A DNA stretch of 64,000 nucleotides. Origin: Radiobacillus kanasensis. GTDB lineage: Bacteria > Bacillota > Bacilli > Bacillales > Amphibacillaceae. Below the pieces are notes generated by a model. That model ran no database searches, was not told where the DNA came from, and saw nothing but the letters and a program-made list of their open reading frames with translations. The stretch lies in assembly GCF_021049245.1 (NCBI RefSeq), contig NZ_CP088020.1, positions 2,734,001 through 2,798,000 on the forward strand. The letters run 5' to 3'. This document shows positions 1 through 64,000 of this stretch, one piece after another; position 1 is the first letter of the stretch; the number at the start of each line of letters is the position of its first letter. A program made the translations under genes and the position numbers.

Positions 1-465
1 GACGCCATCTTTTTCATCCCAGTCTTTGAAATGAAACACTCCTTCTTCATCACAGTACTCTAATAGTTCCACATTAAAACCGGCCGCCTCAAATAAAACC
101 GTTAACGTATTATATGTATAAACAACCTTATGGCTTGCCGCTGGATGATCTTCTGGACCAGGACCTCCCACTTTCACTGTTTCTTGATACGTCCTATCCG
201 GAAAATATCCGTCTGGAACCGCACAGCGAATATACCCCAATGGCTTTAAAAACTGATAACAGATCTTTGCCGCTTTCAGCCCTTCTTCAAAAGTAAGGTG
301 CTCCCAGACGTGTTCCGCTAGTATAGCGGATATAGAACCGCGTTCAAAATCCCAAGTTTCTTCGTCTAGTAGATCCAATTCCTCTTCTTGGGTATGTATC
401 CAACCGGGATTATTGTTATAAAGACCAGCACCAATAACTACTTTTATTTCATTTGTTACATTCAT
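1..465 (-). CDS. SAM-dependent methyltransferase-like protein (partial, C-terminus beyond window)
   Basis: An open frame runs on the minus strand from an ATG at 463-465 to the window edge (155 codons, no stop reached). The segment reading ILAEHVWEHLTFEEGL, followed by AAKICYQFLKPLGYIRCAVPDG, resembles the post-motif region of predicted class I SAM-dependent methyltransferases, where an EH.WEHL motif precedes a helix and a strand ending in VPDG(Y/F)FPD. The glycine-rich SAM loop VVIGAG lies at the extreme N-terminus. Substrate is unknown. The gene is clearly truncated by the window, not by mutation. Family assignment is from motif resemblance only. Confidence 0.6.
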   Translation of the reverse strand, partial: MNVTNEIKVVIGAGLYNNNPGWIHTQEEELDLLDEETWDFERGSISAILAEHVWEHLTFEEGLKAAKICYQFLKPLGYIRCAVPDGYFPDRTYQETVKVGGPGPEDHPAASHKVVYTYNTLTVLFEAAGFNVELLEYCDEEGVFHFKDWDEKDGV

Positions 466-470
466 CCGTC

Positions 471-710
471 TCACCTACTACGATAATAGTCGACTACCTC
501 ATCTATTTTAATTGTTAATTCCTCGTTCTCTTTATTTAGTTGTTCGATTTGTTTTTGCAGTTCTTTATTTTTTTCTTTGTAAACCCGGACGGTCAGCCCC
601 AATGTAATGAAAAAGATTAGAACCATAAAGTCTCCCATATCACTAAAACCTTCAACCTTCAGAGGGGAAACTAGCAAAAAATTTACCGGAACCAAAGTTA
701 CTAAGATCAT
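471..710 (-). CDS. small membrane protein with C-terminal coiled coil
   Basis: 79 aa. The N-terminal half is hydrophobic (about residues 1-40, one or two membrane segments). The C-terminal half is strongly charged with heptad-like spacing (KEKNKELQKQIEQLNKENEE), indicating a short cytoplasmic coiled coil. It ends 6 bp before the start of the methyltransferase-like gene on the same strand, so the two may be co-transcribed. No family recognised. Confidence 0.5.
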   Translation of the reverse strand: MILVTLVPVNFLLVSPLKVEGFSDMGDFMVLIFFITLGLTVRVYKEKNKELQKQIEQLNKENEELTIKIDEVVDYYRSR

Positions 711-839
711 GAAAGCCCTCCCTTTATTACTTTCATTCTCCTTTTATTCTAACATATCCTTCCAGGTGTGAGTTTTACATTCCGTAACCTCTCCGGAAGT
801 ATATGTTAAGATGAAGAAAAAGACTATTGGGAGGTATTC

Positions 840-1073
840 GTGATTTATACCATACTGAGCCATATAGCTTTAGCTGTTATAACTGTATGTTTATTAAATT
901 ATGGAAGGAATCACTACGTTTTTGGTATTTTACTTCTTATATGTCTGTGGGTGATTTATGACTACATGAAGATGTTAGAAGTAAAAGCTGGAGTAAATAA
1001 TAAAACAAAAAGACTTGGCCTTTGTAGCTTCTTTATTGCAGGGATTATTGGTATCCTAATCATTTTCTTATAA
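840..1073 (+). CDS. small integral membrane protein (unknown)
   Basis: 77 aa starting with GTG at 840. A GGGAGG ribosome site at 829-834 with 5-nt spacing decides the start. Nearly the whole protein is hydrophobic, with probable membrane segments at about residues 4-20, 26-42 and 59-76, separated by a short charged loop containing KAGVNNKTKR. No known family recognised. Confidence 0.55.
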   Translation: MIYTILSHIALAVITVCLLNYGRNHYVFGILLLICLWVIYDYMKMLEVKAGVNNKTKRLGLCSFFIAGIIGILIIFL

Positions 1074-1089
1074 GTATTTTATAAATTGG

Positions 1090-1278
1090 TGTGTGATGTA
1101 CATTGTTCTTTCTATCCCCTTTGTTCATTTCTGGAATTATCTTTATCCTATCTCTTTTTAAATCTATACCAGGAAGAATCAAAAGATTACAGCGCCGCTA
1201 TTCATTTTAATTTAGACTTCCATAGCAATCATCATTATAGCCTTTTGTTTAGCATTTATTCTTTTCAAACAACAAAAA
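1090..1278 (+). pseudogene. possible decayed small membrane protein cut by the IS
   Basis: Two different frames encode hydrophobic stretches ending in basic residues: one at about 1102-1212 ending in KRLQRRYSF, another at about 1218-1280 containing IAIIIIAFCLAFILFKQQ. No single frame joins them, and the second runs straight into the left end of the insertion sequence. This suggests a small membrane gene that decayed or was interrupted. Evidence is weak because such hydrophobic frames also arise by chance in AT-rich DNA. Confidence 0.2.
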
Positions 1279-1296
1279 AAGAGGCTGGGACAAAAC
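1279..1296 (+). repeat. IS left inverted repeat
   Basis: AAGAGGCTGGGACAAAAC; pairs with 3105-3122 in inverted orientation with one mismatch out of 18. Confidence 0.85.
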
Positions 1297-1305
1297 CCAG
1301 TAACT

Positions 1306-1354
1306 AAAAAGAGTGGCACCCACACCATAAACCAGTGAGTGTCACTCTTTTTTT
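1306..1354 (+). terminator. hairpin inside the IS left end
   Basis: AAAAGAGTG-CAC on the left pairs with GTG-CACTCTTTT on the right across an approximately 20-nt loop, followed by a T run. This is typical of a terminator that blocks read-through into the transposase gene. Confidence 0.6.
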
Positions 1355-1441
1355 AATAAAATCCCAAAAAAATGTACGCAAAAAGGATACCTTCTGATAA
1401 TGTTAAAGTTACCACACCCAAACAGAATCGGAGGTATCCTT

Positions 1442-3268
1442 ATGTTTAAACAGTATAACATGAATCAAGTCATTTTGCCGCTAGATTTGGAAATCAAACT
1501 TCAGAAAAACGATATCGCCTATGCCGTCCATGATGTCGTGGAAGCTATTCCAGATGAGGCATTCACTGGATTTCTGCGTGAAACGGGATGTCCGGCTTAT
1601 CATCCGCGCATGATGATGAAAGTGGTTTTATGTGCTTATACGCAGTCGGTGTTCTCTGGCAGAAAGATCGAGGGATTACTGAAAGACAGTGTCCGGATGA
1701 TGTGGCTGGCCCAGGGGTATGAACCAAGTTACCGGACAATTAACCGTTTCCGTGTCCATCCGGAGGTAAAGGAACTATTGCGTCAGTGCTTTGTCCAATT
1801 CCGTTGTCAGCTTGTCCGAGAAAACGTCATCGAGGAAGAAGCCATTTTTATTGACGGAACGAAAATCGAAGCGAATGCCAACAAGTTTACGTTTGTCTGG
1901 CGCAAAGCGACGGAAAAGTACAGTTCCCGTTTAGTGGAAAAGTCTAACCGGATGTATGAAGAACTGTTGGAGAAAGAAATCATTCCGGAAATAGAACGGG
2001 AAAGTATGGAGGAACTATCCAGCCAAGAACTCGAAAAAGTGGTGGAAAAGCTGGAGGAGACGGTTGGTGAATATGATAAAAAGATAGAAGCAAGTGAAGA
2101 CGTAAGCGAACGGAAACAGCTTCGTTCTGAGCGCAAAACCCCTAAACAATACGGCAAGCAATTCAAGGATTTTGTGGTGCGCAAACAAAAATACCAACAC
2201 GATATGGCCATCTTCGGAGAGCGCAACAGTTATTCGAAAACGGATCACGATGCCACCTTCATGCGCATGAAGGATGATTACATGAAAAACGGCCAGCTCA
2301 AAGCCGGGTATAACGTGCAACTTGCGACAGAAGGACAGTATGCGCTCGCTTATGACGTGTTTCCGAATCCAACGGATACGCGTACCTTCACACCTTTCCT
2401 GGATAACATTGAGGAACACTTCTTTGACCTACCCAACTATATTGTCGCGGATGCCGGCTATGGGAGTGAACAAAATTACGAAGACGTCATCGAAAATCGG
2501 AAACGCACGCCATTGATTACGTATAACCAATACCGGAAAGAAAAGAAAAAGAAATATAAGCAGGATGCCTTTAACGTAGCCAATTGGCATTACGATGAGA
2601 TCGAAGATGCGTTTACGTGTCCAAACGATAAAAAATTAACATTCCGCTATCTATCCAATCGAACAGACCGATATGGTTATACAAGAACATATAACGTCTA
2701 TGAGTGTGAGGACTGTTTCGGTTGTCCGTTACGTTCGCAATGTACGAAAGCGAAGGAAGGAAACAATCGAAAGATCTATTATAATGAAAAGTGGGAAAAC
2801 CAAAAAGCATATACGAGACAGCAGCTTTCGGAAAAAGAAACGGGGAAAATCTATGGCAAACGCAAAATAGATGTAGAACCCGTCTTCGGATTTCTGAAGG
2901 CTAATTTGCGTTTCACCCGTATGTCGGTGAGAGGTAAAGAGAAAGTAGAAAAGGAACTGGGATTTGCATTCATGGCGGTAAACTTGAGAAAGTACACGGC
3001 CATGAATGCAAATCCAACCATAGATGGTGACCATAATTCAAACCAAAATGGTTCCCATCATCGAAAACCGATGATGGGAACCATTTTTAGGTTATTCTTG
3101 GCTAGTTATGTCCCAGCCTCTTCTCAAGATTTTTATTCAGCTTCTTTTACTACAGAAGCTTTCTCGTCTGGTTTTTTCTCATTAGATAAGAACCAACCAC
3201 CTACTGCGATTAGAAGCATGACACCCCAGAAAATGGACTTCCATATTGGCCCTTCCACAAAGTCATGA
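1442..3268 (+). CDS. IS1182-family transposase (reading frame runs out of the IS)
   Basis: The start ATG at 1442 gives the usual N-terminus MFKQYNMNQVILPLDLEIKL and has GGAGG at 1430-1434. An upstream in-frame ATG at 1400 lacks such a site. An N-terminal DUF772-type domain is followed by the DDE catalytic domain: first acidic motif FIDGTKIEANANKFTF, second YIVADAGYGSE, and the C-terminal E region DVEPVFGFLKANLRFTRMSVRG. A CXXC-type cluster (CEDCFGCPLRSQC) lies before the last motif. The family domain ends near AFMAVNLRKYTAM (about 3007). After that there is no stop inside the IS. The frame stays open through the 3045-3087 hairpin and the right repeat, and stops at 3268 antisense to terC, adding about 85 residues of junk. 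Confidence 0.85.
   Translation: MFKQYNMNQVILPLDLEIKLQKNDIAYAVHDVVEAIPDEAFTGFLRETGCPAYHPRMMMKVVLCAYTQSVFSGRKIEGLLKDSVRMMWLAQGYEPSYRTINRFRVHPEVKELLRQCFVQFRCQLVRENVIEEEAIFIDGTKIEANANKFTFVWRKATEKYSSRLVEKSNRMYEELLEKEIIPEIERESMEELSSQELEKVVEKLEETVGEYDKKIEASEDVSERKQLRSERKTPKQYGKQFKDFVVRKQKYQHDMAIFGERNSYSKTDHDATFMRMKDDYMKNGQLKAGYNVQLATEGQYALAYDVFPNPTDTRTFTPFLDNIEEHFFDLPNYIVADAGYGSEQNYEDVIENRKRTPLITYNQYRKEKKKKYKQDAFNVANWHYDEIEDAFTCPNDKKLTFRYLSNRTDRYGYTRTYNVYECEDCFGCPLRSQCTKAKEGNNRKIYYNEKWENQKAYTRQQLSEKETGKIYGKRKIDVEPVFGFLKANLRFTRMSVRGKEKVEKELGFAFMAVNLRKYTAMNANPTIDGDHNSNQNGSHHRKPMMGTIFRLFLASYVPASSQDFYSASFTTEAFSSGFFSLDKNQPPTAIRSMTPQKMDFHIGPSTKS
3045..3087. terminator. perfect 19-bp hairpin near the IS right end
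   Basis: Positions 3045-3063 are the exact reverse complement of 3069-3087, with a 5-nt loop. It is followed by TTTT on both strands, so it could terminate the transposase mRNA and also transcripts arriving from terC on the other strand. Confidence 0.7.
3105..3122 (-). repeat. IS right inverted repeat
   Basis: GTTATGTCCCAGCCTCTT; inverted copy of 1279-1296 with one mismatch. Confidence 0.85.
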
Positions 3269-3897
3269 GGGATGATGTGTACAGACTCGTGAGCCAAAGT
3301 GTGCATGAGTAATTTAACTCCTACCCAACCAACTAAAATCATTGCTGCAGTCTCTAAACTTGGACGTTCAGTAAGTAACTTAACGAAAATTCCGGCTGCA
3401 AATTTAATAACAATTAAACCTGCAACAGCACCCAATACGATGACGGTGAACTTAGCTCCATCCATACCTCCAATCATAGGGAGAGGGGTATCCGGTAATG
3501 CAATAACCAATGCTACGGCTGCAAGAATAGAGTCAATCGCAAAAGCAATATCAGCAAAGGCGATCTGAACGACTGTCATACCATAGCTTTTTCCCTTCCG
3601 CTCGCCCTCTTCTTTATGTCCTTTAAACAAGTGCTTTAAAGCGATGAACATAAGATATGCAGCACCAAGAGCTTGCACCTGCCACACGTGGAAAAGAAAT
3701 GAAATGATAAAAATCGCACCGATTCGAAAAACGAATGCGAGCATAAGTCCAATATTAATAGCTTTCTTTTGCTGATCCTCCGGTAAGTGCTTCGCCATAA
3801 CTGCCAACACCAAAGCATTGTCAGCTGAAAGAAGACCTTCTAATGCGATTAATACAATTAAAATCCATCCATACTCTACTAACAATGATGCTTCCAT
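3133..3897 (-). CDS. TerC family membrane protein (YkoY/YceF-like, probable Mn2+ exporter)
   Basis: 254 aa, normal length for the short TerC branch, with about seven membrane segments. Conserved acidic membrane motifs are visible: EGLLSADNALVLAVM near residues 20-34 and FADIAFAIDSILAA in the middle. A charged cytoplasmic loop (FKGHKEEGERKGKS) separates the halves. B. subtilis relatives YceF and YkoY export manganese, in part to metallate secreted enzymes. That role is inferred here. The ribosome site is AGGAGGTC directly before the ATG. The IS right end lies 11 bp beyond the stop, so the native terminator is probably lost. I looked for a yybP-ykoY manganese riboswitch upstream and did not recognise one. 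Confidence 0.85.
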   Translation of the reverse strand: MEASLLVEYGWILIVLIALEGLLSADNALVLAVMAKHLPEDQQKKAINIGLMLAFVFRIGAIFIISFLFHVWQVQALGAAYLMFIALKHLFKGHKEEGERKGKSYGMTVVQIAFADIAFAIDSILAAVALVIALPDTPLPMIGGMDGAKFTVIVLGAVAGLIVIKFAAGIFVKLLTERPSLETAAMILVGWVGVKLLMHTLAHESVHIIPHDFVEGPIWKSIFWGVMLLIAVGGWFLSNEKKPDEKASVVKEAE

Positions 3898-4073
3898 ATG
3901 ACCTCCTAAGTCCTACTGAACCCACAAAAAGTTAACGTTACGAAGGGTCCTTTATGTAATTTATAGTTCCATTTGCTACTTCATCCTTCTAAAATGGCGC
4001 CCATCCTCCTTAATTTTGGTAAAATTGCAACTTTTCTTGCATAAGTTACGTATCCTTATAAGAGGTGATTCCT

Positions 4074-4138
4074 ATTCGGTATGTTAAAAAGCCTTTTCAT
4101 AAAATGCAGGCTCTATTAAACTCTAAGTAGGACCGAAT
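4074..4138. other. nested inverted repeats upstream of terC
   Basis: ATTCGGT (4074-4080) pairs with ACCGAAT (4132-4138), and inside it AGCCT (4090-4094) pairs with AGGCT (4108-4112). This could be a structured leader or a relic of a mobile element. The rest of the roughly 390-bp gap between terC and the next gene holds only the remnant at 4151-4256. Confidence 0.3.
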
Positions 4139-4150
4139 GAAGATTTAATT

Positions 4151-4256
4151 ATGCAACTAGAAACTCCTGAAAATCATATCATATTTGGTATAAATGGGGA
4201 AACCATAACCTTTTTAAGTAGAAGTCCAATTTAAAGAAGGCGAAGATTACCGATGA
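4151..4256 (+). pseudogene. frameshifted remnant of a small unknown gene
   Basis: From ATG 4151 the frame reads MQLETPENHIIFGINGETITFLS. At about 4217-4221 a +1 shift is needed to continue as EVQFKEGEDYR before a TGA at 4254. The joined sequence is protein-like, whereas each frame alone stops early. Family unknown. Confidence 0.3.
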
Positions 4257-4291
4257 CGAGCTGAATCTCAAAAAAGTAAGGAGTGTTTACG

Positions 4292-4450
4292 TTGAGTGAT
4301 AACTCTAACAGAGATTTGAAACAGAGAAAAGTTCGAAAACGAGAAGTGTTTATTGAATTATTGTCCTGGATTCCCGAAATCATTGTATGGCCGATTCGAT
4401 TAGTGCTTTGGATTTTTAGAGACTTGGGAAAATTGTTTGATTTTATGTAA
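4292..4450 (+). CDS. small basic/amphipathic protein (52 aa, unknown)
   Basis: The start is TTG at 4292, set by AAGGAG at 4278-4283 with 8-nt spacing. The N-terminal third is charged and basic (DLKQRKVRKREVF). The rest is an amphipathic to hydrophobic segment rich in tryptophan (ELLSWIPEIIVW, then LVLWIFRDLGKLF). Such short Trp-rich proteins occur in Bacillaceae genomes as conserved hypotheticals. No function is known to me. Confidence 0.5.
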   Translation: MSDNSNRDLKQRKVRKREVFIELLSWIPEIIVWPIRLVLWIFRDLGKLFDFM

Positions 4451-4567
4451 TTTTGTATCCAAAGTCTCTTCCTAAATCTTTCTTTTGATAACAGATATTA
4501 CGATACCTTGAACGATAAACGTAAGGAGGACGAGAACCCATACACAATCCCTGTATGGAAAAACTTC

Positions 4568-4658
4568 ATTAATGTCCTTGTTGAATAATTTCTGCGACTT
4601 GTTTTTGCGACCACTTTTTCTCTGCACGAAGGATCGCTAGGCGGTTTTCTAGACAACC
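4568..4658 (-). pseudogene. remnant of an XRE-type helix-turn-helix regulator
   Basis: Minus-strand translation gives LENRLAILRAEKKWSQKQVAEII, the classic N-terminus of short XRE/Cro regulators. It degenerates immediately (QQGH, stop). Further downstream on the same strand (about 4565-4460) another frame encodes a single hydrophobic segment (LVLLTFIVQGIVISVIKRKI), the tail of a small membrane protein. Both look like deletion relics of a regulator-plus-membrane-protein pair. Coordinates are approximate. Confidence 0.45.
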
Positions 4659-4792
4659 TGAAGCCTTTAATCCCACAATTTATCTCTCCAAGGTACCTTT
4701 ATGTAAAGGTAATATTTTTAACTATAAGTAAACTGTTTTTTACGTATTATGATGGCGAATAATTAGAATTTATGTTGTAAGAATATAACTAA

Positions 4793-5216
4793 ATGAAAGG
4801 AAAGTAAGAACTCTAAAAATACTCACCACACTACCGTATTCATAAGTATTGCTGGACTGCTCATATACATAATTACAGATGATGGATTCCAACTTCAAAT
4901 TACAAATGAGACAGATCAAGAGATATCCGATTTGACTATAACCCCCGACTATATAAAAGCTGATATTACCATTCCTCCAATCGCACCAAATGAGACTTAC
5001 AATTTCAACGTAGATCTTACAAAACATTTTTTAGAGAACTTCAGATAATCCTCTCTGAAGATATTGTATAAGGATTTGAAAGGCAACACACAGGAGGAAA
5101 CGGTGATTGGATACTTTGAAAAGGGGTACTCTGGCGAGGCGGGCATTACGATTTGGTCAAAAGATGCAAGCGGGATAATGGAGATTGAGGTGAAAAACGA
5201 GACGAGTATTTACTAG
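4793..5216 (+). pseudogene. disrupted exported/membrane-anchored small protein
   Basis: A long protein-like frame reads from about 4806 (KNSKNTHHTTVFISIAGLLI, a membrane anchor) through LQITNETDQEISDLTITPDY and PPIAPNETYNFNVDLTKHF to an in-frame TAA at 5046. It then continues in the same frame as LKILYKDLKGNTQEETVIGYF to TAG at 5214. The natural start ATG AAA GGA AAG at 4793 is one base out of frame. So there is a frameshift at the N-terminus and a nonsense codon in the middle. The intact form would be about 135 aa of unknown role. Confidence 0.5.
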
Positions 5217-5348
5217 AGTTATGAGAAAAATCCCCATATATACCTACAAAAAAATCTATAAAACTATGTTACTCTTTTAATATCCATATAAAAAGAACAG
5301 AGCGCCTTTTACCGACGGACAAACCAACAAAAAGTGAGGTCTATTGTT

Positions 5349-6407
5349 GTGCCGGGATTACGAACAGAAATGAGAAAAGCACAAAAGAAGAAAAGAAGAA
5401 AGTGGTTCTATTTCATCACGGTTCCTTTACTTTTTATTGCTGGATTTGGTCTGTATATCTTTTATGAGACATACAGTGCAGCTAAAGAAGCCTACGTAAG
5501 TTTGGATCGTGATGATGGAAAATCAGATTTAAGAGAAGAACAGGTCACAATCGGAGATGAACCCATTTCCATTCTGTTAATGGGTGTTGAGGATTATTCG
5601 TCAAATGGACAACATGGTCGTGCAGATACGCAGATTGTGGTAACCCTTGATCCTAAAGAAAAGAAAATGACGATGACTACGGTTCCCCGTGATACGCAAG
5701 TTGAACTAGATTCTCCAAAAGTCTCTGAAAGATTCGCTGGCACCCACAAAATTACAGAAGCTTATACATTCGGAAGTGAGTCTGGATATGGCGGGGACAA
5801 ACTTGTTGTCGAAACAGTAGAAAAGCTTCTAGACATACCGATTGATGAGTTTGTTACCGTAAATTTTGATGGGTTCCGAGATATAGTGGATACTTTAGGC
5901 GGAGTAACAGTTGATATTAAAAAGGGATTTTGGGAAAAGAACATTTATGACCATAATAATAGAATCTACTTTGAACCAGGTATCGCTAAGCTTGATGGAG
6001 AAGAAGCACTTGCTTTCGTCCGTATGAGAAAAAGAGATGTGGCAGCCACTTATACAAGAGACGAGCGACAAAGACAATTTATAAAAGCTGCCATTGATGA
6101 AGCTATTTCTGCTGGGACACTTTTTAACATCGGCGAAATTTCTGATATCTTGGGGGAAAATATTAATACAAGTCTAAAACCTAAAGAGATTTTCACTTTA
6201 CAAAAAATGTATAGTAAAATGGACGCTTCCTCCATTAAAACCTATACGATTGAAGGGGTTAATGACAAAGTGAATGGCAAATATTATTTTTTCCCTGATG
6301 AAAACGGATTAGCTCAAACCACTCAAAAGTTAAAAGAGGAACTTGGGTTATCGGATGTGATGGAGTCTGGTAGTGAATCAGAGTCTGCGGCTGGGGATGC
6401 AAGCTAA
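5349..6407 (+). CDS. LytR-CpsA-Psr (LCP) family wall-polymer ligase
   Basis: 352 aa from GTG 5349, preferred because GAGGT at 5336-5340 is well spaced. An earlier in-frame GTG at 5334 overlaps that site. Topology is a basic cytoplasmic N-terminus (RKAQKKKRRKW), one membrane segment, then an extracellular LCP domain. Hallmarks are ILLMGVEDYSSNGQHGRADT, TMTTVPRDTQVEL, HKITEAY, FVTVNFDGF and FVRMRKRD followed by RDERQRQF (Asp/Arg cluster binding the lipid pyrophosphate). LCP proteins attach teichoic acids or other anionic polymers to peptidoglycan. The tail is Ser/Glu-rich (MESGSESESA). Confidence 0.88.
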   Translation: MPGLRTEMRKAQKKKRRKWFYFITVPLLFIAGFGLYIFYETYSAAKEAYVSLDRDDGKSDLREEQVTIGDEPISILLMGVEDYSSNGQHGRADTQIVVTLDPKEKKMTMTTVPRDTQVELDSPKVSERFAGTHKITEAYTFGSESGYGGDKLVVETVEKLLDIPIDEFVTVNFDGFRDIVDTLGGVTVDIKKGFWEKNIYDHNNRIYFEPGIAKLDGEEALAFVRMRKRDVAATYTRDERQRQFIKAAIDEAISAGTLFNIGEISDILGENINTSLKPKEIFTLQKMYSKMDASSIKTYTIEGVNDKVNGKYYFFPDENGLAQTTQKLKEELGLSDVMESGSESESAAGDAS

Positions 6408-6436
6408 AAAACATAACATTGTTTTCAACAGAAACG

Positions 6437-6459
6437 GGGAGCTAAGGACAGCTCCCTTT
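6437..6459 (+). terminator. candidate terminator of the LCP gene
   Basis: GGGAGCT (6437-6443) pairs with AGCTCCC (6450-6456), followed by a short T stretch. Confidence 0.45.
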
Positions 6460-6483
6460 CGCTTATTTTGTTATCGTTATCGT

Positions 6484-6930
6484 TCAAAGCTCTTCTATAA
6501 CAGAATCTAGATACGTACGATATTCTTCCGTCAGATTATTTGGTAATTGATCAAAATCGAAAAACCTTACCTCTAAAGATTCATTCTGATCGATGTTCCA
6601 TTCCCCATTAAAATCTCGGGATATATAAACAGCAGTAACAGAATATAGTTCATCTCCATTATCCACTTTGAAGTAGAATTCTGGACCAGAGAAAACATTC
6701 ACCAAGTATAGCTCTCCTACTACCAGACCGGTCTCTTCCTTCACTTCTCTTCTTGCTGCCTCTTCTAAGCTTTCCCCTAATTCCATAAGACCACCAGGTA
6801 ATCCCCATCCCCCATCTGTTCTATGTTGTAACAATACTTGATTTTTATTATTTATTAACACCACAACGGCTCCTGGTAAGATTAGCGGTCGATGTCCAAC
6901 CTTCTCTCGCAACTCTTCAATATAATTCAT
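6484..6930 (-). CDS. Nudix hydrolase
   Basis: 148 aa from ATG 6930 (AAAGGA about 10 nt upstream). A GTG at 6939 would sit on the ribosome site. A complete Nudix box is present: GGLMELGESLEEAARREVKEETGL, with the G...E...REVKEE pattern that binds Mg2+ and catalyses nucleoside-diphosphate cleavage. PGAVVVLINNKNQVLLQHR precedes it. The ATG overlaps the stop of the upstream frameshifted Nudix gene as ATGA, so the two were translationally coupled. Substrate unknown. Confidence 0.85.
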   Translation of the reverse strand: MNYIEELREKVGHRPLILPGAVVVLINNKNQVLLQHRTDGGWGLPGGLMELGESLEEAARREVKEETGLVVGELYLVNVFSGPEFYFKVDNGDELYSVTAVYISRDFNGEWNIDQNESLEVRFFDFDQLPNNLTEEYRTYLDSVIEEL

Positions 6931-7357
6931 TCGTTCCACATCCTTTGGAAACTAAAATTACTTTTCACTTCATTAGAAAAAAATTGTATCTTCCTTGCCA
7001 CTTCCTTAGGCTTAACTTCAATAGTCGATAATTTATCTACATCCACCCAAACAGGTATGTACTCTCCTCTATTTCGACCTGTAAACTCTTCTCCATTACC
7101 AGACCCAAAGATCCGCCAACTATATCAGCTGTGAAAAAATGTTGGCAACCGTTATACTGCACTTCTAAGAAATAATCGATTATTTCAATCTCAACGCCTA
7201 ATTCTTCCATAACTTCTCTAATAGTTGCTTTTTCAGGTGTTTCTCCTTCCTCAATGCCTCCACCCGGAAACACATAATATACTTTTCCTTCTTTTATTCT
7301 TTTAATCAATGCTACCTTGTTATTTTCAATCAATACAGCGGATGCTCTGTCTCTCAT
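6927..7357 (-). pseudogene. Nudix hydrolase disrupted by a 1-nt frameshift
   Basis: The N-terminal part starts at ATG 7357 (MRDRASAVLIENNKVALIKR) and contains a Nudix box GGGIEEGETPEKATIREVMEELGV. The frame then drifts after ADIVGGS at about 7110 and ends early at 7037. Shifting by one base restores the expected tail FGSGNGEEFTGRNRGEYIPVWVDVDKLSTIEV, ending at TGA 6927-6929, which overlaps the next gene's ATG. The broken site reads GGATCTTTGGG where one extra base is expected. An alternative start at ATG 7411 overlaps the Cdd1 gene stop (ATGAGTGA). Confidence 0.75.
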
Positions 7358-7403
7358 TGGTTTTCTCTCTTTCCTACCTTCAATATAGAAGTTAGCTTTG
7401 CTC

Positions 7404-7865
7404 TCACTCATACCAAGCCATTTTAGGCCTAGAACCTGGATAGCCATATGTCTCGCGATATCGCTTTCTTTCTTCTGTAAAATCAAACCACTGCTTGTCC
7501 ACACGAAATGTATTAGCATAGTAAATGACGCAGCGAATCTGGTCCTCCACACAAGGATCCGTCCACACACCTAGTTTCTCTTCTAATTGATCAAGTAGTT
7601 CTGCTCCGTCTTTACTCTTAATATCATCCAACGAGTAAAGCTCAAGTTTAAAAACCAATTTTTCTGCTAATTTAATTCCAATAGAAGGTACAACCTGAAA
7701 GTCTGCTAAACCTTTTAAGATTTTCGAACGCTCCTCTGATACTTCCAATATGTCTATAATGTTAGTCAAACCTAATTTATTAAAATCGCTTATTTTAATT
7801 TTATGATATCTGAGTTTTTGCTTCTCTTCTTGTGACAGCGGTAGCTTCGGTCTTTTATTACTCAC
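7404..7865 (-). CDS. Cdd1-family (pathogenicity locus) helix-hairpin-helix protein
   Basis: 153 aa. The central segment (VVPSIGIKLAEKLVFKLELYSLDDIKS) has helix-hairpin-helix character. The C-terminal half with CVEDQIRCVIYYANT and WFDFTEERKRYRETYGYPGSRP matches what I know of the Cdd1 family, small proteins of unknown biochemical role. It heads a unit with the two Nudix genes: its stop lies within 50 bp of, or overlaps, the next start. Function unassigned. Confidence 0.65.
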   Translation of the reverse strand: MSNKRPKLPLSQEEKQKLRYHKIKISDFNKLGLTNIIDILEVSEERSKILKGLADFQVVPSIGIKLAEKLVFKLELYSLDDIKSKDGAELLDQLEEKLGVWTDPCVEDQIRCVIYYANTFRVDKQWFDFTEERKRYRETYGYPGSRPKMAWYE

Positions 7866-7903
7866 TATGCATGAACCTCCAATTGACTTAGATATTTATT
7901 CTA

Positions 7904-7939
7904 TAAAAAGTGCGTTCATCCTCTTGGATCAACGCACTT
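7904..7939 (-). terminator. terminator of the 67-aa membrane protein gene
   Basis: AAGTGCGTT (7908-7916) pairs with AACGCACTT (7931-7939). On the minus strand the hairpin is followed by a T run (7904-7907). Confidence 0.75.
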
Positions 7940-7946
7940 CTTATAT

Positions 7947-8150
7947 TTATCTTTTTGCATCTTGAGTTGTCTCTTTTTCCTTAACAGGCATCTTCATCCC
8001 TGTAAAAGGGTTCAACTCATAGGTCATATCACGTTCATTTTCTTCCTCTGTCTTACGTACATTTTTGCCAAGTGCGATGAAGTAAAAAATCATAGGTAAG
8101 AGTGTTGCTAAAAGGATTAATCGAGCAATCCACTCTGAAGACATCCTCAT
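7947..8150 (-). CDS. small membrane protein (67 aa, unknown)
   Basis: One membrane segment (WIARLILLATLLPMIFYFIAL, about residues 7-27) is followed by a charged tail with ELNPFTGMKMPVKEKE. The AGGAGGTG ribosome site and the strong terminator just after the stop support a real single-gene transcript. Family not recognised. Confidence 0.55.
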   Translation of the reverse strand: MRMSSEWIARLILLATLLPMIFYFIALGKNVRKTEEENERDMTYELNPFTGMKMPVKEKETTQDAKR

Positions 8151-8299
8151 ACACCTCCTCTATTTTCACTCGCAAGTCTGCTTATCTTATTTACGATTAT
8201 CTAAAGATAAAAGTTTCATTTTTCTAGAAAACGGTTACTTTTTTTCATCGTTTAATAACTCATTTATATGTTTAAGATATAAATATCGAACACAAAGGG

Positions 8300-8752
8300 A
8301 TGAAGGTGATTTTGTTGACGTTTCGTGGGGATGCACATAAGTTTTATTTAAAACTGAGAGAAGTAAGTAAAGATACAGATTCGTTTAAACAGGTAAAAGA
8401 ATTGGAAGAAATCCAAAAAATAAAAGACTTTTATAACACTATGGACAATCCTACCTTAAAGCTCGTTTATTTTCGTATAGTCAAAGAAAGAAACGGAACG
8501 GGAATGATACCGGTATTTGTAACAGCTATTCCCTGGTTTCTCTTTTTATTTTCGGGTAAGTTACAAGAATTCCTATTCCAACATGGCCATTACCTTTGGC
8601 TTTTATTTGGAATATTTTATATTTTGACACTTACTGCAAGTGTTCTTGTTCACTTTAAAGAAAAGGCATGGGCTGTGATGCACATTGAGATTATTCAAGA
8701 TATTATCGCGGAAAGAAATGAATCAGGTGACTCATCTCCAACAGAAAACTAG
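8300..8752 (+). CDS. hypothetical protein with two C-terminal membrane segments
   Basis: 150 aa. The N-terminal 75 residues are soluble and charged. Two membrane segments follow (PVFVTAIPWFLFLFSG and YLWLLFGIFYILTLTASVLV), then a short cytoplasmic tail. The start is uncertain: ATG 8300 has only AAAGG before it, while AAGGTGA at 8303-8309 would favour an in-frame TTG at 8312 or 8315. No family recognised. It converges with the GNAT gene, with 3 bp between stops. Confidence 0.5.
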   Translation: MKVILLTFRGDAHKFYLKLREVSKDTDSFKQVKELEEIQKIKDFYNTMDNPTLKLVYFRIVKERNGTGMIPVFVTAIPWFLFLFSGKLQEFLFQHGHYLWLLFGIFYILTLTASVLVHFKEKAWAVMHIEIIQDIIAERNESGDSSPTEN

Positions 8753-8755
8753 GGA

Positions 8756-9262
8756 TTACTTTATCAGCCTAATATCTTCCCACCCATATGCAGTTTCCAG
8801 TAACTTTGTACCAGCAATTTGAATGGGTTTAGTGTCCACAACACGACCACCTATTCTTTCATAAAAATGGCGAGCGTTATTGTCACTTAGAACCCAGACA
8901 AGCATGGAATCCAGATTTTCCTCCCGTAGTTGGTTCACGACTGCTTTTACGAGGTCCAGTCCTATCCCTTGAGATTGATGATGCTCTAGCAAATAGATGG
9001 CGTACAGCTCCCCTTCATAGATGTAATCTCCTGTCCTTTCTTTTCCTCCATTCGCAAATCCGACAATATCCCCATTTTCTGTTACCGCTACAAATACGTC
9101 CGTATCCTTCATGTTCTGAATCCATAGTTTCTCCCGTTCTTCATAGGATAACTTGCTCAAATATTCCTGTGGCACCATATTTCTATACGTACTTCTCCAA
9201 CTATCAACGTGGACTTTGGCAATTCCTTTTGCATCGGATAAGTCTGCTTTTCTTATTTTCAT
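8756..9262 (-). CDS. GNAT family N-acetyltransferase
   Basis: 168 aa, typical length. It begins MKIRKADLSDAKGIAKVHVDSW, the usual GNAT beta1-alpha1. The acetyl-CoA loop is QSQGIGLDLV (Q-x-x-G-x-G/A), followed by SMLVWVLSDNNARHFYERIGG, the C-terminal NxxAxxFYxxxG signature. Acceptor substrate cannot be told from sequence. Confidence 0.85.
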   Translation of the reverse strand: MKIRKADLSDAKGIAKVHVDSWRSTYRNMVPQEYLSKLSYEEREKLWIQNMKDTDVFVAVTENGDIVGFANGGKERTGDYIYEGELYAIYLLEHHQSQGIGLDLVKAVVNQLREENLDSMLVWVLSDNNARHFYERIGGRVVDTKPIQIAGTKLLETAYGWEDIRLIK

Positions 9263-9289
9263 GAAAATCCCTTTCTTTTTGAAAATTAC

Positions 9290-9640
9290 TCAAAGCTTAT
9301 TCTGTAGAGTTTCCTTTTTAAGATTAGTTGTTAAAACCAGCGTCCACCAAAAAACCAGGAACAAATAACCCATCAGTGCAAAAAGAGACCAAAAGGAACC
9401 TTGTTGCACTTGAGACATAAAGTGCTCCCATTCATTTGTGTTAATCGGTCTTTCAATACTGTTTATCAGACTTATGATTGGAACGAAAACTGTAAAACAA
9501 ATTGCTACAATAGGCAAAACCAGTTGCTTCTTTTTATAAAGGTGAGCGGTTGCCACAACAAATGTCACGAAAAGAAAGAGGTAGTAAATAATCCATATCC
9601 AACCCGCAATTGATTCCCAATACACCATTTCACCTTCCAT
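9290..9640 (-). CDS. small membrane protein (three membrane segments, unknown)
   Basis: 116 aa, with membrane segments at about residues 11-31, 41-61 and 86-108. A polar loop (NSIERPINTNEWEHFMSQVQQ) lies between the second and third. The exact start is uncertain, since ATG codons at 9640 and 9628 are both possible. No family recognised. The stop is 28 bp from the start of the GNAT gene downstream on the same strand. Confidence 0.5.
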   Translation of the reverse strand: MEGEMVYWESIAGWIWIIYYLFLFVTFVVATAHLYKKKQLVLPIVAICFTVFVPIISLINSIERPINTNEWEHFMSQVQQGSFWSLFALMGYLFLVFWWTLVLTTNLKKETLQNKL

Positions 9641-9700
9641 TCATCTCTTCTTTCGGATATTTTATCATTTTTCCCATTAAAAAAAGCTTATTTTCAAGGA

Positions 9701-9742
9701 AAAAATAAGCCTAGTTTATCTGAATTGTAAACTTAGGCTTAT
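9701..9742 (-). terminator. terminator of the YcdB-like gene
   Basis: ATAAGCCTAGTTTA (9705-9718) pairs, with a one-base bulge, with TAAACTTAGGCTTAT (9728-9742). The T run is on the minus strand. Confidence 0.75.
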
Positions 9743-9766
9743 CCACACGTATACCTCTATCAATAA

Positions 9767-11188
9767 TTACCTATCTGTAATGATTTCTCCTGTTATGGCA
9801 TTAATATATCGAATTCTCTTTCTTGAATCTCGCTCACAAGGTCTGTAAACCAGGTTGTAAGCTTCATCATCACTGTCGTAATCTTTCTTCCAAGCCAATT
9901 CAAAATCGAGATGCTGGCAAAATATTTCTTTCGCCTCTGTCTCTGAAATCTTCGGTTTATTAGGGAGTTCTTCAAGCTCTAGGATAGAAAAGCTTGGTCC
10001 ATTATAATGGTCCATTTCCCCTGTTGTTCGATTGACCGAAACCATCACTATTTCTGTTTCTAAAGAAACTCCATGCCCATTATGTACACGAAATGAAAAC
10101 GATTCCGCCCTAGAAGTACGATCTTCTTCATCATCAGGATGAACGATTTGCTCCAAATATGGCATATAATCCGGGATTAGCTTAGTTAAAAAGTCTACTC
10201 CTCTTTGATAGCATTCCTCTCGATTTAAGGAAAGATCCCCTTTTCGTTCCGCAAACCACATAAAGCTTCTGATTTTCCCCGTTTCTTTCGACAGAAACGC
10301 CTTAACTGTACCATCATTCTGTTCATGAAAAAATCCATTAATGGAAAGATCTTTTTCTTTGTTCTTCCAGTTACGGTCTCTCCATACAACCCCCGTTTCA
10401 TCCCCCATATCCACTTCTCTAATTATTTCCATATTATCTGGAATACCGATTGTTTCCTCCAAAGTTTGAAATCTAGCAATCTTATTACCCAATACAGGAA
10501 GTGGCACATATGATTCTCTTTCCTCTTCTTCCCGGATAATAGTTAAAGTAGGTTGCAATTGATCCGCCCTGTACTCCATTGGCGATTCAAGTTCATATAC
10601 CATGTAAAGTCCACTATTATGAACATCATATAAATTTTTGTAGACCATCTTAATGACCAAATCAAGACTTAGCCTTTCTTTCACGTCATCTAGTAAATGC
10701 TGTTTGTCTATCAATCTCGCCGGAATATTTGGAGCTGTTTTAAGCCCGTCGAATGAGAATTGAATGACCTCTCCTTTAGCATTTACATCCACAAAACAAC
10801 CGGCATATGGAAGAGGTAGATCCATAACGAATTGCTCATAATGAAATCTAATAGCTTTGCTAAGTTTTTGGTACCTATTATAAGTGAATTGCTGGAGTGC
10901 ATCTGGATATTGTTGATTTAAAAATTGCTCTGCAAGTTTCCTTCTTTCATTTACGTCTAATGGATTTAATACGTTCTCTTCGTCTTCCTTATCTATAGAC
11001 AAGCTGATTAAGTTCCCTGACAGATCTAGAGTCACGCTAATTCCTTGATCTCGTTCCTTATTCGTCCATGCAAATAAGGCTTCTCCTTCTCCGTTTTCAC
11101 CTTCCATGTATTCCTCTATTTCAGCTTCATAATGGTCAGGTAGTTGAATGAGTGATAATGCTCGTTTCTTTAATTCTTCTCTTATCAT
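9767..11188 (-). CDS. YcdB/YcdC (PepSY-like repeat) domain protein
   Basis: 473 aa, soluble, no signal peptide. At least two PepSY-like repeats are visible. In each, a helix with 'A..FL...YP' is followed by a beta-hairpin describing residues around a conserved turn (for example DLSGNLISLSID; VNRTTGEMDHYNGPSF; INAITGEIITDR). This architecture matches YcdB/YcdC and related Bacillus proteins, whose role is not well defined. It has its own terminator and appears monocistronic. Confidence 0.65.
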   Translation of the reverse strand: MIREELKKRALSLIQLPDHYEAEIEEYMEGENGEGEALFAWTNKERDQGISVTLDLSGNLISLSIDKEDEENVLNPLDVNERRKLAEQFLNQQYPDALQQFTYNRYQKLSKAIRFHYEQFVMDLPLPYAGCFVDVNAKGEVIQFSFDGLKTAPNIPARLIDKQHLLDDVKERLSLDLVIKMVYKNLYDVHNSGLYMVYELESPMEYRADQLQPTLTIIREEEERESYVPLPVLGNKIARFQTLEETIGIPDNMEIIREVDMGDETGVVWRDRNWKNKEKDLSINGFFHEQNDGTVKAFLSKETGKIRSFMWFAERKGDLSLNREECYQRGVDFLTKLIPDYMPYLEQIVHPDDEEDRTSRAESFSFRVHNGHGVSLETEIVMVSVNRTTGEMDHYNGPSFSILELEELPNKPKISETEAKEIFCQHLDFELAWKKDYDSDDEAYNLVYRPCERDSRKRIRYINAITGEIITDR

Positions 11189-11270
11189 GTGGACACCCTC
11201 GTTTATAGAAATATAGAGTAACTACACTATTAATTACGGTTTTTCCTCTAAAAAAGTTTCAAACCCCAAA

Positions 11271-11313
11271 TATAAAAGCTAAGCACCTTGTATATAGATA
11301 CTTAGCTTTTATA
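11271..11313. terminator. bidirectional hairpin after ycgQ
   Basis: TATAAAAGCTAAG (11271-11283) is exactly complementary to CTTAGCTTTTATA (11301-11313). It abuts the ycgQ stop codon. Confidence 0.65.
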
Positions 11314-12288
11314 TCACATAATCTGAATACTCAATGGATACAAGTACGGTTGTTCCAGCCGTTCCACTTCCTTCCATTCCGTTACATCAACAATGGGCAT
11401 TTTCACACCATTATATTCTTCAATTTTGATAGTCCCGGTTGCTTCAATCCATTTATCTGGAGGTAAAGAAGCAGCATCTTCAAATTCAGATAAAAATCCG
11501 ATAACACTTGAATCCGCAACACAATGGGTGATGATAAATCTACCAATGACCAGTTGATTACTAGCAAATCCATCCTCCTTACACACAAACCCATTTAAGG
11601 TTATCTCCCTACCTTCATACTTTTCCATATCCGTGTTAATAGCCTGATAGTAGGTCGAATATAAGGATTCAGACATTTTAATGGAAGAGCTTTGCTCCAA
11701 GTTCTGAATAATTTGGTCATACTCTTCCCTTGTTACAGTATTGGAATCCACGTTCGGATCTTGGGGGTTATCATCCGAAGGTGTACTTCTTTCGTTTGGT
11801 ACAGTTGGTTTGGGATTATCTTTCTCTGCCTCATTCTGCTGTTCATCATCATCTGTAATCTCTTCCTTTTGCTGTTCTGCTTTAAGGGCATCGTTCCTTA
11901 AAGAGAGCATGGCACCCTTTTTAGCTGCAATCGAGGCATCCAAAGTCTGAGGAGGTATAAGTAATCCAGTCGCAACTGGTAAAATAATTATTACGTAAGA
12001 GAGAATCTTCTTCCCGTTTAGTCTCCCATCTCCATGATCATGATGGTGATGGTGACGGTGATGGTCGCCATGATGATCGTATTCTTCTTCCTTTAGTGCC
12101 CAAATCCTTGGTAACTGTGCGATAAATAAAAGGAGAAGAATAACAACACCTGTAATGCTGAGTGCGGAATATTTCGGATTAATTAATTTTAAAATGTCAT
12201 TTGTAATATGAAGTTTATAAATGAAGAAAACAAACAATAACAAAATAACCGCTCTAAATGCTTGTTGACCATGAAAACGCATGAACAT
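11314..12288 (-). CDS. ycgQ: TIGR03943-type protein YcgQ, partner of permease YcgR
   Basis: 324 aa. The first 130 residues hold several hydrophobic segments interrupted by a striking His/Asp loop (DHHGDHHRHHHHHDHGDG, about residues 75-92). A low-complexity acidic linker follows (QQKEEITDDDEQQNEAEKDN), then a C-terminal soluble domain with KYEGREITLNGFVCKEDGF and GRFIITHCVADSSVIGF, the signature of the TIGR03943/DUF1980 family. The gene starts 5 bp after ycgR and forms an operon with it and the zinc-binding lipoprotein. The His loop and the Zur-box promoter point to zinc handling, but the transport mechanism is not established. Confidence 0.8.
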   Translation of the reverse strand: MFMRFHGQQAFRAVILLLFVFFIYKLHITNDILKLINPKYSALSITGVVILLLLFIAQLPRIWALKEEEYDHHGDHHRHHHHHDHGDGRLNGKKILSYVIIILPVATGLLIPPQTLDASIAAKKGAMLSLRNDALKAEQQKEEITDDDEQQNEAEKDNPKPTVPNERSTPSDDNPQDPNVDSNTVTREEYDQIIQNLEQSSSIKMSESLYSTYYQAINTDMEKYEGREITLNGFVCKEDGFASNQLVIGRFIITHCVADSSVIGFLSEFEDAASLPPDKWIEATGTIKIEEYNGVKMPIVDVTEWKEVERLEQPYLYPLSIQIM

Positions 12289-12293
12289 ACCTC

Positions 12294-13298
12294 CTAGTAA
12301 AATCCACTAAGCAATACCATCACGAAAAAGACCGTCAGCGTGACAATCCCCACAAAAGTGAATACAAACTTTGATTTAAATACGCTAAGCATCATAATAG
12401 TATTCTTCAAATCAATCATTGGCCCATAGACTAAGAAAGCCAATATAGCTGGTGGTGGGAAAAGATTGCTAAACGAAGCTCCTATAAAAGCATCCGCTTC
12501 CGAACACAAGGAAAGAACGTATGCTAGTCCCATCATAACTGCCGTCGAGGAAATTACTTGGCCATTTCCTATTGCCACTAATGATTCGGAAGATATATAG
12601 GTTTGTACAAATGCAGCTAATAAAGCACCAACTATAAGGTAACGTCCCATGTCAAAAAACTCATCCACAGAGTGTGTGAGAACCCCTAAAATTTTTCCTG
12701 GAATAGTCTTAGAATTGGATGTATTAAGATGATTATGGTAATGATCTGTCTTATGTTTCAATTGATTTGTTTTAAAAATTAGACTAATCATAAATGCGAT
12801 GAAAATGGCGATGAGGAACCCTATAATCATACGAGAGAAAGCAATCTTAAAATCATTTCCAAACGCCATATATGTAGATAAGATTACGATAGGATTTATG
12901 AGTGGACCCGTTAATAAAAAACCAATTCCCGCATAAATTGGGACACCTTTTGAAATCAACCTTCGGACAATCGGTACAATTCCACATTCGCAGGCTGGAA
13001 AGCAAGCACCAATCACACAGCTCATTGTGATCGCCAAAAATTTATTTTTCGGGATCCAACGTTTTATATGATCTTCTGTTATAAAGATTTGAATACCGCC
13101 TGCAATAAGCACTCCTATTAATACAAAAGGCAATGCTTCAATTAATATACTTAAAAAGATCGTATTCATACTATAAATGCTTGATGGTAGTTCAATTTGA
13201 TCTCCTAAAGAACTACCAAAAGACATAAGATACACGGCGATACCAATAATAAATATTCCAGTAAAGTCTATTAATAACGAACGAATTTTTCCTAGCAT
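12294..13298 (-). CDS. ycgR: permease YcgR (DUF318 family)
   Basis: 334 aa with about eight membrane segments. Family hallmarks include IGACFPACECGIVPIVRRLISKG (conserved cysteine motif in a membrane loop), GFLLTGPLINPIVI, and CSEADAFIGASF near the C-terminus. A central hydrophilic loop contains KHKTDHYHNHLN, again His-rich. DUF318 permeases are predicted metal or small-solute transporters. Position between a zinc-binding lipoprotein and YcgQ, downstream of Zur-type sites, supports a zinc-related role. This is inference from context. Confidence 0.8.
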   Translation of the reverse strand: MLGKIRSLLIDFTGIFIIGIAVYLMSFGSSLGDQIELPSSIYSMNTIFLSILIEALPFVLIGVLIAGGIQIFITEDHIKRWIPKNKFLAITMSCVIGACFPACECGIVPIVRRLISKGVPIYAGIGFLLTGPLINPIVILSTYMAFGNDFKIAFSRMIIGFLIAIFIAFMISLIFKTNQLKHKTDHYHNHLNTSNSKTIPGKILGVLTHSVDEFFDMGRYLIVGALLAAFVQTYISSESLVAIGNGQVISSTAVMMGLAYVLSLCSEADAFIGASFSNLFPPPAILAFLVYGPMIDLKNTIMMLSVFKSKFVFTFVGIVTLTVFFVMVLLSGFY

Positions 13299-13319
13299 GA
13301 GTCTCCTCCGATATCATAG

Positions 13320-13337
13320 TTGAGGGATCCCTCAACG
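13320..13337. repeat. 18-bp perfect palindrome between znuA-like gene and ycgR
   Basis: GTTGAGGGATCCCTCAAC, self-complementary over 18 bp, 22 bp upstream of the ycgR start. There is no T run, so it is more likely an mRNA processing or stability hairpin or an operator than a terminator. Confidence 0.55.
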
Positions 13338-13356
13338 GGAATCCCCTAGAATTAAA

Positions 13357-14379
13357 CTATTCTTCTAGTGCCTCTACTAGTACGTCTAAGTTTTGACTCA
13401 TGATAGTAAAATAGTTTTCTTTGTTTTCTATGTCCTCTTCTGTTAAGACTTCTAGATTATGAATATTGAGCGACTCTAGATCAGCTTCCTTTTGAATGAT
13501 TTTTGCGACATTTGGTTCTACATTTTGCTCAAATAATAGGTATTGGATATCATGCTCTGTTACTGTATCAATGATATCTTCCAATTGTTGCTGGGATGGT
13601 TCATTAGACGGAGATAACCCAGATATTGCAATTTGTTTTATCCCGTACACCTCTTCCCAATAGCCGTATGCGGCATGTGTGACCAAAATTTCTTTCCGCT
13701 CTTGATTTTCCAATTTTTCATGAAACTCTTTATCTAATACTTCTAATCTTTCTTTTAGATTTTCGAAGTTTTTTTCAAACTCTTGTTTTGCTTCTGGATT
13801 TAAATCCACTAACGTGTCTTTAATATTTTCAGCTAACGCAATGGATCGAATAGGATCTAGCCATACGTGAGGGTCTTGATCGCCGTGGTCATGGGAGTGC
13901 TCTTCTTCACTATGATCATGTTCTTCCTCTTCAGAATGGGAATCTTCACTGTGATTGTGAGTTCCCTCTTCTACCGTTTCCTCTTCATGGCCGTGTTCAT
14001 GTTCTAACAATGAAACCCCTTCTGCCGCTTCCAGTGTCTTGACATTATCGTCCAGCGCCTCTTTAATTGTACTTGCGTATGTTTCCATTTCTTCCGTGTG
14101 AAAAATAAATGCGTCCGCTTCGGCTATATCTACAATCGTTTTCGAAGTAGGCTCATATGTATGGGCATCTGCTCCAGCTGGCAAGATAGATTTCACTTCT
14201 ACATTCGCTCCGCCAATTTGTTCTGTAAAATACTGCAATGGATAGAGGGTCGTATAAATAGACAATGTTTTATCATCCTTAGCATCAGCATTTGCATTAC
14301 TGGATTCCTTTTGTCCACATGCACTTAGAACTGCACCAGCCAAACCTAACATAGCAATGATATGAATAAAACGTTTCAT
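13357..14379 (-). CDS. znuA: zinc ABC transporter substrate-binding lipoprotein (ZnuA/AdcA type)
   Basis: 340 aa. The lipoprotein signal is IIAMLGLAGAVLSACGQKES, with the lipobox cysteine at about 21. The cluster A-1 fold is indicated by IYTTLYPLQYFTEQIGG, LPAGADAHTYEPTSKTI, a long His/Glu/Asp loop (two stretches such as HNHSEDSHSEEEEHDHSEEE), DPHVWLDPI, VTHAAYGYWEEVYGI and LFEQNVEPNVAKII. These supply the metal-binding histidines. No ATPase or ZnuB-type permease gene is adjacent. The downstream partners are YcgR and YcgQ. Paired Zur-type boxes lie at its promoter. High confidence for zinc binding. Confidence 0.88.
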   Translation of the reverse strand: MKRFIHIIAMLGLAGAVLSACGQKESSNANADAKDDKTLSIYTTLYPLQYFTEQIGGANVEVKSILPAGADAHTYEPTSKTIVDIAEADAFIFHTEEMETYASTIKEALDDNVKTLEAAEGVSLLEHEHGHEEETVEEGTHNHSEDSHSEEEEHDHSEEEHSHDHGDQDPHVWLDPIRSIALAENIKDTLVDLNPEAKQEFEKNFENLKERLEVLDKEFHEKLENQERKEILVTHAAYGYWEEVYGIKQIAISGLSPSNEPSQQQLEDIIDTVTEHDIQYLLFEQNVEPNVAKIIQKEADLESLNIHNLEVLTEEDIENKENYFTIMSQNLDVLVEALEE

Positions 14380-14410
14380 GTAGTTCTCCCTTCATTTTTG
14401 AATCAAACAA

Positions 14411-14439
14411 ATTATATCGAAATGATTACGTTTTGTAAA
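14411..14439 (-). promoter_or_regulatory. sigma-A promoter of the zinc operon
   Basis: Minus strand: -35 TTTACA (14434-14439), 17-bp spacer, perfect -10 TATAAT (14411-14416). It lies about 32 bp upstream of the znuA start and has a Zur-type box in the spacer. Confidence 0.75.
14417..14431 (-). promoter_or_regulatory. Zur box 1 (in promoter spacer)
   Basis: TCGAAATGATTACGT matches the Bacillus 7-1-7 Zur/Fur-type pattern TCGTAAT-N-ATTACGA at 12 of 14 arm positions. Lying between -10 and -35, it would block RNA polymerase when zinc is replete. Confidence 0.65.
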
Positions 14440-14454
14440 TAGTAATAATTACGC
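14440..14454 (-). promoter_or_regulatory. Zur box 2 (upstream of -35)
   Basis: TAGTAATAATTACGC contains GTAAT-A-ATTAC, a near-perfect core of the 7-1-7 Zur consensus. It starts 9 bp beyond box 1. Confidence 0.6.
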
Positions 14455-14502
14455 TTTATAATATGTTTGTTGTTCGATTTTCATGAGGGTTTGAAATATA
14501 AA

Positions 14503-14534
14503 AAAACTGTAAATCGCCATCCGATCTACAGTTT
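14503..14534 (-). terminator. terminator of the 14.5-16.1 kb operon
   Basis: AAACTGTA-ATCG pairs with CGAT-TACAGTTT. On the minus strand it is followed by TTTTTTT. Confidence 0.7.
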
Positions 14535-14540
14535 CATTGA

Positions 14541-15263
14541 TTATTTTCCAGGCACTAGATTTATTAGTTGAAAAAACTCAGGTTCTGGTTTCATAAGCTT
14601 TATTCCTTTTTCTGAAACCAAGTAAATTTCTTTATCTTCTTCATATAAAATTTCTATTTGTAGATTTCCTAGTTTCATCACGCTAGTATTTTTACGGGGT
14701 GTTACTTTCTCTTTTTTCCAATCTGTTGCTTCATTAACGAATCGTACAATCTCGCTAATGTTTGATTTATCTGTTACTTCCTCACACATTTCCTCGTCCT
14801 TATAAATACAAATTTGTTCTGGAATTTTATCAATCCATGTTGTCGCTTCAAGAGTTGGGGTCTTATCAAAATTAACTTCCGTTTGATTCTCATGCTGATT
14901 GTAACTTGCTGAAACCGATAATTCCCCATCAAAGTCATCCTTTTGCCATCTAGAGAAAAATCCACCCCAATCATCATTTTCACTGTCATTATCATGAAGA
15001 GCGGATTCCTCATGTTGCACTACCCAGCCATGACCAGGAAGTTCCTCCATATAAAAGTTATAAATGTCTAACCAGTGATTTCCCTCCATGACATACTCGT
15101 GCCTCGTTGGTTTTAACCCCTTGTACAATGGGATATCCTCATGCTTCTCTGGAATAATAGACATCCCTTCATATGTTTCGGCCGTTACTTTTTGATAGGC
15201 AAACCAACCAGCAATCAGAAAAATACCAAGACACCCCAGTAAAATGAAGCTTTTTTTACTCAT
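14541..15263 (-). CDS. membrane-anchored extracytoplasmic protein (unknown)
   Basis: 240 aa. A single N-terminal membrane segment (SFILLGCLGIFLIAGWFAY) is followed by an extracellular domain with IPLYKGLKPTRHEYVMEGNHWLDIYNFYMEELP and GWVVQHEESA. The pattern of a helix with NFYMEELPGHGW resembles domains in other Bacillus exported proteins, but I cannot name the family. It starts 1 bp after the stop of the upstream gene, so the two form an operon with one terminator. Confidence 0.55.
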   Translation of the reverse strand: MSKKSFILLGCLGIFLIAGWFAYQKVTAETYEGMSIIPEKHEDIPLYKGLKPTRHEYVMEGNHWLDIYNFYMEELPGHGWVVQHEESALHDNDSENDDWGGFFSRWQKDDFDGELSVSASYNQHENQTEVNFDKTPTLEATTWIDKIPEQICIYKDEEMCEEVTDKSNISEIVRFVNEATDWKKEKVTPRKNTSVMKLGNLQIEILYEEDKEIYLVSEKGIKLMKPEPEFFQLINLVPGK

Positions 15264-15264
15264 T

Positions 15265-16053
15265 TCAACCTCCTTCTTCCTTACCCTCGAATTGAAAGTT
15301 CATCATACTTCTTCCTTTAACCTCGTCTCCATCGCTCCAAATGAATTCAACTGCATATTGTTTTCCAATCATGTCTTGGGTTATATTCATGTAAAACAAA
15401 TCACTCTCACTTTTACTTTCTCTAGTAAGGGTTTTTACTGTCCTATCCTCTACCTCGATTAAATAAACCTCTGATGGTTTGGGAGATACTTGCTGCCAAT
15501 CAACTAGGACTTTATCTCCTTCTTCCACAGTTCCACTATGGATATCTGGATAAGTGTACTCAATCTGGTTTCCACAATTATTCCAACAAATTTCTTCATA
15601 AGAATGATCGAATGTAAATTTCGATGAGTCTGATTGGATTTTCTCAATGGAAGGCATATCTATATTCGAGAATACTGGCAACTCTTTACTTTCATTATCT
15701 TTCTCTTGGCTCTTTTTAGTAATATCATGTAAAGATTCAGCAGAACTTTTTTCTACTACGAAAATGGTTCCTAAAACAAAAGGAGAAATGATTAATACTA
15801 GGGATGAAAAAATAAGAATAAAGGATGTTTGTTTGGATAGTTTTTTTGTATTGTTTCCTTTATACCAGCCTGAAAATTGCAGCTTATTTCGGTAAAGGAC
15901 GAACAGTAAAGTCAAAATGGCAATGGCACCAAGCCATGTGTATGGTGCAGATTTTTCATCCATCTCATAAACTGCATTCAGAATAGAAAAACCAATCCCA
16001 CCGAAAATGGCCAAAATAAAAACGATACGAGATAATTCCAATACAGCCCTCAT
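15265..16053 (-). CDS. membrane protein with extracellular C-terminal domain (unknown)
   Basis: 262 aa from ATG 16053, chosen because GAGGAG sits 7 nt upstream. The longer frame from 16080 has no such site. Three hydrophobic segments lie at about residues 5-25, 35-50 and 70-93 (FILIFSSLVLIISPFVLGTIF). A soluble domain follows with FDHSYEEICWNNCGNQIEYTYP (two close cysteines) and a beta-rich region DKVLVDWQQVSPKPSEVYLIEV. It is translationally coupled to the downstream exported protein, so they may work together. No family recognised. Confidence 0.55.
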   Translation of the reverse strand: MRAVLELSRIVFILAIFGGIGFSILNAVYEMDEKSAPYTWLGAIAILTLLFVLYRNKLQFSGWYKGNNTKKLSKQTSFILIFSSLVLIISPFVLGTIFVVEKSSAESLHDITKKSQEKDNESKELPVFSNIDMPSIEKIQSDSSKFTFDHSYEEICWNNCGNQIEYTYPDIHSGTVEEGDKVLVDWQQVSPKPSEVYLIEVEDRTVKTLTRESKSESDLFYMNITQDMIGKQYAVEFIWSDGDEVKGRSMMNFQFEGKEEGG

Positions 16054-16333
16054 TGTTCCGCTCCTCTTGGATTCATACATTTTAAATCAATCTTTTATCC
16101 AATTTATCATAAACTACCGAAAATTCGTTAAGATGGATGCAAGCCTTCATACGATAAATCCAATTTGTTAGTAAAAATAATCAAGGTCTCGATAAAGTAC
16201 TTCAAAAAAAAATAGACATTGGAGATTTTTTAAAGCGAATAGATGATAAATATCCTGCATTCTCTTTGAGGCCTTTCTGCAATTCTCTATCGATAAAAAG
16301 TATATATTAATAAAATGTGAATTTCCAGTAAGG

Positions 16334-16363
16334 TTGGAAATTCTCAAGTAGTTGCGGTAAAAT
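16334..16363 (+). promoter_or_regulatory. candidate promoter of the toxin mRNA
   Basis: TTGGAA (16334-16339), 18-bp spacer, TAAAAT (16358-16363). This gives a leader of about 80 nt before the toxin start. The -35 is weak (4/6). Confidence 0.45.
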
Positions 16364-16376
16364 AAAAGATAGGCAT

Positions 16377-16432
16377 GGTAGCGTTGTGAGGGTGGGGACC
16401 ACTCACTACCTCTGGACACCAATCTAATTGGT
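16377..16432 (+). promoter_or_regulatory. structured leader of the toxin mRNA
   Basis: GGTAG/CTACC and GTGAG/CTCAC form a 5' stem (16377-16410). ACCAAT (16418-16423) pairs with ATTGGT (16427-16432) directly before the GGAAGGAGGG ribosome site. Leader hairpins of this kind commonly limit translation of type I toxins. Confidence 0.4.
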
Positions 16433-16450
16433 GGAAGGAGGGATTAGAGC

Positions 16451-16558
16451 ATGAATACAGTCGCCGTGATATTTCTGGTTCTGTTTGCTGGCGGGACTTT
16501 TCTCGTTGCATTGCTTGAATACATTAGGAAACTCATCAATGATTCCAACAAAAAGTGA
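16451..16558 (+). CDS. holin-like small hydrophobic peptide, candidate type I toxin
   Basis: 35 aa (MNTVAVIFLVLFAGGTFLVA, then LLEYIRKLINDSNKK): one membrane segment of about 20 residues, then a basic C-terminal tail. This size and layout match the putative holin-like toxins found in Bacillales type I toxin-antitoxin loci. AAGGAGGG lies 8-9 nt before the ATG. The stop codon sits inside a strong hairpin, and a consensus promoter on the opposite strand about 160 bp downstream would make an antisense RNA overlapping the 3' end. A gene this short is easily missed by gene finders. Confidence 0.6.
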   Translation: MNTVAVIFLVLFAGGTFLVALLEYIRKLINDSNKK

Positions 16559-16602
16559 ACCCCCACCCGATGACTCGCAATCACTAGGGTGAGGGTTCTT
16601 TT
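16557..16602. terminator. bidirectional terminator at the toxin stop codon
   Basis: GAACCCCCACCC (16557-16568) pairs with GGGTGAGGGTTC (16587-16598). It is followed by TTTTTC on the plus strand, and by ACTTTTTG on the minus strand. Confidence 0.75.
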
Positions 16603-16666
16603 TCTTTAAACCTAATACAATTAGGTGTTCAGAGAGGTTTCCCTGCCTGAACTTCATTACCATGCT

Positions 16667-16701
16667 AACCGAGAATGTTGACCGCATTCTCGGTTATTTT
16701 T
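16667..16701 (+). terminator. second terminator downstream of the toxin
   Basis: AACCGAGAATG (16667-16677) pairs exactly with CATTCTCGGTT (16685-16695), then ATTTTT on the plus strand. On the minus strand it would be an internal hairpin of the antisense RNA. Confidence 0.65.
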
Positions 16702-16717
16702 AACTTAATCTAAATTT

Positions 16718-16746
16718 ATTATACCTTCTATTAATTAAATTGTCTA
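16718..16746 (-). promoter_or_regulatory. strong promoter of the antisense RNA
   Basis: Minus strand: TAGACA (16741-16746, 5/6 to consensus), exact 17-bp spacer, perfect TATAAT (16718-16723). No minus-strand gene follows, so an RNA product is expected. Confidence 0.6.
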
Positions 16747-16809
16747 ATTTCCAAATTTTACTCATGTTATCATTCTCCGGAATAGTGATTAGTCAAAGGA
16801 ATAATTACC

Positions 16810-17013
16810 TCATTTCCTTCCAATCAGTAATTGGCGGCGACTAAACAAACGTGCATATTTTCTACTAAACTGAAAAGAGCTTTCATATCCTATCCGAATG
16901 CAGCATCTGCTGTATCCATTTTATCCGTTAAAATAAACTGATGTGTCATTTGGAGTCTGATCATTTTTTGATATTGTATAGGACTCATCGATGTTACTTA
17001 CTTAAAATGAGCA
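16810..17013 (-). pseudogene. C-terminal remnant of an AraC-family regulator
   Basis: Minus-strand frames give AHFK(stop)VTSMSPIQYQKMIRLQ, then ILTDKMDTADAAF, and after a one-base shift RIGYESSFQFSRKYARLF. These are the second helix-turn-helix of AraC regulators (compare the family pattern SPLQYQK..RL..AR.L.. / VGYES.SQFSREY.R.FG). At least one nonsense codon and one frameshift are present, and the N-terminal ligand domain is missing. Confidence 0.75.
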
Positions 17014-17036
17014 TATAAGGATGATATGCTCATTTT
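17004..17036. repeat. perfect 13-bp inverted repeat at the edge of the AraC remnant
   Basis: AAAATGAGCATAT (17004-17016) and its exact complement (17024-17036) with a 7-nt loop. AraC similarity ends at this hairpin, so it may mark a deletion junction. It could also act as a terminator for the downstream exporter gene. Confidence 0.5.
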
Positions 17037-17101
17037 GATGAATTGTGCTAATTTATCAACCCTTTAGCATTTAACATTCTTGGTGTGATTGGATCCGTCC
17101 G

Positions 17102-17827
17102 CTACAGAAAATTCAAACTTTCAAGCAGAAGATAGAAACCCGTACAGCTCAAAAGGATGTAAGTAAATAATCTAAATATCCGTTGATTAATCCATTTGAA
17201 AACAATCTGACCAATAAATAGCCCAATAAATACGATTGGAATGGCATAGAGACTAGATTCCAAGATAGTTTTGCTGGTACCCGTGATGATGATTTGGGTA
17301 ATCAGGCTAATCAAATATATAAACAGATAAAAAGCCAAAGTCGTTGCCCTTAGCTTTTCTTTTTCAGTTCCAACTCCTGTAAAATAAAGCAATAACGGAG
17401 GTCCTGGCATACCGATACTTGTCGTAAGAAGACCCGATATACCTCCAACTATAAAGTCTTTCGACTGTGATGGTTTAACTTTAAAATTGCATATCAGTAG
17501 CAATGTTAACATTAAAAGAAGGATACTAACTCCCATTTTAAAAGCGTTCATGTTAATAGAGATAAAGATCAAAATCCCAAAAGGAACACCAACAATACTC
17601 CCTACTATAAACCTTTTTAAAAGTGTAAACTCAATATCCGCTTTTATCTTCCAAATTAATGATAGAGAGATAACTAAAGATAAAATAAGATTTATTTGTA
17701 TGGCTTCTTTTGGCAAAAATATCATCAGCAAAAAAGGGGTCGCCATAATAGAGAAGCCAAAGCCTGTGCTAGTTTGCAAGATAGAAGCCACCAGTATAAT
17801 ACATATAAAAAATAATGCCGTCTCCAA
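17102..17827 (-). CDS. TauE/SafE family sulfite/anion exporter-like permease
   Basis: 241 aa, two repeats of four membrane segments. The family motif is present in both halves: LQTSTGFGFSIMATPFLL near residue 18 and GGISGLLTTSIGMPGPPLLLYF near residue 130. TauE/SafE proteins move sulfite, sulfoacetate or other organic anions out of the cell. It stands alone next to an AraC-type remnant, which may have been its regulator. It is unrelated in position to the second TauE gene at 31.3-32.1 kb. Substrate unknown. Confidence 0.8.
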   Translation of the reverse strand: METALFFICIILVASILQTSTGFGFSIMATPFLLMIFLPKEAIQINLILSLVISLSLIWKIKADIEFTLLKRFIVGSIVGVPFGILIFISINMNAFKMGVSILLLMLTLLLICNFKVKPSQSKDFIVGGISGLLTTSIGMPGPPLLLYFTGVGTEKEKLRATTLAFYLFIYLISLITQIIITGTSKTILESSLYAIPIVFIGLFIGQIVFKWINQRIFRLFTYILLSCTGFYLLLESLNFL

Positions 17828-17891
17828 AAAAGCCCTCCTAATTTAATCACATTCATTTAGTATTTTATCATTTTGAGAACTGAAAATTTGA

Positions 17892-18071
17892 TTAGGTTTC
17901 CAAAATGATATCCTCTAACGCTTTAATCCTTTTAACAGCTTCTCTAGAAGTAAACCTACGCAAAAACAATCTCCATATGAACATGGTTAATATCTCTTCT
18001 AACGTCCTTGGTATATCCCTTAACAAGGTTCTCTTGTTTCCACCTTCTCTCTTGTTAAGATAATATTCCAT
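17892..18071 (-). CDS. possible small basic protein (59 aa)
   Basis: The ATG at 18071 opens a frame rich in Arg/Lys with a helix-like core: RDIPRTLEEILTMFIWRLFL followed by TSREAVKRIKALEDII. The composition looks coding, and the frame fills an otherwise empty 279-bp gap. However, there is no convincing ribosome site before the ATG, so it may be the end of a decayed gene. Confidence 0.3.
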   Translation of the reverse strand: MEYYLNKREGGNKRTLLRDIPRTLEEILTMFIWRLFLRRFTSREAVKRIKALEDIILET

Positions 18072-18106
18072 TAAAGATTAGGGAAACATTTAAAAGAGGT
18101 GATTTC

Positions 18107-19108
18107 ATGGATATAGAGGATATAAAACTTACATCTGCCGAAATAGGAACATTATGGGGCGAATATGTAAACGGAACAGCTGTCAATACTGTAAACAAGT
18201 ATATGCTATCTATTATCGAAGACGAAAAGATTAAAAACCTATTCGAAAAAGCAGTACATACATTTGATAAGCAGAAGAATCAGATTGCCACTTTTCTTGA
18301 AAATGATGGATTTCCAATTCCAGTTGGATTTACAGATTCCGATCTTAATAAAGGAACAAAACGATTGTTTTCGGATATATTTTGTTTGCACTATCTACAG
18401 ATTATGACATTACATGGTTTATTAGGGCACACTACATCTTTGAGCTCTTCTGTTAGAAAAGACTTACGATCTTTTTATGATTCCTGTGATAATGATGGAA
18501 AAGAAATGTACCACCTCACGACGGAATTACTACTAGAAAAGGGACATTATCAAAGAGATCCTTACTTTTTTCCAGAAGCTAATCCTACATTTGTTTCAGG
18601 TCAGGAATTCATAGATGGATACGGAGATAAAAGACCTTTAGCTGCAACAGAGATAATTGCTCTTTCCTTAAATATGAAAAAAAAGATCCTAGGAAAAGTG
18701 CTGTCGATTGGATTTAGCCAAGTTACTAAATCAAAAGATGTACGGAAATTTATAAAATCAGCGCAGAAAACGTCGGATGAACAAATCCAATCATTAGGCA
18801 AAATACTTCACCAGGATAATTTGCCTATACCAATGTCTTGGGAAACAGAGGTTACGGAATCCCAGGATGCACCTTTTTCAGATAAGTTAATGTTATATCA
18901 CGTAGGATTTTTACTACAAGTCTCACAGTCTTACCACGGAGCAGGTCTCGCATCAGCGATGCGAACAGACCTTTTAATAGCTTATGAAAAAATCATACTA
19001 AAGAACCTGACGGTTACAAAACAGTGGTTTAACTTAATGACAAAATACAAGTGGTTAGAGCAACCACCACTTGCCCCAAATCGAAAAGAAATTGCAAAAG
19101 ATAAGTAA
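18107..19108 (+). CDS. DUF3231 family protein
   Basis: 333 aa, made of two similar four-helix halves, each starting with a segment like LTSAEIGTLWGEYVNGTAV / IALSLNMKKKILGKVLSIGFSQV. Each carries a long helix ending in the pattern FLENDGFPIPVGF / LHQDNLPIPMSW. This duplicated arrangement, with ferritin-like helical bundles, is characteristic of DUF3231 proteins of Bacillaceae, whose function is not known. AAAAGAGGTGATTTC before the ATG is a strong ribosome site. It is monocistronic with its own terminator. Confidence 0.75.
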   Translation: MDIEDIKLTSAEIGTLWGEYVNGTAVNTVNKYMLSIIEDEKIKNLFEKAVHTFDKQKNQIATFLENDGFPIPVGFTDSDLNKGTKRLFSDIFCLHYLQIMTLHGLLGHTTSLSSSVRKDLRSFYDSCDNDGKEMYHLTTELLLEKGHYQRDPYFFPEANPTFVSGQEFIDGYGDKRPLAATEIIALSLNMKKKILGKVLSIGFSQVTKSKDVRKFIKSAQKTSDEQIQSLGKILHQDNLPIPMSWETEVTESQDAPFSDKLMLYHVGFLLQVSQSYHGAGLASAMRTDLLIAYEKIILKNLTVTKQWFNLMTKYKWLEQPPLAPNRKEIAKDK

Positions 19109-19149
19109 ATGTTGAAATGCCCATTTTTGTTTATGTGGACTTGTTTTAA

Positions 19150-19178
19150 AAAGTGCTAGGGGCTCCTAGCACTTTTTC
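19150..19178 (+). terminator. terminator of the DUF3231 gene
   Basis: AAAGTGCTAGG (19150-19160) pairs exactly with CCTAGCACTTT (19165-19175), loop GGCT, then T run. Confidence 0.85.
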
Positions 19179-19251
19179 ATGTGAATTTGAAGTTCCTATC
19201 TATCTTAAACTTACTTTAATCGGAGCAAATTTGAATAGCCCTTTAGAAAAT

Positions 19252-19300
19252 AAAAAACACCTGTAAAGCTGTATTGAAATACCAACTAAACAGGTGCTTT
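19252..19300 (-). terminator. terminator of the glycoside operon
   Basis: CACCTGT (19258-19264) pairs with ACAGGTG (19290-19296). On the minus strand it is followed by TTTTTTATTTTC, just after the GH3 stop. Confidence 0.6.
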
Positions 19301-19313
19301 TCATTTTATTCCA

Positions 19314-22300
19314 TTACTTCAATTCAAACGTATCCAATGTAAAACTTCCTTTAAAAGTAAGATACACATCATGCTTGCCTGAAAGCTTTCTTACATCAGC
19401 TTTAACGTCAATCCAGTTCTGAAGTCCTTTTGTATTAGGAACCTCAACAGTTGTAACTAGTTTGCCTTTCTTTGGGTCATTTAGTCGAAGCTCAATGACA
19501 CCATCATCATTTCTGCTTGATACGCGCACTTCAAATTGTGAGATACCCTTCTTGAATTTCGCATCCTGATAGAGGACCCAATCCCCAGTATCAATCTCAC
19601 CTACAGCATAGGAAGCATCCCTAGATTCTTCCACAATCTTCACGCCGCTGTAATCGTTGTAATTCTCGGCTTTTGTTTCTTTTGAAAGGTCTCTAAATGG
19701 AATTTTTTCCCCTTTCACTTTAAGGTTTCTTTTTAATTGTATATCCTCTGATGATCTTCCAACAAGGATATCAAATGTTCCTGATTCGACCACATATTTT
19801 TCTCTAGAAACGTCCCAGAAAGCAAGTTCACTTGCTGGTAGATTAAAGGTTACAGTCTTGGTTTCATTCGGTTCTAAATAGATTCTATCAAATCCTTCTA
19901 ATTCCTTTATCGGTCGCTTCACACTAGATTTCTTATCATGTACGTATAATTGTACTACTTCATCGCTTGCTATATCGCCTACATTCGTCACATCAACGGT
20001 CACTTTAACCTCTTCATCCGCTTCTATTTTGTGTGAGCTTAAACGTAGGTTGTGATATTTAAAGTCCGTATAAGTGAGACCGTGCCCAAATGGGTATAAA
20101 GCTTCTCCCTCAAAATATTGATAGGTCCGTTCTCCTTTAATGATATCGTATTCCATGATATCAGGCAGTTGGGCTTCACTCTTATACCAGGTTTGATTTA
20201 AACGACCAGCTGGTGCATAATCTCCAAATAATGCATCGGCAATGGCAGTACCCTCTTCCTGGCCACCATGAGTGGAATAAAGAATTGCTTTAACATTTGG
20301 ATTCTCTTCAATTTCAGGCATTGCCATTGGATAGCTAGATATTAATACTACAATCGTATTTTTATTTACAGCAGCTACCTTTTCAATCAACTCTTTTTGA
20401 GAAGGTGGCAAGATGATGTCTTGGCGATCGATGGTCTCCCGAGAGTTTAATAAGGTTTGGTCTCCAACAACTACAATGGCTGTTTCGGCATCTTTAGCCA
20501 CTTGTTGTGCTTCTTTTTCCCCATCGACCACAATCGTTTGTTCAAACTTTTCCGCTTTCCCTTCTACAGACTCTTTCGTTGCAATCAGTTTATGAGGGGC
20601 TTCTGTTCCAACCGTAACGTAACGTCCACCTTCCAGTCCTGTATCCCAATGTCCCCACTGATAATTGTAGAGGGAAAAAGTCCCATCTTCTTGTTGTTCG
20701 TAATTGTAATTTTGATAAGTGAACCAATCCTGTGAGCCTTGCACATTTTCCTGACGGCCCGGTGAACTCTCATTGTTCTTTACATCTTCACTAAATGTAT
20801 TGGATACATACTTATCATTAGCATGAGACCGTAACAAATATTGATCCCAGCCAAAATCATATAAGGAGAAGGTTTCATTTTTACCGACTGATTCGGCATC
20901 GGCAGTCAAATTAACATTTCCTTCGGGTGATGCCGTAACATATTTTCCTGTTGCACTAGATTTTAATGCAATCTGATTGACTCCACGAGAAAATTCCACT
21001 TGTTCTTCTGAAAGCTTAGATTTTACTCCTTCAAGGGTTGTTACTGTATAAGGAAGTGTTCCACTGTAAAAGTCATTAAATACTTGATCGGCAAGTGGCC
21101 CAATAACGGCAACTTCACCTTTAGTATCTTTTTCTAGTGGTAAGGCGTCTTTTTCATTCTTCAACAAAACTAGCTGTTCTTGTGCTGTTTTCAATGCCAA
21201 TTTCTGATGTTCTTCACTATTAATCACACTTGCATCAATATCGGCATATGGATCAAGAGCAGGACCGTCAAACTCACCTGTGCGGAAGCGTAGTGGTAGA
21301 ATATTTCTTACTGCGTTATCAATATCCGCTTCTGTCAATAAACTTTGATCTAATGCATCATGGATCCATTTTAAAACAGTCTCTGAATCTGCACTTTGAT
21401 CCGTTAAGCTGTCGACCCCGGCTTTAATCGATAATGCCGCCGCTTCTGCATAAGTGTCTACATACTTGTGATCATTCACTAATCCAGAAATATCCCCAGC
21501 ATCACTGACAACAAAAAAGTCATCCGCCCATTGTTTCTTCACAACATCTTCCATTAATGGACTCAAGTTTGCGGGTTTTCCATTGATTGAATTATAGGCT
21601 GGCATCATCGACAATGCTGCTTTTGATTTAATGGCATATTCAAAAGACTTTAATTGATATTCGTATAGATTTCGAGGATCTAAGCTAGATGAGCTAGCAC
21701 CACGGTTTTCTTCATTGTTATAGCCTAAAAAGTGTTTCAAGGTTGGGATTGTTTTGACATAGAAAGGGTCATCCCCCTTAAGACCTTGGGAATACGCTGT
21801 GGAGATCTTCCCTGTTAAATACGGATCCTCTCCAAACCCTTCCGCATTTCTACCAGCTCTCGGGTCTCGTTGCAAATCAACGACAGGTGCCCAAACAGAG
21901 AGCCCGACATCCTCAGGATATAATTTGTGGAAAGCTCGAACTTCATCACCAACTGCTGATCCTACTTCTTGAATCAATTCTTCATTCCAAGTATTTGCCA
22001 AACCAGTAGCTTGTGGAAAAACAGTAGCTTCTCCTAACCACGCAGCGCCATGAAGCGCCTCTGTCCCCGTACGAAACGACTCGATCCCAAGTCTAGGTAT
22101 TGCTGGCTGGTACTGATGCAATAAAGATACCTTTTCATCTAACGTTAACCTTGAAAGAAGATCTTCTACCCTTTCATCCAAAGGTAGATTCGGATTTCGA
22201 AAAGGGTACTCATACGTCTTTTCAACGGAACTTACCTTAACCATACTTGAATGCCAACCCTGTGTTGTTAGAACAAAAACTAGTAATACACTTACAACCA

Positions 22301-22328
22301 TCCGCACATACCGTTTAGCCTTTTTCAT
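19314..22328 (-). CDS. secreted glycoside hydrolase family 3 beta-glucosidase/xylosidase with C-terminal CBM6-like module
   Basis: 1004 aa. A signal peptide (about residues 1-25) is followed by the GH3 TIM barrel with KH at 198-199 and the nucleophile motif VVSDAGDI (Asp276). The GH3 C-terminal alpha/beta sandwich is split by an inserted beta-rich module at about residues 451-600 with repeats like TGKYVTASPEGNVNL and NDKYVSNTFSE (fascin/trefoil-like). A fibronectin-III-like domain (about 745-850) and a CBM6-like domain (about 865-1004, YAVGEIDTGDWVLYQDAKF) follow. There is no sortase motif, so it is probably released or wall-associated by its binding module. It is last in the operon after a GH31 gene and an ABC importer, suggesting removal of beta-linked sugars from xyloglucan-type oligosaccharides. 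Confidence 0.88.
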   Translation of the reverse strand: MKKAKRYVRMVVSVLLVFVLTTQGWHSSMVKVSSVEKTYEYPFRNPNLPLDERVEDLLSRLTLDEKVSLLHQYQPAIPRLGIESFRTGTEALHGAAWLGEATVFPQATGLANTWNEELIQEVGSAVGDEVRAFHKLYPEDVGLSVWAPVVDLQRDPRAGRNAEGFGEDPYLTGKISTAYSQGLKGDDPFYVKTIPTLKHFLGYNNEENRGASSSSLDPRNLYEYQLKSFEYAIKSKAALSMMPAYNSINGKPANLSPLMEDVVKKQWADDFFVVSDAGDISGLVNDHKYVDTYAEAAALSIKAGVDSLTDQSADSETVLKWIHDALDQSLLTEADIDNAVRNILPLRFRTGEFDGPALDPYADIDASVINSEEHQKLALKTAQEQLVLLKNEKDALPLEKDTKGEVAVIGPLADQVFNDFYSGTLPYTVTTLEGVKSKLSEEQVEFSRGVNQIALKSSATGKYVTASPEGNVNLTADAESVGKNETFSLYDFGWDQYLLRSHANDKYVSNTFSEDVKNNESSPGRQENVQGSQDWFTYQNYNYEQQEDGTFSLYNYQWGHWDTGLEGGRYVTVGTEAPHKLIATKESVEGKAEKFEQTIVVDGEKEAQQVAKDAETAIVVVGDQTLLNSRETIDRQDIILPPSQKELIEKVAAVNKNTIVVLISSYPMAMPEIEENPNVKAILYSTHGGQEEGTAIADALFGDYAPAGRLNQTWYKSEAQLPDIMEYDIIKGERTYQYFEGEALYPFGHGLTYTDFKYHNLRLSSHKIEADEEVKVTVDVTNVGDIASDEVVQLYVHDKKSSVKRPIKELEGFDRIYLEPNETKTVTFNLPASELAFWDVSREKYVVESGTFDILVGRSSEDIQLKRNLKVKGEKIPFRDLSKETKAENYNDYSGVKIVEESRDASYAVGEIDTGDWVLYQDAKFKKGISQFEVRVSSRNDDGVIELRLNDPKKGKLVTTVEVPNTKGLQNWIDVKADVRKLSGKHDVYLTFKGSFTLDTFELK

Positions 22329-22356
22329 TACATTCTCCCTTCCAAATGAAAATCTA

Positions 22357-24672
22357 TCAAATGCTTATGACAAAATGGTCATCACTTGGGTCTGGTTTAA
22401 TGATCACCCCTTTTTCCTCCTGAAACCAATCACCACTAGACGTTTCTATGATCTTTGTGTAGTCTGCTAGAATAAGAGAATAAGAAGTCGGCATATCAAC
22501 ATCTACTAATAATTGATCTCCTTCCCTTTCGATTGAAATAGAACCGACTACTTTTCGAGAATCATCGCGAACAACAGAGGTAACTTTGGTAAAGTTCTGT
22601 AATTGATAAAGATGGAACGTAACGCCTTTCGAATAGTTATAGTCAGGTCTTTCTTTGTTATGTCCAATTGGGATAAGGGTATTTTCCTTCACAAATAGGG
22701 GAACGCTTTTATAATCATGATGTTCTGTAAACCATTTACCTCCTGAAACAACTTTTCCAGTTAAATAATTTGTCCATTGCCCTTCAGGTAGGTAATAGTT
22801 GGCCATGCCTTCTTCATTAAAAATTGGAGCCACTAGTAAAGAGTTACCTAGCATATATTGAAGCTCAAGCTGAGAACAAGTTGGATCATAAGGAAACTCT
22901 AATAGCATCGCTCGCATGATTGGAATTCCAGTTTTATTATTTTCCACTGCTAAATTCATAAGGTAAGGCATTAGGGTGTTTTTTAATTGAGCAAAATACC
23001 TTGTAACATCCACTGCTTCGTCGTCAAACAACCATGGTACCCGGTAGGACGAACTTCCATGTAATCGACTATGGCTTGATAATAAACCAAAAGCTAGCCA
23101 ACGTTTAAATAGATCCGGGGTTGCAGTGTTTTCAAATCCACCTATATCATGACTCCAATAGCCAAATCCCGATAGCGAAAGGGATAATCCACCACGCAAA
23201 CTTTCTGCCATAGATTCATAGGTTGCATTACAATCTCCACCCCAATGGACGGGAAATTTCTGTCCTCCAGCGGTAGAAGATCGAGCAAAAACAACCGCTT
23301 CTTCTTCGCCTTTCTTTTCTTTTAATACATCAAACACAACTTGGTTGTATTTGTATGCATAATAATTATGCATACGGTTAGGATCAGAACCGTCCCAATA
23401 CACGACATCAGTTGGAATTCTCTCCCCAAAATCAGTTTTGAACGAATCCACACCCATATCGAGCAAAATTCTAAGTTTATCCGCATACCATTCGCATGCG
23501 TCAGGATTTGTGAAATCGACCACTCCTTGACCTGCTTGCCAAAGATCCCACTGCCATACATCTCCATTTGGTCGTTTTAATAAAAATCCTTTACGCGCTC
23601 CTTCATCAAACAATTTGGATTTCTGGGCAATATAAGGATTAATCCAAACACAGATTTTAAGTCCTTTTTCTTTTAAACGTTTTATCATTCCTTCTGGGTC
23701 TGGGAAGTTCTGTTCGTCCCATTCGAAATTGCACCATTCCATATCCTTCATCCAAAAGCAATCAAAATGAAAGACACTGAGAGGGATATCTCTTTCTATC
23801 ATGCCATCTACAAAATGATTAACGGTTTCCTCGCTATATTCGGTCGTAAAAGACGTGGTTAACCATAGACCAAAAGACCAGGAAGGAGGGATAGCAGGTT
23901 TTCCCGTTAGGTCCGTGTATCTTTCTAACACTTCTTTTGGAGTAGGGCCATTAATAAAGAAATAATCAAGCACTTCTCCATTTACACTAAATTGATTTTT
24001 CGAAACAATCTCGGATCCCATTTCGAATGCAACATGTTCTGGATGATTAACAAATACCCCATATCCTTTATTACTTAGATAAAAAGGTACATTTTTATAG
24101 GCTTGCTCAGTACTAGTACCTCCATCTTTATTCCAACTATCTACAACCTGACCATTTTTTACAAATGGAGTAAACCTCTCCCCTAATCCATAAAAGTATT
24201 CTCCAACACCTATGTTAAGTTGCCCTCTCATGTAAGTTGTTTGATTAGGTCCCTTGATCCATGCAAGTCCCTTCGAATCACTAAAGGTCAGCTTCTTGTC
24301 TTGATCAAAAAAATCTATTCGGAACATATCATCTATTGGAATTCTCAGTTTAGAACGTCCGCTAAACAGTTCCCACTTGTGATCATTTTGAAAAATTTCA
24401 AGTGCTGAATCCTTATGGTTTATATCAAAATTCGGGTATTTTTCTTTCCCACCTTTGAAATGCCATGCCTGGATTCGAAATACATTTTCCATTGGGGAAG
24501 AAATACGGATCGTGAGAAGCGGCCCATCCAATGTATCCCCACGGTGATTAATAGTCTTGCATGGTACAAAGATAGTAAGTTCATTTTCCCCCTTTATAAC
24601 ATCATGAACTTGACGTCCATAATGGATTTCATAGTCTTCTTTTGTTAACCAGTTCCCATTTGTAAATTTCAC
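22357..24672 (-). CDS. yicI: GH31 alpha-xylosidase (YicI type), cytoplasmic
   Basis: 771 aa, no signal peptide, close in length to E. coli YicI (772 aa). Catalytic nucleophile Asp414 lies in SFKTDFGERIP and the acid/base Asp480 in VHWGGDCNATY, nearly the same positions as in YicI (416 and 482). Other family segments are GEYFYGLGERFTPFVKNGQ, FHFDCFWMKDMEWCNFEWD and WINPYIAQKS. The enzyme removes alpha-1,6-linked xylose from isoprimeverose and xyloglucan fragments. It sits between the importer genes and the secreted GH3 gene, so imported oligosaccharides are the likely substrate. Confidence 0.9.
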   Translation of the reverse strand: MKFTNGNWLTKEDYEIHYGRQVHDVIKGENELTIFVPCKTINHRGDTLDGPLLTIRISSPMENVFRIQAWHFKGGKEKYPNFDINHKDSALEIFQNDHKWELFSGRSKLRIPIDDMFRIDFFDQDKKLTFSDSKGLAWIKGPNQTTYMRGQLNIGVGEYFYGLGERFTPFVKNGQVVDSWNKDGGTSTEQAYKNVPFYLSNKGYGVFVNHPEHVAFEMGSEIVSKNQFSVNGEVLDYFFINGPTPKEVLERYTDLTGKPAIPPSWSFGLWLTTSFTTEYSEETVNHFVDGMIERDIPLSVFHFDCFWMKDMEWCNFEWDEQNFPDPEGMIKRLKEKGLKICVWINPYIAQKSKLFDEGARKGFLLKRPNGDVWQWDLWQAGQGVVDFTNPDACEWYADKLRILLDMGVDSFKTDFGERIPTDVVYWDGSDPNRMHNYYAYKYNQVVFDVLKEKKGEEEAVVFARSSTAGGQKFPVHWGGDCNATYESMAESLRGGLSLSLSGFGYWSHDIGGFENTATPDLFKRWLAFGLLSSHSRLHGSSSYRVPWLFDDEAVDVTRYFAQLKNTLMPYLMNLAVENNKTGIPIMRAMLLEFPYDPTCSQLELQYMLGNSLLVAPIFNEEGMANYYLPEGQWTNYLTGKVVSGGKWFTEHHDYKSVPLFVKENTLIPIGHNKERPDYNYSKGVTFHLYQLQNFTKVTSVVRDDSRKVVGSISIEREGDQLLVDVDMPTSYSLILADYTKIIETSSGDWFQEEKGVIIKPDPSDDHFVISI

Positions 24673-24692
24673 TAGATTATCTCCTTTCCCGA

Positions 24693-25517
24693 CTATCCTT
24701 TAATAGATCCAGAAGTAAGACCACCAACAATATGTTTCTGTGCAAGCAAGAAAACGATTAACACTGGAATGGAAGTAAGAACAATATTGGCACTTACTAG
24801 GTTCCATTGTGCACTAAATTGTCCAAAGAAATTATATACAGCAAGTGTTACTGGCCACTTATCTACATCGTTGAGTAAATAAAGTGGTGCTGTAAACTCG
24901 TTCCAAACATTCATAAAATTTAAGACAAAAACGGTTACTAATATTGGTTTTAAGAGAGGCATGATAACTCTGAAAAATAAGGAAAAGGCATTACAACCAT
25001 CCATCACAGCTGCCTCATCTAATTCTTTAGGAATGTTGTTTACGAAGGCATAGGTAATAAACAAGGAGATTGGAATACCCATAGCTGTGTAAAGAAGGAT
25101 AATTCCAAACTGTGAATTAATTAAATGTAACCCTTTCATCACACTCATAAGTGGAATATAGTTTAGTGGCAAGGTTATGCCAAGCACTAGAAAATAGTAG
25201 ATAAAACGATTCAGTTTTGTTGTATTACGAGCAAGAACAAATGCAGAAAAGGCAACAACCACTACTAATAAAAAGGAACTGACAACGGCATACAGTGTGC
25301 TATTAAAAAATGATATAGCCAGATTTCCTTTCTCAAATACAACACTGTAATTCTCAAATATCCATTTTTCAGGAAGTTTTAATGTCAAAACATTAACCTC
25401 AGCGTCTGTTTTAAAGGAATTAATAATGACAACCACAAATGGAATAAGAACAATAAAACTTAGAATCCAAGCAATTAAGTTTAAACTCGTTTTTAATAGG
25501 ATTTTTTTCATACGCAT
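24693..25517 (-). CDS. sugar ABC transporter permease (MsmG type)
   Basis: 274 aa, six membrane segments. The coupling-helix EAA motif is FVNNIPKELDEAAVMDGCNAFSLFFRVIMPLLKP (family form EAA..DG...F..I..P...P). The C-terminus ends with the usual QKHIVGGLTSGSIKG. It starts 1 bp after the stop of the other permease gene. Together with it and the lipoprotein it forms a CUT1-type importer. No ATPase gene is present, so a shared MsmX-like ATPase elsewhere is expected. Confidence 0.88.
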   Translation of the reverse strand: MRMKKILLKTSLNLIAWILSFIVLIPFVVVIINSFKTDAEVNVLTLKLPEKWIFENYSVVFEKGNLAISFFNSTLYAVVSSFLLVVVVAFSAFVLARNTTKLNRFIYYFLVLGITLPLNYIPLMSVMKGLHLINSQFGIILLYTAMGIPISLFITYAFVNNIPKELDEAAVMDGCNAFSLFFRVIMPLLKPILVTVFVLNFMNVWNEFTAPLYLLNDVDKWPVTLAVYNFFGQFSAQWNLVSANIVLTSIPVLIVFLLAQKHIVGGLTSGSIKG

Positions 25518-26417
25518 TTATCTTTCCACCTCGTTTCTTGTCATAATCCGAATAATGAACACAGATACAATGGCCATAATGACAAATAACACAGAAGATA
25601 ACGCACTACCCATTCCCCAATAGCCTTTGGCGAATGCGGAATAAACAGCTGTATTGATTACATCAGTTGCGTAGCCAGGACCACCATTTGTTAATACGTA
25701 AATAATGTCAAAAACACGCATACCATAGGTTATATTTAATACGGTTGCAATGGTTATCGTTGGCATGAGCAATGGGAGAGTAATACGGAAAAGCTTTTGA
25801 AAAAAGCCCGCTCCATCTATTTCTGCTGCTTCATAGTAATCTTTCGGAACAGCAAGTAAACCAGCAACAAACAATACCATAATATAGCCCATACCTTTCC
25901 ACGTATCTACAGCCATAACGGAAGGCATTGCCCAAGTTAAGGAACCTAACCAGCTTTTGGCTAAAAAATCTAACCCTAGTGCATGCAAGGTATTGTTAAG
26001 AAACCCGTAATTTGGATCTAGCAAACTCTTAAATACTAAGCCTACAATTAGGAACGAAAGAACCTGTGGTGAAAAAATAACCATTCGGTGAAAACCTGCA
26101 GCCTTAACACCACTTACTAATAAAATAGCAATAAATAATCCTAGAACTGTTTTGGCGATGGATGTAAATATGGTAAAAACAAAGGTATTTTTTATATATT
26201 TTAGATAAACCTCATCCCCAACAAATATTTCCTTATAGTTTTCTAAGCCGATAAAGTTCTTAACGGAACTATAACTATTCCAATCCGTAAACGAATAGTA
26301 AATACCAACAAGTGCCGGAATAACAATAAATAACATATAAAGAATGATCGCACCGGAAGAAAAATACCAAGGATATAATTTCTTTAGTTTCATCGTGAAT
26401 TGATGTCCTTTCTTCAA
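25518..26417 (-). CDS. sugar ABC transporter permease (MsmF type)
   Basis: 299 aa, six membrane segments. It has the extended N-terminus of CUT1 MalF-like permeases (YPWYFSSGAIILYMLFIVIPALVGIYYSFTDW). The EAA motif is AVPKDYYEAAEIDGAGFFQKLFRITLPLLMPT. Typical MsmF sequence VLTNGGPGYATDVINTAVY precedes the last helix. It lies between the lipoprotein and MsmG-type genes on the same strand. Confidence 0.88.
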   Translation of the reverse strand: MKKGHQFTMKLKKLYPWYFSSGAIILYMLFIVIPALVGIYYSFTDWNSYSSVKNFIGLENYKEIFVGDEVYLKYIKNTFVFTIFTSIAKTVLGLFIAILLVSGVKAAGFHRMVIFSPQVLSFLIVGLVFKSLLDPNYGFLNNTLHALGLDFLAKSWLGSLTWAMPSVMAVDTWKGMGYIMVLFVAGLLAVPKDYYEAAEIDGAGFFQKLFRITLPLLMPTITIATVLNITYGMRVFDIIYVLTNGGPGYATDVINTAVYSAFAKGYWGMGSALSSVLFVIMAIVSVFIIRIMTRNEVER

Positions 26418-26501
26418 TTAGTTGGCTTCAAAATACGATTTATTGAGAGAGGAGCAACTGACTCATACACATATGACTCAGTTGCTTGCCAATTCCTACA
26501 C

Positions 26502-27806
26502 CTACTCCTCCCAAGCAGAATCGTTTAAGACTTTAGCTTGTTCTGCTCGTCGTTTATCAATGTTCTCTAGAACCTCTTCTGGCGTAAGCGATCCAGCAAA
26601 CATACCAGAAATATCTTTCCCTACATCCATAAACTGTGGATCAATATATTTCACTGCAGCCTGCATGACCGTACCTTTTTCATGTGCTTCCTCATATTCC
26701 AAGTACTCAGGGGTTAATTTAGATTCTATTTCCGGCCAACAGATTGTCAGATTTCCTTCTCCGCCATCAAACACACGCTGAAGATTTTCGTGTTTGGTCA
26801 TCCATCTGAAGAACTCCAATATTTCCTCTTTATGTTCCGAGTTTTTATTACCGAACATAGCAGCAGAACCACCTGGGTTAATTCCAATCGTTTGATTATC
26901 GCCCCATGGCATAACGAAGAATCCCATGTTATCTTTCATTTCAGGATAAGCATCCGAAACTTCTGTTTCCGTACCTGGAACTCGAACGAACATGGCTGCT
27001 TCCCCTTTTCCAAATGCATCAATTCCCGCCTCCACTGTGTTAGATAGGAAATTTTCACCGAAGTAACCAAGGTCCGCAAATTCTTTTAGTTGTTCCAGCA
27101 CTGTCTTCATACGATCCATATCTGCAACTTTCATTTCATTATTATTTAATTTTTCATAGATTCCTGGATTTAACTTCTCGTAATTAGGACCCGTTTCAAA
27201 CAACGCAAGCGTTTGATACCAGTTACTTGAAGGTGCCATCCAGAATGGAGTTACACCAGAATCTAAAATCTTTTGACTAATAGATTTAAATTCTTCGTAA
27301 TTAGTAGGAGGTTTTATTCCTAAATCGTTAAAAATCTTTTTATTGTAATAGACATACCAAATTTTAGTTGGGGCATAAGAAACTCCGTACACCTTACCTT
27401 CATGACTTACCGATGGCAAGATTTGATCAGACATTCGACCAGCAAACTCTTCTTCACTTAAATCCATGGCGTTTTCTTTTGGCCGTACGTTGGCAGGCAT
27501 ACTGAGCGGATCTACATCCACATTAAAGATATCAGGTGCTTCACCAGAAGCTAGCTTTGCTTTAATCAGATCTCTCCATTGGGCATCAGGAACAATTTGA
27601 AATTCAATTCCTATTCCCGTTTCCTTTTCAAAGTCTTTGGCCATCTCTTGAATAATTCCAGTCCTTGGAATTCCCGACTGATGCGTACCGAATGTTAACG
27701 TAACCTTAGAACCGTCCTCCCCAGATGCATCGTCGGAACTACATCCCACAAGTGCAAGAGCAAAAAGTATAAGTACACCCAAATAAGAAAGCGCTTTTAT
27801 TTTCAT
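26502..27806 (-). CDS. sugar ABC transporter substrate-binding lipoprotein
   Basis: 434 aa. Lipobox LALVGCSSDD with Cys22. The family 1 extracellular solute-binding fold is seen in VTLTFGTHQSGIPRTGIIQEMAKDFEKETGIGIEFQIVPD, YYNKKIFNDLGIKPPTNYEEF and GPNYEKLNPG. It is first in the operon with the two permeases, GH31 and GH3. The start ATG is preceded by GAGGAGG. The region encoding residues 4-8 contains a cre-like AAAAGCGCTTTCTT, so CcpA may act here as a roadblock. Confidence 0.88.
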   Translation of the reverse strand: MKIKALSYLGVLILFALALVGCSSDDASGEDGSKVTLTFGTHQSGIPRTGIIQEMAKDFEKETGIGIEFQIVPDAQWRDLIKAKLASGEAPDIFNVDVDPLSMPANVRPKENAMDLSEEEFAGRMSDQILPSVSHEGKVYGVSYAPTKIWYVYYNKKIFNDLGIKPPTNYEEFKSISQKILDSGVTPFWMAPSSNWYQTLALFETGPNYEKLNPGIYEKLNNNEMKVADMDRMKTVLEQLKEFADLGYFGENFLSNTVEAGIDAFGKGEAAMFVRVPGTETEVSDAYPEMKDNMGFFVMPWGDNQTIGINPGGSAAMFGNKNSEHKEEILEFFRWMTKHENLQRVFDGGEGNLTICWPEIESKLTPEYLEYEEAHEKGTVMQAAVKYIDPQFMDVGKDISGMFAGSLTPEEVLENIDKRRAEQAKVLNDSAWEE

Positions 27807-27853
27807 GATTGAACCTCCTCAAAAATTAAGATAAGATATAAATAACTTATGAC

Positions 27854-27863
27854 ACGGTACCGT
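27854..27863. promoter_or_regulatory. palindrome in the divergent promoter region
   Basis: ACGGTACCGT, 10-bp perfect palindrome within the 158-bp space between the lipoprotein gene and the sensor kinase gene. A possible operator for the response regulator or a LacI-type repressor. Confidence 0.3.
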
Positions 27864-27873
27864 TCATAATTAA

Positions 27874-27887
27874 AGAATACGCTTACA
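27874..27887 (-). promoter_or_regulatory. cre site (CcpA binding)
   Basis: The minus strand reads TGTAAGCGTATTCT, matching TGWAANCGNTNWCA at all but two positions. It lies 68 bp upstream of the importer operon start, consistent with glucose repression of the sugar island. Confidence 0.6.
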
Positions 27888-27964
27888 TTAATCTTCACTC
27901 AATAGACTAAACCGTTCTCTTCTTTGTACTTTTTCGACTACTAAGATCATGGTGGTGACCAAAT

Positions 27965-29794
27965 TTGAAGAGGATTCGTTTCAAAACCCTTCAAAAGAGA
28001 CTATTTACTTATTACTCCTTGTTTTTCGTAACCTTATTGGTAATCATTGCAACCATTGTTTTTTACTTCTACAACAATGTAACGAGAACCAATATCATTG
28101 AAAACCAGATACAATTGAATCACGCCATTGTAAATTCACTCAATCAGGAATTGAATACCATTAACAACTTTTCTATGAATCTTGTGTTCTCCAATATGGT
28201 ACGAGAACACTTTAAAGAAGAATTATCAAAAGTTCCGAATTCCAACATAAACTATAAGGAGGATTATTCGGAAGTAACCACACTAATTGATGTCATTCTA
28301 GCCATCATTAGCAGTTCACAACCCGCCAAACAAGCGAACATCTATGATTTCAATGGGAAAATGTTAGGTGCCGGTGAATTCAATGGACAAATCTTGACTG
28401 ACTTGAAGCAGAAGCCATGGTTCGATAAGACGATGGAACTTCATGGGAATAAATATCTTAGCCTAATGGAAAGTAATCAGATACCAACTATGACAAGTAA
28501 CGAGGGCAATACATATCTAGCCTTAACTCGAGTGTTTAAAAACCAAAATTATGTGAATCAAGGAATTGTTGAAATACTACAGGATGCAGATCGATTCTTT
28601 AGCTATCTAAATGAAATAAAAACTCAAAACGAAAATCTAGAAATCTATGTACTAAATTCTACCAACCAACTCTTTTACCCCTACAAACAAACTTCCAAAC
28701 AACAAGCTATCGTTTATAACAACCATATTAATAAGAACCAATTACAAGAAGATCATACATACGATGTCAAAGGACCATCCGAGACAACAAAATTATTGTC
28801 CTATTCAACGACAGATAATATGGATTGGCGAGTCATCGTCTTGCAAGATAAAAGCAAACTATTCGCTTTTCTAAATCAATTAACAATTGTCTTTGTTCTT
28901 CTATTAATTAGTACTCTCTTCGTTATTCTAGGAATTTCTTATCTAGTATCGAAGCGAGTCACAAGCCCGTTAGAGAACCTAAGGGTTGCCATTCAAGATT
29001 TAGATCCTCTAGACCTTTCAAATAGTAATCGGAAGAAATCAGAACTCACTAATAGTTCCATTGAAGAAATTGATGCACTTCACTCCACATTTCAAAAAAT
29101 GAGTGAAAAGCTAAGTGAATCTATTGAAGAACTAGTCGTTGCAAGAGAACAAGAGATGGATGCCAAGTTTTTAGCATTGCAGTCTCAAATGAACCCTCAT
29201 TTTTTATACAATAACTTAGCAAACATCAATGTGATGGCGGAGGAAGGAATGAACGACAAAATTATTCGACTTTCTGAAAATATGTCGTTTATGCTTCGTT
29301 ATATCTCGCAAATGAACAGAAAAGGAGTAAAGCTAAAGGAGGAAATTGATTATACAGTACGCTATTTGGAATGTATGGATATTCGTTATGAAGAAAATCT
29401 ATCTTATTCTATTCATATCCCTGAGGGAATGAAAGAAGTAAGTGTACCAATGTTATTGGTCCAACCATTAGTAGAAAATTCTATCAAGCATGGTCTTAAC
29501 ATTGACCCACCATGGCATATTAGCATTGAGGGGAAATGTGATTCCGATATTTGGAGAGTAACAGTAACTGATAACGGACCAGGCTTTGAACCTTCCGTAA
29601 TAAAACAACTCCAAGAACTATGTAATAAGCTTGATGAAAAAGTAGATATACCGGATCTCCATATTGATGGTATGGGAATTAAAAATATAATAATCCGGCT
29701 AAAACTTATGTACGGGGAGGATGCCTACATAAACATTGAAAACCACAATTGTCGTGGCGCCTCTATTACGATAGGTGGAAAATATAAGGAGTGA
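27965..29794 (+). CDS. YesM-like sensor histidine kinase
   Basis: 609 aa from TTG 27965, with GGTGGTGA upstream. An N-terminal membrane segment (about 14-36) leads to a large extracellular sensing domain (about 37-300), a second membrane segment (LTIVFVLLLISTLFVILGI), then HAMP (VSKRVTSPLENLRVAI). A His-kinase domain of the YesM type follows, with the phosphoacceptor in ALQSQMNPHFLYNNLANI, then an ATPase with LVQPLVENSIKHGL and VTDNGPGF. Such kinases pair with AraC-type response regulators controlling neighbouring sugar importers. It is transcribed divergently from the importer operon and overlaps the regulator gene region. Confidence 0.9.
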   Translation: MKRIRFKTLQKRLFTYYSLFFVTLLVIIATIVFYFYNNVTRTNIIENQIQLNHAIVNSLNQELNTINNFSMNLVFSNMVREHFKEELSKVPNSNINYKEDYSEVTTLIDVILAIISSSQPAKQANIYDFNGKMLGAGEFNGQILTDLKQKPWFDKTMELHGNKYLSLMESNQIPTMTSNEGNTYLALTRVFKNQNYVNQGIVEILQDADRFFSYLNEIKTQNENLEIYVLNSTNQLFYPYKQTSKQQAIVYNNHINKNQLQEDHTYDVKGPSETTKLLSYSTTDNMDWRVIVLQDKSKLFAFLNQLTIVFVLLLISTLFVILGISYLVSKRVTSPLENLRVAIQDLDPLDLSNSNRKKSELTNSSIEEIDALHSTFQKMSEKLSESIEELVVAREQEMDAKFLALQSQMNPHFLYNNLANINVMAEEGMNDKIIRLSENMSFMLRYISQMNRKGVKLKEEIDYTVRYLECMDIRYEENLSYSIHIPEGMKEVSVPMLLVQPLVENSIKHGLNIDPPWHISIEGKCDSDIWRVTVTDNGPGFEPSVIKQLQELCNKLDEKVDIPDLHIDGMGIKNIIIRLKLMYGEDAYINIENHNCRGASITIGGKYKE

Positions 29795-29810
29795 GGAGAG
29801 AATATCTGCT

Positions 29811-30581
29811 ATGGGAAGTAAACAACTCTTTAAGGCAATTATAGTTGAAGATGAGGCATTGATACGAAGAAATCTAGTGAGGAAAATTAATAAATGGAAT
29901 ACCAATTTCACCGTTGTCGGAGAAGCAATGAACGGACAAGAGGCACTAAAATTAATAGAGGAAGAAATACCTCAAATCGTAATTACAGATATTCGAATGC
30001 CGATTATGGATGGTCTACAACTAGCTCAAAATATTTACTTTGCCTTTCCCACTGTCAAAATCATTATCTTAAGTGGCCATGACGAATTTGAGTATGCGAG
30101 AAAAGCTATTAACTATCGAGTAGAGGATTACCTGTTGAAACCAATCAATGACGAAAAATTCTCAAGCCTCCTCGCTCGAATTGAAATTGACCTTAACAAA
30201 GATCTTGACTCGTTGGCTCATGCAGCAACCTCCATGGTCGACAAAGCATCTCAAAAAGAAATAGTAGAAATAATTAAGCTATTTATCAAGGAGAACTATT
30301 GTAATGATCTTACTTTAAACGATATTGCCACTCATCTAAATTTTTCTGTGGATTATCTGGGTAAATTATTCAAAAAACACACAGGTATGTCCCCTATTAA
30401 ATACATTACCAACTTAAGAATGAACGAAGCAAAAAGGTTATTAGCCACAAACTTAGATATGGATATCCAAACAGTCGGTAGGTTAGTCGGGTATAAAGAC
30501 CCTCATTATTTTAGTAGAGCTTTTAAGAATAACACCGGGTTTTATCCGACTGAGTTTCAGAAGCAAGAGGTAAAAAAGTAG
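29811..30581 (+). CDS. YesN-like response regulator with AraC DNA-binding domain
   Basis: 256 aa from ATG 29811 (GGAGTGAGGAGAG upstream). An earlier in-frame ATG at 29775 lies inside the kinase gene. The receiver domain has the acidic pair VEDE, phospho-acceptor Asp in QIVITDIRMPIMDG, Ser in IIILSGHDEFEYA and Lys in DYLLKPIND. After a short linker come two helix-turn-helix units of an AraC domain (LTLNDIATHLNFSVDYLGKLFKKHTG and GRLVGYKDPHYFSRAFKNNTGFYPTEF). It probably activates the adjacent sugar island. Confidence 0.9.
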   Translation: MGSKQLFKAIIVEDEALIRRNLVRKINKWNTNFTVVGEAMNGQEALKLIEEEIPQIVITDIRMPIMDGLQLAQNIYFAFPTVKIIILSGHDEFEYARKAINYRVEDYLLKPINDEKFSSLLARIEIDLNKDLDSLAHAATSMVDKASQKEIVEIIKLFIKENYCNDLTLNDIATHLNFSVDYLGKLFKKHTGMSPIKYITNLRMNEAKRLLATNLDMDIQTVGRLVGYKDPHYFSRAFKNNTGFYPTEFQKQEVKK

Positions 30582-30729
30582 GATCGTATTACAAAAATCA
30601 TCACAGAATTCTTTAAAGCTGTTTAAATAATTATATTTATTTCACAAAAGCCTTGAGAAGCAGAGGATATAACACCATATTCGAAAAGTTGAAGTTGAAC
30701 GGATGGCATGTAGAATTTATCAAGACAAA

Positions 30730-30769
30730 AACACCTACAACTTAGTCTAAGACTACAATTGTAGGTGTT
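30730..30769 (-). terminator. terminator downstream of the cstR-like gene
   Basis: AACACCTACAA (30730-30740) pairs with TTGTAGGTGTT (30759-30769). On the minus strand it is followed by TTTTTG. Confidence 0.7.
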
Positions 30770-30826
30770 CACGTTAGGATATTAATGAATGGACTAGTTA
30801 CCGTCCTTTGCTATGTTATCAAACCT

Positions 30827-31087
30827 TTAGCGGCTCTTCACAAGTAAATTAACCGCCTCTTTGATCAGTTCCTCCGAGCTCTGACCATTCATTTGTTCCT
30901 CACGAATACAACGTTCTAGGTTCATGCTTACAATGAGTGCTGCTGTTCGGTCCATCGCGTTTCTAACTGCTGACATTTGCGTCACGACATCTCTGCAATC
31001 CTTTTCTTCTTCCATCATTTTAAGTAAACCCTTAACTTGTCCTTCAATCCGTTTCATTCTATTTTTCACTTGGGCATCGTATTTCAT
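30827..31087 (-). CDS. cstR: CstR-like persulfide-sensing repressor (CsoR/RcnR family)
   Basis: 86 aa from ATG 31087, preceded by GGGGGGG, the same length as S. aureus CstR. Cys31 and Cys60 are at the positions used by CstR to sense persulfides (KDCRDVV and NLERCIRE). The residue near 56 that is the copper-ligand histidine in CsoR is Asn here (SMNLERC), which argues for sulfur rather than copper sensing. It is the last gene of the persulfide cluster but has about 90 bp of its own upstream space with a G/C-tract operator candidate over its ribosome site. The longer frame from 31180 is unlikely. Confidence 0.85.
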   Translation of the reverse strand: MKYDAQVKNRMKRIEGQVKGLLKMMEEEKDCRDVVTQMSAVRNAMDRTAALIVSMNLERCIREEQMNGQSSEELIKEAVNLLVKSR

Positions 31088-31090
31088 AAG

Positions 31091-31107
31091 GTATAACCCC
31101 CCCTTAT
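31091..31107 (-). promoter_or_regulatory. C-tract operator candidate at the cstR start
   Basis: GTATAACCCCCCCTTAT on the plus strand: AT-flanked C tract resembling CsoR/CstR operators and overlapping the cstR ribosome site, suggesting autoregulation. Confidence 0.4.
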
Positions 31108-31271
31108 TTCTTTCATCTGTTATATAATATCCTATCATATGAATCCCGCAAACTGGTAAATACCTGTGATAAAAAGTCAAGCATTAAAGTAATAAATAGC
31201 TAAAAAAGTGCTCTTGTCTTGTCCACTTCCTAGGTTGCTTTCATATTATACCCGGAGAGGTATTTTGTAAA

Positions 31272-32051
31272 CTATAAAAGAATATCCAACCAGATTTTTA
31301 TGGCAGTCCCAGATATTAAGATAGCCAATATAACTTGAAGAATTTTTGTATTTACTTTTTTACCTGTAATAGCCCCTAACGGAGACGCTAATAAACTAGC
31401 AACAATCATAATGAAAGCTGGATAATAATCTATTTGTCCAGTTGTTATCTTCCCAATCGTGGAGCCAATGGATGAAATAAATGTGATAGCAAGTGAAGAT
31501 GCGATGGTCATCCTAGTTGGAATTCTCATAATCACAAGCATAATTGGTACCAATAGAAAAGCACCCGCTGCCCCAACAATCCCAGCGCCAACACCAATGA
31601 TTAAAGCAAAGAAAGCCGCTAACCATTTGTTAAAGCTAACCTTTTCCAACGGTATATCATCAAGACCCTTTTTAGGCACAAACATCAGAATCGCAGCAAT
31701 TAATGCCAACAAACCGTACGTAACATTAATCCCCGATTCGGGTAGGAACTTGGAGCCGTAACCACCGACAAAACTTCCTATAAGAATACTAATACCCATA
31801 TAGGTAATAAGTGTTTTATTAAGGTAACCTCCTTTCCGATAGGCCCATACTCCTCCAATCGTCGCAAAAAGCACTTGAATCGCGCTAATTCCAGAAACTT
31901 CATGAGCTGAAAATGCAGCCAGACCAAACATCGGAGGAATGTAGAGCAGCATGGGATACTTAATAATAGAACCCCCAATTCCTAACATTCCTGATAGGTA
32001 AGACCCAATAAAACCAATTAAAAAAATTGTAATCATAAAACCAATATCCAT
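31272..32051 (-). CDS. TauE/SafE family sulfite/thiosulfate exporter
   Basis: 259 aa, about eight membrane segments. Motifs are [22 protein letters not shown] near the N-terminus and [21 protein letters not shown] in the middle, the two halves of the TauE fold. As tauE is part of the S. aureus cst operon next to cstR, it probably exports sulfite or thiosulfate made by the persulfide dioxygenase encoded upstream. AAAAGGAGCGG gives a strong ribosome site. The last gene before cstR in the operon. Confidence 0.85.
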
Positions 32052-32100
32052 CCTGTTCCGCTCCTTTTAAAAAGGGAACCCACTAGGTTCCCTTTCAGTC

Positions 32101-32328
32101 TTAGCCTTTTTTAATCCAAAATGTAAAAACTTCATCGTTTTCGGCATCTTTTACTAATTCATGGCCACCTGATTTCGCCCATGCTGTGAGGTCACTTTTA
32201 GCACCTCTATCTGTCGCATGCACTTCCAATATTTGACCTGATTCCAATTCATTTATCGCTTTTTTCGTTTTCACAATGGGCATAGGACAAGCTAATCCTT
32301 TTGCATCTAATACTTTTGTTACTTCCAT
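32101..32328 (-). CDS. TusA-family sulfur carrier protein
   Basis: 75 aa. The TusA/SirA signature with the active cysteine is present: VLDAKGLACPMPIVKTKKAI, where Cys14 carries the persulfide. The remainder (EVHATDRGAKSDLTAWAKSGGHELV) is the usual alpha/beta fold with the conserved D...D pattern. It lies between the rhodanese-dioxygenase and tauE genes and resembles the N-terminal domain of the TusA-rhodanese protein at 33.5-34.1 kb. It passes sulfane sulfur between proteins. Confidence 0.9.
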   Translation of the reverse strand: MEVTKVLDAKGLACPMPIVKTKKAINELESGQILEVHATDRGAKSDLTAWAKSGGHELVKDAENDEVFTFWIKKG

Positions 32329-32352
32329 TCTTCTTCCTCCTAAGCTGTTTAT

Positions 32353-33483
32353 TTATCGAATCGCACAACGATTCGGTCCGATTTCCATCTCACGCTGTTT
32401 CTCTTCATCCGGACTCATTTTCCCCATGTTCGTATCTCGAATTTCTTGGTATGCATTTGGCTGTGGCGGTAGGTTTTCCGTCACAAGTCTTCTAAACTCT
32501 TGTTCATCTTGGATATTCAAACCGTGATTATGTTTAAAAAGTGTCCCTAACTTCTCAGCAACACTTCCATCTTCATTTAGTTCTTCCACGTTCATAAAAT
32601 GTGCAGGTAACACAATTAGTTCTTCTGACAATTGTTTATAACGACTGTATAGGCTTTCTCTTAGATCAACTACCCAGTCCTCTGCTTTACCAGCTAAATC
32701 TGGTCTCCCAATAGAGTCTACGAACAAGATATCTCCTGATAGCAGATACTTTTCATCTACGATAAAAGATGTGGACCCAATAGTATGGCCCGGTGAATAA
32801 ATTGCCTGAATATCAATCGATGTTTTCCCAATCGTGATTGTATGACCATCCACCAACGCCTCATACGCAAAGGTTACTTCCTTAGCATCTTTTGGAGGTA
32901 GCCAATAATGCGCATTGGTTTTCTCCGCAATTTTTCTTCCACCTGAAATATGGTCGGCATGTAAATGGGTATCTAACACATGAGTTATGTTAGCCCCCTT
33001 ACTTTTCGCAAATTCTAGAAACACCTCTACCATACGTGTGGCGTCGATAATGGCGGCCTCACCTTCTGACAAGACCATGTAGGAAAGACATCCTTTTCCT
33101 ATTCTCACAAACTGATAAACTTCTCCACCATCTTTCAGATCTCCAATTTTTACTGGTTCTAGATGTTCACTCCACGCTTTCATTCCACCTTGTAAATAGG
33201 AAACTGTTAACCCTTGCTCAGATAACATTTCCGCAACCATGACAGAAGAACCCTCTTTTGCACAAACAACTAAAGTCTCTTTATTAGCTGGTATTTGTTT
33301 AATTATTTCTTCTGCACCGTCTAAAAGTTCAAAGTAAGGAACATTTAAATGATCAAACTTATTCCCTTCTATTTTCCAATCCGCAAACGCATCTTCATTA
33401 CGAACGTCTAAAATAAATAACTCCTCATTCTGAATCACTTTTTGTGTAACGTCCTTAGCTGTCATCATCTTCACAGTCATCAC
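32353..33483 (-). CDS. rhodanese-persulfide dioxygenase fusion (CstB-like)
   Basis: 376 aa. An N-terminal rhodanese domain (about 1-108) has active Cys74 in [10 protein letters not shown]. It is followed by a metallo-beta-lactamase-fold persulfide dioxygenase (about 120-330) with [11 protein letters not shown] at 172-182, [27 protein letters not shown] and LPAHFMN (iron ligands). The protein would oxidise low-molecular-weight persulfides to sulfite or thiosulfate. S. aureus CstB has the dioxygenase first and the rhodanese last, so the domain order here is reversed. The TACC...GGTA operator-like element lies just upstream. Confidence 0.88.
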
Positions 33484-33485
33484 TT

Positions 33486-33499
33486 TACCCCCCTAGGTA
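33486..33499 (-). promoter_or_regulatory. CstR-type operator candidate before the dioxygenase gene
   Basis: TACCCCCCTAGGTA on the plus strand, an imperfect inverted repeat with the C-tract/AT-flank character of CstR sites. It overlaps the ribosome site region of the dioxygenase gene. Confidence 0.4.
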
Positions 33500-33519
33500 T
33501 TATTTTTCACAAAAAAAAT

Positions 33520-34095
33520 TTACTCTGCTAGTCCTGTCGTTTTTCCTGTCCAACCACTCATTCCTGGTACAACATTCACCACATTTAAAAATCCTTGTTT
33601 TTCTAATTGTTGAGCAGCTAAGTCACTTCTATTTCCGGTTCTACAAACCACATAGATAGAACGTTCTTTATCTAGTTCAGAGAGGCGATCTTCCAATTCT
33701 TCAAAAGGAATGCAGATAGCTTCAGCAATATGTTCAAACGCATATTCAGCAGTTTCTCTCACATCTAAAATTGTGATGTTCTCCCCTCCTTCCATCTTTT
33801 TCAAAAGTTCCTCATTGGTTGCTACATTCGGATGATTCCGCTCTACTGCATCATCAGTTGAGGACTTTCTTAGAAAATGCCTTAAAATGTTACCATCCTC
33901 AATGGTACCTAAATAATGGTGTCCGGCACTTTGAGCCCATGCCTTCAAATCTGCACGTGATCCTACATCTGTTGCCTGAACTTCCATGACTCTCCCAGCT
34001 TCTAAGTCTTTCATTGCCTTTTTCGTTTTTACAATTGGCATAGGACATGCTAAACCTTTCGCATCTAAGATGAGATTTGCTTTTAATTGCTCCAT
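33520..34095 (-). CDS. TusA-rhodanese fusion sulfurtransferase (CstA-like)
   Basis: 191 aa from ATG 34095 (ACGGAGGGAATATA upstream). The frame from 34152 is an extension without support. The N-terminal TusA domain (LILDAKGLACPMPIVKTKKA, Cys17) is joined by a linker to a rhodanese domain with IYVVCRTGNRSDLAA (active Cys in the C-R-T-G-N-R loop). S. aureus CstA is also a multidomain TusA-rhodanese protein, but carries an additional DsrE-like domain. Here DsrE is encoded separately two genes upstream. Probable role: transfer of sulfane sulfur to the dioxygenase. Confidence 0.88.
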   Translation of the reverse strand: MEQLKANLILDAKGLACPMPIVKTKKAMKDLEAGRVMEVQATDVGSRADLKAWAQSAGHHYLGTIEDGNILRHFLRKSSTDDAVERNHPNVATNEELLKKMEGGENITILDVRETAEYAFEHIAEAICIPFEELEDRLSELDKERSIYVVCRTGNRSDLAAQQLEKQGFLNVVNVVPGMSGWTGKTTGLAE

Positions 34096-34130
34096 TATAT
34101 TCCCTCCGTTATACCTACACAGGTAAGTGA

Positions 34131-34427
34131 TTATTCTATTTTTCCTTCCCAAGCGAGCATACCGCCATCCATGTTGATAACATTATACCCATGACTCTCT
34201 AAAAGCTGTGCAGCGCGACCACTTCTTCCACCAGACCGACAAACCATGATATATTCTTTGGATTTATCTAACTCGTGCATACGATATTCAAGTAAACCCA
34301 ATGGAATATGAATAGCTCCTGGTATTTTTCCTGTTGCGACTTCATCAACTTCTCGGACATCAATAATATCTTGAGCTTTGTGTCCCTCAACTAAATCTTG
34401 AACTTCCTTCGCTTCTAATTGTTTCAT
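34131..34427 (-). CDS. single-domain rhodanese
   Basis: 98 aa. Rhodanese fold with DIIDVREVDEVATGKIPGAIHIPLGLL and active loop MVCRSGGRSGRAA (Cys), then GYNVINMDGGMLAW. It starts 15 bp after the DsrE gene, with AAGGAGATGG as ribosome site. Sulfur relay between DsrE-like, TusA-like and dioxygenase proteins is inferred from the cluster. Confidence 0.88.
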   Translation of the reverse strand: MKQLEAKEVQDLVEGHKAQDIIDVREVDEVATGKIPGAIHIPLGLLEYRMHELDKSKEYIMVCRSGGRSGRAAQLLESHGYNVINMDGGMLAWEGKIE

Positions 34428-34442
34428 GTGTCCATCTCCTTT

Positions 34443-34922
34443 TTAAATAAACAAGTTAACATTGCCTTCTTCTGCATCTCCTAGGTAAGCAGCAACTCCG
34501 GCATAATCTATACCATCCATTAATTCTTCCTTTTGTAGTCCTAATAAATCCATCGTCATTGTACAGGCCACTAGTTTAATTTCTTGTTCCTTTGCCATTT
34601 CGATTAAGCTTGGTAGGCTCATCGCATTATGCTTTTTTATCACATTTTTAATCATTTTAGGCCCAAGTCCAGCAAAGTTCATTTTTGAAAGCCCCATTTT
34701 ATCGGCTCCTTTTGGCATCATTTTGCCAAACATTCTTTCTAAAAAGCCTTTCTTAACATCAATACCCTCCTCTTTCCTTAATGCATTTAATCCCCAGAAG
34801 GTATGAAAAATCGTTACCTCATGATCGTAAGCAGCCGCCCCATTTGCGATAATATACGCAGCCATTGCTTTATCATAATCTCCACTAAATAATACAATCG
34901 TTGTTTTTTTCTTTTCTGACAT
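34443..34922 (-). CDS. DsrE/DsrF/DrsH-like (peroxiredoxin-related) protein
   Basis: 159 aa. The fold starts KTTIVLFSGDYDKAMAAYIIANGAAA, followed by EVTIFHTFWGLNAL and a long helical region KGFLERMFGKMMPKGADKMG. The candidate reactive cysteine lies in KLVACTMTMDLLGL. This matches the larger DsrE-like proteins seen with TusA and rhodanese genes and found as a domain of CstA. First gene of the persulfide operon, directly behind the regulated promoter. Confidence 0.85.
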   Translation of the reverse strand: MSEKKKTTIVLFSGDYDKAMAAYIIANGAAAYDHEVTIFHTFWGLNALRKEEGIDVKKGFLERMFGKMMPKGADKMGLSKMNFAGLGPKMIKNVIKKHNAMSLPSLIEMAKEQEIKLVACTMTMDLLGLQKEELMDGIDYAGVAAYLGDAEEGNVNLFI

Positions 34923-34946
34923 TGTTTTTCCTCCTCACTGAAATAC

Positions 34947-34966
34947 ATATACCCCTATAGGTATAT
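34947..34966 (-). promoter_or_regulatory. CstR-type operator, leader proximal
   Basis: ATATACCCCTATAGGTATAT, a near-palindrome with C/G tract and AT flanks, 25-44 bp upstream of the dsrE-like start. Confidence 0.6.
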
Positions 34967-34979
34967 TTAATGTTAAAAA

Positions 34980-35005
34980 TTAAAAGAGGAAATTTCCTCT
35001 TTTAA
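34980..35005. repeat. 26-bp perfect palindrome in the leader of the persulfide operon
   Basis: TTAAAAGAGGAAA followed immediately by its exact complement TTTCCTCTTTTAA. It lies between the promoter and the first gene. On the minus strand ATTTTT follows, so it could act as an attenuator or as an operator. Confidence 0.65.
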
Positions 35006-35043
35006 TTAAAATCATTTTAGATGTCATGCCTGACAAAATACAT

Positions 35044-35071
35044 AATATACCCCATAGGGTAATTTTGTCAA
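35044..35071 (-). promoter_or_regulatory. promoter of the persulfide operon with embedded CstR-type operator
   Basis: Minus strand: perfect TTGACA (35066-35071), 16-bp spacer, TATATT (35044-35049). A second operator-like element TACCCCATAGGGTA (35048-35061) fills the spacer and touches the -10, so repressor binding would exclude RNA polymerase. Confidence 0.65.
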
Positions 35072-35132
35072 CATAAGAGATTCTACGATAATCTTTTAAA
35101 CACCGATTCCAAAAAATAATGGAGGATACAGA

Positions 35133-35249
35133 ATGATTAATAGAATGAAAAAAATAACAGGTTCTATTCCGTTTCATACTCCTTATTATAATCGTATAGA
35201 TTTGCTTTTTTTGGGGTATTCGGATTATCGTGTAGAAAAATTGTTTTAG
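35133..35249 (+). CDS. possible 38-aa peptide
   Basis: ATG 35133 with GGAGG 8 nt upstream opens a 38-codon frame (MINRMKKITGSIPFHTPYYN, continuing to RVEKLF). The ribosome site is good but the product is unlike any family I know, and it lies divergent from the persulfide promoter. Could be chance. Confidence 0.2.
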   Translation: MINRMKKITGSIPFHTPYYNRIDLLFLGYSDYRVEKLF

Positions 35250-35310
35250 TCGATTGGAGCTATATTAGGGGATATTTCAGATAATAGTGTGTAAATAATC
35301 AATGATTTTA

Positions 35311-35375
35311 TTGGCGCTCATGGGCCGGGTATTGGCGTTCATTTTCATTTTTGGCGTTCGTGTTTTTATTGGCGA
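35311..35375. repeat. four spaced TTGGCG units
   Basis: TTGGCG occurs at 35311, 35332, 35351 and 35369, with related flanks (CTCAT, TTCAT, TTCGT) and spacings of 18-21 bp. A degenerate short tandem array, which overlaps the 3' end of the frameshifted DUF3888-like gene. Confidence 0.5.
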
Positions 35376-35769
35376 AAATCAACCCTAGGATAAGTTTTTA
35401 CATGTTCATAATCTAATAGCTTCCCATCTTCACTTACAACTATGATATCTTCACCATAAGTGATATGTGCTCTATAGTAAGGAAGGACTTTCAACGTAAT
35501 TTCGTACGTACCGCCCACCCCGTTTACTTGCTTTATCGTAAAATTTCTGTTTGATAGGAAGCCCAGCCTTGCACATCTGGCGCTTGTTCATCGTTTTTAT
35601 AAATCTCGTCGATTGCTTGATTAATCGGTTTAGATAGACTATTAATAAGTGCATACGTTAGTGTATCGCATAATTTTGTGTCCGCTTCATTTATGGGCTT
35701 CGCATATACCGATGTTTGCAAGCTTAAGAACACAGTAATAAATACCATGAAATGAAAAACTTTTTTCAT
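35366..35769 (-). pseudogene. DUF3888-like exported protein, 1-nt frameshift
   Basis: The first 78 codons encode a signal peptide (FHFMVFITVFLSLQTSVYA) and the mature start LCDTLTYALINSLSKPINQAIDEIY, and stop early at 35533. Adding one base near 35538-35543 (ATTTTACG to ATTTTAACG) continues the protein as TIKQVNGVGGTYEITLKVLP and AHITYGEDIIVVSEDGKLLDYE to a stop at 35366. The restored length (about 134 aa) and content fit DUF3888 secreted proteins of Bacillaceae. Ribosome site AGAGGTGAT. Confidence 0.65.
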
Positions 35770-35900
35770 TTTTAATCACCTCTGTTTAGCTTCTATGAAC
35801 TAAAAAGAATTATTCCTGTTAGACGTTTATACACAAAATTAGTCTTAACTTATGGAAAACCAAATTTTATATCGCTAATAAGAAAGAGCATACAAGTAGT

Positions 35901-36575
35901 TTAGAAAGGTGGTTGAACTTTCCAGCCATGCCCTTCAAACCACTTTCTAAGTAACCATAAATGATCGCTACCTATTACAACAAGAACCCGTTCATCACTA
36001 TCCTCGGAGACCTCAAGTATATTATTAAAAATCTGAAGTTCTCGTTTCATCCACTTATTTATAAAAGAAAGCCCGATTGCTTCACCTTTAGCATCTACTG
36101 AAGCTAGGGAAAGGTATAACCGCTCGTTCATGTCAACTATATCCTTATGATTTAATGCTTTAAAGGCATCCATCACATTATTGTGAAGTTTGAGCTCAGG
36201 GTCATGTTCACCTTTTAAAGCTGTCCATAACTCTGGGTAACCATTTTTAACCACATTAATAAGTCGGGTCATTTCTTCTTGTGTGATCTCGCCGGTCCAA
36301 TTGATGGCATATACATCCTCATGCAATAGTTTTTTTGCTAAACGAAATCCTATCTGCTGAATTTCGTCAACAGAAGCCTTTTCAGTGGATTCTTTATAAA
36401 GTTTGTTCAGTGCATTCTGTTCGTCTCTTTCCCATTCTAGAGCTATTTTCGTTGGTTTAAAAATTGAAAGATATTCTACTAATTCGATTATTTCGTCTTC
36501 CTTTTGTTTAACTATCTCTTCATCCTGTTCAAAATGAAAAGTGCCCAAAAGGATTACCTCATTCTTTTTTTGCAA
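35901..36575 (-). CDS. DUF5694/TraB-like protein
   Basis: 224 aa, soluble. An N-terminal VILLGTFHFEQDEEI motif (GTFHF) and a C-terminal VLVVIGSDHLWLLRKWFEGHGW frame a helical middle that contains IALEWERDEQ. The GTxH-start and GxxH-end pattern is shared with the TraB/TIKI and DUF5694 groups, some of which are putative metallo-hydrolases. The activity is not established. It starts 23 bp after the Nudix gene stop, so both are probably co-transcribed. Confidence 0.6.
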   Translation of the reverse strand: MQKKNEVILLGTFHFEQDEEIVKQKEDEIIELVEYLSIFKPTKIALEWERDEQNALNKLYKESTEKASVDEIQQIGFRLAKKLLHEDVYAINWTGEITQEEMTRLINVVKNGYPELWTALKGEHDPELKLHNNVMDAFKALNHKDIVDMNERLYLSLASVDAKGEAIGLSFINKWMKRELQIFNNILEVSEDSDERVLVVIGSDHLWLLRKWFEGHGWKVQPPF

Positions 36576-36598
36576 TGCTCAGCCTCCTCTCCCAGCAG

Positions 36599-37021
36599 TT
36601 ACTTAACAACTCCTTCATATGTATAAGGAACAGCTTTATCTAACAAATATCGAACACCTTTTGTATGATAAGGCATCCAAGTATCCGCTTCTTCCAGACT
36701 CATCCACTGCACGTCTGAGATTGTTTCCGTATCTTGTATAAAAATTTCACCGCTTACTATCCTTGCTTTGAATGTTATAAAGAGGACATGGTTATCATGT
36801 TTTTTCATGAAGGCTTCATTTACGGATACAATGTCGTCCAACTCTACCTGTAATCCTGTTTCCTCTCTCGCTTCTCGAATCGCAGCTTGTTCCAGTGTTT
36901 CACCAGCCTCAACCGATCCACCAGGTAGGGACCAATTATCATACTTTATATTTTGAACCATTAGTACTTTGTCTTGTTCTTCATCAAATATAAGAGAATA
37001 TACGACATTTATTCTTTTCAT
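36599..37021 (-). CDS. Nudix hydrolase
   Basis: 140 aa. Nudix box GGSVEAGETLEQAAIREAREETGL, preceded by VLMVQNIKYDNWSLP. All catalytic glutamates are present, unlike the frameshifted Nudix gene at 7 kb. Ribosome site GAGGAGTTAGAGG. Substrate cannot be deduced. Confidence 0.88.
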   Translation of the reverse strand: MKRINVVYSLIFDEEQDKVLMVQNIKYDNWSLPGGSVEAGETLEQAAIREAREETGLQVELDDIVSVNEAFMKKHDNHVLFITFKARIVSGEIFIQDTETISDVQWMSLEEADTWMPYHTKGVRYLLDKAVPYTYEGVVK

Positions 37022-37099
37022 TCCTCTAACTCCTCTCCTCTCGTTCTATTCATAATTAGGTACAATAGGACAAACCACTGTTTTGAAAATTAAAATCCA

Positions 37100-37261
37100 T
37101 TAGCCTACCATAAAAGGAAGAAATACTATAGAAAACCCGATACTGATTAATAACGTTATTAGCCAATCTTTTTTACGAGTCATTTTGAAAAGAATATTGA
37201 AGACGGAGCTTATGCAGAAGCAAACAATAAATGCCAATAGAAAAGAAATAAGAAATTCCAT
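37100..37261 (-). CDS. small membrane protein (53 aa)
   Basis: Two hydrophobic segments (MEFLISFLLAFIVCFCISSV and LITLLISIGFSIVFLPFMVG) are separated by a basic loop KMTRKKDW. GAGGGGAG lies 8 nt before the ATG. The composition is coding-like, and the gene lies between zinc-ribbon and Nudix genes on the same strand. Unknown function. Confidence 0.5.
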   Translation of the reverse strand: MEFLISFLLAFIVCFCISSVFNILFKMTRKKDWLITLLISIGFSIVFLPFMVG

Positions 37262-37281
37262 AGTGCTCTCTCCCCTCACGA

Positions 37282-37488
37282 TTACAACAACTTTTTAGGT
37301 TCATCGGCATACCATATGGCAAAGCCACAGCTCCCACAAACATAAGGATTAATGTTGGTATTTTTCTTATTGGAAAACAATCTATCGCCTTCCGGGTTTT
37401 TAACTAGTAGTCCCTTCAATCCATCTGCGACATAACACTTTACTAAAGTGTCACCACATTTTTCACATTGCTTATTTTCCTGCTCCAT
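37282..37488 (-). CDS. small zinc-ribbon protein
   Basis: 68 aa with two CXXC knuckles, CEKCG (residues 8-12) and CGSCG near residue 51, separated by about 40 residues containing GLLVKNPEGDRLFSNKKNT. This is the four-cysteine pattern of zinc-ribbon proteins. Its stop lies 20 bp before the small membrane protein gene, suggesting a two-gene unit. Role unknown. Confidence 0.65.
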   Translation of the reverse strand: MEQENKQCEKCGDTLVKCYVADGLKGLLVKNPEGDRLFSNKKNTNINPYVCGSCGFAIWYADEPKKLL

Positions 37489-37556
37489 TAAAACACCTCG
37501 TACCTGAATTGGATTTTTCTCTTACAAGAACGTACGTATTGCAAAAGTCGATTGTT

Positions 37557-37908
37557 TCAAATTATTCCTTCTACCTTTCCATATTCGATAAGGGCATCGT
37601 AGGGATCACCTGGAATTTCAAGTACCTTGCAAAAAGCAGACTCTGTCTTATGGCCTTTTCTTTTTAAATCCAAAATTCCAGCTTTAATGCTAGGGTCTCG
37701 CCGCATGATCGTGTACTCAATCACCATATGTAAATAAGCATTTTTTTGTTTAACGGGGAGGGGCTGTCCAAATAACTCCCATTCAAAATCTTGAAAGAAA
37801 AAATTAGCTTTTATAACTGGAATTTTTCTAATCACTACATCCAGGGATAATCTTGATGCGTCATTGGTCTTATAATTAGCTTTTCTTGTCTTATCATTCG
37901 ATTCACTA
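37557..37908 (-). pseudogene. N-terminally truncated DUF4269 protein
   Basis: The frame encodes the C-terminal half of DUF4269 proteins: VIRKIPVIKANFFFQDFEWELFGQPLPVKQ, NAYLHMVIEYTIMRRDPSI, LKRKGHKTESAFCKVLEIPGDPYDALIEYG. The N-terminal half with the nucleotidyltransferase-like GS...D.D region is missing. The frame instead begins inside the end of the upstream gene without a plausible start. Probably a deletion joined it to the upstream gene. Confidence 0.65.
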
Positions 37909-38316
37909 CTATCCCTTTGAAATAGAAACACCGACAATTTGGTCGGAAAAGACAAGCATTTCACTAACTTTTTGGATTTTTTCTGGATTAGATAATGGTT
38001 TTATAATTGCGTCCTTAATATGTATTGGTCCAGTAATGTTAGAAGCGATGAATTCTGAAGGTAATCCCTTCATTTCTTTTCCAAAATCATCAAGTCCAAA
38101 ATCTATAAAAGTCTTTTCATCCTCTTCAGAGTCAAACAGATTAATGTCCCCTTCAATGGTTGCGGAATGAGTATGAATAACTAGCTTTCCTACTTGATTA
38201 ACAATGTCTTGGATAGGATTTTCTCCTAAGTCTAGTTGTTTTTTTAGGTCAAATAGATGTGTAATCATTGCTTTTTTATAATCCATTGCCTTATTAAGTT
38301 CATCTAGTTTTAACAA
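37909..38316 (-). CDS. hypothetical protein (135 aa)
   Basis: TTG start at 38316 with AGGGAGAG upstream. An N-terminal helical part (LDELNKAMDYKKAMITHLFDLKKQL) is followed by a beta-rich part with VIHTHSATIEGDINLF and ITGPIHIKDAIIKPL. It looks soluble and complete, but no family was recognised. It abuts the DUF4269 remnant, so its C-terminus may have been changed by the same deletion. Confidence 0.45.
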   Translation of the reverse strand: MLKLDELNKAMDYKKAMITHLFDLKKQLDLGENPIQDIVNQVGKLVIHTHSATIEGDINLFDSEEDEKTFIDFGLDDFGKEMKGLPSEFIASNITGPIHIKDAIIKPLSNPEKIQKVSEMLVFSDQIVGVSISKG

Positions 38317-38404
38317 ATCTATCTCTCCCTATATAGTATTATTTGATAGAATCAATCAAGTTAGTCAAATATTAATAGACTTAGTTTTAAAAATATTATC
38401 CCAT

Positions 38405-38572
38405 TCACAAACTAAACCATAAAATAAGGCTAATTCCAATTAACGAGAAGCCATACAAAATCCAAGCCAAGATTTTATTTCCTTTTGGCACTTCCTTTTT
38501 CTTAAGCACTCTATAATGTTGGAATGTTAAAAATATAAAGAGCATAATCGAAATGATCAGTAGTTCATTCAT
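38405..38572 (-). CDS. small membrane protein (55 aa)
   Basis: Start ATG 38572 behind GAGGAGGT with 6-nt spacing. Two membrane segments (LLIISIMLFIFLTF and ILAWILYGFSLIGISLILW) flank a basic loop RVLKKKEVPKGNK. The stop of this gene and the next start are separated by about 90 bp. Unknown role. Confidence 0.55.
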   Translation of the reverse strand: MNELLIISIMLFIFLTFQHYRVLKKKEVPKGNKILAWILYGFSLIGISLILWFSL

Positions 38573-38588
38573 TCCTTAACCTCCTCGA

Positions 38589-39143
38589 TTACTCAACCCA
38601 ATTCGAAATACGGTCACTAAAATATTGCCCGATTTTCTCCACCTCTGACATAACCCGACTAATTCCAATGTCAGATAAGAACCAGTTTTCCTTGGTTATT
38701 CCAAATTTGTCTACTACAGGGCAGACAACAAACTCTGTTTCCCTCGGAAACTCAGCCTGATAAGATAAAAGAGCTCGCCGAGCATGCCCAGCTTTACACA
38801 CAATGATCGCTTTGGAAGGACGAATTTCCTTCTTTCTCAAAACATCGAGAGAAAAATGGGCATTTTCAATGGTATGTTGGGCCTTATCTTCCTTTAAGAT
38901 ACACGCTTCAGGCACCCCTCTCTCTACAGCAATTTTCCGCAAAAAGTCCCACTCCGTTGTGTTCATATGTGGGTTAGTTCCACCTGAAGGTAGCATATAC
39001 GGAGCAAATCCTTTGTGAAAGAGATCGGCTGCTTTGATCATCATTTCTTGATGATCAGAACCTGGGATTAGGATTACATCTGAAAAGACAGGTTCATGCT
39101 CAACAAATATAAACTCGGTAATACAATCAAATGGATTTGTCAC
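38589..39143 (-). CDS. YdcF/SanA family (DUF218) protein
   Basis: 184 aa. The DUF218 core is visible: VILIPGSDHQEMMIKAADLFHKG, MLPSGGTNPHMNTTEWDFLR, CILKEDKAQHTIENAHFSLDVL (acidic and TxEN motif) and AIIVCKAGHARRALLSYQ. There is no signal peptide or membrane segment, so this is the cytoplasmic branch. The biochemical activity of the family is unclear. A SAM-binding role has been suggested for YdcF. Confidence 0.8.
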   Translation of the reverse strand: MTNPFDCITEFIFVEHEPVFSDVILIPGSDHQEMMIKAADLFHKGFAPYMLPSGGTNPHMNTTEWDFLRKIAVERGVPEACILKEDKAQHTIENAHFSLDVLRKKEIRPSKAIIVCKAGHARRALLSYQAEFPRETEFVVCPVVDKFGITKENWFLSDIGISRVMSEVEKIGQYFSDRISNWVE

Positions 39144-39160
39144 TTCACCTTCACATCCTT

Positions 39161-39628
39161 TCAGATTATGCCCTTCATCCTAATTACCTTCCCATCAAGC
39201 TCCGCCCCTATTTCTTCCAATCCAATTTCACGATAAAACCGTAATGCTCTTTTATTTGTTGGGGAAACTCTTAAATGGTATTCCATCAATCTATTACTCT
39301 CAAAAAATGTTCTAGCGTAACGATGTAACTCTTTCCCAATCCCTTTTCCTCGATACTTAGGAGCTAAATAGTAAAGATGTACGTAACCGATCTTTTTTCC
39401 ATTCCATTCACGGATGGACAATTCCAATTGACCAATTGGGTTGTTATCCATTTCAGCTATAACGAAACCATCAGGATACAAAGAAATTTTTTCCTCCAAC
39501 CATTGGAGATATTCTATCTCATCTCCAAAACCAGATAAGTTACCAAAACTCACCCTGAATGAGTCTTTACGGTACTTTATGACCTTTTCTCGATCCCTCT
39601 TCATATCTATCGTCCGAAATAAAAGCAA
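39161..39628 (-). CDS. GNAT family N-acetyltransferase
   Basis: 155 aa if started at TTG 39628, which has AAGGGTGA 5 nt upstream. The longer frame from ATG 39658 has no ribosome site. GNAT features: IGQLELSIREW, VHLYYLAPKYRGKGIGKELHRYA (acetyl-CoA loop RGKGIG) and LRVSPTNKRALRFYREIGLEE. Acceptor unknown. It lies 17 bp upstream of the YdcF gene on the same strand. Confidence 0.82.
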   Translation of the reverse strand: MLLFRTIDMKRDREKVIKYRKDSFRVSFGNLSGFGDEIEYLQWLEEKISLYPDGFVIAEMDNNPIGQLELSIREWNGKKIGYVHLYYLAPKYRGKGIGKELHRYARTFFESNRLMEYHLRVSPTNKRALRFYREIGLEEIGAELDGKVIRMKGII

Positions 39629-39697
39629 ATTATTCACCCTTAATGAAGTTTTTACCATTTTTATTTTTACAGTTCGATTACCAATATGACTAATATT

Positions 39698-40573
39698 TTA
39701 TTGATCTACCGAATCTAGGAAATGCTGAACTTCCTTTAAAAATCTACTTTGCTCTTCAATATGAGCATAATGAGAAGAGTTACTAAACTCCACATGTGTA
39801 CTATCTCTTGTGCCCTTTTTTAATATTTCAGATTGACCGATGGACATTCCATCATATTTTCCAGAGATGATTAAGGTCTTACATTGAATGTTTGGAAGAT
39901 CCTTTGTACGATCATACTTCGAGATTTCATCGTTCTCTTGCCAAATTAAATCGTTCGTTCTTTGATCTTTTTCGAGGAATGCTTCTTGGAGATATGTTGG
40001 GTAGCCCACTCTACAAAAAAATAGATTATTGTAGAGTTCCGTTGCCTCATTATATTCCTGTTTTGATACAGTCGTTCCTTTCTCCAATTTCTCTTTAAAA
40101 TCCTTTAGTTCAGGTGTAAAATACATTTCCTCAAACCTCGGGCGAAGTTCCCTAACTCTATTCCAATTGACAATCCCACTATGAAAAATCAAACTTTCAA
40201 CTTGTTGCGGATTACGTAAGGATATTTCTAACGCCAAGGTAGCTCCCCACGAATGTCCTAGTAAGTGATATTTATCTATATGAAAATAGGAAACTAGCTC
40301 CTCAAATTGGAGGATAAAGTCATCAATTGAAAGATTAGCAAAATGTTCAGATCTAGTAGATCGACCGCTTCCAATCTGATCATATACTAGAACTGGACGG
40401 TTTTGCCCTAGATCTAACAGGGGTTGTAACGTAAGAAAGGACAGGCCGGGGCCACCTGCTAATAAAATTAAGGGGGATTTTTGATGAGGATTTTCTTTAG
40501 GTATATGAAATTCATAGTAGGTTTTATAGTTACCATACTGGATATAGCCTTTTTTTATGTGGGCCGCTCGCAT
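39698..40573 (-). CDS. alpha/beta hydrolase, proline iminopeptidase-like
   Basis: 291 aa. The oxyanion segment LLAGGPGLSFLTLQPLLD (HGGPG-like, here AGGPG) is followed by VYDQIGSGRSTR and the nucleophile elbow LLGHSWGATLALE (Ser in G-H-S-W-G), with the Asp in IISGKYDGMS and the His in SNSSHYAHIEE. This is the proline iminopeptidase/haloperoxidase branch. The first His of the usual HGGPG motif is Ala, so peptidase activity is uncertain. Confidence 0.82.
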   Translation of the reverse strand: MRAAHIKKGYIQYGNYKTYYEFHIPKENPHQKSPLILLAGGPGLSFLTLQPLLDLGQNRPVLVYDQIGSGRSTRSEHFANLSIDDFILQFEELVSYFHIDKYHLLGHSWGATLALEISLRNPQQVESLIFHSGIVNWNRVRELRPRFEEMYFTPELKDFKEKLEKGTTVSKQEYNEATELYNNLFFCRVGYPTYLQEAFLEKDQRTNDLIWQENDEISKYDRTKDLPNIQCKTLIISGKYDGMSIGQSEILKKGTRDSTHVEFSNSSHYAHIEEQSRFLKEVQHFLDSVDQ

Positions 40574-40731
40574 TTCCTATTCCTCCCCCTTAAGATCCCT
40601 ATTTACATACTACTAGAAGGTGGGTCGAATTGTAAGTATTTGGACAAAAGGATGTCGTAGTTTTGGTGAGGTCCTTAGCTCTATTAGTTATTATCTTGTT
40701 GAAGACAGAATCGCTCCAAGGAATATGTAAT

Positions 40732-41024
40732 CTACTCAACAAGTGTTTTGTGTACATATACAATGATAGCTACCAAATATGCCAGAATCGTTGAAGGAAT
40801 GAATGAATCTTGGTAAGGAATGTGGATAATCCCATTTATCAGCAGGAAATAGCCACTATTTAAAAAATAATATCCAAAAATTTAGGTAACTTATTTTTGT
40901 TTCTTACCCTTGCTTGGTTAAAACCGGATAAAATCCATGTTATCTTTTTTACTCCAACCACGTAAGCAGATATAAAGAAAAAGACTGCTATTGACAATAT
41001 AATAGGGTCCAATTCAAAATACAT
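40732..41024 (-). pseudogene. DUF3784-like membrane protein, homopolymer frameshift
   Basis: From ATG 41024 (GGGGGA upstream) the protein starts MYFELDPIILSIAVFFFISAYVVGVKKITWILSGFN, the DUF3784 N-terminus, and stops at 40860 after LPKFLDIIF. The stop follows a run of six T on the minus strand. One extra T restores LNSGYFLLINGIIHIP and TILAYLVAIIVYVHKTLVE to a stop at 40732. The intact protein would be about 97 aa with three membrane segments. Confidence 0.7.
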
Positions 41025-41118
41025 GTCTTTATCCCCCAATGATCCATAAGTTGGAATTCCTATATTTCTTACATAAAAAAGCGTCAACCAGGTCGATTAA
41101 CACTCCTTTATTTCCTTA

Positions 41119-41491
41119 TCATTTTTCCATAACCGCAAGGTAGTTATCTTCTTCATCCGAAAAATTAAATACTTTGCCTGAAGGCATTTCTACCATATCT
41201 CCTACATTAATTTGTTTTACTTTAAAGTCTTCGTAAAGCTTTTCAAGATTTTCCGTAAAAAACATAAGGGAAGGTTTCAGTTCTGGTGACATTCTTGCAA
41301 CCAGGTCTTTATTATGAAGGATTATACTAGTCTCTGGACCCTTGGATGGGGCAATTTCAAACCACTTCATCCCTTCCCCATTTTCCTCAGCTACCACATG
41401 AAATCCTGCTTTCCGATCAAAACTTAACCGCTTCTTCCTGATTTTCAACATACAACATGGTCTGATCAACTTTTGAAATCCTAACAGTCAC
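41119..41491 (-). pseudogene. VOC (glyoxalase-like) protein with N-terminal frameshift
   Basis: From GTG 41491 the frame gives VRISKVDQTMLYVENQEEAVKF, then TGA. Two missing bases near 41411 (TTTTGATC instead of a TTT-TGG-GAT pattern) put the remainder in another frame: DRKAGFHVVAEENGEGMKWFEIAP, TSIILHNKDLV, SLMFFTENLEKLYEDF, MPSGKVFNFSDEEDNYLAVMEK. The rest is fully conserved with VOC family proteins. Confidence 0.75.
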
Positions 41492-41536
41492 TCCTTGTTT
41501 ATGTTTCCATACTTTGAAAGTCACACTTCGTTTCGA

Positions 41537-41734
41537 TTATAGTTTTTCTTTAATAGACTTAATTTCTGCTTCTAATTTTGCAACCTTATGTGCAAGGTCA
41601 TCAGGAGTAGTTTCCTTCCTTGAACTAGTAAATCTACTCTTTTTAATCATCAAATATAACACAACAATTATGGAAACAAATGCTGTAACAAACATCACCA
41701 TTATGATGATCGGCAAAAGTTCTGCTATGGACAT
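41537..41734 (-). CDS. small membrane protein with coiled-coil tail
   Basis: 65 aa. One long membrane segment (LLPIIIMVMFVTAFVSIIVVL) is followed by a helical charged tail DDLAHKVAKLEAEIKSIKEKL with heptad spacing. GAAAGGAGCGG upstream is an excellent ribosome site. Similar in layout to the 79-aa protein at 471-710. No family recognised. Confidence 0.6.
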   Translation of the reverse strand: MSIAELLPIIIMVMFVTAFVSIIVVLYLMIKKSRFTSSRKETTPDDLAHKVAKLEAEIKSIKEKL

Positions 41735-41772
41735 TTTCCCGCTCCTTTCTTGCGATTAATCAATCTTATTCA

Positions 41773-42357
41773 CTATCCTAGTGACTTAATCTTTTTCATC
41801 CACCAAGTTTTATTCTTGTTTGGCGAGCGAAGGGGCATGATGACATAGTCATCCGTTACTTCATAAACATCTTCAAATCCTGCGTACACTAAATCAACGT
41901 TCAAACGGAAAGGTTTTGCCTTCCTTCCTATCTCTTTTTCAAACTCTGCAACATACTTTCCTACTGGATCCAGAGACTCCCAGAATGACATTGCCATACT
42001 TCCACCTGCAGGCATTTCCCACCATTTACGAAAGGCTTGCCAAAGCTCCTTACATATTTCGCCAAGCTCAGGCGCTAGAGAGTCAAAATAGTCTGGTTTA
42101 TAAAATTCTGCATGACTTCCAATCTTAGCTCGTTCTGACACCAAGAGTTCCCACCAACGGAGCCAGTAGTTTGTAAGAACAACCATTTCTTTTTCTGTTA
42201 ACGATTTACTCGGATTTACAGAGCTCCAATTATGTATAGAACTAAACGGTTTTTGATCAGGAATTAATTCATAAGTACAAGCAACATAAACCGCAAAGTT
42301 CAGCTGCTCAACACCTTGAGTTGTCACACTCCAAGTTGGTTCTCCGTTTATTTTCAT
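41773..42357 (-). CDS. hypothetical protein (194 aa)
   Basis: Soluble, tryptophan-rich helical protein (LTNYWLRWWELLVSERAKIG and LWQAFRKWWEMPAGG). A beta-containing C-terminus reads FRLNVDLVYAGFEDVYEVTDDYVIMP. Ribosome site AAAGAGGTG. It appears intact. I do not recognise the family. Confidence 0.55.
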   Translation of the reverse strand: MKINGEPTWSVTTQGVEQLNFAVYVACTYELIPDQKPFSSIHNWSSVNPSKSLTEKEMVVLTNYWLRWWELLVSERAKIGSHAEFYKPDYFDSLAPELGEICKELWQAFRKWWEMPAGGSMAMSFWESLDPVGKYVAEFEKEIGRKAKPFRLNVDLVYAGFEDVYEVTDDYVIMPLRSPNKNKTWWMKKIKSLG

Positions 42358-42499
42358 GCTTTCACCTCTTTTTCAGTTATCCTCCATTCATAGATAAAAT
42401 AAAAATACAATCCAACGGTTTTACTTACAATTCATTCCACAAAAAAGCATTTATCCTCCTTTAAATGGGTAAATACTTTTATCCAAAATTTAATCCTTT

Positions 42500-43306
42500 T
42501 TATTGTCCTCCCATTTCACACTCCTGGACTTTAGCAAAAATAAAATCTCTCAATTGCCATAACTGACCTTCTCCAAAAAAGTTGTCCTCTTTTCCGTTTG
42601 CATATCCGTCCATCACTTGTTTAACCGTCTTCGCCTGTGATCCCGGAAAATTATTAAGTGCCCAATCTCCAGCTTCCTTTTTAGAAGAAATAACTCCTTC
42701 TTGTAAAAACCATAGAACTCTTATCATATTTAAAGAACAATAGATTGGATTCTTTTGAATATTTTCTAAGCAATCACGGAAATCAGCCATGATGGAAGAA
42801 CGATAATGATTTACTGGTACAAGAGGGATAACCTCATTAATGGATCTCCCTTCTATACAAATTCCTCTATGTTTTGTGATCATCAAATGCGCGGCAAGGT
42901 CACCGTCCGTCATTGTTTCACCATTCATATATTGGAAGGTTTTCTGTTCTAAGTCCTCTTGATACCGCTTTCTCCAATGTTCACTATAATGAAAATCATA
43001 CGGACTAGGGTGCTCCCATTTCTCTAATTGTCGCATATTTAAAAAACTTATTTCTACAGGGTATGGCTGACCTGAATATCTTAAGAAAAGCGAAGCTAAT
43101 CTCCTTTTCACCTCGACTGATAATGATTGATCTGTGACGACCAAAATATCAATATCACTTTTGGATGGGTTAAATCCTCCCATAGCAAGTGATCCATGGA
43201 TATAAAATCCTACAAAACTTGTATCTATAATCCTTTTAATTTCATGCAGAATTTCATAAATGAAATCTTTTACATCATTTGGACAATTGTCCCAACTAGA
43301 AGACAT
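42500..43306 (-). CDS. aminoglycoside adenylyltransferase-like nucleotidyltransferase
   Basis: 268 aa from ATG 43306 (AAAGGAG 6 nt upstream). The frame from 43336 is an extension. The nucleotidyltransferase motif GFYIHGSLAMGGFNPSKSDIDILVV has the GS and D-x-D metal-binding residues of ANT(3'')/ANT(9)-type enzymes. The C-terminal helical domain contains YCSLNMIRVLWFLQEGVISSKKEAGDWAL, typical of the adenylyltransferase C-terminal domain. Resistance activity is not implied, as many chromosomal homologues have unknown substrates. Confidence 0.8.
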   Translation of the reverse strand: MSSSWDNCPNDVKDFIYEILHEIKRIIDTSFVGFYIHGSLAMGGFNPSKSDIDILVVTDQSLSVEVKRRLASLFLRYSGQPYPVEISFLNMRQLEKWEHPSPYDFHYSEHWRKRYQEDLEQKTFQYMNGETMTDGDLAAHLMITKHRGICIEGRSINEVIPLVPVNHYRSSIMADFRDCLENIQKNPIYCSLNMIRVLWFLQEGVISSKKEAGDWALNNFPGSQAKTVKQVMDGYANGKEDNFFGEGQLWQLRDFIFAKVQECEMGGQ

Positions 43307-43452
43307 TTTCTTCTCCTTTATAGTGATTACCTTCAATTTTAACCAAGCTGGTGGTTATCGTAATATAAATTTTATTCAATGGAAAATCGAACCTCTTCAT
43401 TTCTGAGGAAACTAACTTATTTGATTAGCCTCAATTCCCGACTGAATTACCT

Positions 43453-43650
43453 CTATCTTGGATTTTCCTTTTTATACAAATATGAAGCAAGCAATAGCGA
43501 AACCCCAAGAAACATAAAAGTAAAAGATAGATACAGTTCACTTATTTCAAACTGTCCATTAAATCTATACATAAAAATAAAGGTACCTACAATTATAAAT
43601 AGAATTCCCAAACCAAGGTTCAGCTTTGCAAATGTTAAATGTTTTTTCAT
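43453..43650 (-). CDS. small membrane protein (65 aa)
   Basis: Two membrane segments (LGLGILFIIVGTFIFMY and YLSFTFMFLGVSLLLASYLY) are separated by RFNGQFEIS. GGTTGAGGGGG lies upstream. Intact, single gene. No family recognised. Confidence 0.55.
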   Translation of the reverse strand: MKKHLTFAKLNLGLGILFIIVGTFIFMYRFNGQFEISELYLSFTFMFLGVSLLLASYLYKKENPR

Positions 43651-43729
43651 ACTAACCCCCTCAACCCTGATTAGTTAAATAAAACCTAAAAGAAAAGAAC
43701 CATTTACATTTTATGGCACTGCTAATAGC

Positions 43730-44424
43730 CTAGCCCAAATACTCTGACACAAGTTCAAGTGCAATTACCTTATTTTCCCCCGCATAAACTTTGTAGGCTT
43801 TGGCATGAGGTCTCGAAGATACAATCTTCTGAAGATCCCAGTCCACATAGTGAAGCGCAACTCCGTCATCAGCCGCGATCCCCCCTTGAATTAGGTCTGA
43901 TTTGATGAGAGATTGTTAGGAAGGCCTTTTATTTTCCTCTCCATCATAATGGGGACAATTACTTCCTTTTAAGAACCCTAAGCACGTCATTGGTTCTAGA
44001 CCACAACCAGAGGAATCCGTAATGCCCTCTTCGAACCAACAAATCGAACCAGCACTTATTCCAGCTAGAACTATTCCTTTATCCAAGCTTCCCGTACCAC
44101 TAGGTCGACTCCCCACTCTTTCCAAAGAGTAAGCATATTTCTAGTATTTCCACCACCTACATAAAGAATATCTTGCTCCAACAAAAATTCCTTTATGCCC
44201 CTCGTCTTTGGATGAAAAAGGGACAGATGTGTTGGAACACATGGCTGTTTTTCAAAGGAATGATAAAATCTAGCAATGTAATTATCTGAATCTCCACTTG
44301 CCGTGGGAATAAAACATATCTTGGGAGTTTTTTTAGGCGATTGATGGAGTATGTATTGATCTAGTAGAGGGTTTTCTGGCTCCATTGAAAAACCTCCACC
44401 ACCTAAAGCGATGATCTGTCTCAT
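43730..44424 (-). pseudogene. peptidase E-like (PepE, class I glutamine amidotransferase fold), multiply disrupted
   Basis: The N-terminal part (IIALGGGGFSMEPENPLLDQYIL, KICFIPTASGDSDNYI, ILYVGGGNTRNMLTLWKEWG) starts at ATG 44424 with GAGGAGAGG. After LVVREAW a one-base deletion near 44077 shifts the frame. The next part carries DKGIVLAGISAGSICWFEEG (nucleophile Ser in ISAGS), YDGEENKRPS, then an in-frame TAA at about 43917 where the family has a Tyr codon. The tail GGIAADDGVALHYVDWDLQK continues to TAG 43730. Two independent lesions make this a confident pseudogene. Confidence 0.88.
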
Positions 44425-44503
44425 TTAGCCTCTCCTCACAAATGGTCTTAATTTCATAGTTAACCCACAACATAACTATTACCATATTTTACCTTTGTTA
44501 AAG

Positions 44504-44902
44504 TTACTTAATAGCTATGTGAATTTCTATTTCCCCATTAGAGTAGTATTTTTCGAAATCATATGAATAAACTCTATCTAAAGAACCTGCTTCTTCTAGT
44601 TGCCAAATCTTATTCCAGGTTTTAATGATACCTTGTTCGTTAGTAGCATCTACTTTAAAGACTTCATATTTCTCATCATTCGGTATTTCAACTAAAGAGT
44701 CTCCATGATCATCTTCAATTGCAACACTTAATGAATAATCTCCTTTATAGTCACTTTCATAATCAAAATAGATACCATATACAATTCCGTTATAATTTTC
44801 CAGTTTGCTAGATGATTCTTCCCACATTGTTTGGATTTTCTCCATTATTTCTTTGTCACTAAAATTATTGGTTCTAATACTGTTGATCATATACATCTTC
44901 AT
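44504..44902 (-). CDS. GyrI-like/AraC effector-binding domain protein
   Basis: 132 aa, single domain. KIQTMWEESSSKLENYNGIVYGIYFDYESDYKGDYSLSVAIE and the ending RVYSYDFEKYYSNGEIEIHIAIK are the typical start and end of the bacterial transcription-activator effector-binding fold (GyrI/Cass2 type), which binds small cationic molecules. It has no DNA-binding domain. Likely a soluble small-molecule binder; ligand unknown. Confidence 0.75.
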   Translation of the reverse strand: MKMYMINSIRTNNFSDKEIMEKIQTMWEESSSKLENYNGIVYGIYFDYESDYKGDYSLSVAIEDDHGDSLVEIPNDEKYEVFKVDATNEQGIIKTWNKIWQLEEAGSLDRVYSYDFEKYYSNGEIEIHIAIK

Positions 44903-45027
44903 AATAATTCAATCCTCTCTATTTTATAAACTTTGATTCTTAATAGTGAACAGCCCGTTCCTTTTTGCATAGCAGCTAGGAAAAGGCACAAAATATTAGG
45001 ACCACTATCATGTATAGGTATAACCGA

Positions 45028-45585
45028 TTAGCTTCTCGTTCTTATTTTCTTACTAATAAAATACCAGACAACCAACACACCTAGTATAATTAATAAGTAG
45101 AGAGACCATGGATCACCGTTATCATTTTGATCGTCCAGATACTCTTCAAAAAATTCCCTTCTTTCTTCATTTTCCTCCTCCACGTTCCCATCCTTCAGCT
45201 TTACAATCCCGTTCGATCCACCTACTGTCACACGAAGTCCTACCTTTGGATCACTTTTCAGAAATAACAAGAATCGTCCACCTTCTGCTTGGAAATTTTC
45301 TAAGATAGAGCCATCGGCACAATCTATTCCAGCAGTTATTTGGTCTGGAACATCCCGCTTATAGGATTTTTCCACATTAAATTTTTTTCCACAATAAGGC
45401 ATGGTTTTCTCATCGGCCATGGAATCCGCAGAAAAATCAAAGGTACCCTCAACAACAACGGTTGCTTGATCTACCACCTCATGTGGTTCTATCTCGTCCC
45501 ACAATGTTGCTAACAAAGGTTTTGCAGAAATCAATAGGATTAGAGTAATAAGTAAGAATAATGAAATAATGACCTTTCTCCCCAT
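45028..45585 (-). CDS. exported protein with C-terminal membrane anchor (unknown)
   Basis: 185 aa. An N-terminal hydrophobic signal (VIISLFLLITLILLISAKPLLA) is followed by an extracellular domain containing two cysteines (MPYCGKKFNV and GIDCADGSIL) that could form a disulfide. An acidic linker (EEENEERREFFEEYLDDQND) leads to a C-terminal membrane segment LYLLIILGVLVVWYFI with a basic tail. EGTFDFSADSM and GGRFLLFLKSDP recall other uncharacterised Bacillus surface proteins. Family not named. Confidence 0.6.
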   Translation of the reverse strand: MGRKVIISLFLLITLILLISAKPLLATLWDEIEPHEVVDQATVVVEGTFDFSADSMADEKTMPYCGKKFNVEKSYKRDVPDQITAGIDCADGSILENFQAEGGRFLLFLKSDPKVGLRVTVGGSNGIVKLKDGNVEEENEERREFFEEYLDDQNDNGDPWSLYLLIILGVLVVWYFISKKIRTRS

Positions 45586-45617
45586 TGTACTGACTCCTTT
45601 TTAGTCTTAATTTTCAA

Positions 45618-45935
45618 CAAATATAAGTTTATATCATATTAAACATTTTAACATAAAATTCCATAAGTTCTTGAAAAGAGAAGAACTTATGGAATCGGGA
45701 AAAATATAAAAGGCACTAACAGAGAAATCTCGTGGTCATTTGAGAATGTTACACATTATTTATTACTTAAAGAAAAATAGAGTAGACGTTCGGAAATTCT
45801 TATTTACAGAAGGTATGGTCAAGTAAAGGTCCGAATAACATAGTTAACAATGCCTAAGTCATCCAAACCTCCTTTGATCTGAATAGAGGATAAACCTAAT
45901 GGAAGCCGCATCAATCTATCTTATAGTACTACTTA
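45618..45935 (-). pseudogene. decayed copy (A) of an unknown gene and its 3' flank
   Basis: This 45.6-45.9 kb stretch aligns by eye with 50.03-50.46 kb: shared AAATATAAGTTTATA, ATTTTAACATAAAATTCCATA, CAACAGAGA-type and TGTGGTCA/CGTGGTCA-type blocks. Near 45860-45910 lies a degenerate form of the reading-frame tail seen at 50295-50420. No frame is open. It contains a 12-bp perfect hairpin CCATAAGTTCTT/AAGAACTTATGG (45661-45692). The 560-bp gap holds no intact gene. Confidence 0.4.
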
Positions 45936-46010
45936 TACCCTAGCCTAAATATCCTGACACAAGGTTCAAGTTCTTTTACCTTGTTTTTCCTGTATGAGGA
46001 TTGTAACCAT
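45936..46010 (-). pseudogene. second remnant of a PepE-like gene 3' end
   Basis: The segment around 45945-45990 (CTAGCCTAAATATCCTGACA then CAAGGTTCAAGTTCTTTTAC on the plus strand) closely resembles the end of the PepE-like pseudogene at 43730-43790 (CTAGCCCAAATACTCTGACA then CAAGTTCAAGTGCAATTAC). It looks like a decayed duplicate of its last 15-20 codons. Confidence 0.5.
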
Positions 46011-46144
46011 ACTTTCCATCTAAAAAATCTGTTTTATTCGGTAACCTTAAGTATTATTTTTAGATGAAGCAACTAGATACAATATGCTCTAATAAAATGC
46101 AATTAATTGTTACTGGGAAAGTCCTTTCCTCTCCGAAAAAAATC

Positions 46145-47410
46145 TCAGCTAGTCTTCTCCATAAATAAGTCCTTTCTTCTGAAAACGCTAAGTACAATTC
46201 CTAATATCATACAATTAATTAAATTATATAGAACTCCATAACTTATAAAAGGAAGTCCCACACTTATAATCGGTAACAAACCAAAGCTCATGGCAATATT
46301 GTATAAGATTTGTGATGCAAAAATAGAAACTCCACCAATCAATAGCATTCGCCCAAATGAATCTTTAATATGTTTACTAACTATTATCATACGACTTAAT
46401 AGTAAAACCAGCGTTATGAAAATGAAAGCTGCTACTAGCCAGCCATAATTATAAGCAATACTTACGAAAGCAAGGGTAGTATGAGCTTCAGGTAGAATCA
46501 TGTCGGTCATTTTTCCGTTCCCTAACCAGCCAGCGCTGGATAATAAATCTCTAATCAAAATATATATGTATCCATTAGAGGAAGAAAAGTTTTCCGGGTA
46601 TAAAAAACCCTTTACTCTTAATAAGATACCTTTATGAGAAAGCACATAAAAAATCCCTTGAAGTGTTATTAGAACCCCCATTACAAGTCCTAACTTGACT
46701 TTCTTTTTTTTACCCACTTGACTCCAACAAATCATGGTGAATGCCATGGTGACATACAAAAGTGAAGTTGGAAGATCTCCAATTAATGTGATTAAGATTA
46801 GGGGTATAACTACCATTAAAGAAAGTTGTGGCAACTTGATTGTTTTTTGATACAAGAATGCCACCAAGCTAACAAATAGGAACGGGAGAAAATGAAAACT
46901 ATTAACTAAAAAGGAACCAACCTTCAAATACGGTAACCCATTTATCGTGTAGGTAGGTACTAGCCACAGCACCATCAATAGAAAAACTCCTATTGCGTAA
47001 AGAAGCACCTTGTATTTTATAAATCTTGTGTAATCGATTAACATAAATCCTATCACAGTACTAATTCCCAATCCTATATAAATATACTGCTTAACAATAT
47101 AGTATCTTTGTAAGGAGTCAGCAAGGATTGGAAGAAAACTCAAACAAAAGGTTACCACCAATAAACCAACTAGCCACCAATCAACTCGTGGTCGATGTAT
47201 CTTGTTAAAATGGTAACTCAATTGAATGGGACTTCCCATTTGGTTTACCACATGTTCCTCCGCTTCTATTTCCGTCATCCCTTTCCTAAGATAACGTTGC
47301 TTTTCCTCATTAATATGATGCTCAAGTTCCTTAGCTATATATGGTCTTACACGCTTGGATTTTATTTTACCTACAACTGTATCAATGAAAATTTTTCGTT
47401 TCCCAGTCAT
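46145..47410 (-). CDS. FtsW/RodA/SpoVE family protein with N-terminal permease-prefix-like region
   Basis: 421 aa from ATG 47410, which overlaps the stop of the PadR gene (TAATG). The cytoplasmic N-terminal 65 residues (IAKELEHHINEEKQRYLRKG, MTEIEAEEHVVNQMGSP) resemble the prefix domain found on some Bacillus permeases. About ten membrane segments of the SEDS fold follow, with family blocks YIGLGISTVIGFMLIDY, GLPYLKVGSF, and C-terminal FGLLPIISVGLPFISYG (the conserved P-x-x-G-x-x-x-P-F-x-S-x-G). SEDS proteins polymerise peptidoglycan. This copy belongs to an ECF sigma operon, hinting at an envelope-stress role. Confidence 0.8.
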   Translation of the reverse strand: MTGKRKIFIDTVVGKIKSKRVRPYIAKELEHHINEEKQRYLRKGMTEIEAEEHVVNQMGSPIQLSYHFNKIHRPRVDWWLVGLLVVTFCLSFLPILADSLQRYYIVKQYIYIGLGISTVIGFMLIDYTRFIKYKVLLYAIGVFLLMVLWLVPTYTINGLPYLKVGSFLVNSFHFLPFLFVSLVAFLYQKTIKLPQLSLMVVIPLILITLIGDLPTSLLYVTMAFTMICWSQVGKKKKVKLGLVMGVLITLQGIFYVLSHKGILLRVKGFLYPENFSSSNGYIYILIRDLLSSAGWLGNGKMTDMILPEAHTTLAFVSIAYNYGWLVAAFIFITLVLLLSRMIIVSKHIKDSFGRMLLIGGVSIFASQILYNIAMSFGLLPIISVGLPFISYGVLYNLINCMILGIVLSVFRRKDLFMEKTS

Positions 47411-47823
47411 TACGAGCTCACTTCCAACCATAGTTTCATGGATAGCTTATTTTTCGTACTACTACTTTCCAGCTTAGATAAGAGTCTTTTCCCTTTTGAA
47501 TGAATTATATATCTCTTTACTTCATTCTCATCCCAATTGGACACTACATATCCTTTTTGTTCGATACGGTGTAAAATCGTATATAAAAATCCCTCTTCAC
47601 CTTCAAAATTTTTAATTCCACGTGAGCTCAATTGCTTAGCTAACTCATGCCCTGTCTTTTCTTCAACAAGGATCTGTAAAATAGCAACAAGAATATCCTT
47701 CTCATCTTTTTCCTCTTTTTTTATTCTTCCACGGACACTGTCCATATGTTGTTCCGAAAAGTGTAGGTCCTTAAATGCAGTACCATGCATGGCTTCTTTT
47801 AGCCTTTTCAAACGCTCTTCCAT
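47410..47823 (-). CDS. PadR family transcriptional regulator
   Basis: 137 aa. After a charged N-terminus (about 40 residues), the winged helix-turn-helix follows: ILVAILQILVEEKTGHELAKQLSSRGIKNFEGEEGFLYTILHRIEQKGYVVSNW, ending in KRYIIHSKGKRLLSKLE. This is the PadR pattern, with GxLYxxLxRLExxG represented by GFLYTILHRIEQKG. It starts 5 bp after the sigma factor gene and its stop overlaps the FtsW-like start, so all three are translationally coupled. Confidence 0.82.
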   Translation of the reverse strand: MEERLKRLKEAMHGTAFKDLHFSEQHMDSVRGRIKKEEKDEKDILVAILQILVEEKTGHELAKQLSSRGIKNFEGEEGFLYTILHRIEQKGYVVSNWDENEVKRYIIHSKGKRLLSKLESSSTKNKLSMKLWLEVSS

Positions 47824-47828
47824 CTGTG

Positions 47829-48362
47829 CTACCCTCCTAGTTTTTCCTGTAAAATGGCTTTAGCACGCCTCAGTCTCGTTTTAATGGTGTTTACATTTTG
47901 CTTGGTGACTTCCGCAATCTCTTTGAGTTGCATCTCTTCAAAATAAAATAAATATATTAATTCCCTATACTTTGTTGGTAAAGCCATTACAGCCTGAATT
48001 AACTCTCCATCTTCACTTCTTTGAATAACTTCCTCTTCGACCGATTTATCTTCTCTTCTAATTGGATAGGACTCGTCTTGTGTTACCATTACATTTTTGT
48101 GATACCAACTCTTAAGGTGGTCCTTACAGTGATTAATGGCAATTCTATAAATCCAAGTCTTTATTTTGGATTCGTGTTTATATGTATGAAGGTACTTATA
48201 ACACTTGATAAAAATCTCTTGAGTCAGGTCCTCAGCAATGGGTTTGTCCTTTACATAGGCAAAAACTAATTGCAAAATATCCTGACCATACAGTCTCATA
48301 ATTTCATCTATCGTTAAGTTCTTATCTTCCAGTTGAATATTATCCATCATTGATTCTTGCAA
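47829..48362 (-). CDS. ECF sigma factor (sigma-70 family)
   Basis: 177 aa. TTG 48362 follows AGGAGG with 8-nt spacing. A GTG at 48371 lies inside the ribosome site. Region 2: LVFAYVKDKPIAEDLTQEIFIKCYKYLHTY and SKIKTWIYRIAINHCKDHLKSW. Region 4: VMALPTKYRELIYLFYFEEMQLKEIAEVTKQNVNTIKTRLRRAKAIL. There is no region 3 and no zinc anti-sigma gene nearby; the downstream PadR regulator may fill a control role. An ECF-type promoter lies upstream, suggesting autoregulation. Confidence 0.9.
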   Translation of the reverse strand: MQESMMDNIQLEDKNLTIDEIMRLYGQDILQLVFAYVKDKPIAEDLTQEIFIKCYKYLHTYKHESKIKTWIYRIAINHCKDHLKSWYHKNVMVTQDESYPIRREDKSVEEEVIQRSEDGELIQAVMALPTKYRELIYLFYFEEMQLKEIAEVTKQNVNTIKTRLRRAKAILQEKLGG

Positions 48363-48382
48363 CCTTTTCACCTCCTATTAAT

Positions 48383-48411
48383 TAGACGAGAGTGGTTGTG
48401 GTTAAGTTTTT
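48383..48411 (-). promoter_or_regulatory. ECF-type promoter of the sigma-PadR-FtsW operon
   Basis: Minus strand: AAAAAC (48406-48411), 17-bp spacer, CGTCTA (48383-48388). This fits the Bacillus ECF pattern of an AAC-type -35 and CGTC -10. The start of transcription would lie very close to the ribosome site. Confidence 0.5.
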
Positions 48412-48448
48412 GTCATTCATAATAAATACTAGATGAGATATAAATATA

Positions 48449-48474
48449 GCTCCTGAAATGTTCAGGAGCCTTTT
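48449..48474 (+). terminator. hairpin terminator upstream of the ECF operon
   Basis: GCTCCTGAA (48449-48457) pairs exactly with TTCAGGAGC (48461-48469), then CTTTT on the plus strand. It separates the ECF operon from the decayed region beyond. Confidence 0.6.
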
Positions 48475-48524
48475 ATATTCTTCAAAATATATACACTTAC
48501 AAACAATCAAGTATTCTAAGTCAA

Positions 48525-48790
48525 CTATCTCACCATAGTACGAAGTATTAGGAAAGTTTTTTTTACAAAACCAGTACTATCACCCATATCATGCGCACCC
48601 TGCCTATCCTCTTGGTTGCCACTATTTAAACCAATGTAAATGGCCCCTTGTTCTATTGCCCATTACTCAGCTTCTTGTAAAAGACGTTTTCCTATTCCTC
48701 TTTTCCTAGCTCTGCTACTGACTACAAGAGAAATTACTCTACAATAATTTCCATCCTTGTTATACAGCCATCCTTTAAACAAGATGCCTT
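48525..48790 (-). pseudogene. GNAT acetyltransferase remnant
   Basis: The minus-strand frame reads NYCRVISLVVSSRARKRGIGKRLLQEAE, then TAA, then WAIEQGAIYIGLNSGNQEDRQGAHDMG and STGFVKKTF. The acetyl-CoA loop (RKRGIG) and the NxxxR-GAH-F...GF pattern are clear. The in-frame stop replaces a residue in the helix after the loop, and the N-terminus is missing or scrambled. Confidence 0.75.
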
Positions 48791-48846
48791 ACCCGATTCC
48801 TGATTATGAATCCCTCGATGAACTTTCAGTAGTCCGAACACCTCTT

Positions 48847-48987
48847 GAGATCCCGGAAAAACTCTTTTCTAATCGTTGTCTGAATACTAAAATTATCTTT
48901 TCTTTTTTCCTTTGTTAAGTTCGTAATTCAAATGTAGTCTGCCACAATAACATACTTTTCTTGACTAAATATGTCCAAATATGTATA
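48847..48987 (-). pseudogene. remnant paralog of the 300-aa gene at 51.7-52.6 kb
   Basis: Minus-strand translation YTYLDIFSQEKYVIVADYI(stop)ITNLTKEKRKDNFSIQ matches YTYWNISSKAKYVIVAHYSWITNLTEEARKDIFSIQ in the intact protein. At the DNA level GCCACAATAACATACTTT-type blocks are shared. A single nonsense codon interrupts it, and the similarity ends abruptly at a GNAT-like segment. Confidence 0.7.
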
Positions 48988-49073
48988 AGTAACCTAATTT
49001 TCTTAGACTAAATAGATAAAAACCCCCTTAGTCACAGACAATTGGAGGATTTTCTATATTAAACGAGTTAATT

Positions 49074-49508
49074 TTACTTCTTCTGCTTTTCTAAAACTAC
49101 TTCCTCTTTCTTATCTTCCCACGTAATAGTGGCAATCATCTTATCATTTTTGAAATCAGAATAAACTTGTTTTGTCATACTAATAAAAATATCTTTTTGT
49201 ATATTTAACTCAATCCTACCACTAAAGGTAACACTTTCTTGAACAGATTGTTTTTCAATTTCTATGTTTGCGTCATCTATAGGTGAGTTACCCCTATATT
49301 TTATAGAAATTTCATGTTTGGCTTCTAGTTTTTCCTCAATACTATAGTAAATGCCGCTTACATAATCCTTTATTATCCAGTTTTGAGATTTCCCTTTTAG
49401 AGTAAAATCAAAATATTCTTTTTGACCGTTTACATTCTTACCTTCGTCATTTTGACATCCAAATAGTAGCATTGAGCAAAATAGAATTAAAATTAGTTTT
49501 CTGTACAA
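49074..49508 (-). CDS. lipoprotein (unknown)
   Basis: 144 aa. Lipobox LFCSMLLFGCQNDEGK with Cys18. The mature part is a beta-rich domain (EYFDFTLKGKSQNWIIKDY, ISIKYRGNSPIDDANIEIEKQ, MIATITWEDKKEEVVLEKQ) resembling immunoglobulin-like folds of small Bacillus lipoproteins. Ribosome site GAGGTGATTTTTTG precedes the ATG. Function unknown. Confidence 0.65.
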   Translation of the reverse strand: MYRKLILILFCSMLLFGCQNDEGKNVNGQKEYFDFTLKGKSQNWIIKDYVSGIYYSIEEKLEAKHEISIKYRGNSPIDDANIEIEKQSVQESVTFSGRIELNIQKDIFISMTKQVYSDFKNDKMIATITWEDKKEEVVLEKQKK

Positions 49509-49584
49509 AAAATCACCACCTCAGTTAATACCCTAACATTATTTATATTTATTTTGTAATGCTAATTCAACTCCATGATTACTA

Positions 49585-49902
49585 TCATGCTTTGGTGTCC
49601 CCATTCTTTTTCCATTTCCTATAATGATAAGCTATGTCCGCTACGACAATGAGTAAGAATATAATACCAATATTTCTGTATTCATCTGATGATAAGTATC
49701 CAATCCAATAAATAGCAAGATAAATAAGAAACACAAAGGGAATTCCCCACAAGGAACGGATCAACTTTCTTCTATAAGTTAATCTATGATAGTTCAATAC
49801 AAATCCTTTATCTACCTTTTCTACATCCCTGTACTTAGCAGATAGGATGGTATGAACAATTAATCCCACGATCAATGGAGCAATAAAAGATAGTAGAGCC
49901 AT
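49585..49902 (-). CDS. small membrane protein (105 aa)
   Basis: Four hydrophobic segments at about residues 1-22, 49-70, 75-92 with a basic loop NYHRLTYRRKLIRSLWG between the first and second, and a basic C-terminus YHYRKWKKNGDTKA. AAAGGAGAAATGTG is a good ribosome site. Unknown family. Confidence 0.55.
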   Translation of the reverse strand: MALLSFIAPLIVGLIVHTILSAKYRDVEKVDKGFVLNYHRLTYRRKLIRSLWGIPFVFLIYLAIYWIGYLSSDEYRNIGIIFLLIVVADIAYHYRKWKKNGDTKA

Positions 49903-50118
49903 TCACATTTCTCCTTTCTGTAATAGGTACCACGGTTTGAACATTAATTTTCTAAGCAAAAAATCCCCCTTCTTCAGAACCGACGTCAAATTTTCTTGTT
50001 CTCTTAATAAAGTGGGGTGCTTTCTTTCTCGGTAAATATAAGTTTATAATCTATATATATTTTAACATAAAATTCCATATGATCTTCGGAAGGGAAAAAC
50101 AAAATAGGGATAAAATCA

Positions 50119-50153
50119 TAAAAAAGACCACAACAGAGATACCTATTGTGGTC
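50119..50153 (-). terminator. terminator on the minus strand
   Basis: GACCACAA (50126-50133) pairs exactly with TTGTGGTC (50146-50153). The minus strand continues with TTTTTT. It lies downstream of the remnant at 50.3-50.5 kb. Confidence 0.65.
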
Positions 50154-50294
50154 AGTTGAACATGTTAACAGTTGCAAAATAATAAAAGAATGTATAGCTG
50201 ACATTTAGAAAGTTCTCATTCACAGAAATAATGGCTGAATAAACGAGTAAACCCTTACTTCCGGTTCGAAATTACATACAACACCTAAATCCTT

Positions 50295-50495
50295 CTAATC
50301 ATCCAAATTCACCACATAAATACGATTAAAAGAATCCGCCCAGTTCCAACCTTTAGATTCAATACGCCATCCTTCTTCATCCTTCTCATTAGCTTTTCCA
50401 AAGTAAAGAGTTCTTCCTTCTTCTTTTCACCTAGGTTAAATTCTAGGTATGTACTTCGAACCCTAGTTCGGATTTTATTACGATTATTACTCTTT
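50295..50495 (-). pseudogene. C-terminal remnant (B) of an unknown gene
   Basis: The minus strand encodes RVRSTYLEFNLGEKKKE, then after a frameshift RTLYFGKANEKDEEGWRIES and KGWNWADSFNRIYVVNLDD, ending at TAG 50295. The sequence is convincingly protein-like, but no start or N-terminus exists. It is homologous to the decayed stretch at 45.6-45.9 kb. Confidence 0.5.
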
Positions 50496-50534
50496 TGTCC
50501 CAGTCTCTTCTTTTAGTCACTTTATAAGCCAGAA

Positions 50535-51605
50535 TTAATTTGTTATATTTGCTTCTTCAATAATATTAGTAATCAATGATTTTACAGTCTGATTTCTAGC
50601 TAACCTTGGACTTTGCCCTGACCATAGAGACATAAAATCCCGATTTTTTTGTAAAGAAGAGGCTTTCCTAATTCCTTTAGTCAATGAGTTTTGAATGGGG
50701 AAGTTTGGTAAGTATGCTTCACTTTGCTGCATTTCTGAAATAAATTTATTTTTAACTCCTCTTGCCCATTTCCCTGAAAATGAACGTGTTAATACAGTCT
50801 GGTCTTCATAAGTATGAAGGATTTCTTCCTTATGTATCTCATTTGCCCCACTTTCCACACAAGTTAAAAATGCTGTACCCATTTGTACGCCCTTTGCACC
50901 TAAGCAAATAGAAGCCATGAATCCTCTTCCATCCATTATTCCTCCAGCAGCAACAACAGGAATACTTACTTTGTCAACAACCTGTGGGATTAGTGACATT
51001 AATCCTATCAAACTTTCCTGATTGTCTTCTATGAAATTTCCGCGATGTCCACCCGCTTCACTACCTTGCACAACAACAATATCCATTCCACTCTTTTCTA
51101 TTTCAATTGCTTCTCTTACAGTAGTAGCTGTTCCTATTACAATAATGCCACATTGTTTCAAGTCATCGATTATCTTTCTTGAAGGAATACCGAATGTAAA
51201 CGAACAAACCGGAACGTGATTTTCCATTACTGCTTCGATTTGTTCATGAAATGTTTCTACCACTATATTAAACTCGGGAATTTCCAAGTCATCTTTATCT
51301 TGTAAATGTAATTGTTCACGGATAGGCTTTAAAAACTGATTAGCTTGTTCTATTTCATTTTCTGTCCCAACGAATTCATTCGGAACAAACAGATTTATAC
51401 CAAACGTGTTAGATGTCAATTCCTTTATTTCTCTAATCTGCTCTAGGATTTGTTCAGGGGTCATATAGCCTGCTCCGATCATCCCTAAACCACCCGTGTT
51501 AGAAACCTCTGTTACTAATTTCGAAGTTGTTACTCCTCCTGCCATGGGTGCTTGAATAATCGGATACTGAATTTGCAAAAGTTCCGTAATCTCATTATTT
51601 AACAT
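50535..51605 (-). CDS. nitronate monooxygenase / NAD(P)H-dependent flavin oxidoreductase
   Basis: 356 aa TIM barrel. Family blocks: IQYPIIQAPMAGGVTTSKLVTEVSNTGGLGMIGAGYM, GINLFVP, VVVQGSEAGGHRG, PVVAAGGIMDGRGFMASICLGAKGVQMGTAFL (FMN phosphate site). These enzymes oxidise nitronates such as propionate-3-nitronate, and related members reduce other substrates. Length and motifs are intact. No operon partner is obvious, as the decayed remnant follows. Confidence 0.88.
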   Translation of the reverse strand: MLNNEITELLQIQYPIIQAPMAGGVTTSKLVTEVSNTGGLGMIGAGYMTPEQILEQIREIKELTSNTFGINLFVPNEFVGTENEIEQANQFLKPIREQLHLQDKDDLEIPEFNIVVETFHEQIEAVMENHVPVCSFTFGIPSRKIIDDLKQCGIIVIGTATTVREAIEIEKSGMDIVVVQGSEAGGHRGNFIEDNQESLIGLMSLIPQVVDKVSIPVVAAGGIMDGRGFMASICLGAKGVQMGTAFLTCVESGANEIHKEEILHTYEDQTVLTRSFSGKWARGVKNKFISEMQQSEAYLPNFPIQNSLTKGIRKASSLQKNRDFMSLWSGQSPRLARNQTVKSLITNIIEEANITN

Positions 51606-51698
51606 AATTTACACCTCGAATAATATTGTTTTATTCTCCCTATCTAAAAAGATAAACTTGCCAAAATACTTGGTGCTATTACTAATAAACAAAAGATA

Positions 51699-52601
51699 TT
51701 ATTTTTTTCTATATGTTATCTTTCTATATTGCCCCCACTGTTCATTTAATTCATTGAGCCTTATTATCTTGTAGGGATTAAAAACCGTCTGTCCATTTTT
51801 ATTGAAGAATAGGCTGTTACCAATGTAAAAAGAAGCGTGATGTATAACTCTATTTTCATCTATCCAAGTTACAACATCTCCAGCTCTCATCTCATCATTA
51901 GTTACATCATAGTTTGCATTTTTCAACCCATAGAAGAAGGTTTCATGGTGAACCCATTCTTTAAGTATCCATTCTTGTGCCGTTATGGCGAACAATGTGG
52001 CAGACAAACAGTTACTCCCAGAAATAGTTGTATGTGTATTCGCATACTTCCTAATATGTATTGGCGAATCATCAAGTACATCGTGACAAATCCAACTATC
52101 CCATTCTTGTGAATATGCAAGTAAAGCAGCTTCTTTTATTTGATAAGGTAATTCCTCCCACATTCTATGTTGAATGACGACTAACTTTTCCTCATGCTCT
52201 CTTATAATGTAGTCTGGAGGAATTGAATCTCCAGACGGGAATAGGGATAGAGGAAGAATCATCCCTCTGCCCATCTTATACTGAATACTAAAAATATCTT
52301 TCCTTGCTTCCTCTGTTAAGTTGGTAATCCAACTGTAGTGTGCCACAATAACATACTTTGCTTTACTAGATATATTCCAATATGTATAACTGTTAACCAT
52401 TTGAATTTGTTTATAAGAGGAGTGTTTTAAAAATTCTTCAAATGGAACCACTAAAGCTCCATTAAGATATTCATCAAATAAACTTAAATCTTTCTCTTCT
52501 ACGAAGAAAAGGTCTTTTTCTGGTACAAATTTTTCAACCCATTTTTTCATTTGATGCTCTGTAGGTTTTATCTTCAAGGTCAATTCAATCCCATCTTTCA
52601 C
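51699..52601 (-). CDS. hypothetical protein with papain/NlpC-P60-like C-terminal domain
   Basis: 300 aa. The N-terminal two thirds (EKFVPEKDLFFVEEKDLSLF, AKYVIVAHYSWITNLTEEARKD) has no known match for me. The C-terminal part contains SGSNCLSATLFAITAQEWI, then AGDVVTWIDENRVIHHASFYIGNSLFFNKNG: a Cys at the start of a helix, and a His in a HHASFYIG strand, like NlpC/P60 hydrolases. A catalytic role is inferred only. A broken paralog lies at 48.85-48.99 kb. The start is uncertain because no good ribosome site precedes the GTG at 52601. Confidence 0.5.
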   Translation of the reverse strand: MKDGIELTLKIKPTEHQMKKWVEKFVPEKDLFFVEEKDLSLFDEYLNGALVVPFEEFLKHSSYKQIQMVNSYTYWNISSKAKYVIVAHYSWITNLTEEARKDIFSIQYKMGRGMILPLSLFPSGDSIPPDYIIREHEEKLVVIQHRMWEELPYQIKEAALLAYSQEWDSWICHDVLDDSPIHIRKYANTHTTISGSNCLSATLFAITAQEWILKEWVHHETFFYGLKNANYDVTNDEMRAGDVVTWIDENRVIHHASFYIGNSLFFNKNGQTVFNPYKIIRLNELNEQWGQYRKITYRKK

Positions 52602-52685
52602 GCGAATGTACTGGGTGTGTAATCTTGTTGTATAAAATAGCGTTCATCCCATTAATAAATGGTAATTAGTTATGCAATCCATGGA

Positions 52686-53150
52686 CTAACATTCATACTC
52701 CATCTTTAAAAACTCAAATGTACTTCCATTGGTATCTTGCATAAAGGTTGTAACATCCCTAAATCCAATCTGTCTGTACACTTTTATCGCTCTTTGATTA
52801 AAAGTTGCAACTGATAAGGTTATTTTTTCAGGATTATATTCTGCTTGGACAAAATCCAAACCCGCCTTTAGAAAGTCTGAGCCCATACCTCTTCCCGTTA
52901 AATCTGGTCTCAACCCTAATCCAATATCAACAGTTCTTTTGTTTACTTTGTAAACAGTAAAGAAAGCAACAAGTTCTTTTTCCTTAGTTACCGCAAACGT
53001 TGAATCCCCTCTAGTCTCCTGGTCTAAAAATTCATTCAAATCCTCTTTATCCGCTTCTAAATCATAAAAAGAATAATCGCCATCGTAATGCCAGTTAAAT
53101 GCGATTTTCTCAGCTTGTTTTTGAGTCAAAAAACTAAACTTATACTCCAT
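52686..53150 (-). CDS. GNAT family N-acetyltransferase
   Basis: 154 aa. GNAT blocks are EKELVAFFTVYKV, VDIGLGLRPDLTGRGMGSDFLKAGLDF (loop TGRGMG) and LSVATFNQRAIKVYRQIGFRD. This is the short-chain RimI-like branch with N-terminal TQKQAEKIAFNWHYDGDYSFYD. It lies upstream of the divergent hut operon. Acceptor unknown. Confidence 0.85.
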   Translation of the reverse strand: MEYKFSFLTQKQAEKIAFNWHYDGDYSFYDLEADKEDLNEFLDQETRGDSTFAVTKEKELVAFFTVYKVNKRTVDIGLGLRPDLTGRGMGSDFLKAGLDFVQAEYNPEKITLSVATFNQRAIKVYRQIGFRDVTTFMQDTNGSTFEFLKMEYEC

Positions 53151-53336
53151 AAATACACCTACTCATAGTTTACTTTGTATTTTTACCAACCTCTTCTTTT
53201 CAGTAAAAAAAATCCCTATATATGTATTAATCCTAACATGGTGCATATTATATATCACCACTATTTTTAGAGGAGATAAACACCTTAAAAGCTTATAACT
53301 CTCTTCCATTAATGGTAATTTTTAATAAATTTCTCA

Positions 53337-53365
53337 TTGACACTCAATTAGAAAGCGCTTACACT
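53337..53365 (+). promoter_or_regulatory. hut operon promoter
   Basis: TTGACA (53337-53342), 17-bp spacer, TACACT (53360-53365), about 50 bp upstream of the hutP ATG. The strong -35 offsets a poor -10. Confidence 0.65.
53350..53363 (+). promoter_or_regulatory. cre site overlapping the hut promoter
   Basis: AGAAAGCGCTTACA matches TGWAANCGNTNWCA at every position but the first. It overlaps the spacer and -10, so CcpA binding would block initiation, consistent with known catabolite repression of hut. Confidence 0.8.
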
Positions 53366-53414
53366 TAAGTTAGTTATTAGCTATTAGTTAAATAAACTGC
53401 TGGAGACTTGGTAT

Positions 53415-53858
53415 ATGAAAAATAAACCCAACTTTCGAATTGGTCAGTTAGCCATCCTGTCTATCCTTCAAGATGATGTCTCTGTTATCGATGAGAAGAT
53501 AAAACAAGCAAACTGGCAATCTTGTATTGGTAGAGTGGGATCCATGGAATCTAACAAGATTGTTGCAGCTATTGAAACTGCTGCAAAAAAGAACAAGATT
53601 GTGAAAGAGGGGCTATATCGAGAAACGCATGCCTTGTATCATGCTATTATAGAAGCATTACACGGCGTAACTCGAGGTCAAGTTCAATTAGGAACCTTTC
53701 AGCGAACTGTTGGACTGCGCTTTTCGGTTGTACGAGGGACACCTTACCAAGAGGATGAGGAAGGCGATTGGATTGCGGTTGCTCTGTATGGAACGATTGG
53801 GGCACCAATTAAGGGTCAAGAACATGAAGCAATAGGATTAGGAATTAATCATATTTGA
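53415..53858 (+). CDS. hutP: HutP, histidine-responsive antiterminator
   Basis: 147 aa, the usual HutP size. Key regions are [45 protein letters not shown] (conserved His residues for Mg2+ and histidine binding) and [14 protein letters not shown]. HutP with histidine and Mg2+ binds NAG-rich RNA and prevents termination in front of hutH. The terminator it controls is present 26 bp after its stop. GGAGAC upstream is the ribosome site. Confidence 0.93.
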
Positions 53859-53883
53859 TTATGCCCAGAGTGATTAGACATTA

Positions 53884-53937
53884 GGGGGCTATATCAAAGG
53901 AATGTGTTTTTTTGCATTCCTTGATATGGCCCCTTTT
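53884..53937 (+). terminator. HutP-regulated terminator before hutH
   Basis: GGGGCTATATCAA-GGAATG pairs with CATTCCTTGATATGGCCCC (53915-53933) around a T-rich loop, followed by TTTTC. UAG/CAG triplets (CCCAGAG, ATTAGAC, ATTAGGG) lie in and before the 5' arm, as expected for HutP contacts. Confidence 0.85.
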
Positions 53938-53983
53938 CTATTGGCCAATAGGATAAACATACAAAAAGAAGAAGGTGATCTAG

Positions 53984-55507
53984 GTGAAAATATTGGATGG
54001 AAAGTCACTAGAACTGAAGGACTTGGACCAAATCATTTATAACGGGGATTACGTTCAAGCATCTAAAGAAAGTTTAGATAAAGTACGAAAAAGTCGGGAA
54101 GCTGTCGAGCATATTGTCCAACAAAAACGCATCGTCTACGGAATAACAACAGGCTTCGGAAAATTTAGTGATGTACGAATTGAACCCAAAGATGTAGAAG
54201 CACTTCAACATAACCTCCTCTATTCTCATGCTTGCGGAGTTGGAGAAGCCTTTCCAGAGGAAGTAAGTCGGGCTATGCTCGTTCTTCGTGCGAATGCATT
54301 ACTGAAAGGTTTTTCAGGTGTAAGACCAGTTATTATTCATCGATTATTAGATCTTGTGAATGCCAAGATTCATCCTATCATCCCCCAACAAGGATCTCTT
54401 GGATCAAGTGGGGATCTAGCTCCTCTCTCCCACTTAGCCCTCGTTCTGCTTGGAGAAGGAGAAGTCTTTTATAAAGGAAACACAGTAAAAAGTATGGAGG
54501 CATTAGAAAAAGAAGGAATAGAACCAATTTCCTTAACCGCTAAAGAAGGTTTAGCTCTTATAAATGGTACCCAAGCCATGACAGCAATGGGAGTAATCGC
54601 TTATCTACAAGCTGAAAAACTAGCTTTTCAATCCGAGATTATTGCTTCCATGACCTTAGAAGGATTACGAGGAATTATGGATGCTTTTGATGAAGATATT
54701 CACCTTGCTAGAGGATATCAAGAACAGGTAGATGTTGCATGTTGCATTCGTTCTTATTTAGAAGGAAGCAAACTAACTACTAGACAAGGTGATTTACGGG
54801 TTCAAGATGCGTATTCCTTAAGATGTATTCCCCAAGTACATGGAGCGAGTTGGCAAACCTTACAGTATGTAAAAGAAAAACTGCAAATAGAAATCAATGC
54901 AGCCACAGATAATCCTTTAATTTTTGATGATGGCGACAAAGTAGTTTCCGGAGGGAATTTTCATGGGCAGCCTATTGCACTCGCCATGGATTTCTTAGGA
55001 ATAGCCGTTTCCGAGCTTGCGAACATTTCCGAACGACGAATCGAACGACTGGTCAATCCGCAACTAAACGACCTACCACCCTTTTTGAGCGCCAAACCTG
55101 GTCTTGAATCTGGTGCCATGATCTTGCAGTATTGTGCCGCTTCCCTCGTATCTGAAAATAAAACATTGGCGCACCCGGCTAGTGTTGATTCTATTCCTTC
55201 CTCGGCTAATCAGGAAGATCATGTAAGCATGGGAACAATTGGTGCAAGGCATGCCTATCAAATTATCCAAAACACTCAAAACGTTCTTGCCATTGAAGCT
55301 ATATGTGCGATGCAAGCCGTGGAAGTCAGAGGAAAAGAACAAATGGCAGAGGTTACAAGAGCTACATTAGAAAAAGGGAGGGACTATGTTCCATATATTG
55401 AGAAGGATCGGATTTTTTCCATCGATATTAAAAACGCTGTCAGGTGGATGAACAAAGAAAAGTGGCCTGTGTTCTCCCCTACCAAAGATAGCGAAAAAAT
55501 AAAATGA
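53984..55507 (+). CDS. hutH: histidine ammonia-lyase
   Basis: 507 aa, normal length. Converts histidine to urocanate and ammonia, first step of Hut. [15 protein letters not shown] (catalytic Tyr) lies near residue 52, and the MIO cofactor loop [14 protein letters not shown] has S141-S142-G143 where most enzymes have A-S-G. Other conserved segments: [43 protein letters not shown] and [15 protein letters not shown]. It has its own AAGAAGGTGA ribosome site after the HutP terminator. Confidence 0.95.
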
Positions 55508-55532
55508 TCATGATGAGGAAAGGAGAAACGAT

Positions 55533-59416
<3,884 letters not shown>

Positions 59417-59553
59417 ATAAACTTTCTTGTCGATTATCTGTTCTAAAGTCTGCTAATATATCTTATATCCAGCTAACGACACTTAGTCGTGAAGCATTTA
59501 TCTCATTCCTATTGGATGGGTTTATATAGATTTGAATAAAAAGGAGGTTGAAT

Positions 59554-60870
59554 GTGTTAAATCCAGTTGTTATTTCAGTTGTTGTCATGGTGGTCTTGAG
59601 TCTGTTTAGAGTGAACGTTGTACTGGCCATTTTACTTGCGGCTATTGTAGCAGGACTTACAGGGGATCTATCGATAACGGATACTATTAACATGCTTGTA
59701 TCAGGCATGGGTGGACAGGCAAATACGGCATTAAGTTATATTCTCCTTGGTGCATTTGCTGTTATGATAGGATATTCGGGTATTACTGGCTTCCTAGTAA
59801 AACGGTTAATCAAAGTAATTAAAGGAAAGCGATCGATTATGCTCCTAACGATTGCAGGTGTCGCCTGTTTATCACAGAATTTAATTCCAGTTCATATCGC
59901 TTTTATTCCTATTCTTATCCCACCGTTACTTTCGCTCTTTGACAAAATGAAAATTGACCGCCGAGGTGTTGCTTCCGCACTAACTTTCGGTCTTAAAGCC
60001 CCATACGTTATGATTCCAGCAGGGTTTGGACTAATCTTCCATGGAATTATATCAGACGAGATGGCTGCAAACGGAATGAATATTGCACTAGGAGATGTAG
60101 CACTAGCTATGTTACTACCAGGTATCGGCATGATTGTCGGATTACTATTTGCTGTATTCATTTCTTATCGAAAAGATAGAGAACCGAATACTGCAGTCGG
60201 TTTAGAGAAAGAAACCATGAACGAGTCGGCAGCAACAATAGAAGATGTTAGATTTTCTACGAAGCATTTATTTACCATAATTGCCATTGTTGCAGCTCTT
60301 GCTGCACAGCTTATCTCTGATTCTCTAGTGCTTGGTGCATTAGTTGGAATCATCATCATGTTTGCTTGTCAAGTGGTACCTTTTAAAAGAGGAGATACTG
60401 TTGTAAATGAAGGTATTGGGATGATGGGGATGATTGCATTTGTCATGCTCATCGCCTCAGGTTATGCCACTATTCTAAAGGAAACCGGCGCAGTAGAATC
60501 ATTAGTTGCCTCCACATCCGAATCACTTGGAGATAGTAAACTTCTTGTCGCTACGGTATTGATTCTAGTTGGACTTGTGATAACGATGGGGATAGGTTCC
60601 TCATTTGGAACAATCCCAATTATTGCAGCTCTTTATGTACCATTGTGTGCCACTGTAGGTTTTTCACCACTTGCAACGGCAGCTTTAATCGGGACAGCTG
60701 GAGCTCTCGGAGATGCTGGTTCCCCAGCGTCAGATAGTACTCTCGGTCCTACATCTGGTTTAAATGCTGATGGTAAGCACCATCACATTTGGGATACGTG
60801 TGTACCTACCTTCCTGCATTATAATATTCCGTTAGTTTTATTCGGGATTATAGCTGCGATGGTGTTATAA
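59554..60870 (+). CDS. Na+/H+ antiporter-family histidine transporter (YuiF type)
   Basis: 438 aa from GTG 59554, set by AAAGGAGG six nt upstream. About eleven membrane segments. Blocks such as FRVNVVLAILLAAIVAGLTGDLS, SQNLIPVHIAFIPILIPPLL, FGLKAPYVMIPAGFGLIFHG and IGTAGALGDAGSPASDSTLGPTSGLNADGKHHHIWDT match the COG2056 family, which includes the predicted histidine transporter YuiF. Directly downstream of hutG on the same strand, so import of histidine for the Hut pathway is likely. Confidence 0.85.
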   Translation: MLNPVVISVVVMVVLSLFRVNVVLAILLAAIVAGLTGDLSITDTINMLVSGMGGQANTALSYILLGAFAVMIGYSGITGFLVKRLIKVIKGKRSIMLLTIAGVACLSQNLIPVHIAFIPILIPPLLSLFDKMKIDRRGVASALTFGLKAPYVMIPAGFGLIFHGIISDEMAANGMNIALGDVALAMLLPGIGMIVGLLFAVFISYRKDREPNTAVGLEKETMNESAATIEDVRFSTKHLFTIIAIVAALAAQLISDSLVLGALVGIIIMFACQVVPFKRGDTVVNEGIGMMGMIAFVMLIASGYATILKETGAVESLVASTSESLGDSKLLVATVLILVGLVITMGIGSSFGTIPIIAALYVPLCATVGFSPLATAALIGTAGALGDAGSPASDSTLGPTSGLNADGKHHHIWDTCVPTFLHYNIPLVLFGIIAAMVL

Positions 60871-60910
60871 AACAATCATCTTAGGATTATAAACAGTTTA
60901 GAGAGTCAGC

Positions 60911-60948
60911 ATAAGAGTGATGAACCATATGTGATTCATCACTCTTAT
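60911..60948. terminator. bidirectional hairpin between the hut and phn units
   Basis: ATAAGAGTGATGAA (60911-60924) is exactly complementary to TTCATCACTCTTAT (60935-60948). It lies between two converging operons. T runs are weak on both sides. Confidence 0.6.
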
Positions 60949-60980
60949 GTCAAACCTATCCTTCGTTTACATTTTAGCAT

Positions 60981-61769
60981 TCATTTTGTTAGACCCATCG
61001 TACTTGGTCTAGAGTAAGAATTTGTCTCATACGTATCTTTAAAATGTTCATCTAAAAAGTCAGTAGGCTTTCCATCAAAAATGACTTTTCCATCCTTTAA
61101 TGCGATAAACCTTGTTGCATATCTTTTTGCTAACGGTATGTCATGAACATTAACAATGGTTAGCAGCTTGTGCTGTTCATGTAATTGCATCAACAATTGA
61201 AAGATATGGTTGGCTGTGCCAGGATCTAAACTTGAAACAGGTTCATCACCGAGCAGGAGCTTGGGTTCTTGAAGAAGAGAACGGGCAATACCAACCCGCT
61301 GCTTTTGTCCTCCACTTAACCTTTCCACACGACGATGCATCTGTTCTGTGAGACCAACATCAGAAATAACTTGCATGGCATGTTGAACCTCTCGTTTATG
61401 AAACCACCCAATCAGGTTTTTTAGAGTAGACCGATAACCCAATAGTCCCATTAGCACATTTTGTAAAACCGTTAAACGAGGGACAAGGTTGAAATGTTGA
61501 AAAATCATTCCCATCTCTCGTCGTATTTTTCTTAGCTCCTCTTGGTTCTTCTGTTTAAGTCTAGTGTTTTGCCAAATAATATCTCCATCATTAGGTAAGT
61601 GCAACCCATTTATCGTTCGTAACAGAGTTGATTTTCCAGCACCGCTTCTTCCAAGAATGCAGACAAATTCTCCTTGTTTGAAGGATAAATTAATATTGGA
61701 TAAAGCCGGTGTATGAATCCCATTATAATGGACCGTAACCTGATTTAATTCAAGCATATTTGCTTCCAT
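60981..61769 (-). CDS. phnC: phosphonate/phosphite ABC transporter ATP-binding protein
   Basis: 262 aa. Walker A LGRSGAGKSTLLRT, Q-loop MIFQHFNLVPRLTVLQNVLMG, ABC signature VERLSGGQKQRVGIARSLLQ, Walker B KLLLGDEPVSSLDP and switch His in VNVHDIPLAKRYA. The phrase FQHFNLVPRLTVLQNVLMGLLG is typical of PhnC. The ATG overlaps the phnE stop (TAATG). It is the last gene of the unit. Confidence 0.92.
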   Translation of the reverse strand: MEANMLELNQVTVHYNGIHTPALSNINLSFKQGEFVCILGRSGAGKSTLLRTINGLHLPNDGDIIWQNTRLKQKNQEELRKIRREMGMIFQHFNLVPRLTVLQNVLMGLLGYRSTLKNLIGWFHKREVQHAMQVISDVGLTEQMHRRVERLSGGQKQRVGIARSLLQEPKLLLGDEPVSSLDPGTANHIFQLLMQLHEQHKLLTIVNVHDIPLAKRYATRFIALKDGKVIFDGKPTDFLDEHFKDTYETNSYSRPSTMGLTK

Positions 61770-62527
61770 TAAATGACCTTCTTTCGAACATAGCTTCCTA
61801 ATAAATCGACTAGGATAACCATTACCATAATAAGACAGACGTCCAAGGAAACGGAGGAATATTGGAACGTTTTGAAATCATTAAATAAACGTTGCCCTAT
61901 ACCTCCACCTCCAATAAAGCCTAATATTAACGATGTTCGAATTGCTACCTCGAATCTATAAAAATAGTTAGATAAAACGTTTGGCCAGATTTGAGGTAAA
62001 ATTCCAAAGATATTAGCCAACCACCTTTTTGCTCCAACAGCTTTCATTGCTTCTAGTGGACCAGGCTCAGCTGCCTCCATCAACTCAGAGATTAATTTTC
62101 CGAGAACCCCAATGTTGTGAAAAGTCATTGCTAATACTGCTGGAAAAGGGCCTAATCCAATTGCTGTTAACAAAATTAAACCAAATACGATTTCTGGGAC
62201 GGATCTAATGAAACTTAAAAGAAACCGAGCGACATGGAATAGAAACTTGGAGGGGGATGTATTTCTGGCTGCAAGAAAACTAATTGGCAATGCCACTATA
62301 AGTCCCAAAATACTCCCAAGAAAAGCCATAGCAATTGTTAAGATACTGTCCATTAATATTTCTGTAAAATTGCTAGTATTCATTGGAAACCATTGATTCA
62401 TAAAGTCAACGATATTCTTAGAGTCTTGAAATTTAGTCAAATTAAACTCTGTTAAGTTCATACTTATCACAATAAAGATTCCTAGTAATAGAATTAAGAA
62501 AAAACTACGACGTTTAAACCACATCAT
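61769..62527 (-). CDS. phnE: phosphonate ABC transporter permease
   Basis: 252 aa, six membrane segments. PhnE hallmarks: NTSPSKFLFHVARFLLSFIRSVPEIVFGLILLTAIGLGPFPAVLAM and the coupling motif ELMEAAEPGPLEAMKAVGAKRWLANIFGILPQIWP, then LGFIGGGGIGQRLFNDFKTFQY. Only one permease gene is present, so it probably forms a homodimer. It lies between phnD and phnC. Confidence 0.92.
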   Translation of the reverse strand: MMWFKRRSFFLILLLGIFIVISMNLTEFNLTKFQDSKNIVDFMNQWFPMNTSNFTEILMDSILTIAMAFLGSILGLIVALPISFLAARNTSPSKFLFHVARFLLSFIRSVPEIVFGLILLTAIGLGPFPAVLAMTFHNIGVLGKLISELMEAAEPGPLEAMKAVGAKRWLANIFGILPQIWPNVLSNYFYRFEVAIRTSLILGFIGGGGIGQRLFNDFKTFQYSSVSLDVCLIMVMVILVDLLGSYVRKKVI

Positions 62528-62535
62528 GATCAGCT

Positions 62536-63465
62536 CTATTCTTTAATAAATCCTTCTTTTTCCGCAGCTTTTTTAATACTTTTATAGTCTTCATTACTAG
62601 CTTTCGTGAACGCAGATGCACCAAAAGCGTTTAATATCTCTTTATCTTTTATATTTAAAAAGGCTTCCTGTAGTTTCGTTATCGTTTCTTGATCTGTGTC
62701 CTTGTGTACGGCCCAAGGATATTGGAATAACTTATCAGATTGCCATATTTTTTTAATTTGGTCACCCTTGATTTTTCCTGATTCAACTAGCTGATTGAAT
62801 ATGGCACTATCAATAGCACCTGCATCCACCTGCTTATTCTGCACAGCCAATGCCGTAGCATCATGTGAACCAGTAAATCGAGCAGAGTTTAGCTTATATT
62901 TATCTTCAGATTGATAGACACCACGTTTTTTTAATTCAATCCCAGGAATTAAAGATCCGGAAGTAGAAGCAGGGTCACCGAAAGCAAAATCAATTTTTTT
63001 AGGATCGTTAAATAATTCATCTAAATTGTCCCATGAATTGTCCTTATGTGTAATGATATAAGAGTGGTAAAAGGGCTCTCCGTCAATTAATTGAGTAACA
63101 ATAGCCTTTGCACCACTTTTTGCATGAGCAATGACATATGTGAGTGGTCCTAAGTAAGCCATGTCAATTTTGTCATAATTCATTGCTTCTACGACCCCAT
63201 TATAATTTGGATACACATCGACTTTCACTTTACGTCCTAACTCTTCTGACAAGATGGATTGTAGTTTATTCATCGCGTTTTCCATTGCACCCTCTGTTTG
63301 AGAAGGGATAACTCCAATAGTAAATGCTTCTGTTTTATCTGATTCATCCCCCGTCAGTTGCTTTTCCTCCTTTGAATTATCTGTCGAAGTGTTACATGCA
63401 GCTAATATCACCAACACACTACAAATAAAGAGTAGATACAACCAGTTTTTCATATAGTTATTCAC
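62536..63465 (-). CDS. phnD: phosphonate/phosphite substrate-binding lipoprotein
   Basis: 309 aa. Lipobox VILAACNTST. The PhnD-type fold is visible in TIGVIPSQTEGAMENAMNKLQ, VDVYPNYNGVVEAMNYDKIDMAYLGPLTYVIAH and DFAFGDPASTSGSLIPGIELKKRG. First gene of the importer. No C-P lyase, phosphonatase or phosphite dehydrogenase genes lie in the window, so the exact phosphorus substrate is unknown. Ribosome site AGAGGTGAA. Confidence 0.9.
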   Translation of the reverse strand: MNNYMKNWLYLLFICSVLVILAACNTSTDNSKEEKQLTGDESDKTEAFTIGVIPSQTEGAMENAMNKLQSILSEELGRKVKVDVYPNYNGVVEAMNYDKIDMAYLGPLTYVIAHAKSGAKAIVTQLIDGEPFYHSYIITHKDNSWDNLDELFNDPKKIDFAFGDPASTSGSLIPGIELKKRGVYQSEDKYKLNSARFTGSHDATALAVQNKQVDAGAIDSAIFNQLVESGKIKGDQIKKIWQSDKLFQYPWAVHKDTDQETITKLQEAFLNIKDKEILNAFGASAFTKASNEDYKSIKKAAEKEGFIKE

Positions 63466-63513
63466 CTCTTCTAAAAAGAATAAAGAACCCCTTTTAACTG
63501 TCCTTTCGAATAA

Positions 63514-63550
63514 AAAAACCAGCTAGACTAATAAAAGCTAACTGGTTTTT
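63514..63550. terminator. hairpin in the phnD leader region
   Basis: AAAAACCAGCTAG (63514-63526) pairs with CTAACTGGTTTTT (63538-63550) with one mismatch. On the minus strand TTTTTTTATT follows. It could terminate the upstream unit or attenuate phnD transcription. Confidence 0.6.
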
Positions 63551-63618
63551 GATTTGTAATTATATGTATTAACTAACAATGACAATATTCCTATTTAGAA
63601 GAATTTCGACTATTTGTA

Positions 63619-63750
63619 CTAATACTTTTGGAGGTTTTGTAGGTATTTGGCATCATCAACAGATCCTTCTTGGAATCCATTTTTCGCCAGGTAAGAAGAA
63701 TCCTTAAGTTCGTCACGGCAAAGCTCTAAATAGATGATTCCAAAGTCATC
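63619..63750 (-). pseudogene. C-terminal fragment of an unknown protein
   Basis: A minus-strand frame encodes DDFGIIYLELCRDELKDSSYL and AKNGFQEGSVDDAKYLQNLQKY before TAG 63619. It is protein-like, with an acidic helical end, but lacks a start or upstream continuation. Probably the tail of a decayed gene between phnD and the TetR-type gene. Confidence 0.35.
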
Positions 63751-63873
63751 TCTCTTCTACTGTAAGAAATTAAAATAACATTGTCTCGTCATTCGTATGA
63801 CCGCCATCACAGAGGTATGAAAACCTCCACTCAACCAAACATTCCCTATAACAAACCCTTGCACCATAAATCC

Positions 63874-64000
63874 TTACTTATTTTCAAATCCAGCCAGCAA
63901 GGACTCCATGGTTTCCATGACTTCATTTATTAATTGACGTCTATTTGGACTTTCGGTAATCCAAAGGACAGCTTCATTCATAGCCCCTGATAAACAAAAT
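63874..64000 (-). CDS. TetR family regulator (partial, C-terminal end)
   Basis: The open frame from the window edge reads LSGAMNEAVLWITESPNRRQLINEVM and ETMESLLAGFENK, then TAA at 63874. The pattern 'GAMNEAVLWI...P..R.....E....L..LL.GF' is typical of the last helices of TetR-type ligand domains. Only about 42 residues are visible. Confidence 0.6.
   Translation of the reverse strand, partial: FCLSGAMNEAVLWITESPNRRQLINEVMETMESLLAGFENK

Follow-up and report, generated by a model that had tools for sequence, protein, structure and literature searches.

A 35-codon gene of Radiobacillus kanasensis is faced at its 3′ end by a promoter on the opposite strand that has no protein gene to serve, which raises the question of what this pair encodes and how the two transcripts would act on each other. 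The locus lies in a 64,000-nt stretch of contig NZ_CP088020.1 (positions 2,734,001 to 2,798,000; hereafter the window, whose numbering is used in Table 1). A sequence-only reading had listed the gene, its ribosome site, two terminators and the minus-strand promoter, and had proposed a type I toxin–antitoxin locus; all of these elements were recovered at the same positions, and the interpretation is supported. We assign a probability of roughly 0.87 to the locus being a chromosomal type I toxin–antitoxin module of the Hol_Tox/BsrG kind, for which we infer the transcript, the toxicity of the peptide and the switch described below.

Table 1. Features of the focal locus, with positions in the window and the evidence for each.
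Feature	Position	Strand	Evidence and remarks
Toxin mRNA promoter (TTGGAA, 18 bp, TAAAAT)	16334..16363	+	sequence and promoter scan
Toxin transcript start	about 16370	+	inferred
5′ strand of long-distance helix P1, GCATGGTA	16373..16380	+	pairs with 16658-16665; RNAalifold consensus
Conserved G-rich 5′ UTR element, GTGAGGGTGGGGACCACTCAC	16386..16406	+	16-locus alignment
Anti-SD strand	16409..16420	+	folding, duplex tests, pair counts
Ribosome binding site GGAGG	16437..16441	+	sequence
Toxin peptide gene, 35 aa, Hol_Tox PF16935	16451..16558	+	26.3 bits; pN<pS
Stem-loop T1	16557..16598		antisense RNA terminator, possible plus-direction terminator; stem covaries in RNAalifold
3′ UTR strand GGTGTTCAGAG, complementary to the anti-SD strand	16624..16634	+	-20.2 kcal/mol vs -7.9 in shuffles; compensatory changes
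3′ strand of P1, TACCATGC	16658..16665	+	RNAalifold, pair counts
Terminator T2 of the toxin mRNA	16666..16696	+	terminator scan; stem covaries, AU>GC in 7 sequences
Antitoxin, a predicted antisense RNA of about 165 nt	16711 down to about 16545	-	promoter and terminator, covariance model
Antisense promoter (TAGACA, 17 bp, TATAAT)	16746..16718	-	promoter scan; conserved 16/16

Read by eye, the peptide (MNTVAVIFLVLFAGGTFLVALLEYIRKLINDSNKK) has a hydrophobic segment of sufficient length to form a single membrane helix, followed by a charged C-terminus. It matches the Pfam family Hol_Tox above the cut-off of 23.3 bits, and scores exactly 23.3 in a six-frame search. Four sister peptides scored 14.7–19.1 bits, which places the subfamily on the edge of the Hol_Tox model. 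BsrG, the type I toxin of phage SPbeta, scores 31.8 bits against the same model. The sequence-only reading could match the peptide to no named toxin; it reaches the cut-off of Hol_Tox, to which BsrG also belongs. To PepG1 (NCBIfam NF041589) it has a weak local match of 19.3 bits, far under the cut-off of 70. A search of solved structures gave five matches at E 1.1–1.9, none of them meaningful. Type I systems of the bsrG/txpA kind combine a short peptide with a convergent downstream antisense promoter over the 3′ part of the mRNA, and both are found here. The peptide is under purifying selection: over a 28-codon core, pN is lower than pS in all 120 homologue pairs (median ratio 0.32; the pairs are not independent), with values of 0.23 and 0.85 between the focal gene and its paralogue in the same genome. 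Besides encoding the end of the peptide, the last lysine codons (16550-16558) template the U-tract of the antisense terminator, with the A-rich codons at 16550-16554 supplying the tract itself; this may explain why that end is rich in lysine.

Relatives were sought with a five-row peptide profile in 159 genomes of the same family, 46 of which gave matches at E ≤ 0.001. Eighteen single matches reached at least 37 bits (16 intact, two broken), and all 18 are accompanied by the antisense part. The remaining matches, at 32 bits or less, are taken for other Hol_Tox kinds; the exceptions, G140:C2:332045, 65425 and 65584, are fragments of broken copies. Unbroken peptide, ribosome site, T1, T2 and antisense promoter are all present in the 16 intact loci, which span five genera: two are in the R. 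kanasensis genome (the focal locus and a paralogue at C1:3463071 with a 57% identical peptide) and fourteen in four other genera (G094, G028, G119, G137, G139, G144, G145, two each in G136 and G140, and three in G141). A pattern scan with 11 matches and two true loci supplied the named relatives, Lentibacillus jeotgali (L044) and Terrihalobacillus insolitus (L048); these share exact stretches with the G094 and G028 loci (L052 and L056) and were counted once. Three further Hol_Tox loci above the cut-off lie in the R. kanasensis genome, where Hol_Tox matches above the cut-off were seen at G000:C1:3233664 and 3129439 (L033, L034).

Beyond the family, 397 genomes drawn from the order gave a single strong profile match (G044, L005). 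Its ORF is cut short by an early stop and has no antisense part by eye, which makes it the only case seen of the ORF without that part. No relative was matched by blastn among plasmids and phages; tblastn gave none in plasmids and one chance-level match (E 6) in phages, and none of 15 pattern matches in viral contigs had T1- or T2-like sequence. Rfam gave no match within the window at the gathering threshold, and a literature search at the level of titles and abstract openings found no description of this subfamily.

The sequence-only reading had made its case depend on a peptide that is conserved while the flanking DNA varies. This was borne out by the 57% identical paralogue and the loci of other genera, and homology to the paralogue ends at the two promoters. 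The only same-strand blastn match between focal locus and paralogue (E ≤ 1e-4) spans -34 to +384 from the mRNA start, limits that coincide within a few bases with the toxin -35 box and the antisense -35 box. The match to the G094 locus spans -17 to +398, and more distant loci give shorter matches inside those limits. In genus g21, flanks are common to several loci, which are therefore partly orthologous. In a comparison of the loci, the conserved 5′ end GCATGG is adjoined by a -10-like hexamer in relatives. The ribosome site reads GGAGG or GGGGG in 16/16 loci; the search pattern admits only these two forms, and the site can also be read from the 16-locus alignment.

Taken as single-sequence evidence, the TAGACA/17-bp/TATAAT promoter on which the earlier reading had leaned is weak, although it is the sole site with 11/12 consensus matches between 15000 and 18500. 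Promoter-like sites in that region number 14, against 14.2 ± 4.3 in shuffles, and significance from the one sequence was therefore rejected. What raises the promoter above chance is its conservation across homologous loci: it scores 11/12 with a 17-bp spacer in 16/16 intact loci (TAGACA in 12 and TGGACA in 4, with TATAAT), where each locus is represented by its highest-scoring site in the 110 nt that follow T2, hence by a search maximum. The terminator scan listed T2 and missed T1, which exceeds its limit on loop length. Across the 16 loci, the T1 hairpin is more stable as antisense RNA (-24.1 to -27.7 kcal/mol) than in the plus direction (-15.6 to -25.1 kcal/mol), and its two tails have a similar T content (means of 5.1/8 plus and 6.2/10 minus), so that the suggested termination in both directions is plausible.

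A covariance search in relatives, which had been proposed as a check, was carried out with a model built from the T1–T2 part of the 16 intact loci. Run on the 159 same-family genomes, it found 25 loci with at least 75 bits: the 16 used for model building and nine others. This limit was our choice, and matches from 62 bits down are a mix of remnants and probable chance matches. No match of at least 75 bits was found outside the family in a draw of 397 genomes from the order. The toxin gene is broken or lost in all nine additional loci. Its N-terminal part or more has been replaced in six (G099, G022, G008, G136:C2:44453, G139:C46:166051 and C1:2576282 of the R. kanasensis genome), and in G140 it is broken by frameshifts at two loci and by an insertion at one. 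Antisense promoters were scored in eight of the nine: five reach 10 or 11/12 with a 17-bp spacer and three reach 9/12, one of them with 18 bp, although these are best-of-window scores and the nines may be chance. A toxin–antitoxin pair would be expected to lose its toxin first, and the antisense-only loci are consistent with this.

Several of these copies deserve separate mention. The antisense part at G000:C1:2576282-2576416 (L174, L181; 97.6 bits) is the third in the R. kanasensis genome and has no toxin ORF. A single 336-kb contig, G140:C2, holds five copies, three of them with broken toxin genes. An antisense-like remnant of 62.3 bits and equal length occurs in five genomes (L145, L146, L147, L148 and L161; about 1501-1645) spread over four genera and two families, and is identical by eye in the four that are fully readable. 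In L147 it directly follows a CadD-like ORF and a P-type metal ATPase ORF, as named by reading the ORFs, and it seems to be a scar travelling with a metal-resistance cassette.

The distribution bears on whether the ORF could encode a small membrane protein without a toxic role that is merely tuned by the antisense RNA. The marginal Hol_Tox scores of the sister peptides would suit such a protein, yet BsrG belongs to the same Pfam family, nine loci keep the antisense part without an intact toxin, several copies occur per genome and the borders of the module fall at its promoters. We consider a non-toxic role very improbable, and retain the toxin–antitoxin interpretation.

How the antisense RNA would act depends on the structure of the toxin mRNA. 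The anti-SD strand has two predicted partners, namely the ribosome site, in a local hairpin that would mask it, and the 3′ UTR strand at 16624-16634. Unprompted, RNAalifold returned from the 16 full mRNAs P1 (the 5′ end with the stretch of 3′ UTR that immediately precedes T2), the anti-SD/3′ UTR helix, T1 and T2, together with a few pairs between the G-rich element and the 3′ UTR and two helices within the ORF; anti-SD/SD pairing was not chosen in this consensus. Compensatory changes occur in P1 (UA>CG in one sequence, GC>AU in three) and at two pairs of the anti-SD/3′ UTR helix (CG>UA in two and three sequences), and covariation contributes little to the consensus energy (-1.43 of -59.45 kcal/mol).

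Pairs were also counted in a gap-free block alignment of 15 distinct rows, whose motif-anchored blocks favour pairing. Pairing is found in 94.5% of 255 cells versus 92.8 ± 0.4% in shuffles (0/500 reach the observed value), six cells are changed on both sides versus 1.6 (0/500) and three pairs have two-sided changes versus 1.3 (17/500), an excess to be read with the caveat that kinship by itself can lift related sequences above shuffles without any structure. Further pair types show no excess in this alignment (12 versus 12.2; 432/500), and slid-register controls pair at 23.5–44.0%. On average, pairing becomes weaker once 3′ UTRs are exchanged between loci, both for P1 (p = 0.0009) and for the anti-SD/3′ UTR helix (p = 0.009), although single loci often bind some foreign 3′ UTR better than their own; for pairing between the whole 5′ and 3′ UTRs, 0/20000 permutations reach the cognate value. 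The anti-SD/3′ UTR duplex (-15.9 to -25.8 kcal/mol) beats 300 dinucleotide shuffles per locus in 16/16 loci (fraction 0.000–0.013), and P1 taken by itself is at or under 0.05 in 14/16.

The helix between the anti-SD strand and the ribosome site gave a different result. Covariation was rejected here: four of six pairs are invariant, 128/500 shuffles reach the observed pairing and the register slid by one pairs better (97.8 versus 90.0%); exchanging SD regions among loci made no difference (p = 0.54). This helix therefore rests on folding. In the predicted full-length mRNA of all 16 loci, P1 forms with a probability of 0.83–1.00 and the ribosome site is closed (unpaired 0.00–0.20). The anti-SD/3′ UTR helix has a probability of at least 0.40 in five loci and of 0.00–0.10 in eleven (0.02 at the focal locus); the mean penalty for enforcing it is 3.0 kcal/mol (-1.0 to 8.8; focal 2.0), and the ribosome site is then unpaired with a probability of 0.04–0.94, exceeding 0.5 in 4/16 (focal 0.08). 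The site is also predicted closed in 16/16 loci when the 3′ UTR is blocked as by the antisense RNA (unpaired 0.00–0.01), and likewise when the mRNA is cut at T1 (0.00–0.01). Since it is predicted closed in all states, folding by itself gives no account of toxin synthesis.

Two further pairings were noted. The G-rich 5′ UTR element could pair with a T1 arm (-15.8 to -21.2 kcal/mol), and a role of this predicted pairing as an antiterminator was considered. At L003 (G000:C1:1459749), which carries another Hol_Tox kind in the R. kanasensis genome, the 5′ UTR GGGTCGGCT is complementary by eye to the 3′ UTR AGCCGATCC; judging from these sequences, a 5′–3′ helix may be more general in Hol_Tox mRNAs.

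A mechanism is proposed in which the toxin mRNA (about 16370 to 16697) would encode the 35-aa membrane peptide, an excess of which, to judge from its family, would harm the membrane of its own cell. In the model, the ribosome site is masked by the upstream anti-SD strand and the 5′ end of the mRNA is zipped to its own 3′ UTR, a pairing that is conserved and covaries. The 165-nt antisense RNA from the convergent promoter would extend over the 3′ UTR as far as the stop codon, pair there and bring in RNase III, whose recruitment is known for RatA and SR4. It would also take away the 3′ UTR strand that might otherwise draw the anti-SD off the ribosome site, which is the weakest step; with that strand removed, translation would stay off. 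All of this requires that a substantial share of the mRNA extends beyond T1 as far as T2.

In its full form, this amounts to a three-strand RNA switch in which the anti-SD has mutually exclusive partners, the ribosome site (off) or an SD-like 3′ UTR strand (on or poised), and in which the antisense RNA, carrying a near-copy of the anti-SD, would remove the 3′ UTR strand and so, besides decay by RNase III, turn translation off. The conservation of the anti-SD/3′ UTR helix indicates that it matters; the energies neither prove nor exclude opening of the ribosome site. An open state is supported by folding in only 4/16 loci, and the focal locus is outside these four, so that we regard the complete switch as rather unlikely. 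The same helix could instead extend a lock, with no on-switch, under control like that of hok or aapA, where a 5′–3′ helix makes the full-length mRNA inert and 3′ trimming activates it. The predicted closure of the full-length mRNA in 16/16 loci would agree with this, as would a ribosome site that stays mostly paired in 12/16 loci (unpaired 0.04–0.40) when the anti-SD/3′ UTR helix is enforced, and locked mRNAs of this type (LDI) with activation by 3′ trimming are described for aapA (PMC6733600). Here, however, the partner of the 3′ UTR strand is the anti-SD and not, as in aapA, the SD, and trimming to T1 would not suffice to open the ribosome site, which the folds of the T1-truncated mRNA show closed in 16/16 loci as well. 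We hold an inert full-length mRNA to be a serious possibility, somewhat short of even odds.

Alternatively, the anti-SD copy of the antisense RNA might bind the ribosome site in trans, with the complementarity between 5′ and 3′ UTR as a by-product. Pairing between the antisense RNA and the SD region is predicted at -10.1 to -20.2 kcal/mol and beats the mRNA's own anti-SD in 6/16 loci, a comparison in which the longer antisense stretch offered favours the antisense RNA. In 5/16 loci the pairing is weak (-10.1 to -13.1 kcal/mol), whereas the anti-SD/3′ UTR duplex lies at -15.9 to -25.8 kcal/mol in every locus. Departures from Watson–Crick pairing also favour G-U inside the mRNA (20 G-U cells versus 6 A-C or C-A, some of which stem from misaligned rows), and binding in trans appears quite improbable. 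Were the three-strand switch to hold, it would provide a structural cause, conserved across genera, for a conformational change of the SR4 type; and if the alternative helix is real, it becomes directly testable how an antisense RNA restricted to the 3′ UTR shuts a ribosome site some 200 nt away, a point that we take to be open for bsrG/SR4.

The locus appears to add an undescribed multi-copy type I toxin–antitoxin subfamily of the Lentibacillus/Terrihalobacillus group, whose members have diverged enough for comparative RNA work, which is rarely possible with toxins so short. Its neighbours encode a ZnuA-type zinc-binding protein, an ArsP-type permease, a TauE/SafE permease and a DUF3231 protein, and the two ORFs adjoining the locus have no Pfam match. 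No phage genes were seen among six neighbouring ORFs.

Among known systems, aapA/IsoA of Helicobacter and hok/Sok resemble the locus in that a 5′–3′ long-distance interaction holds the toxin mRNA (PMC6733600). They differ in the far strand, which in aapA is an anti-SD; here the conserved 3′ strand resembles an SD, has the anti-SD as its partner and does not sequester the SD itself. The txpA/RatA and bsrE/SR5 systems of B. subtilis share a small toxin, long antisense complementarity and a masked ribosome site, and the ribosome sites of txpA, bsrE and bsrG are described as held in 4–5 GC pairs (PMC6562991). According to the same source, the structure around the bsrG ribosome site becomes tighter when SR4 binds, and RatA and SR5 cause no such conformational change; the alternative helix here predicts one, which sets the locus apart from these two systems. 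Three features are shared with bsrG/SR4 of the B. subtilis prophage SPbeta: a Hol_Tox peptide, an antisense RNA that binds the toxin mRNA in its 3′ part (for SR4 in PMC6562991, here predicted) and, in the modelled folds of both the SPBc2 bsrG mRNA and the focal mRNA, a 5′–3′ main helix with a ribosome site masked by an upstream strand. Unlike the focal locus, which has no visible prophage next to it, bsrG is prophage-borne, and its anti-SD segment pairs with its 3′ UTR at chance level (-7.3 versus -7.0 in shuffles, fraction 0.42), whereas this pairing is above chance in 16/16 loci here. The Rfam BsrG model (RF01412; gathering threshold 55) gives 10 bits (E 6.5) at the focal locus, and finds bsrG in SPBc2 at 210 bits as a control. 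The likeness to txpA/RatA that had been drawn from the architecture was right in kind, and the closest of the systems compared is bsrG/SR4.
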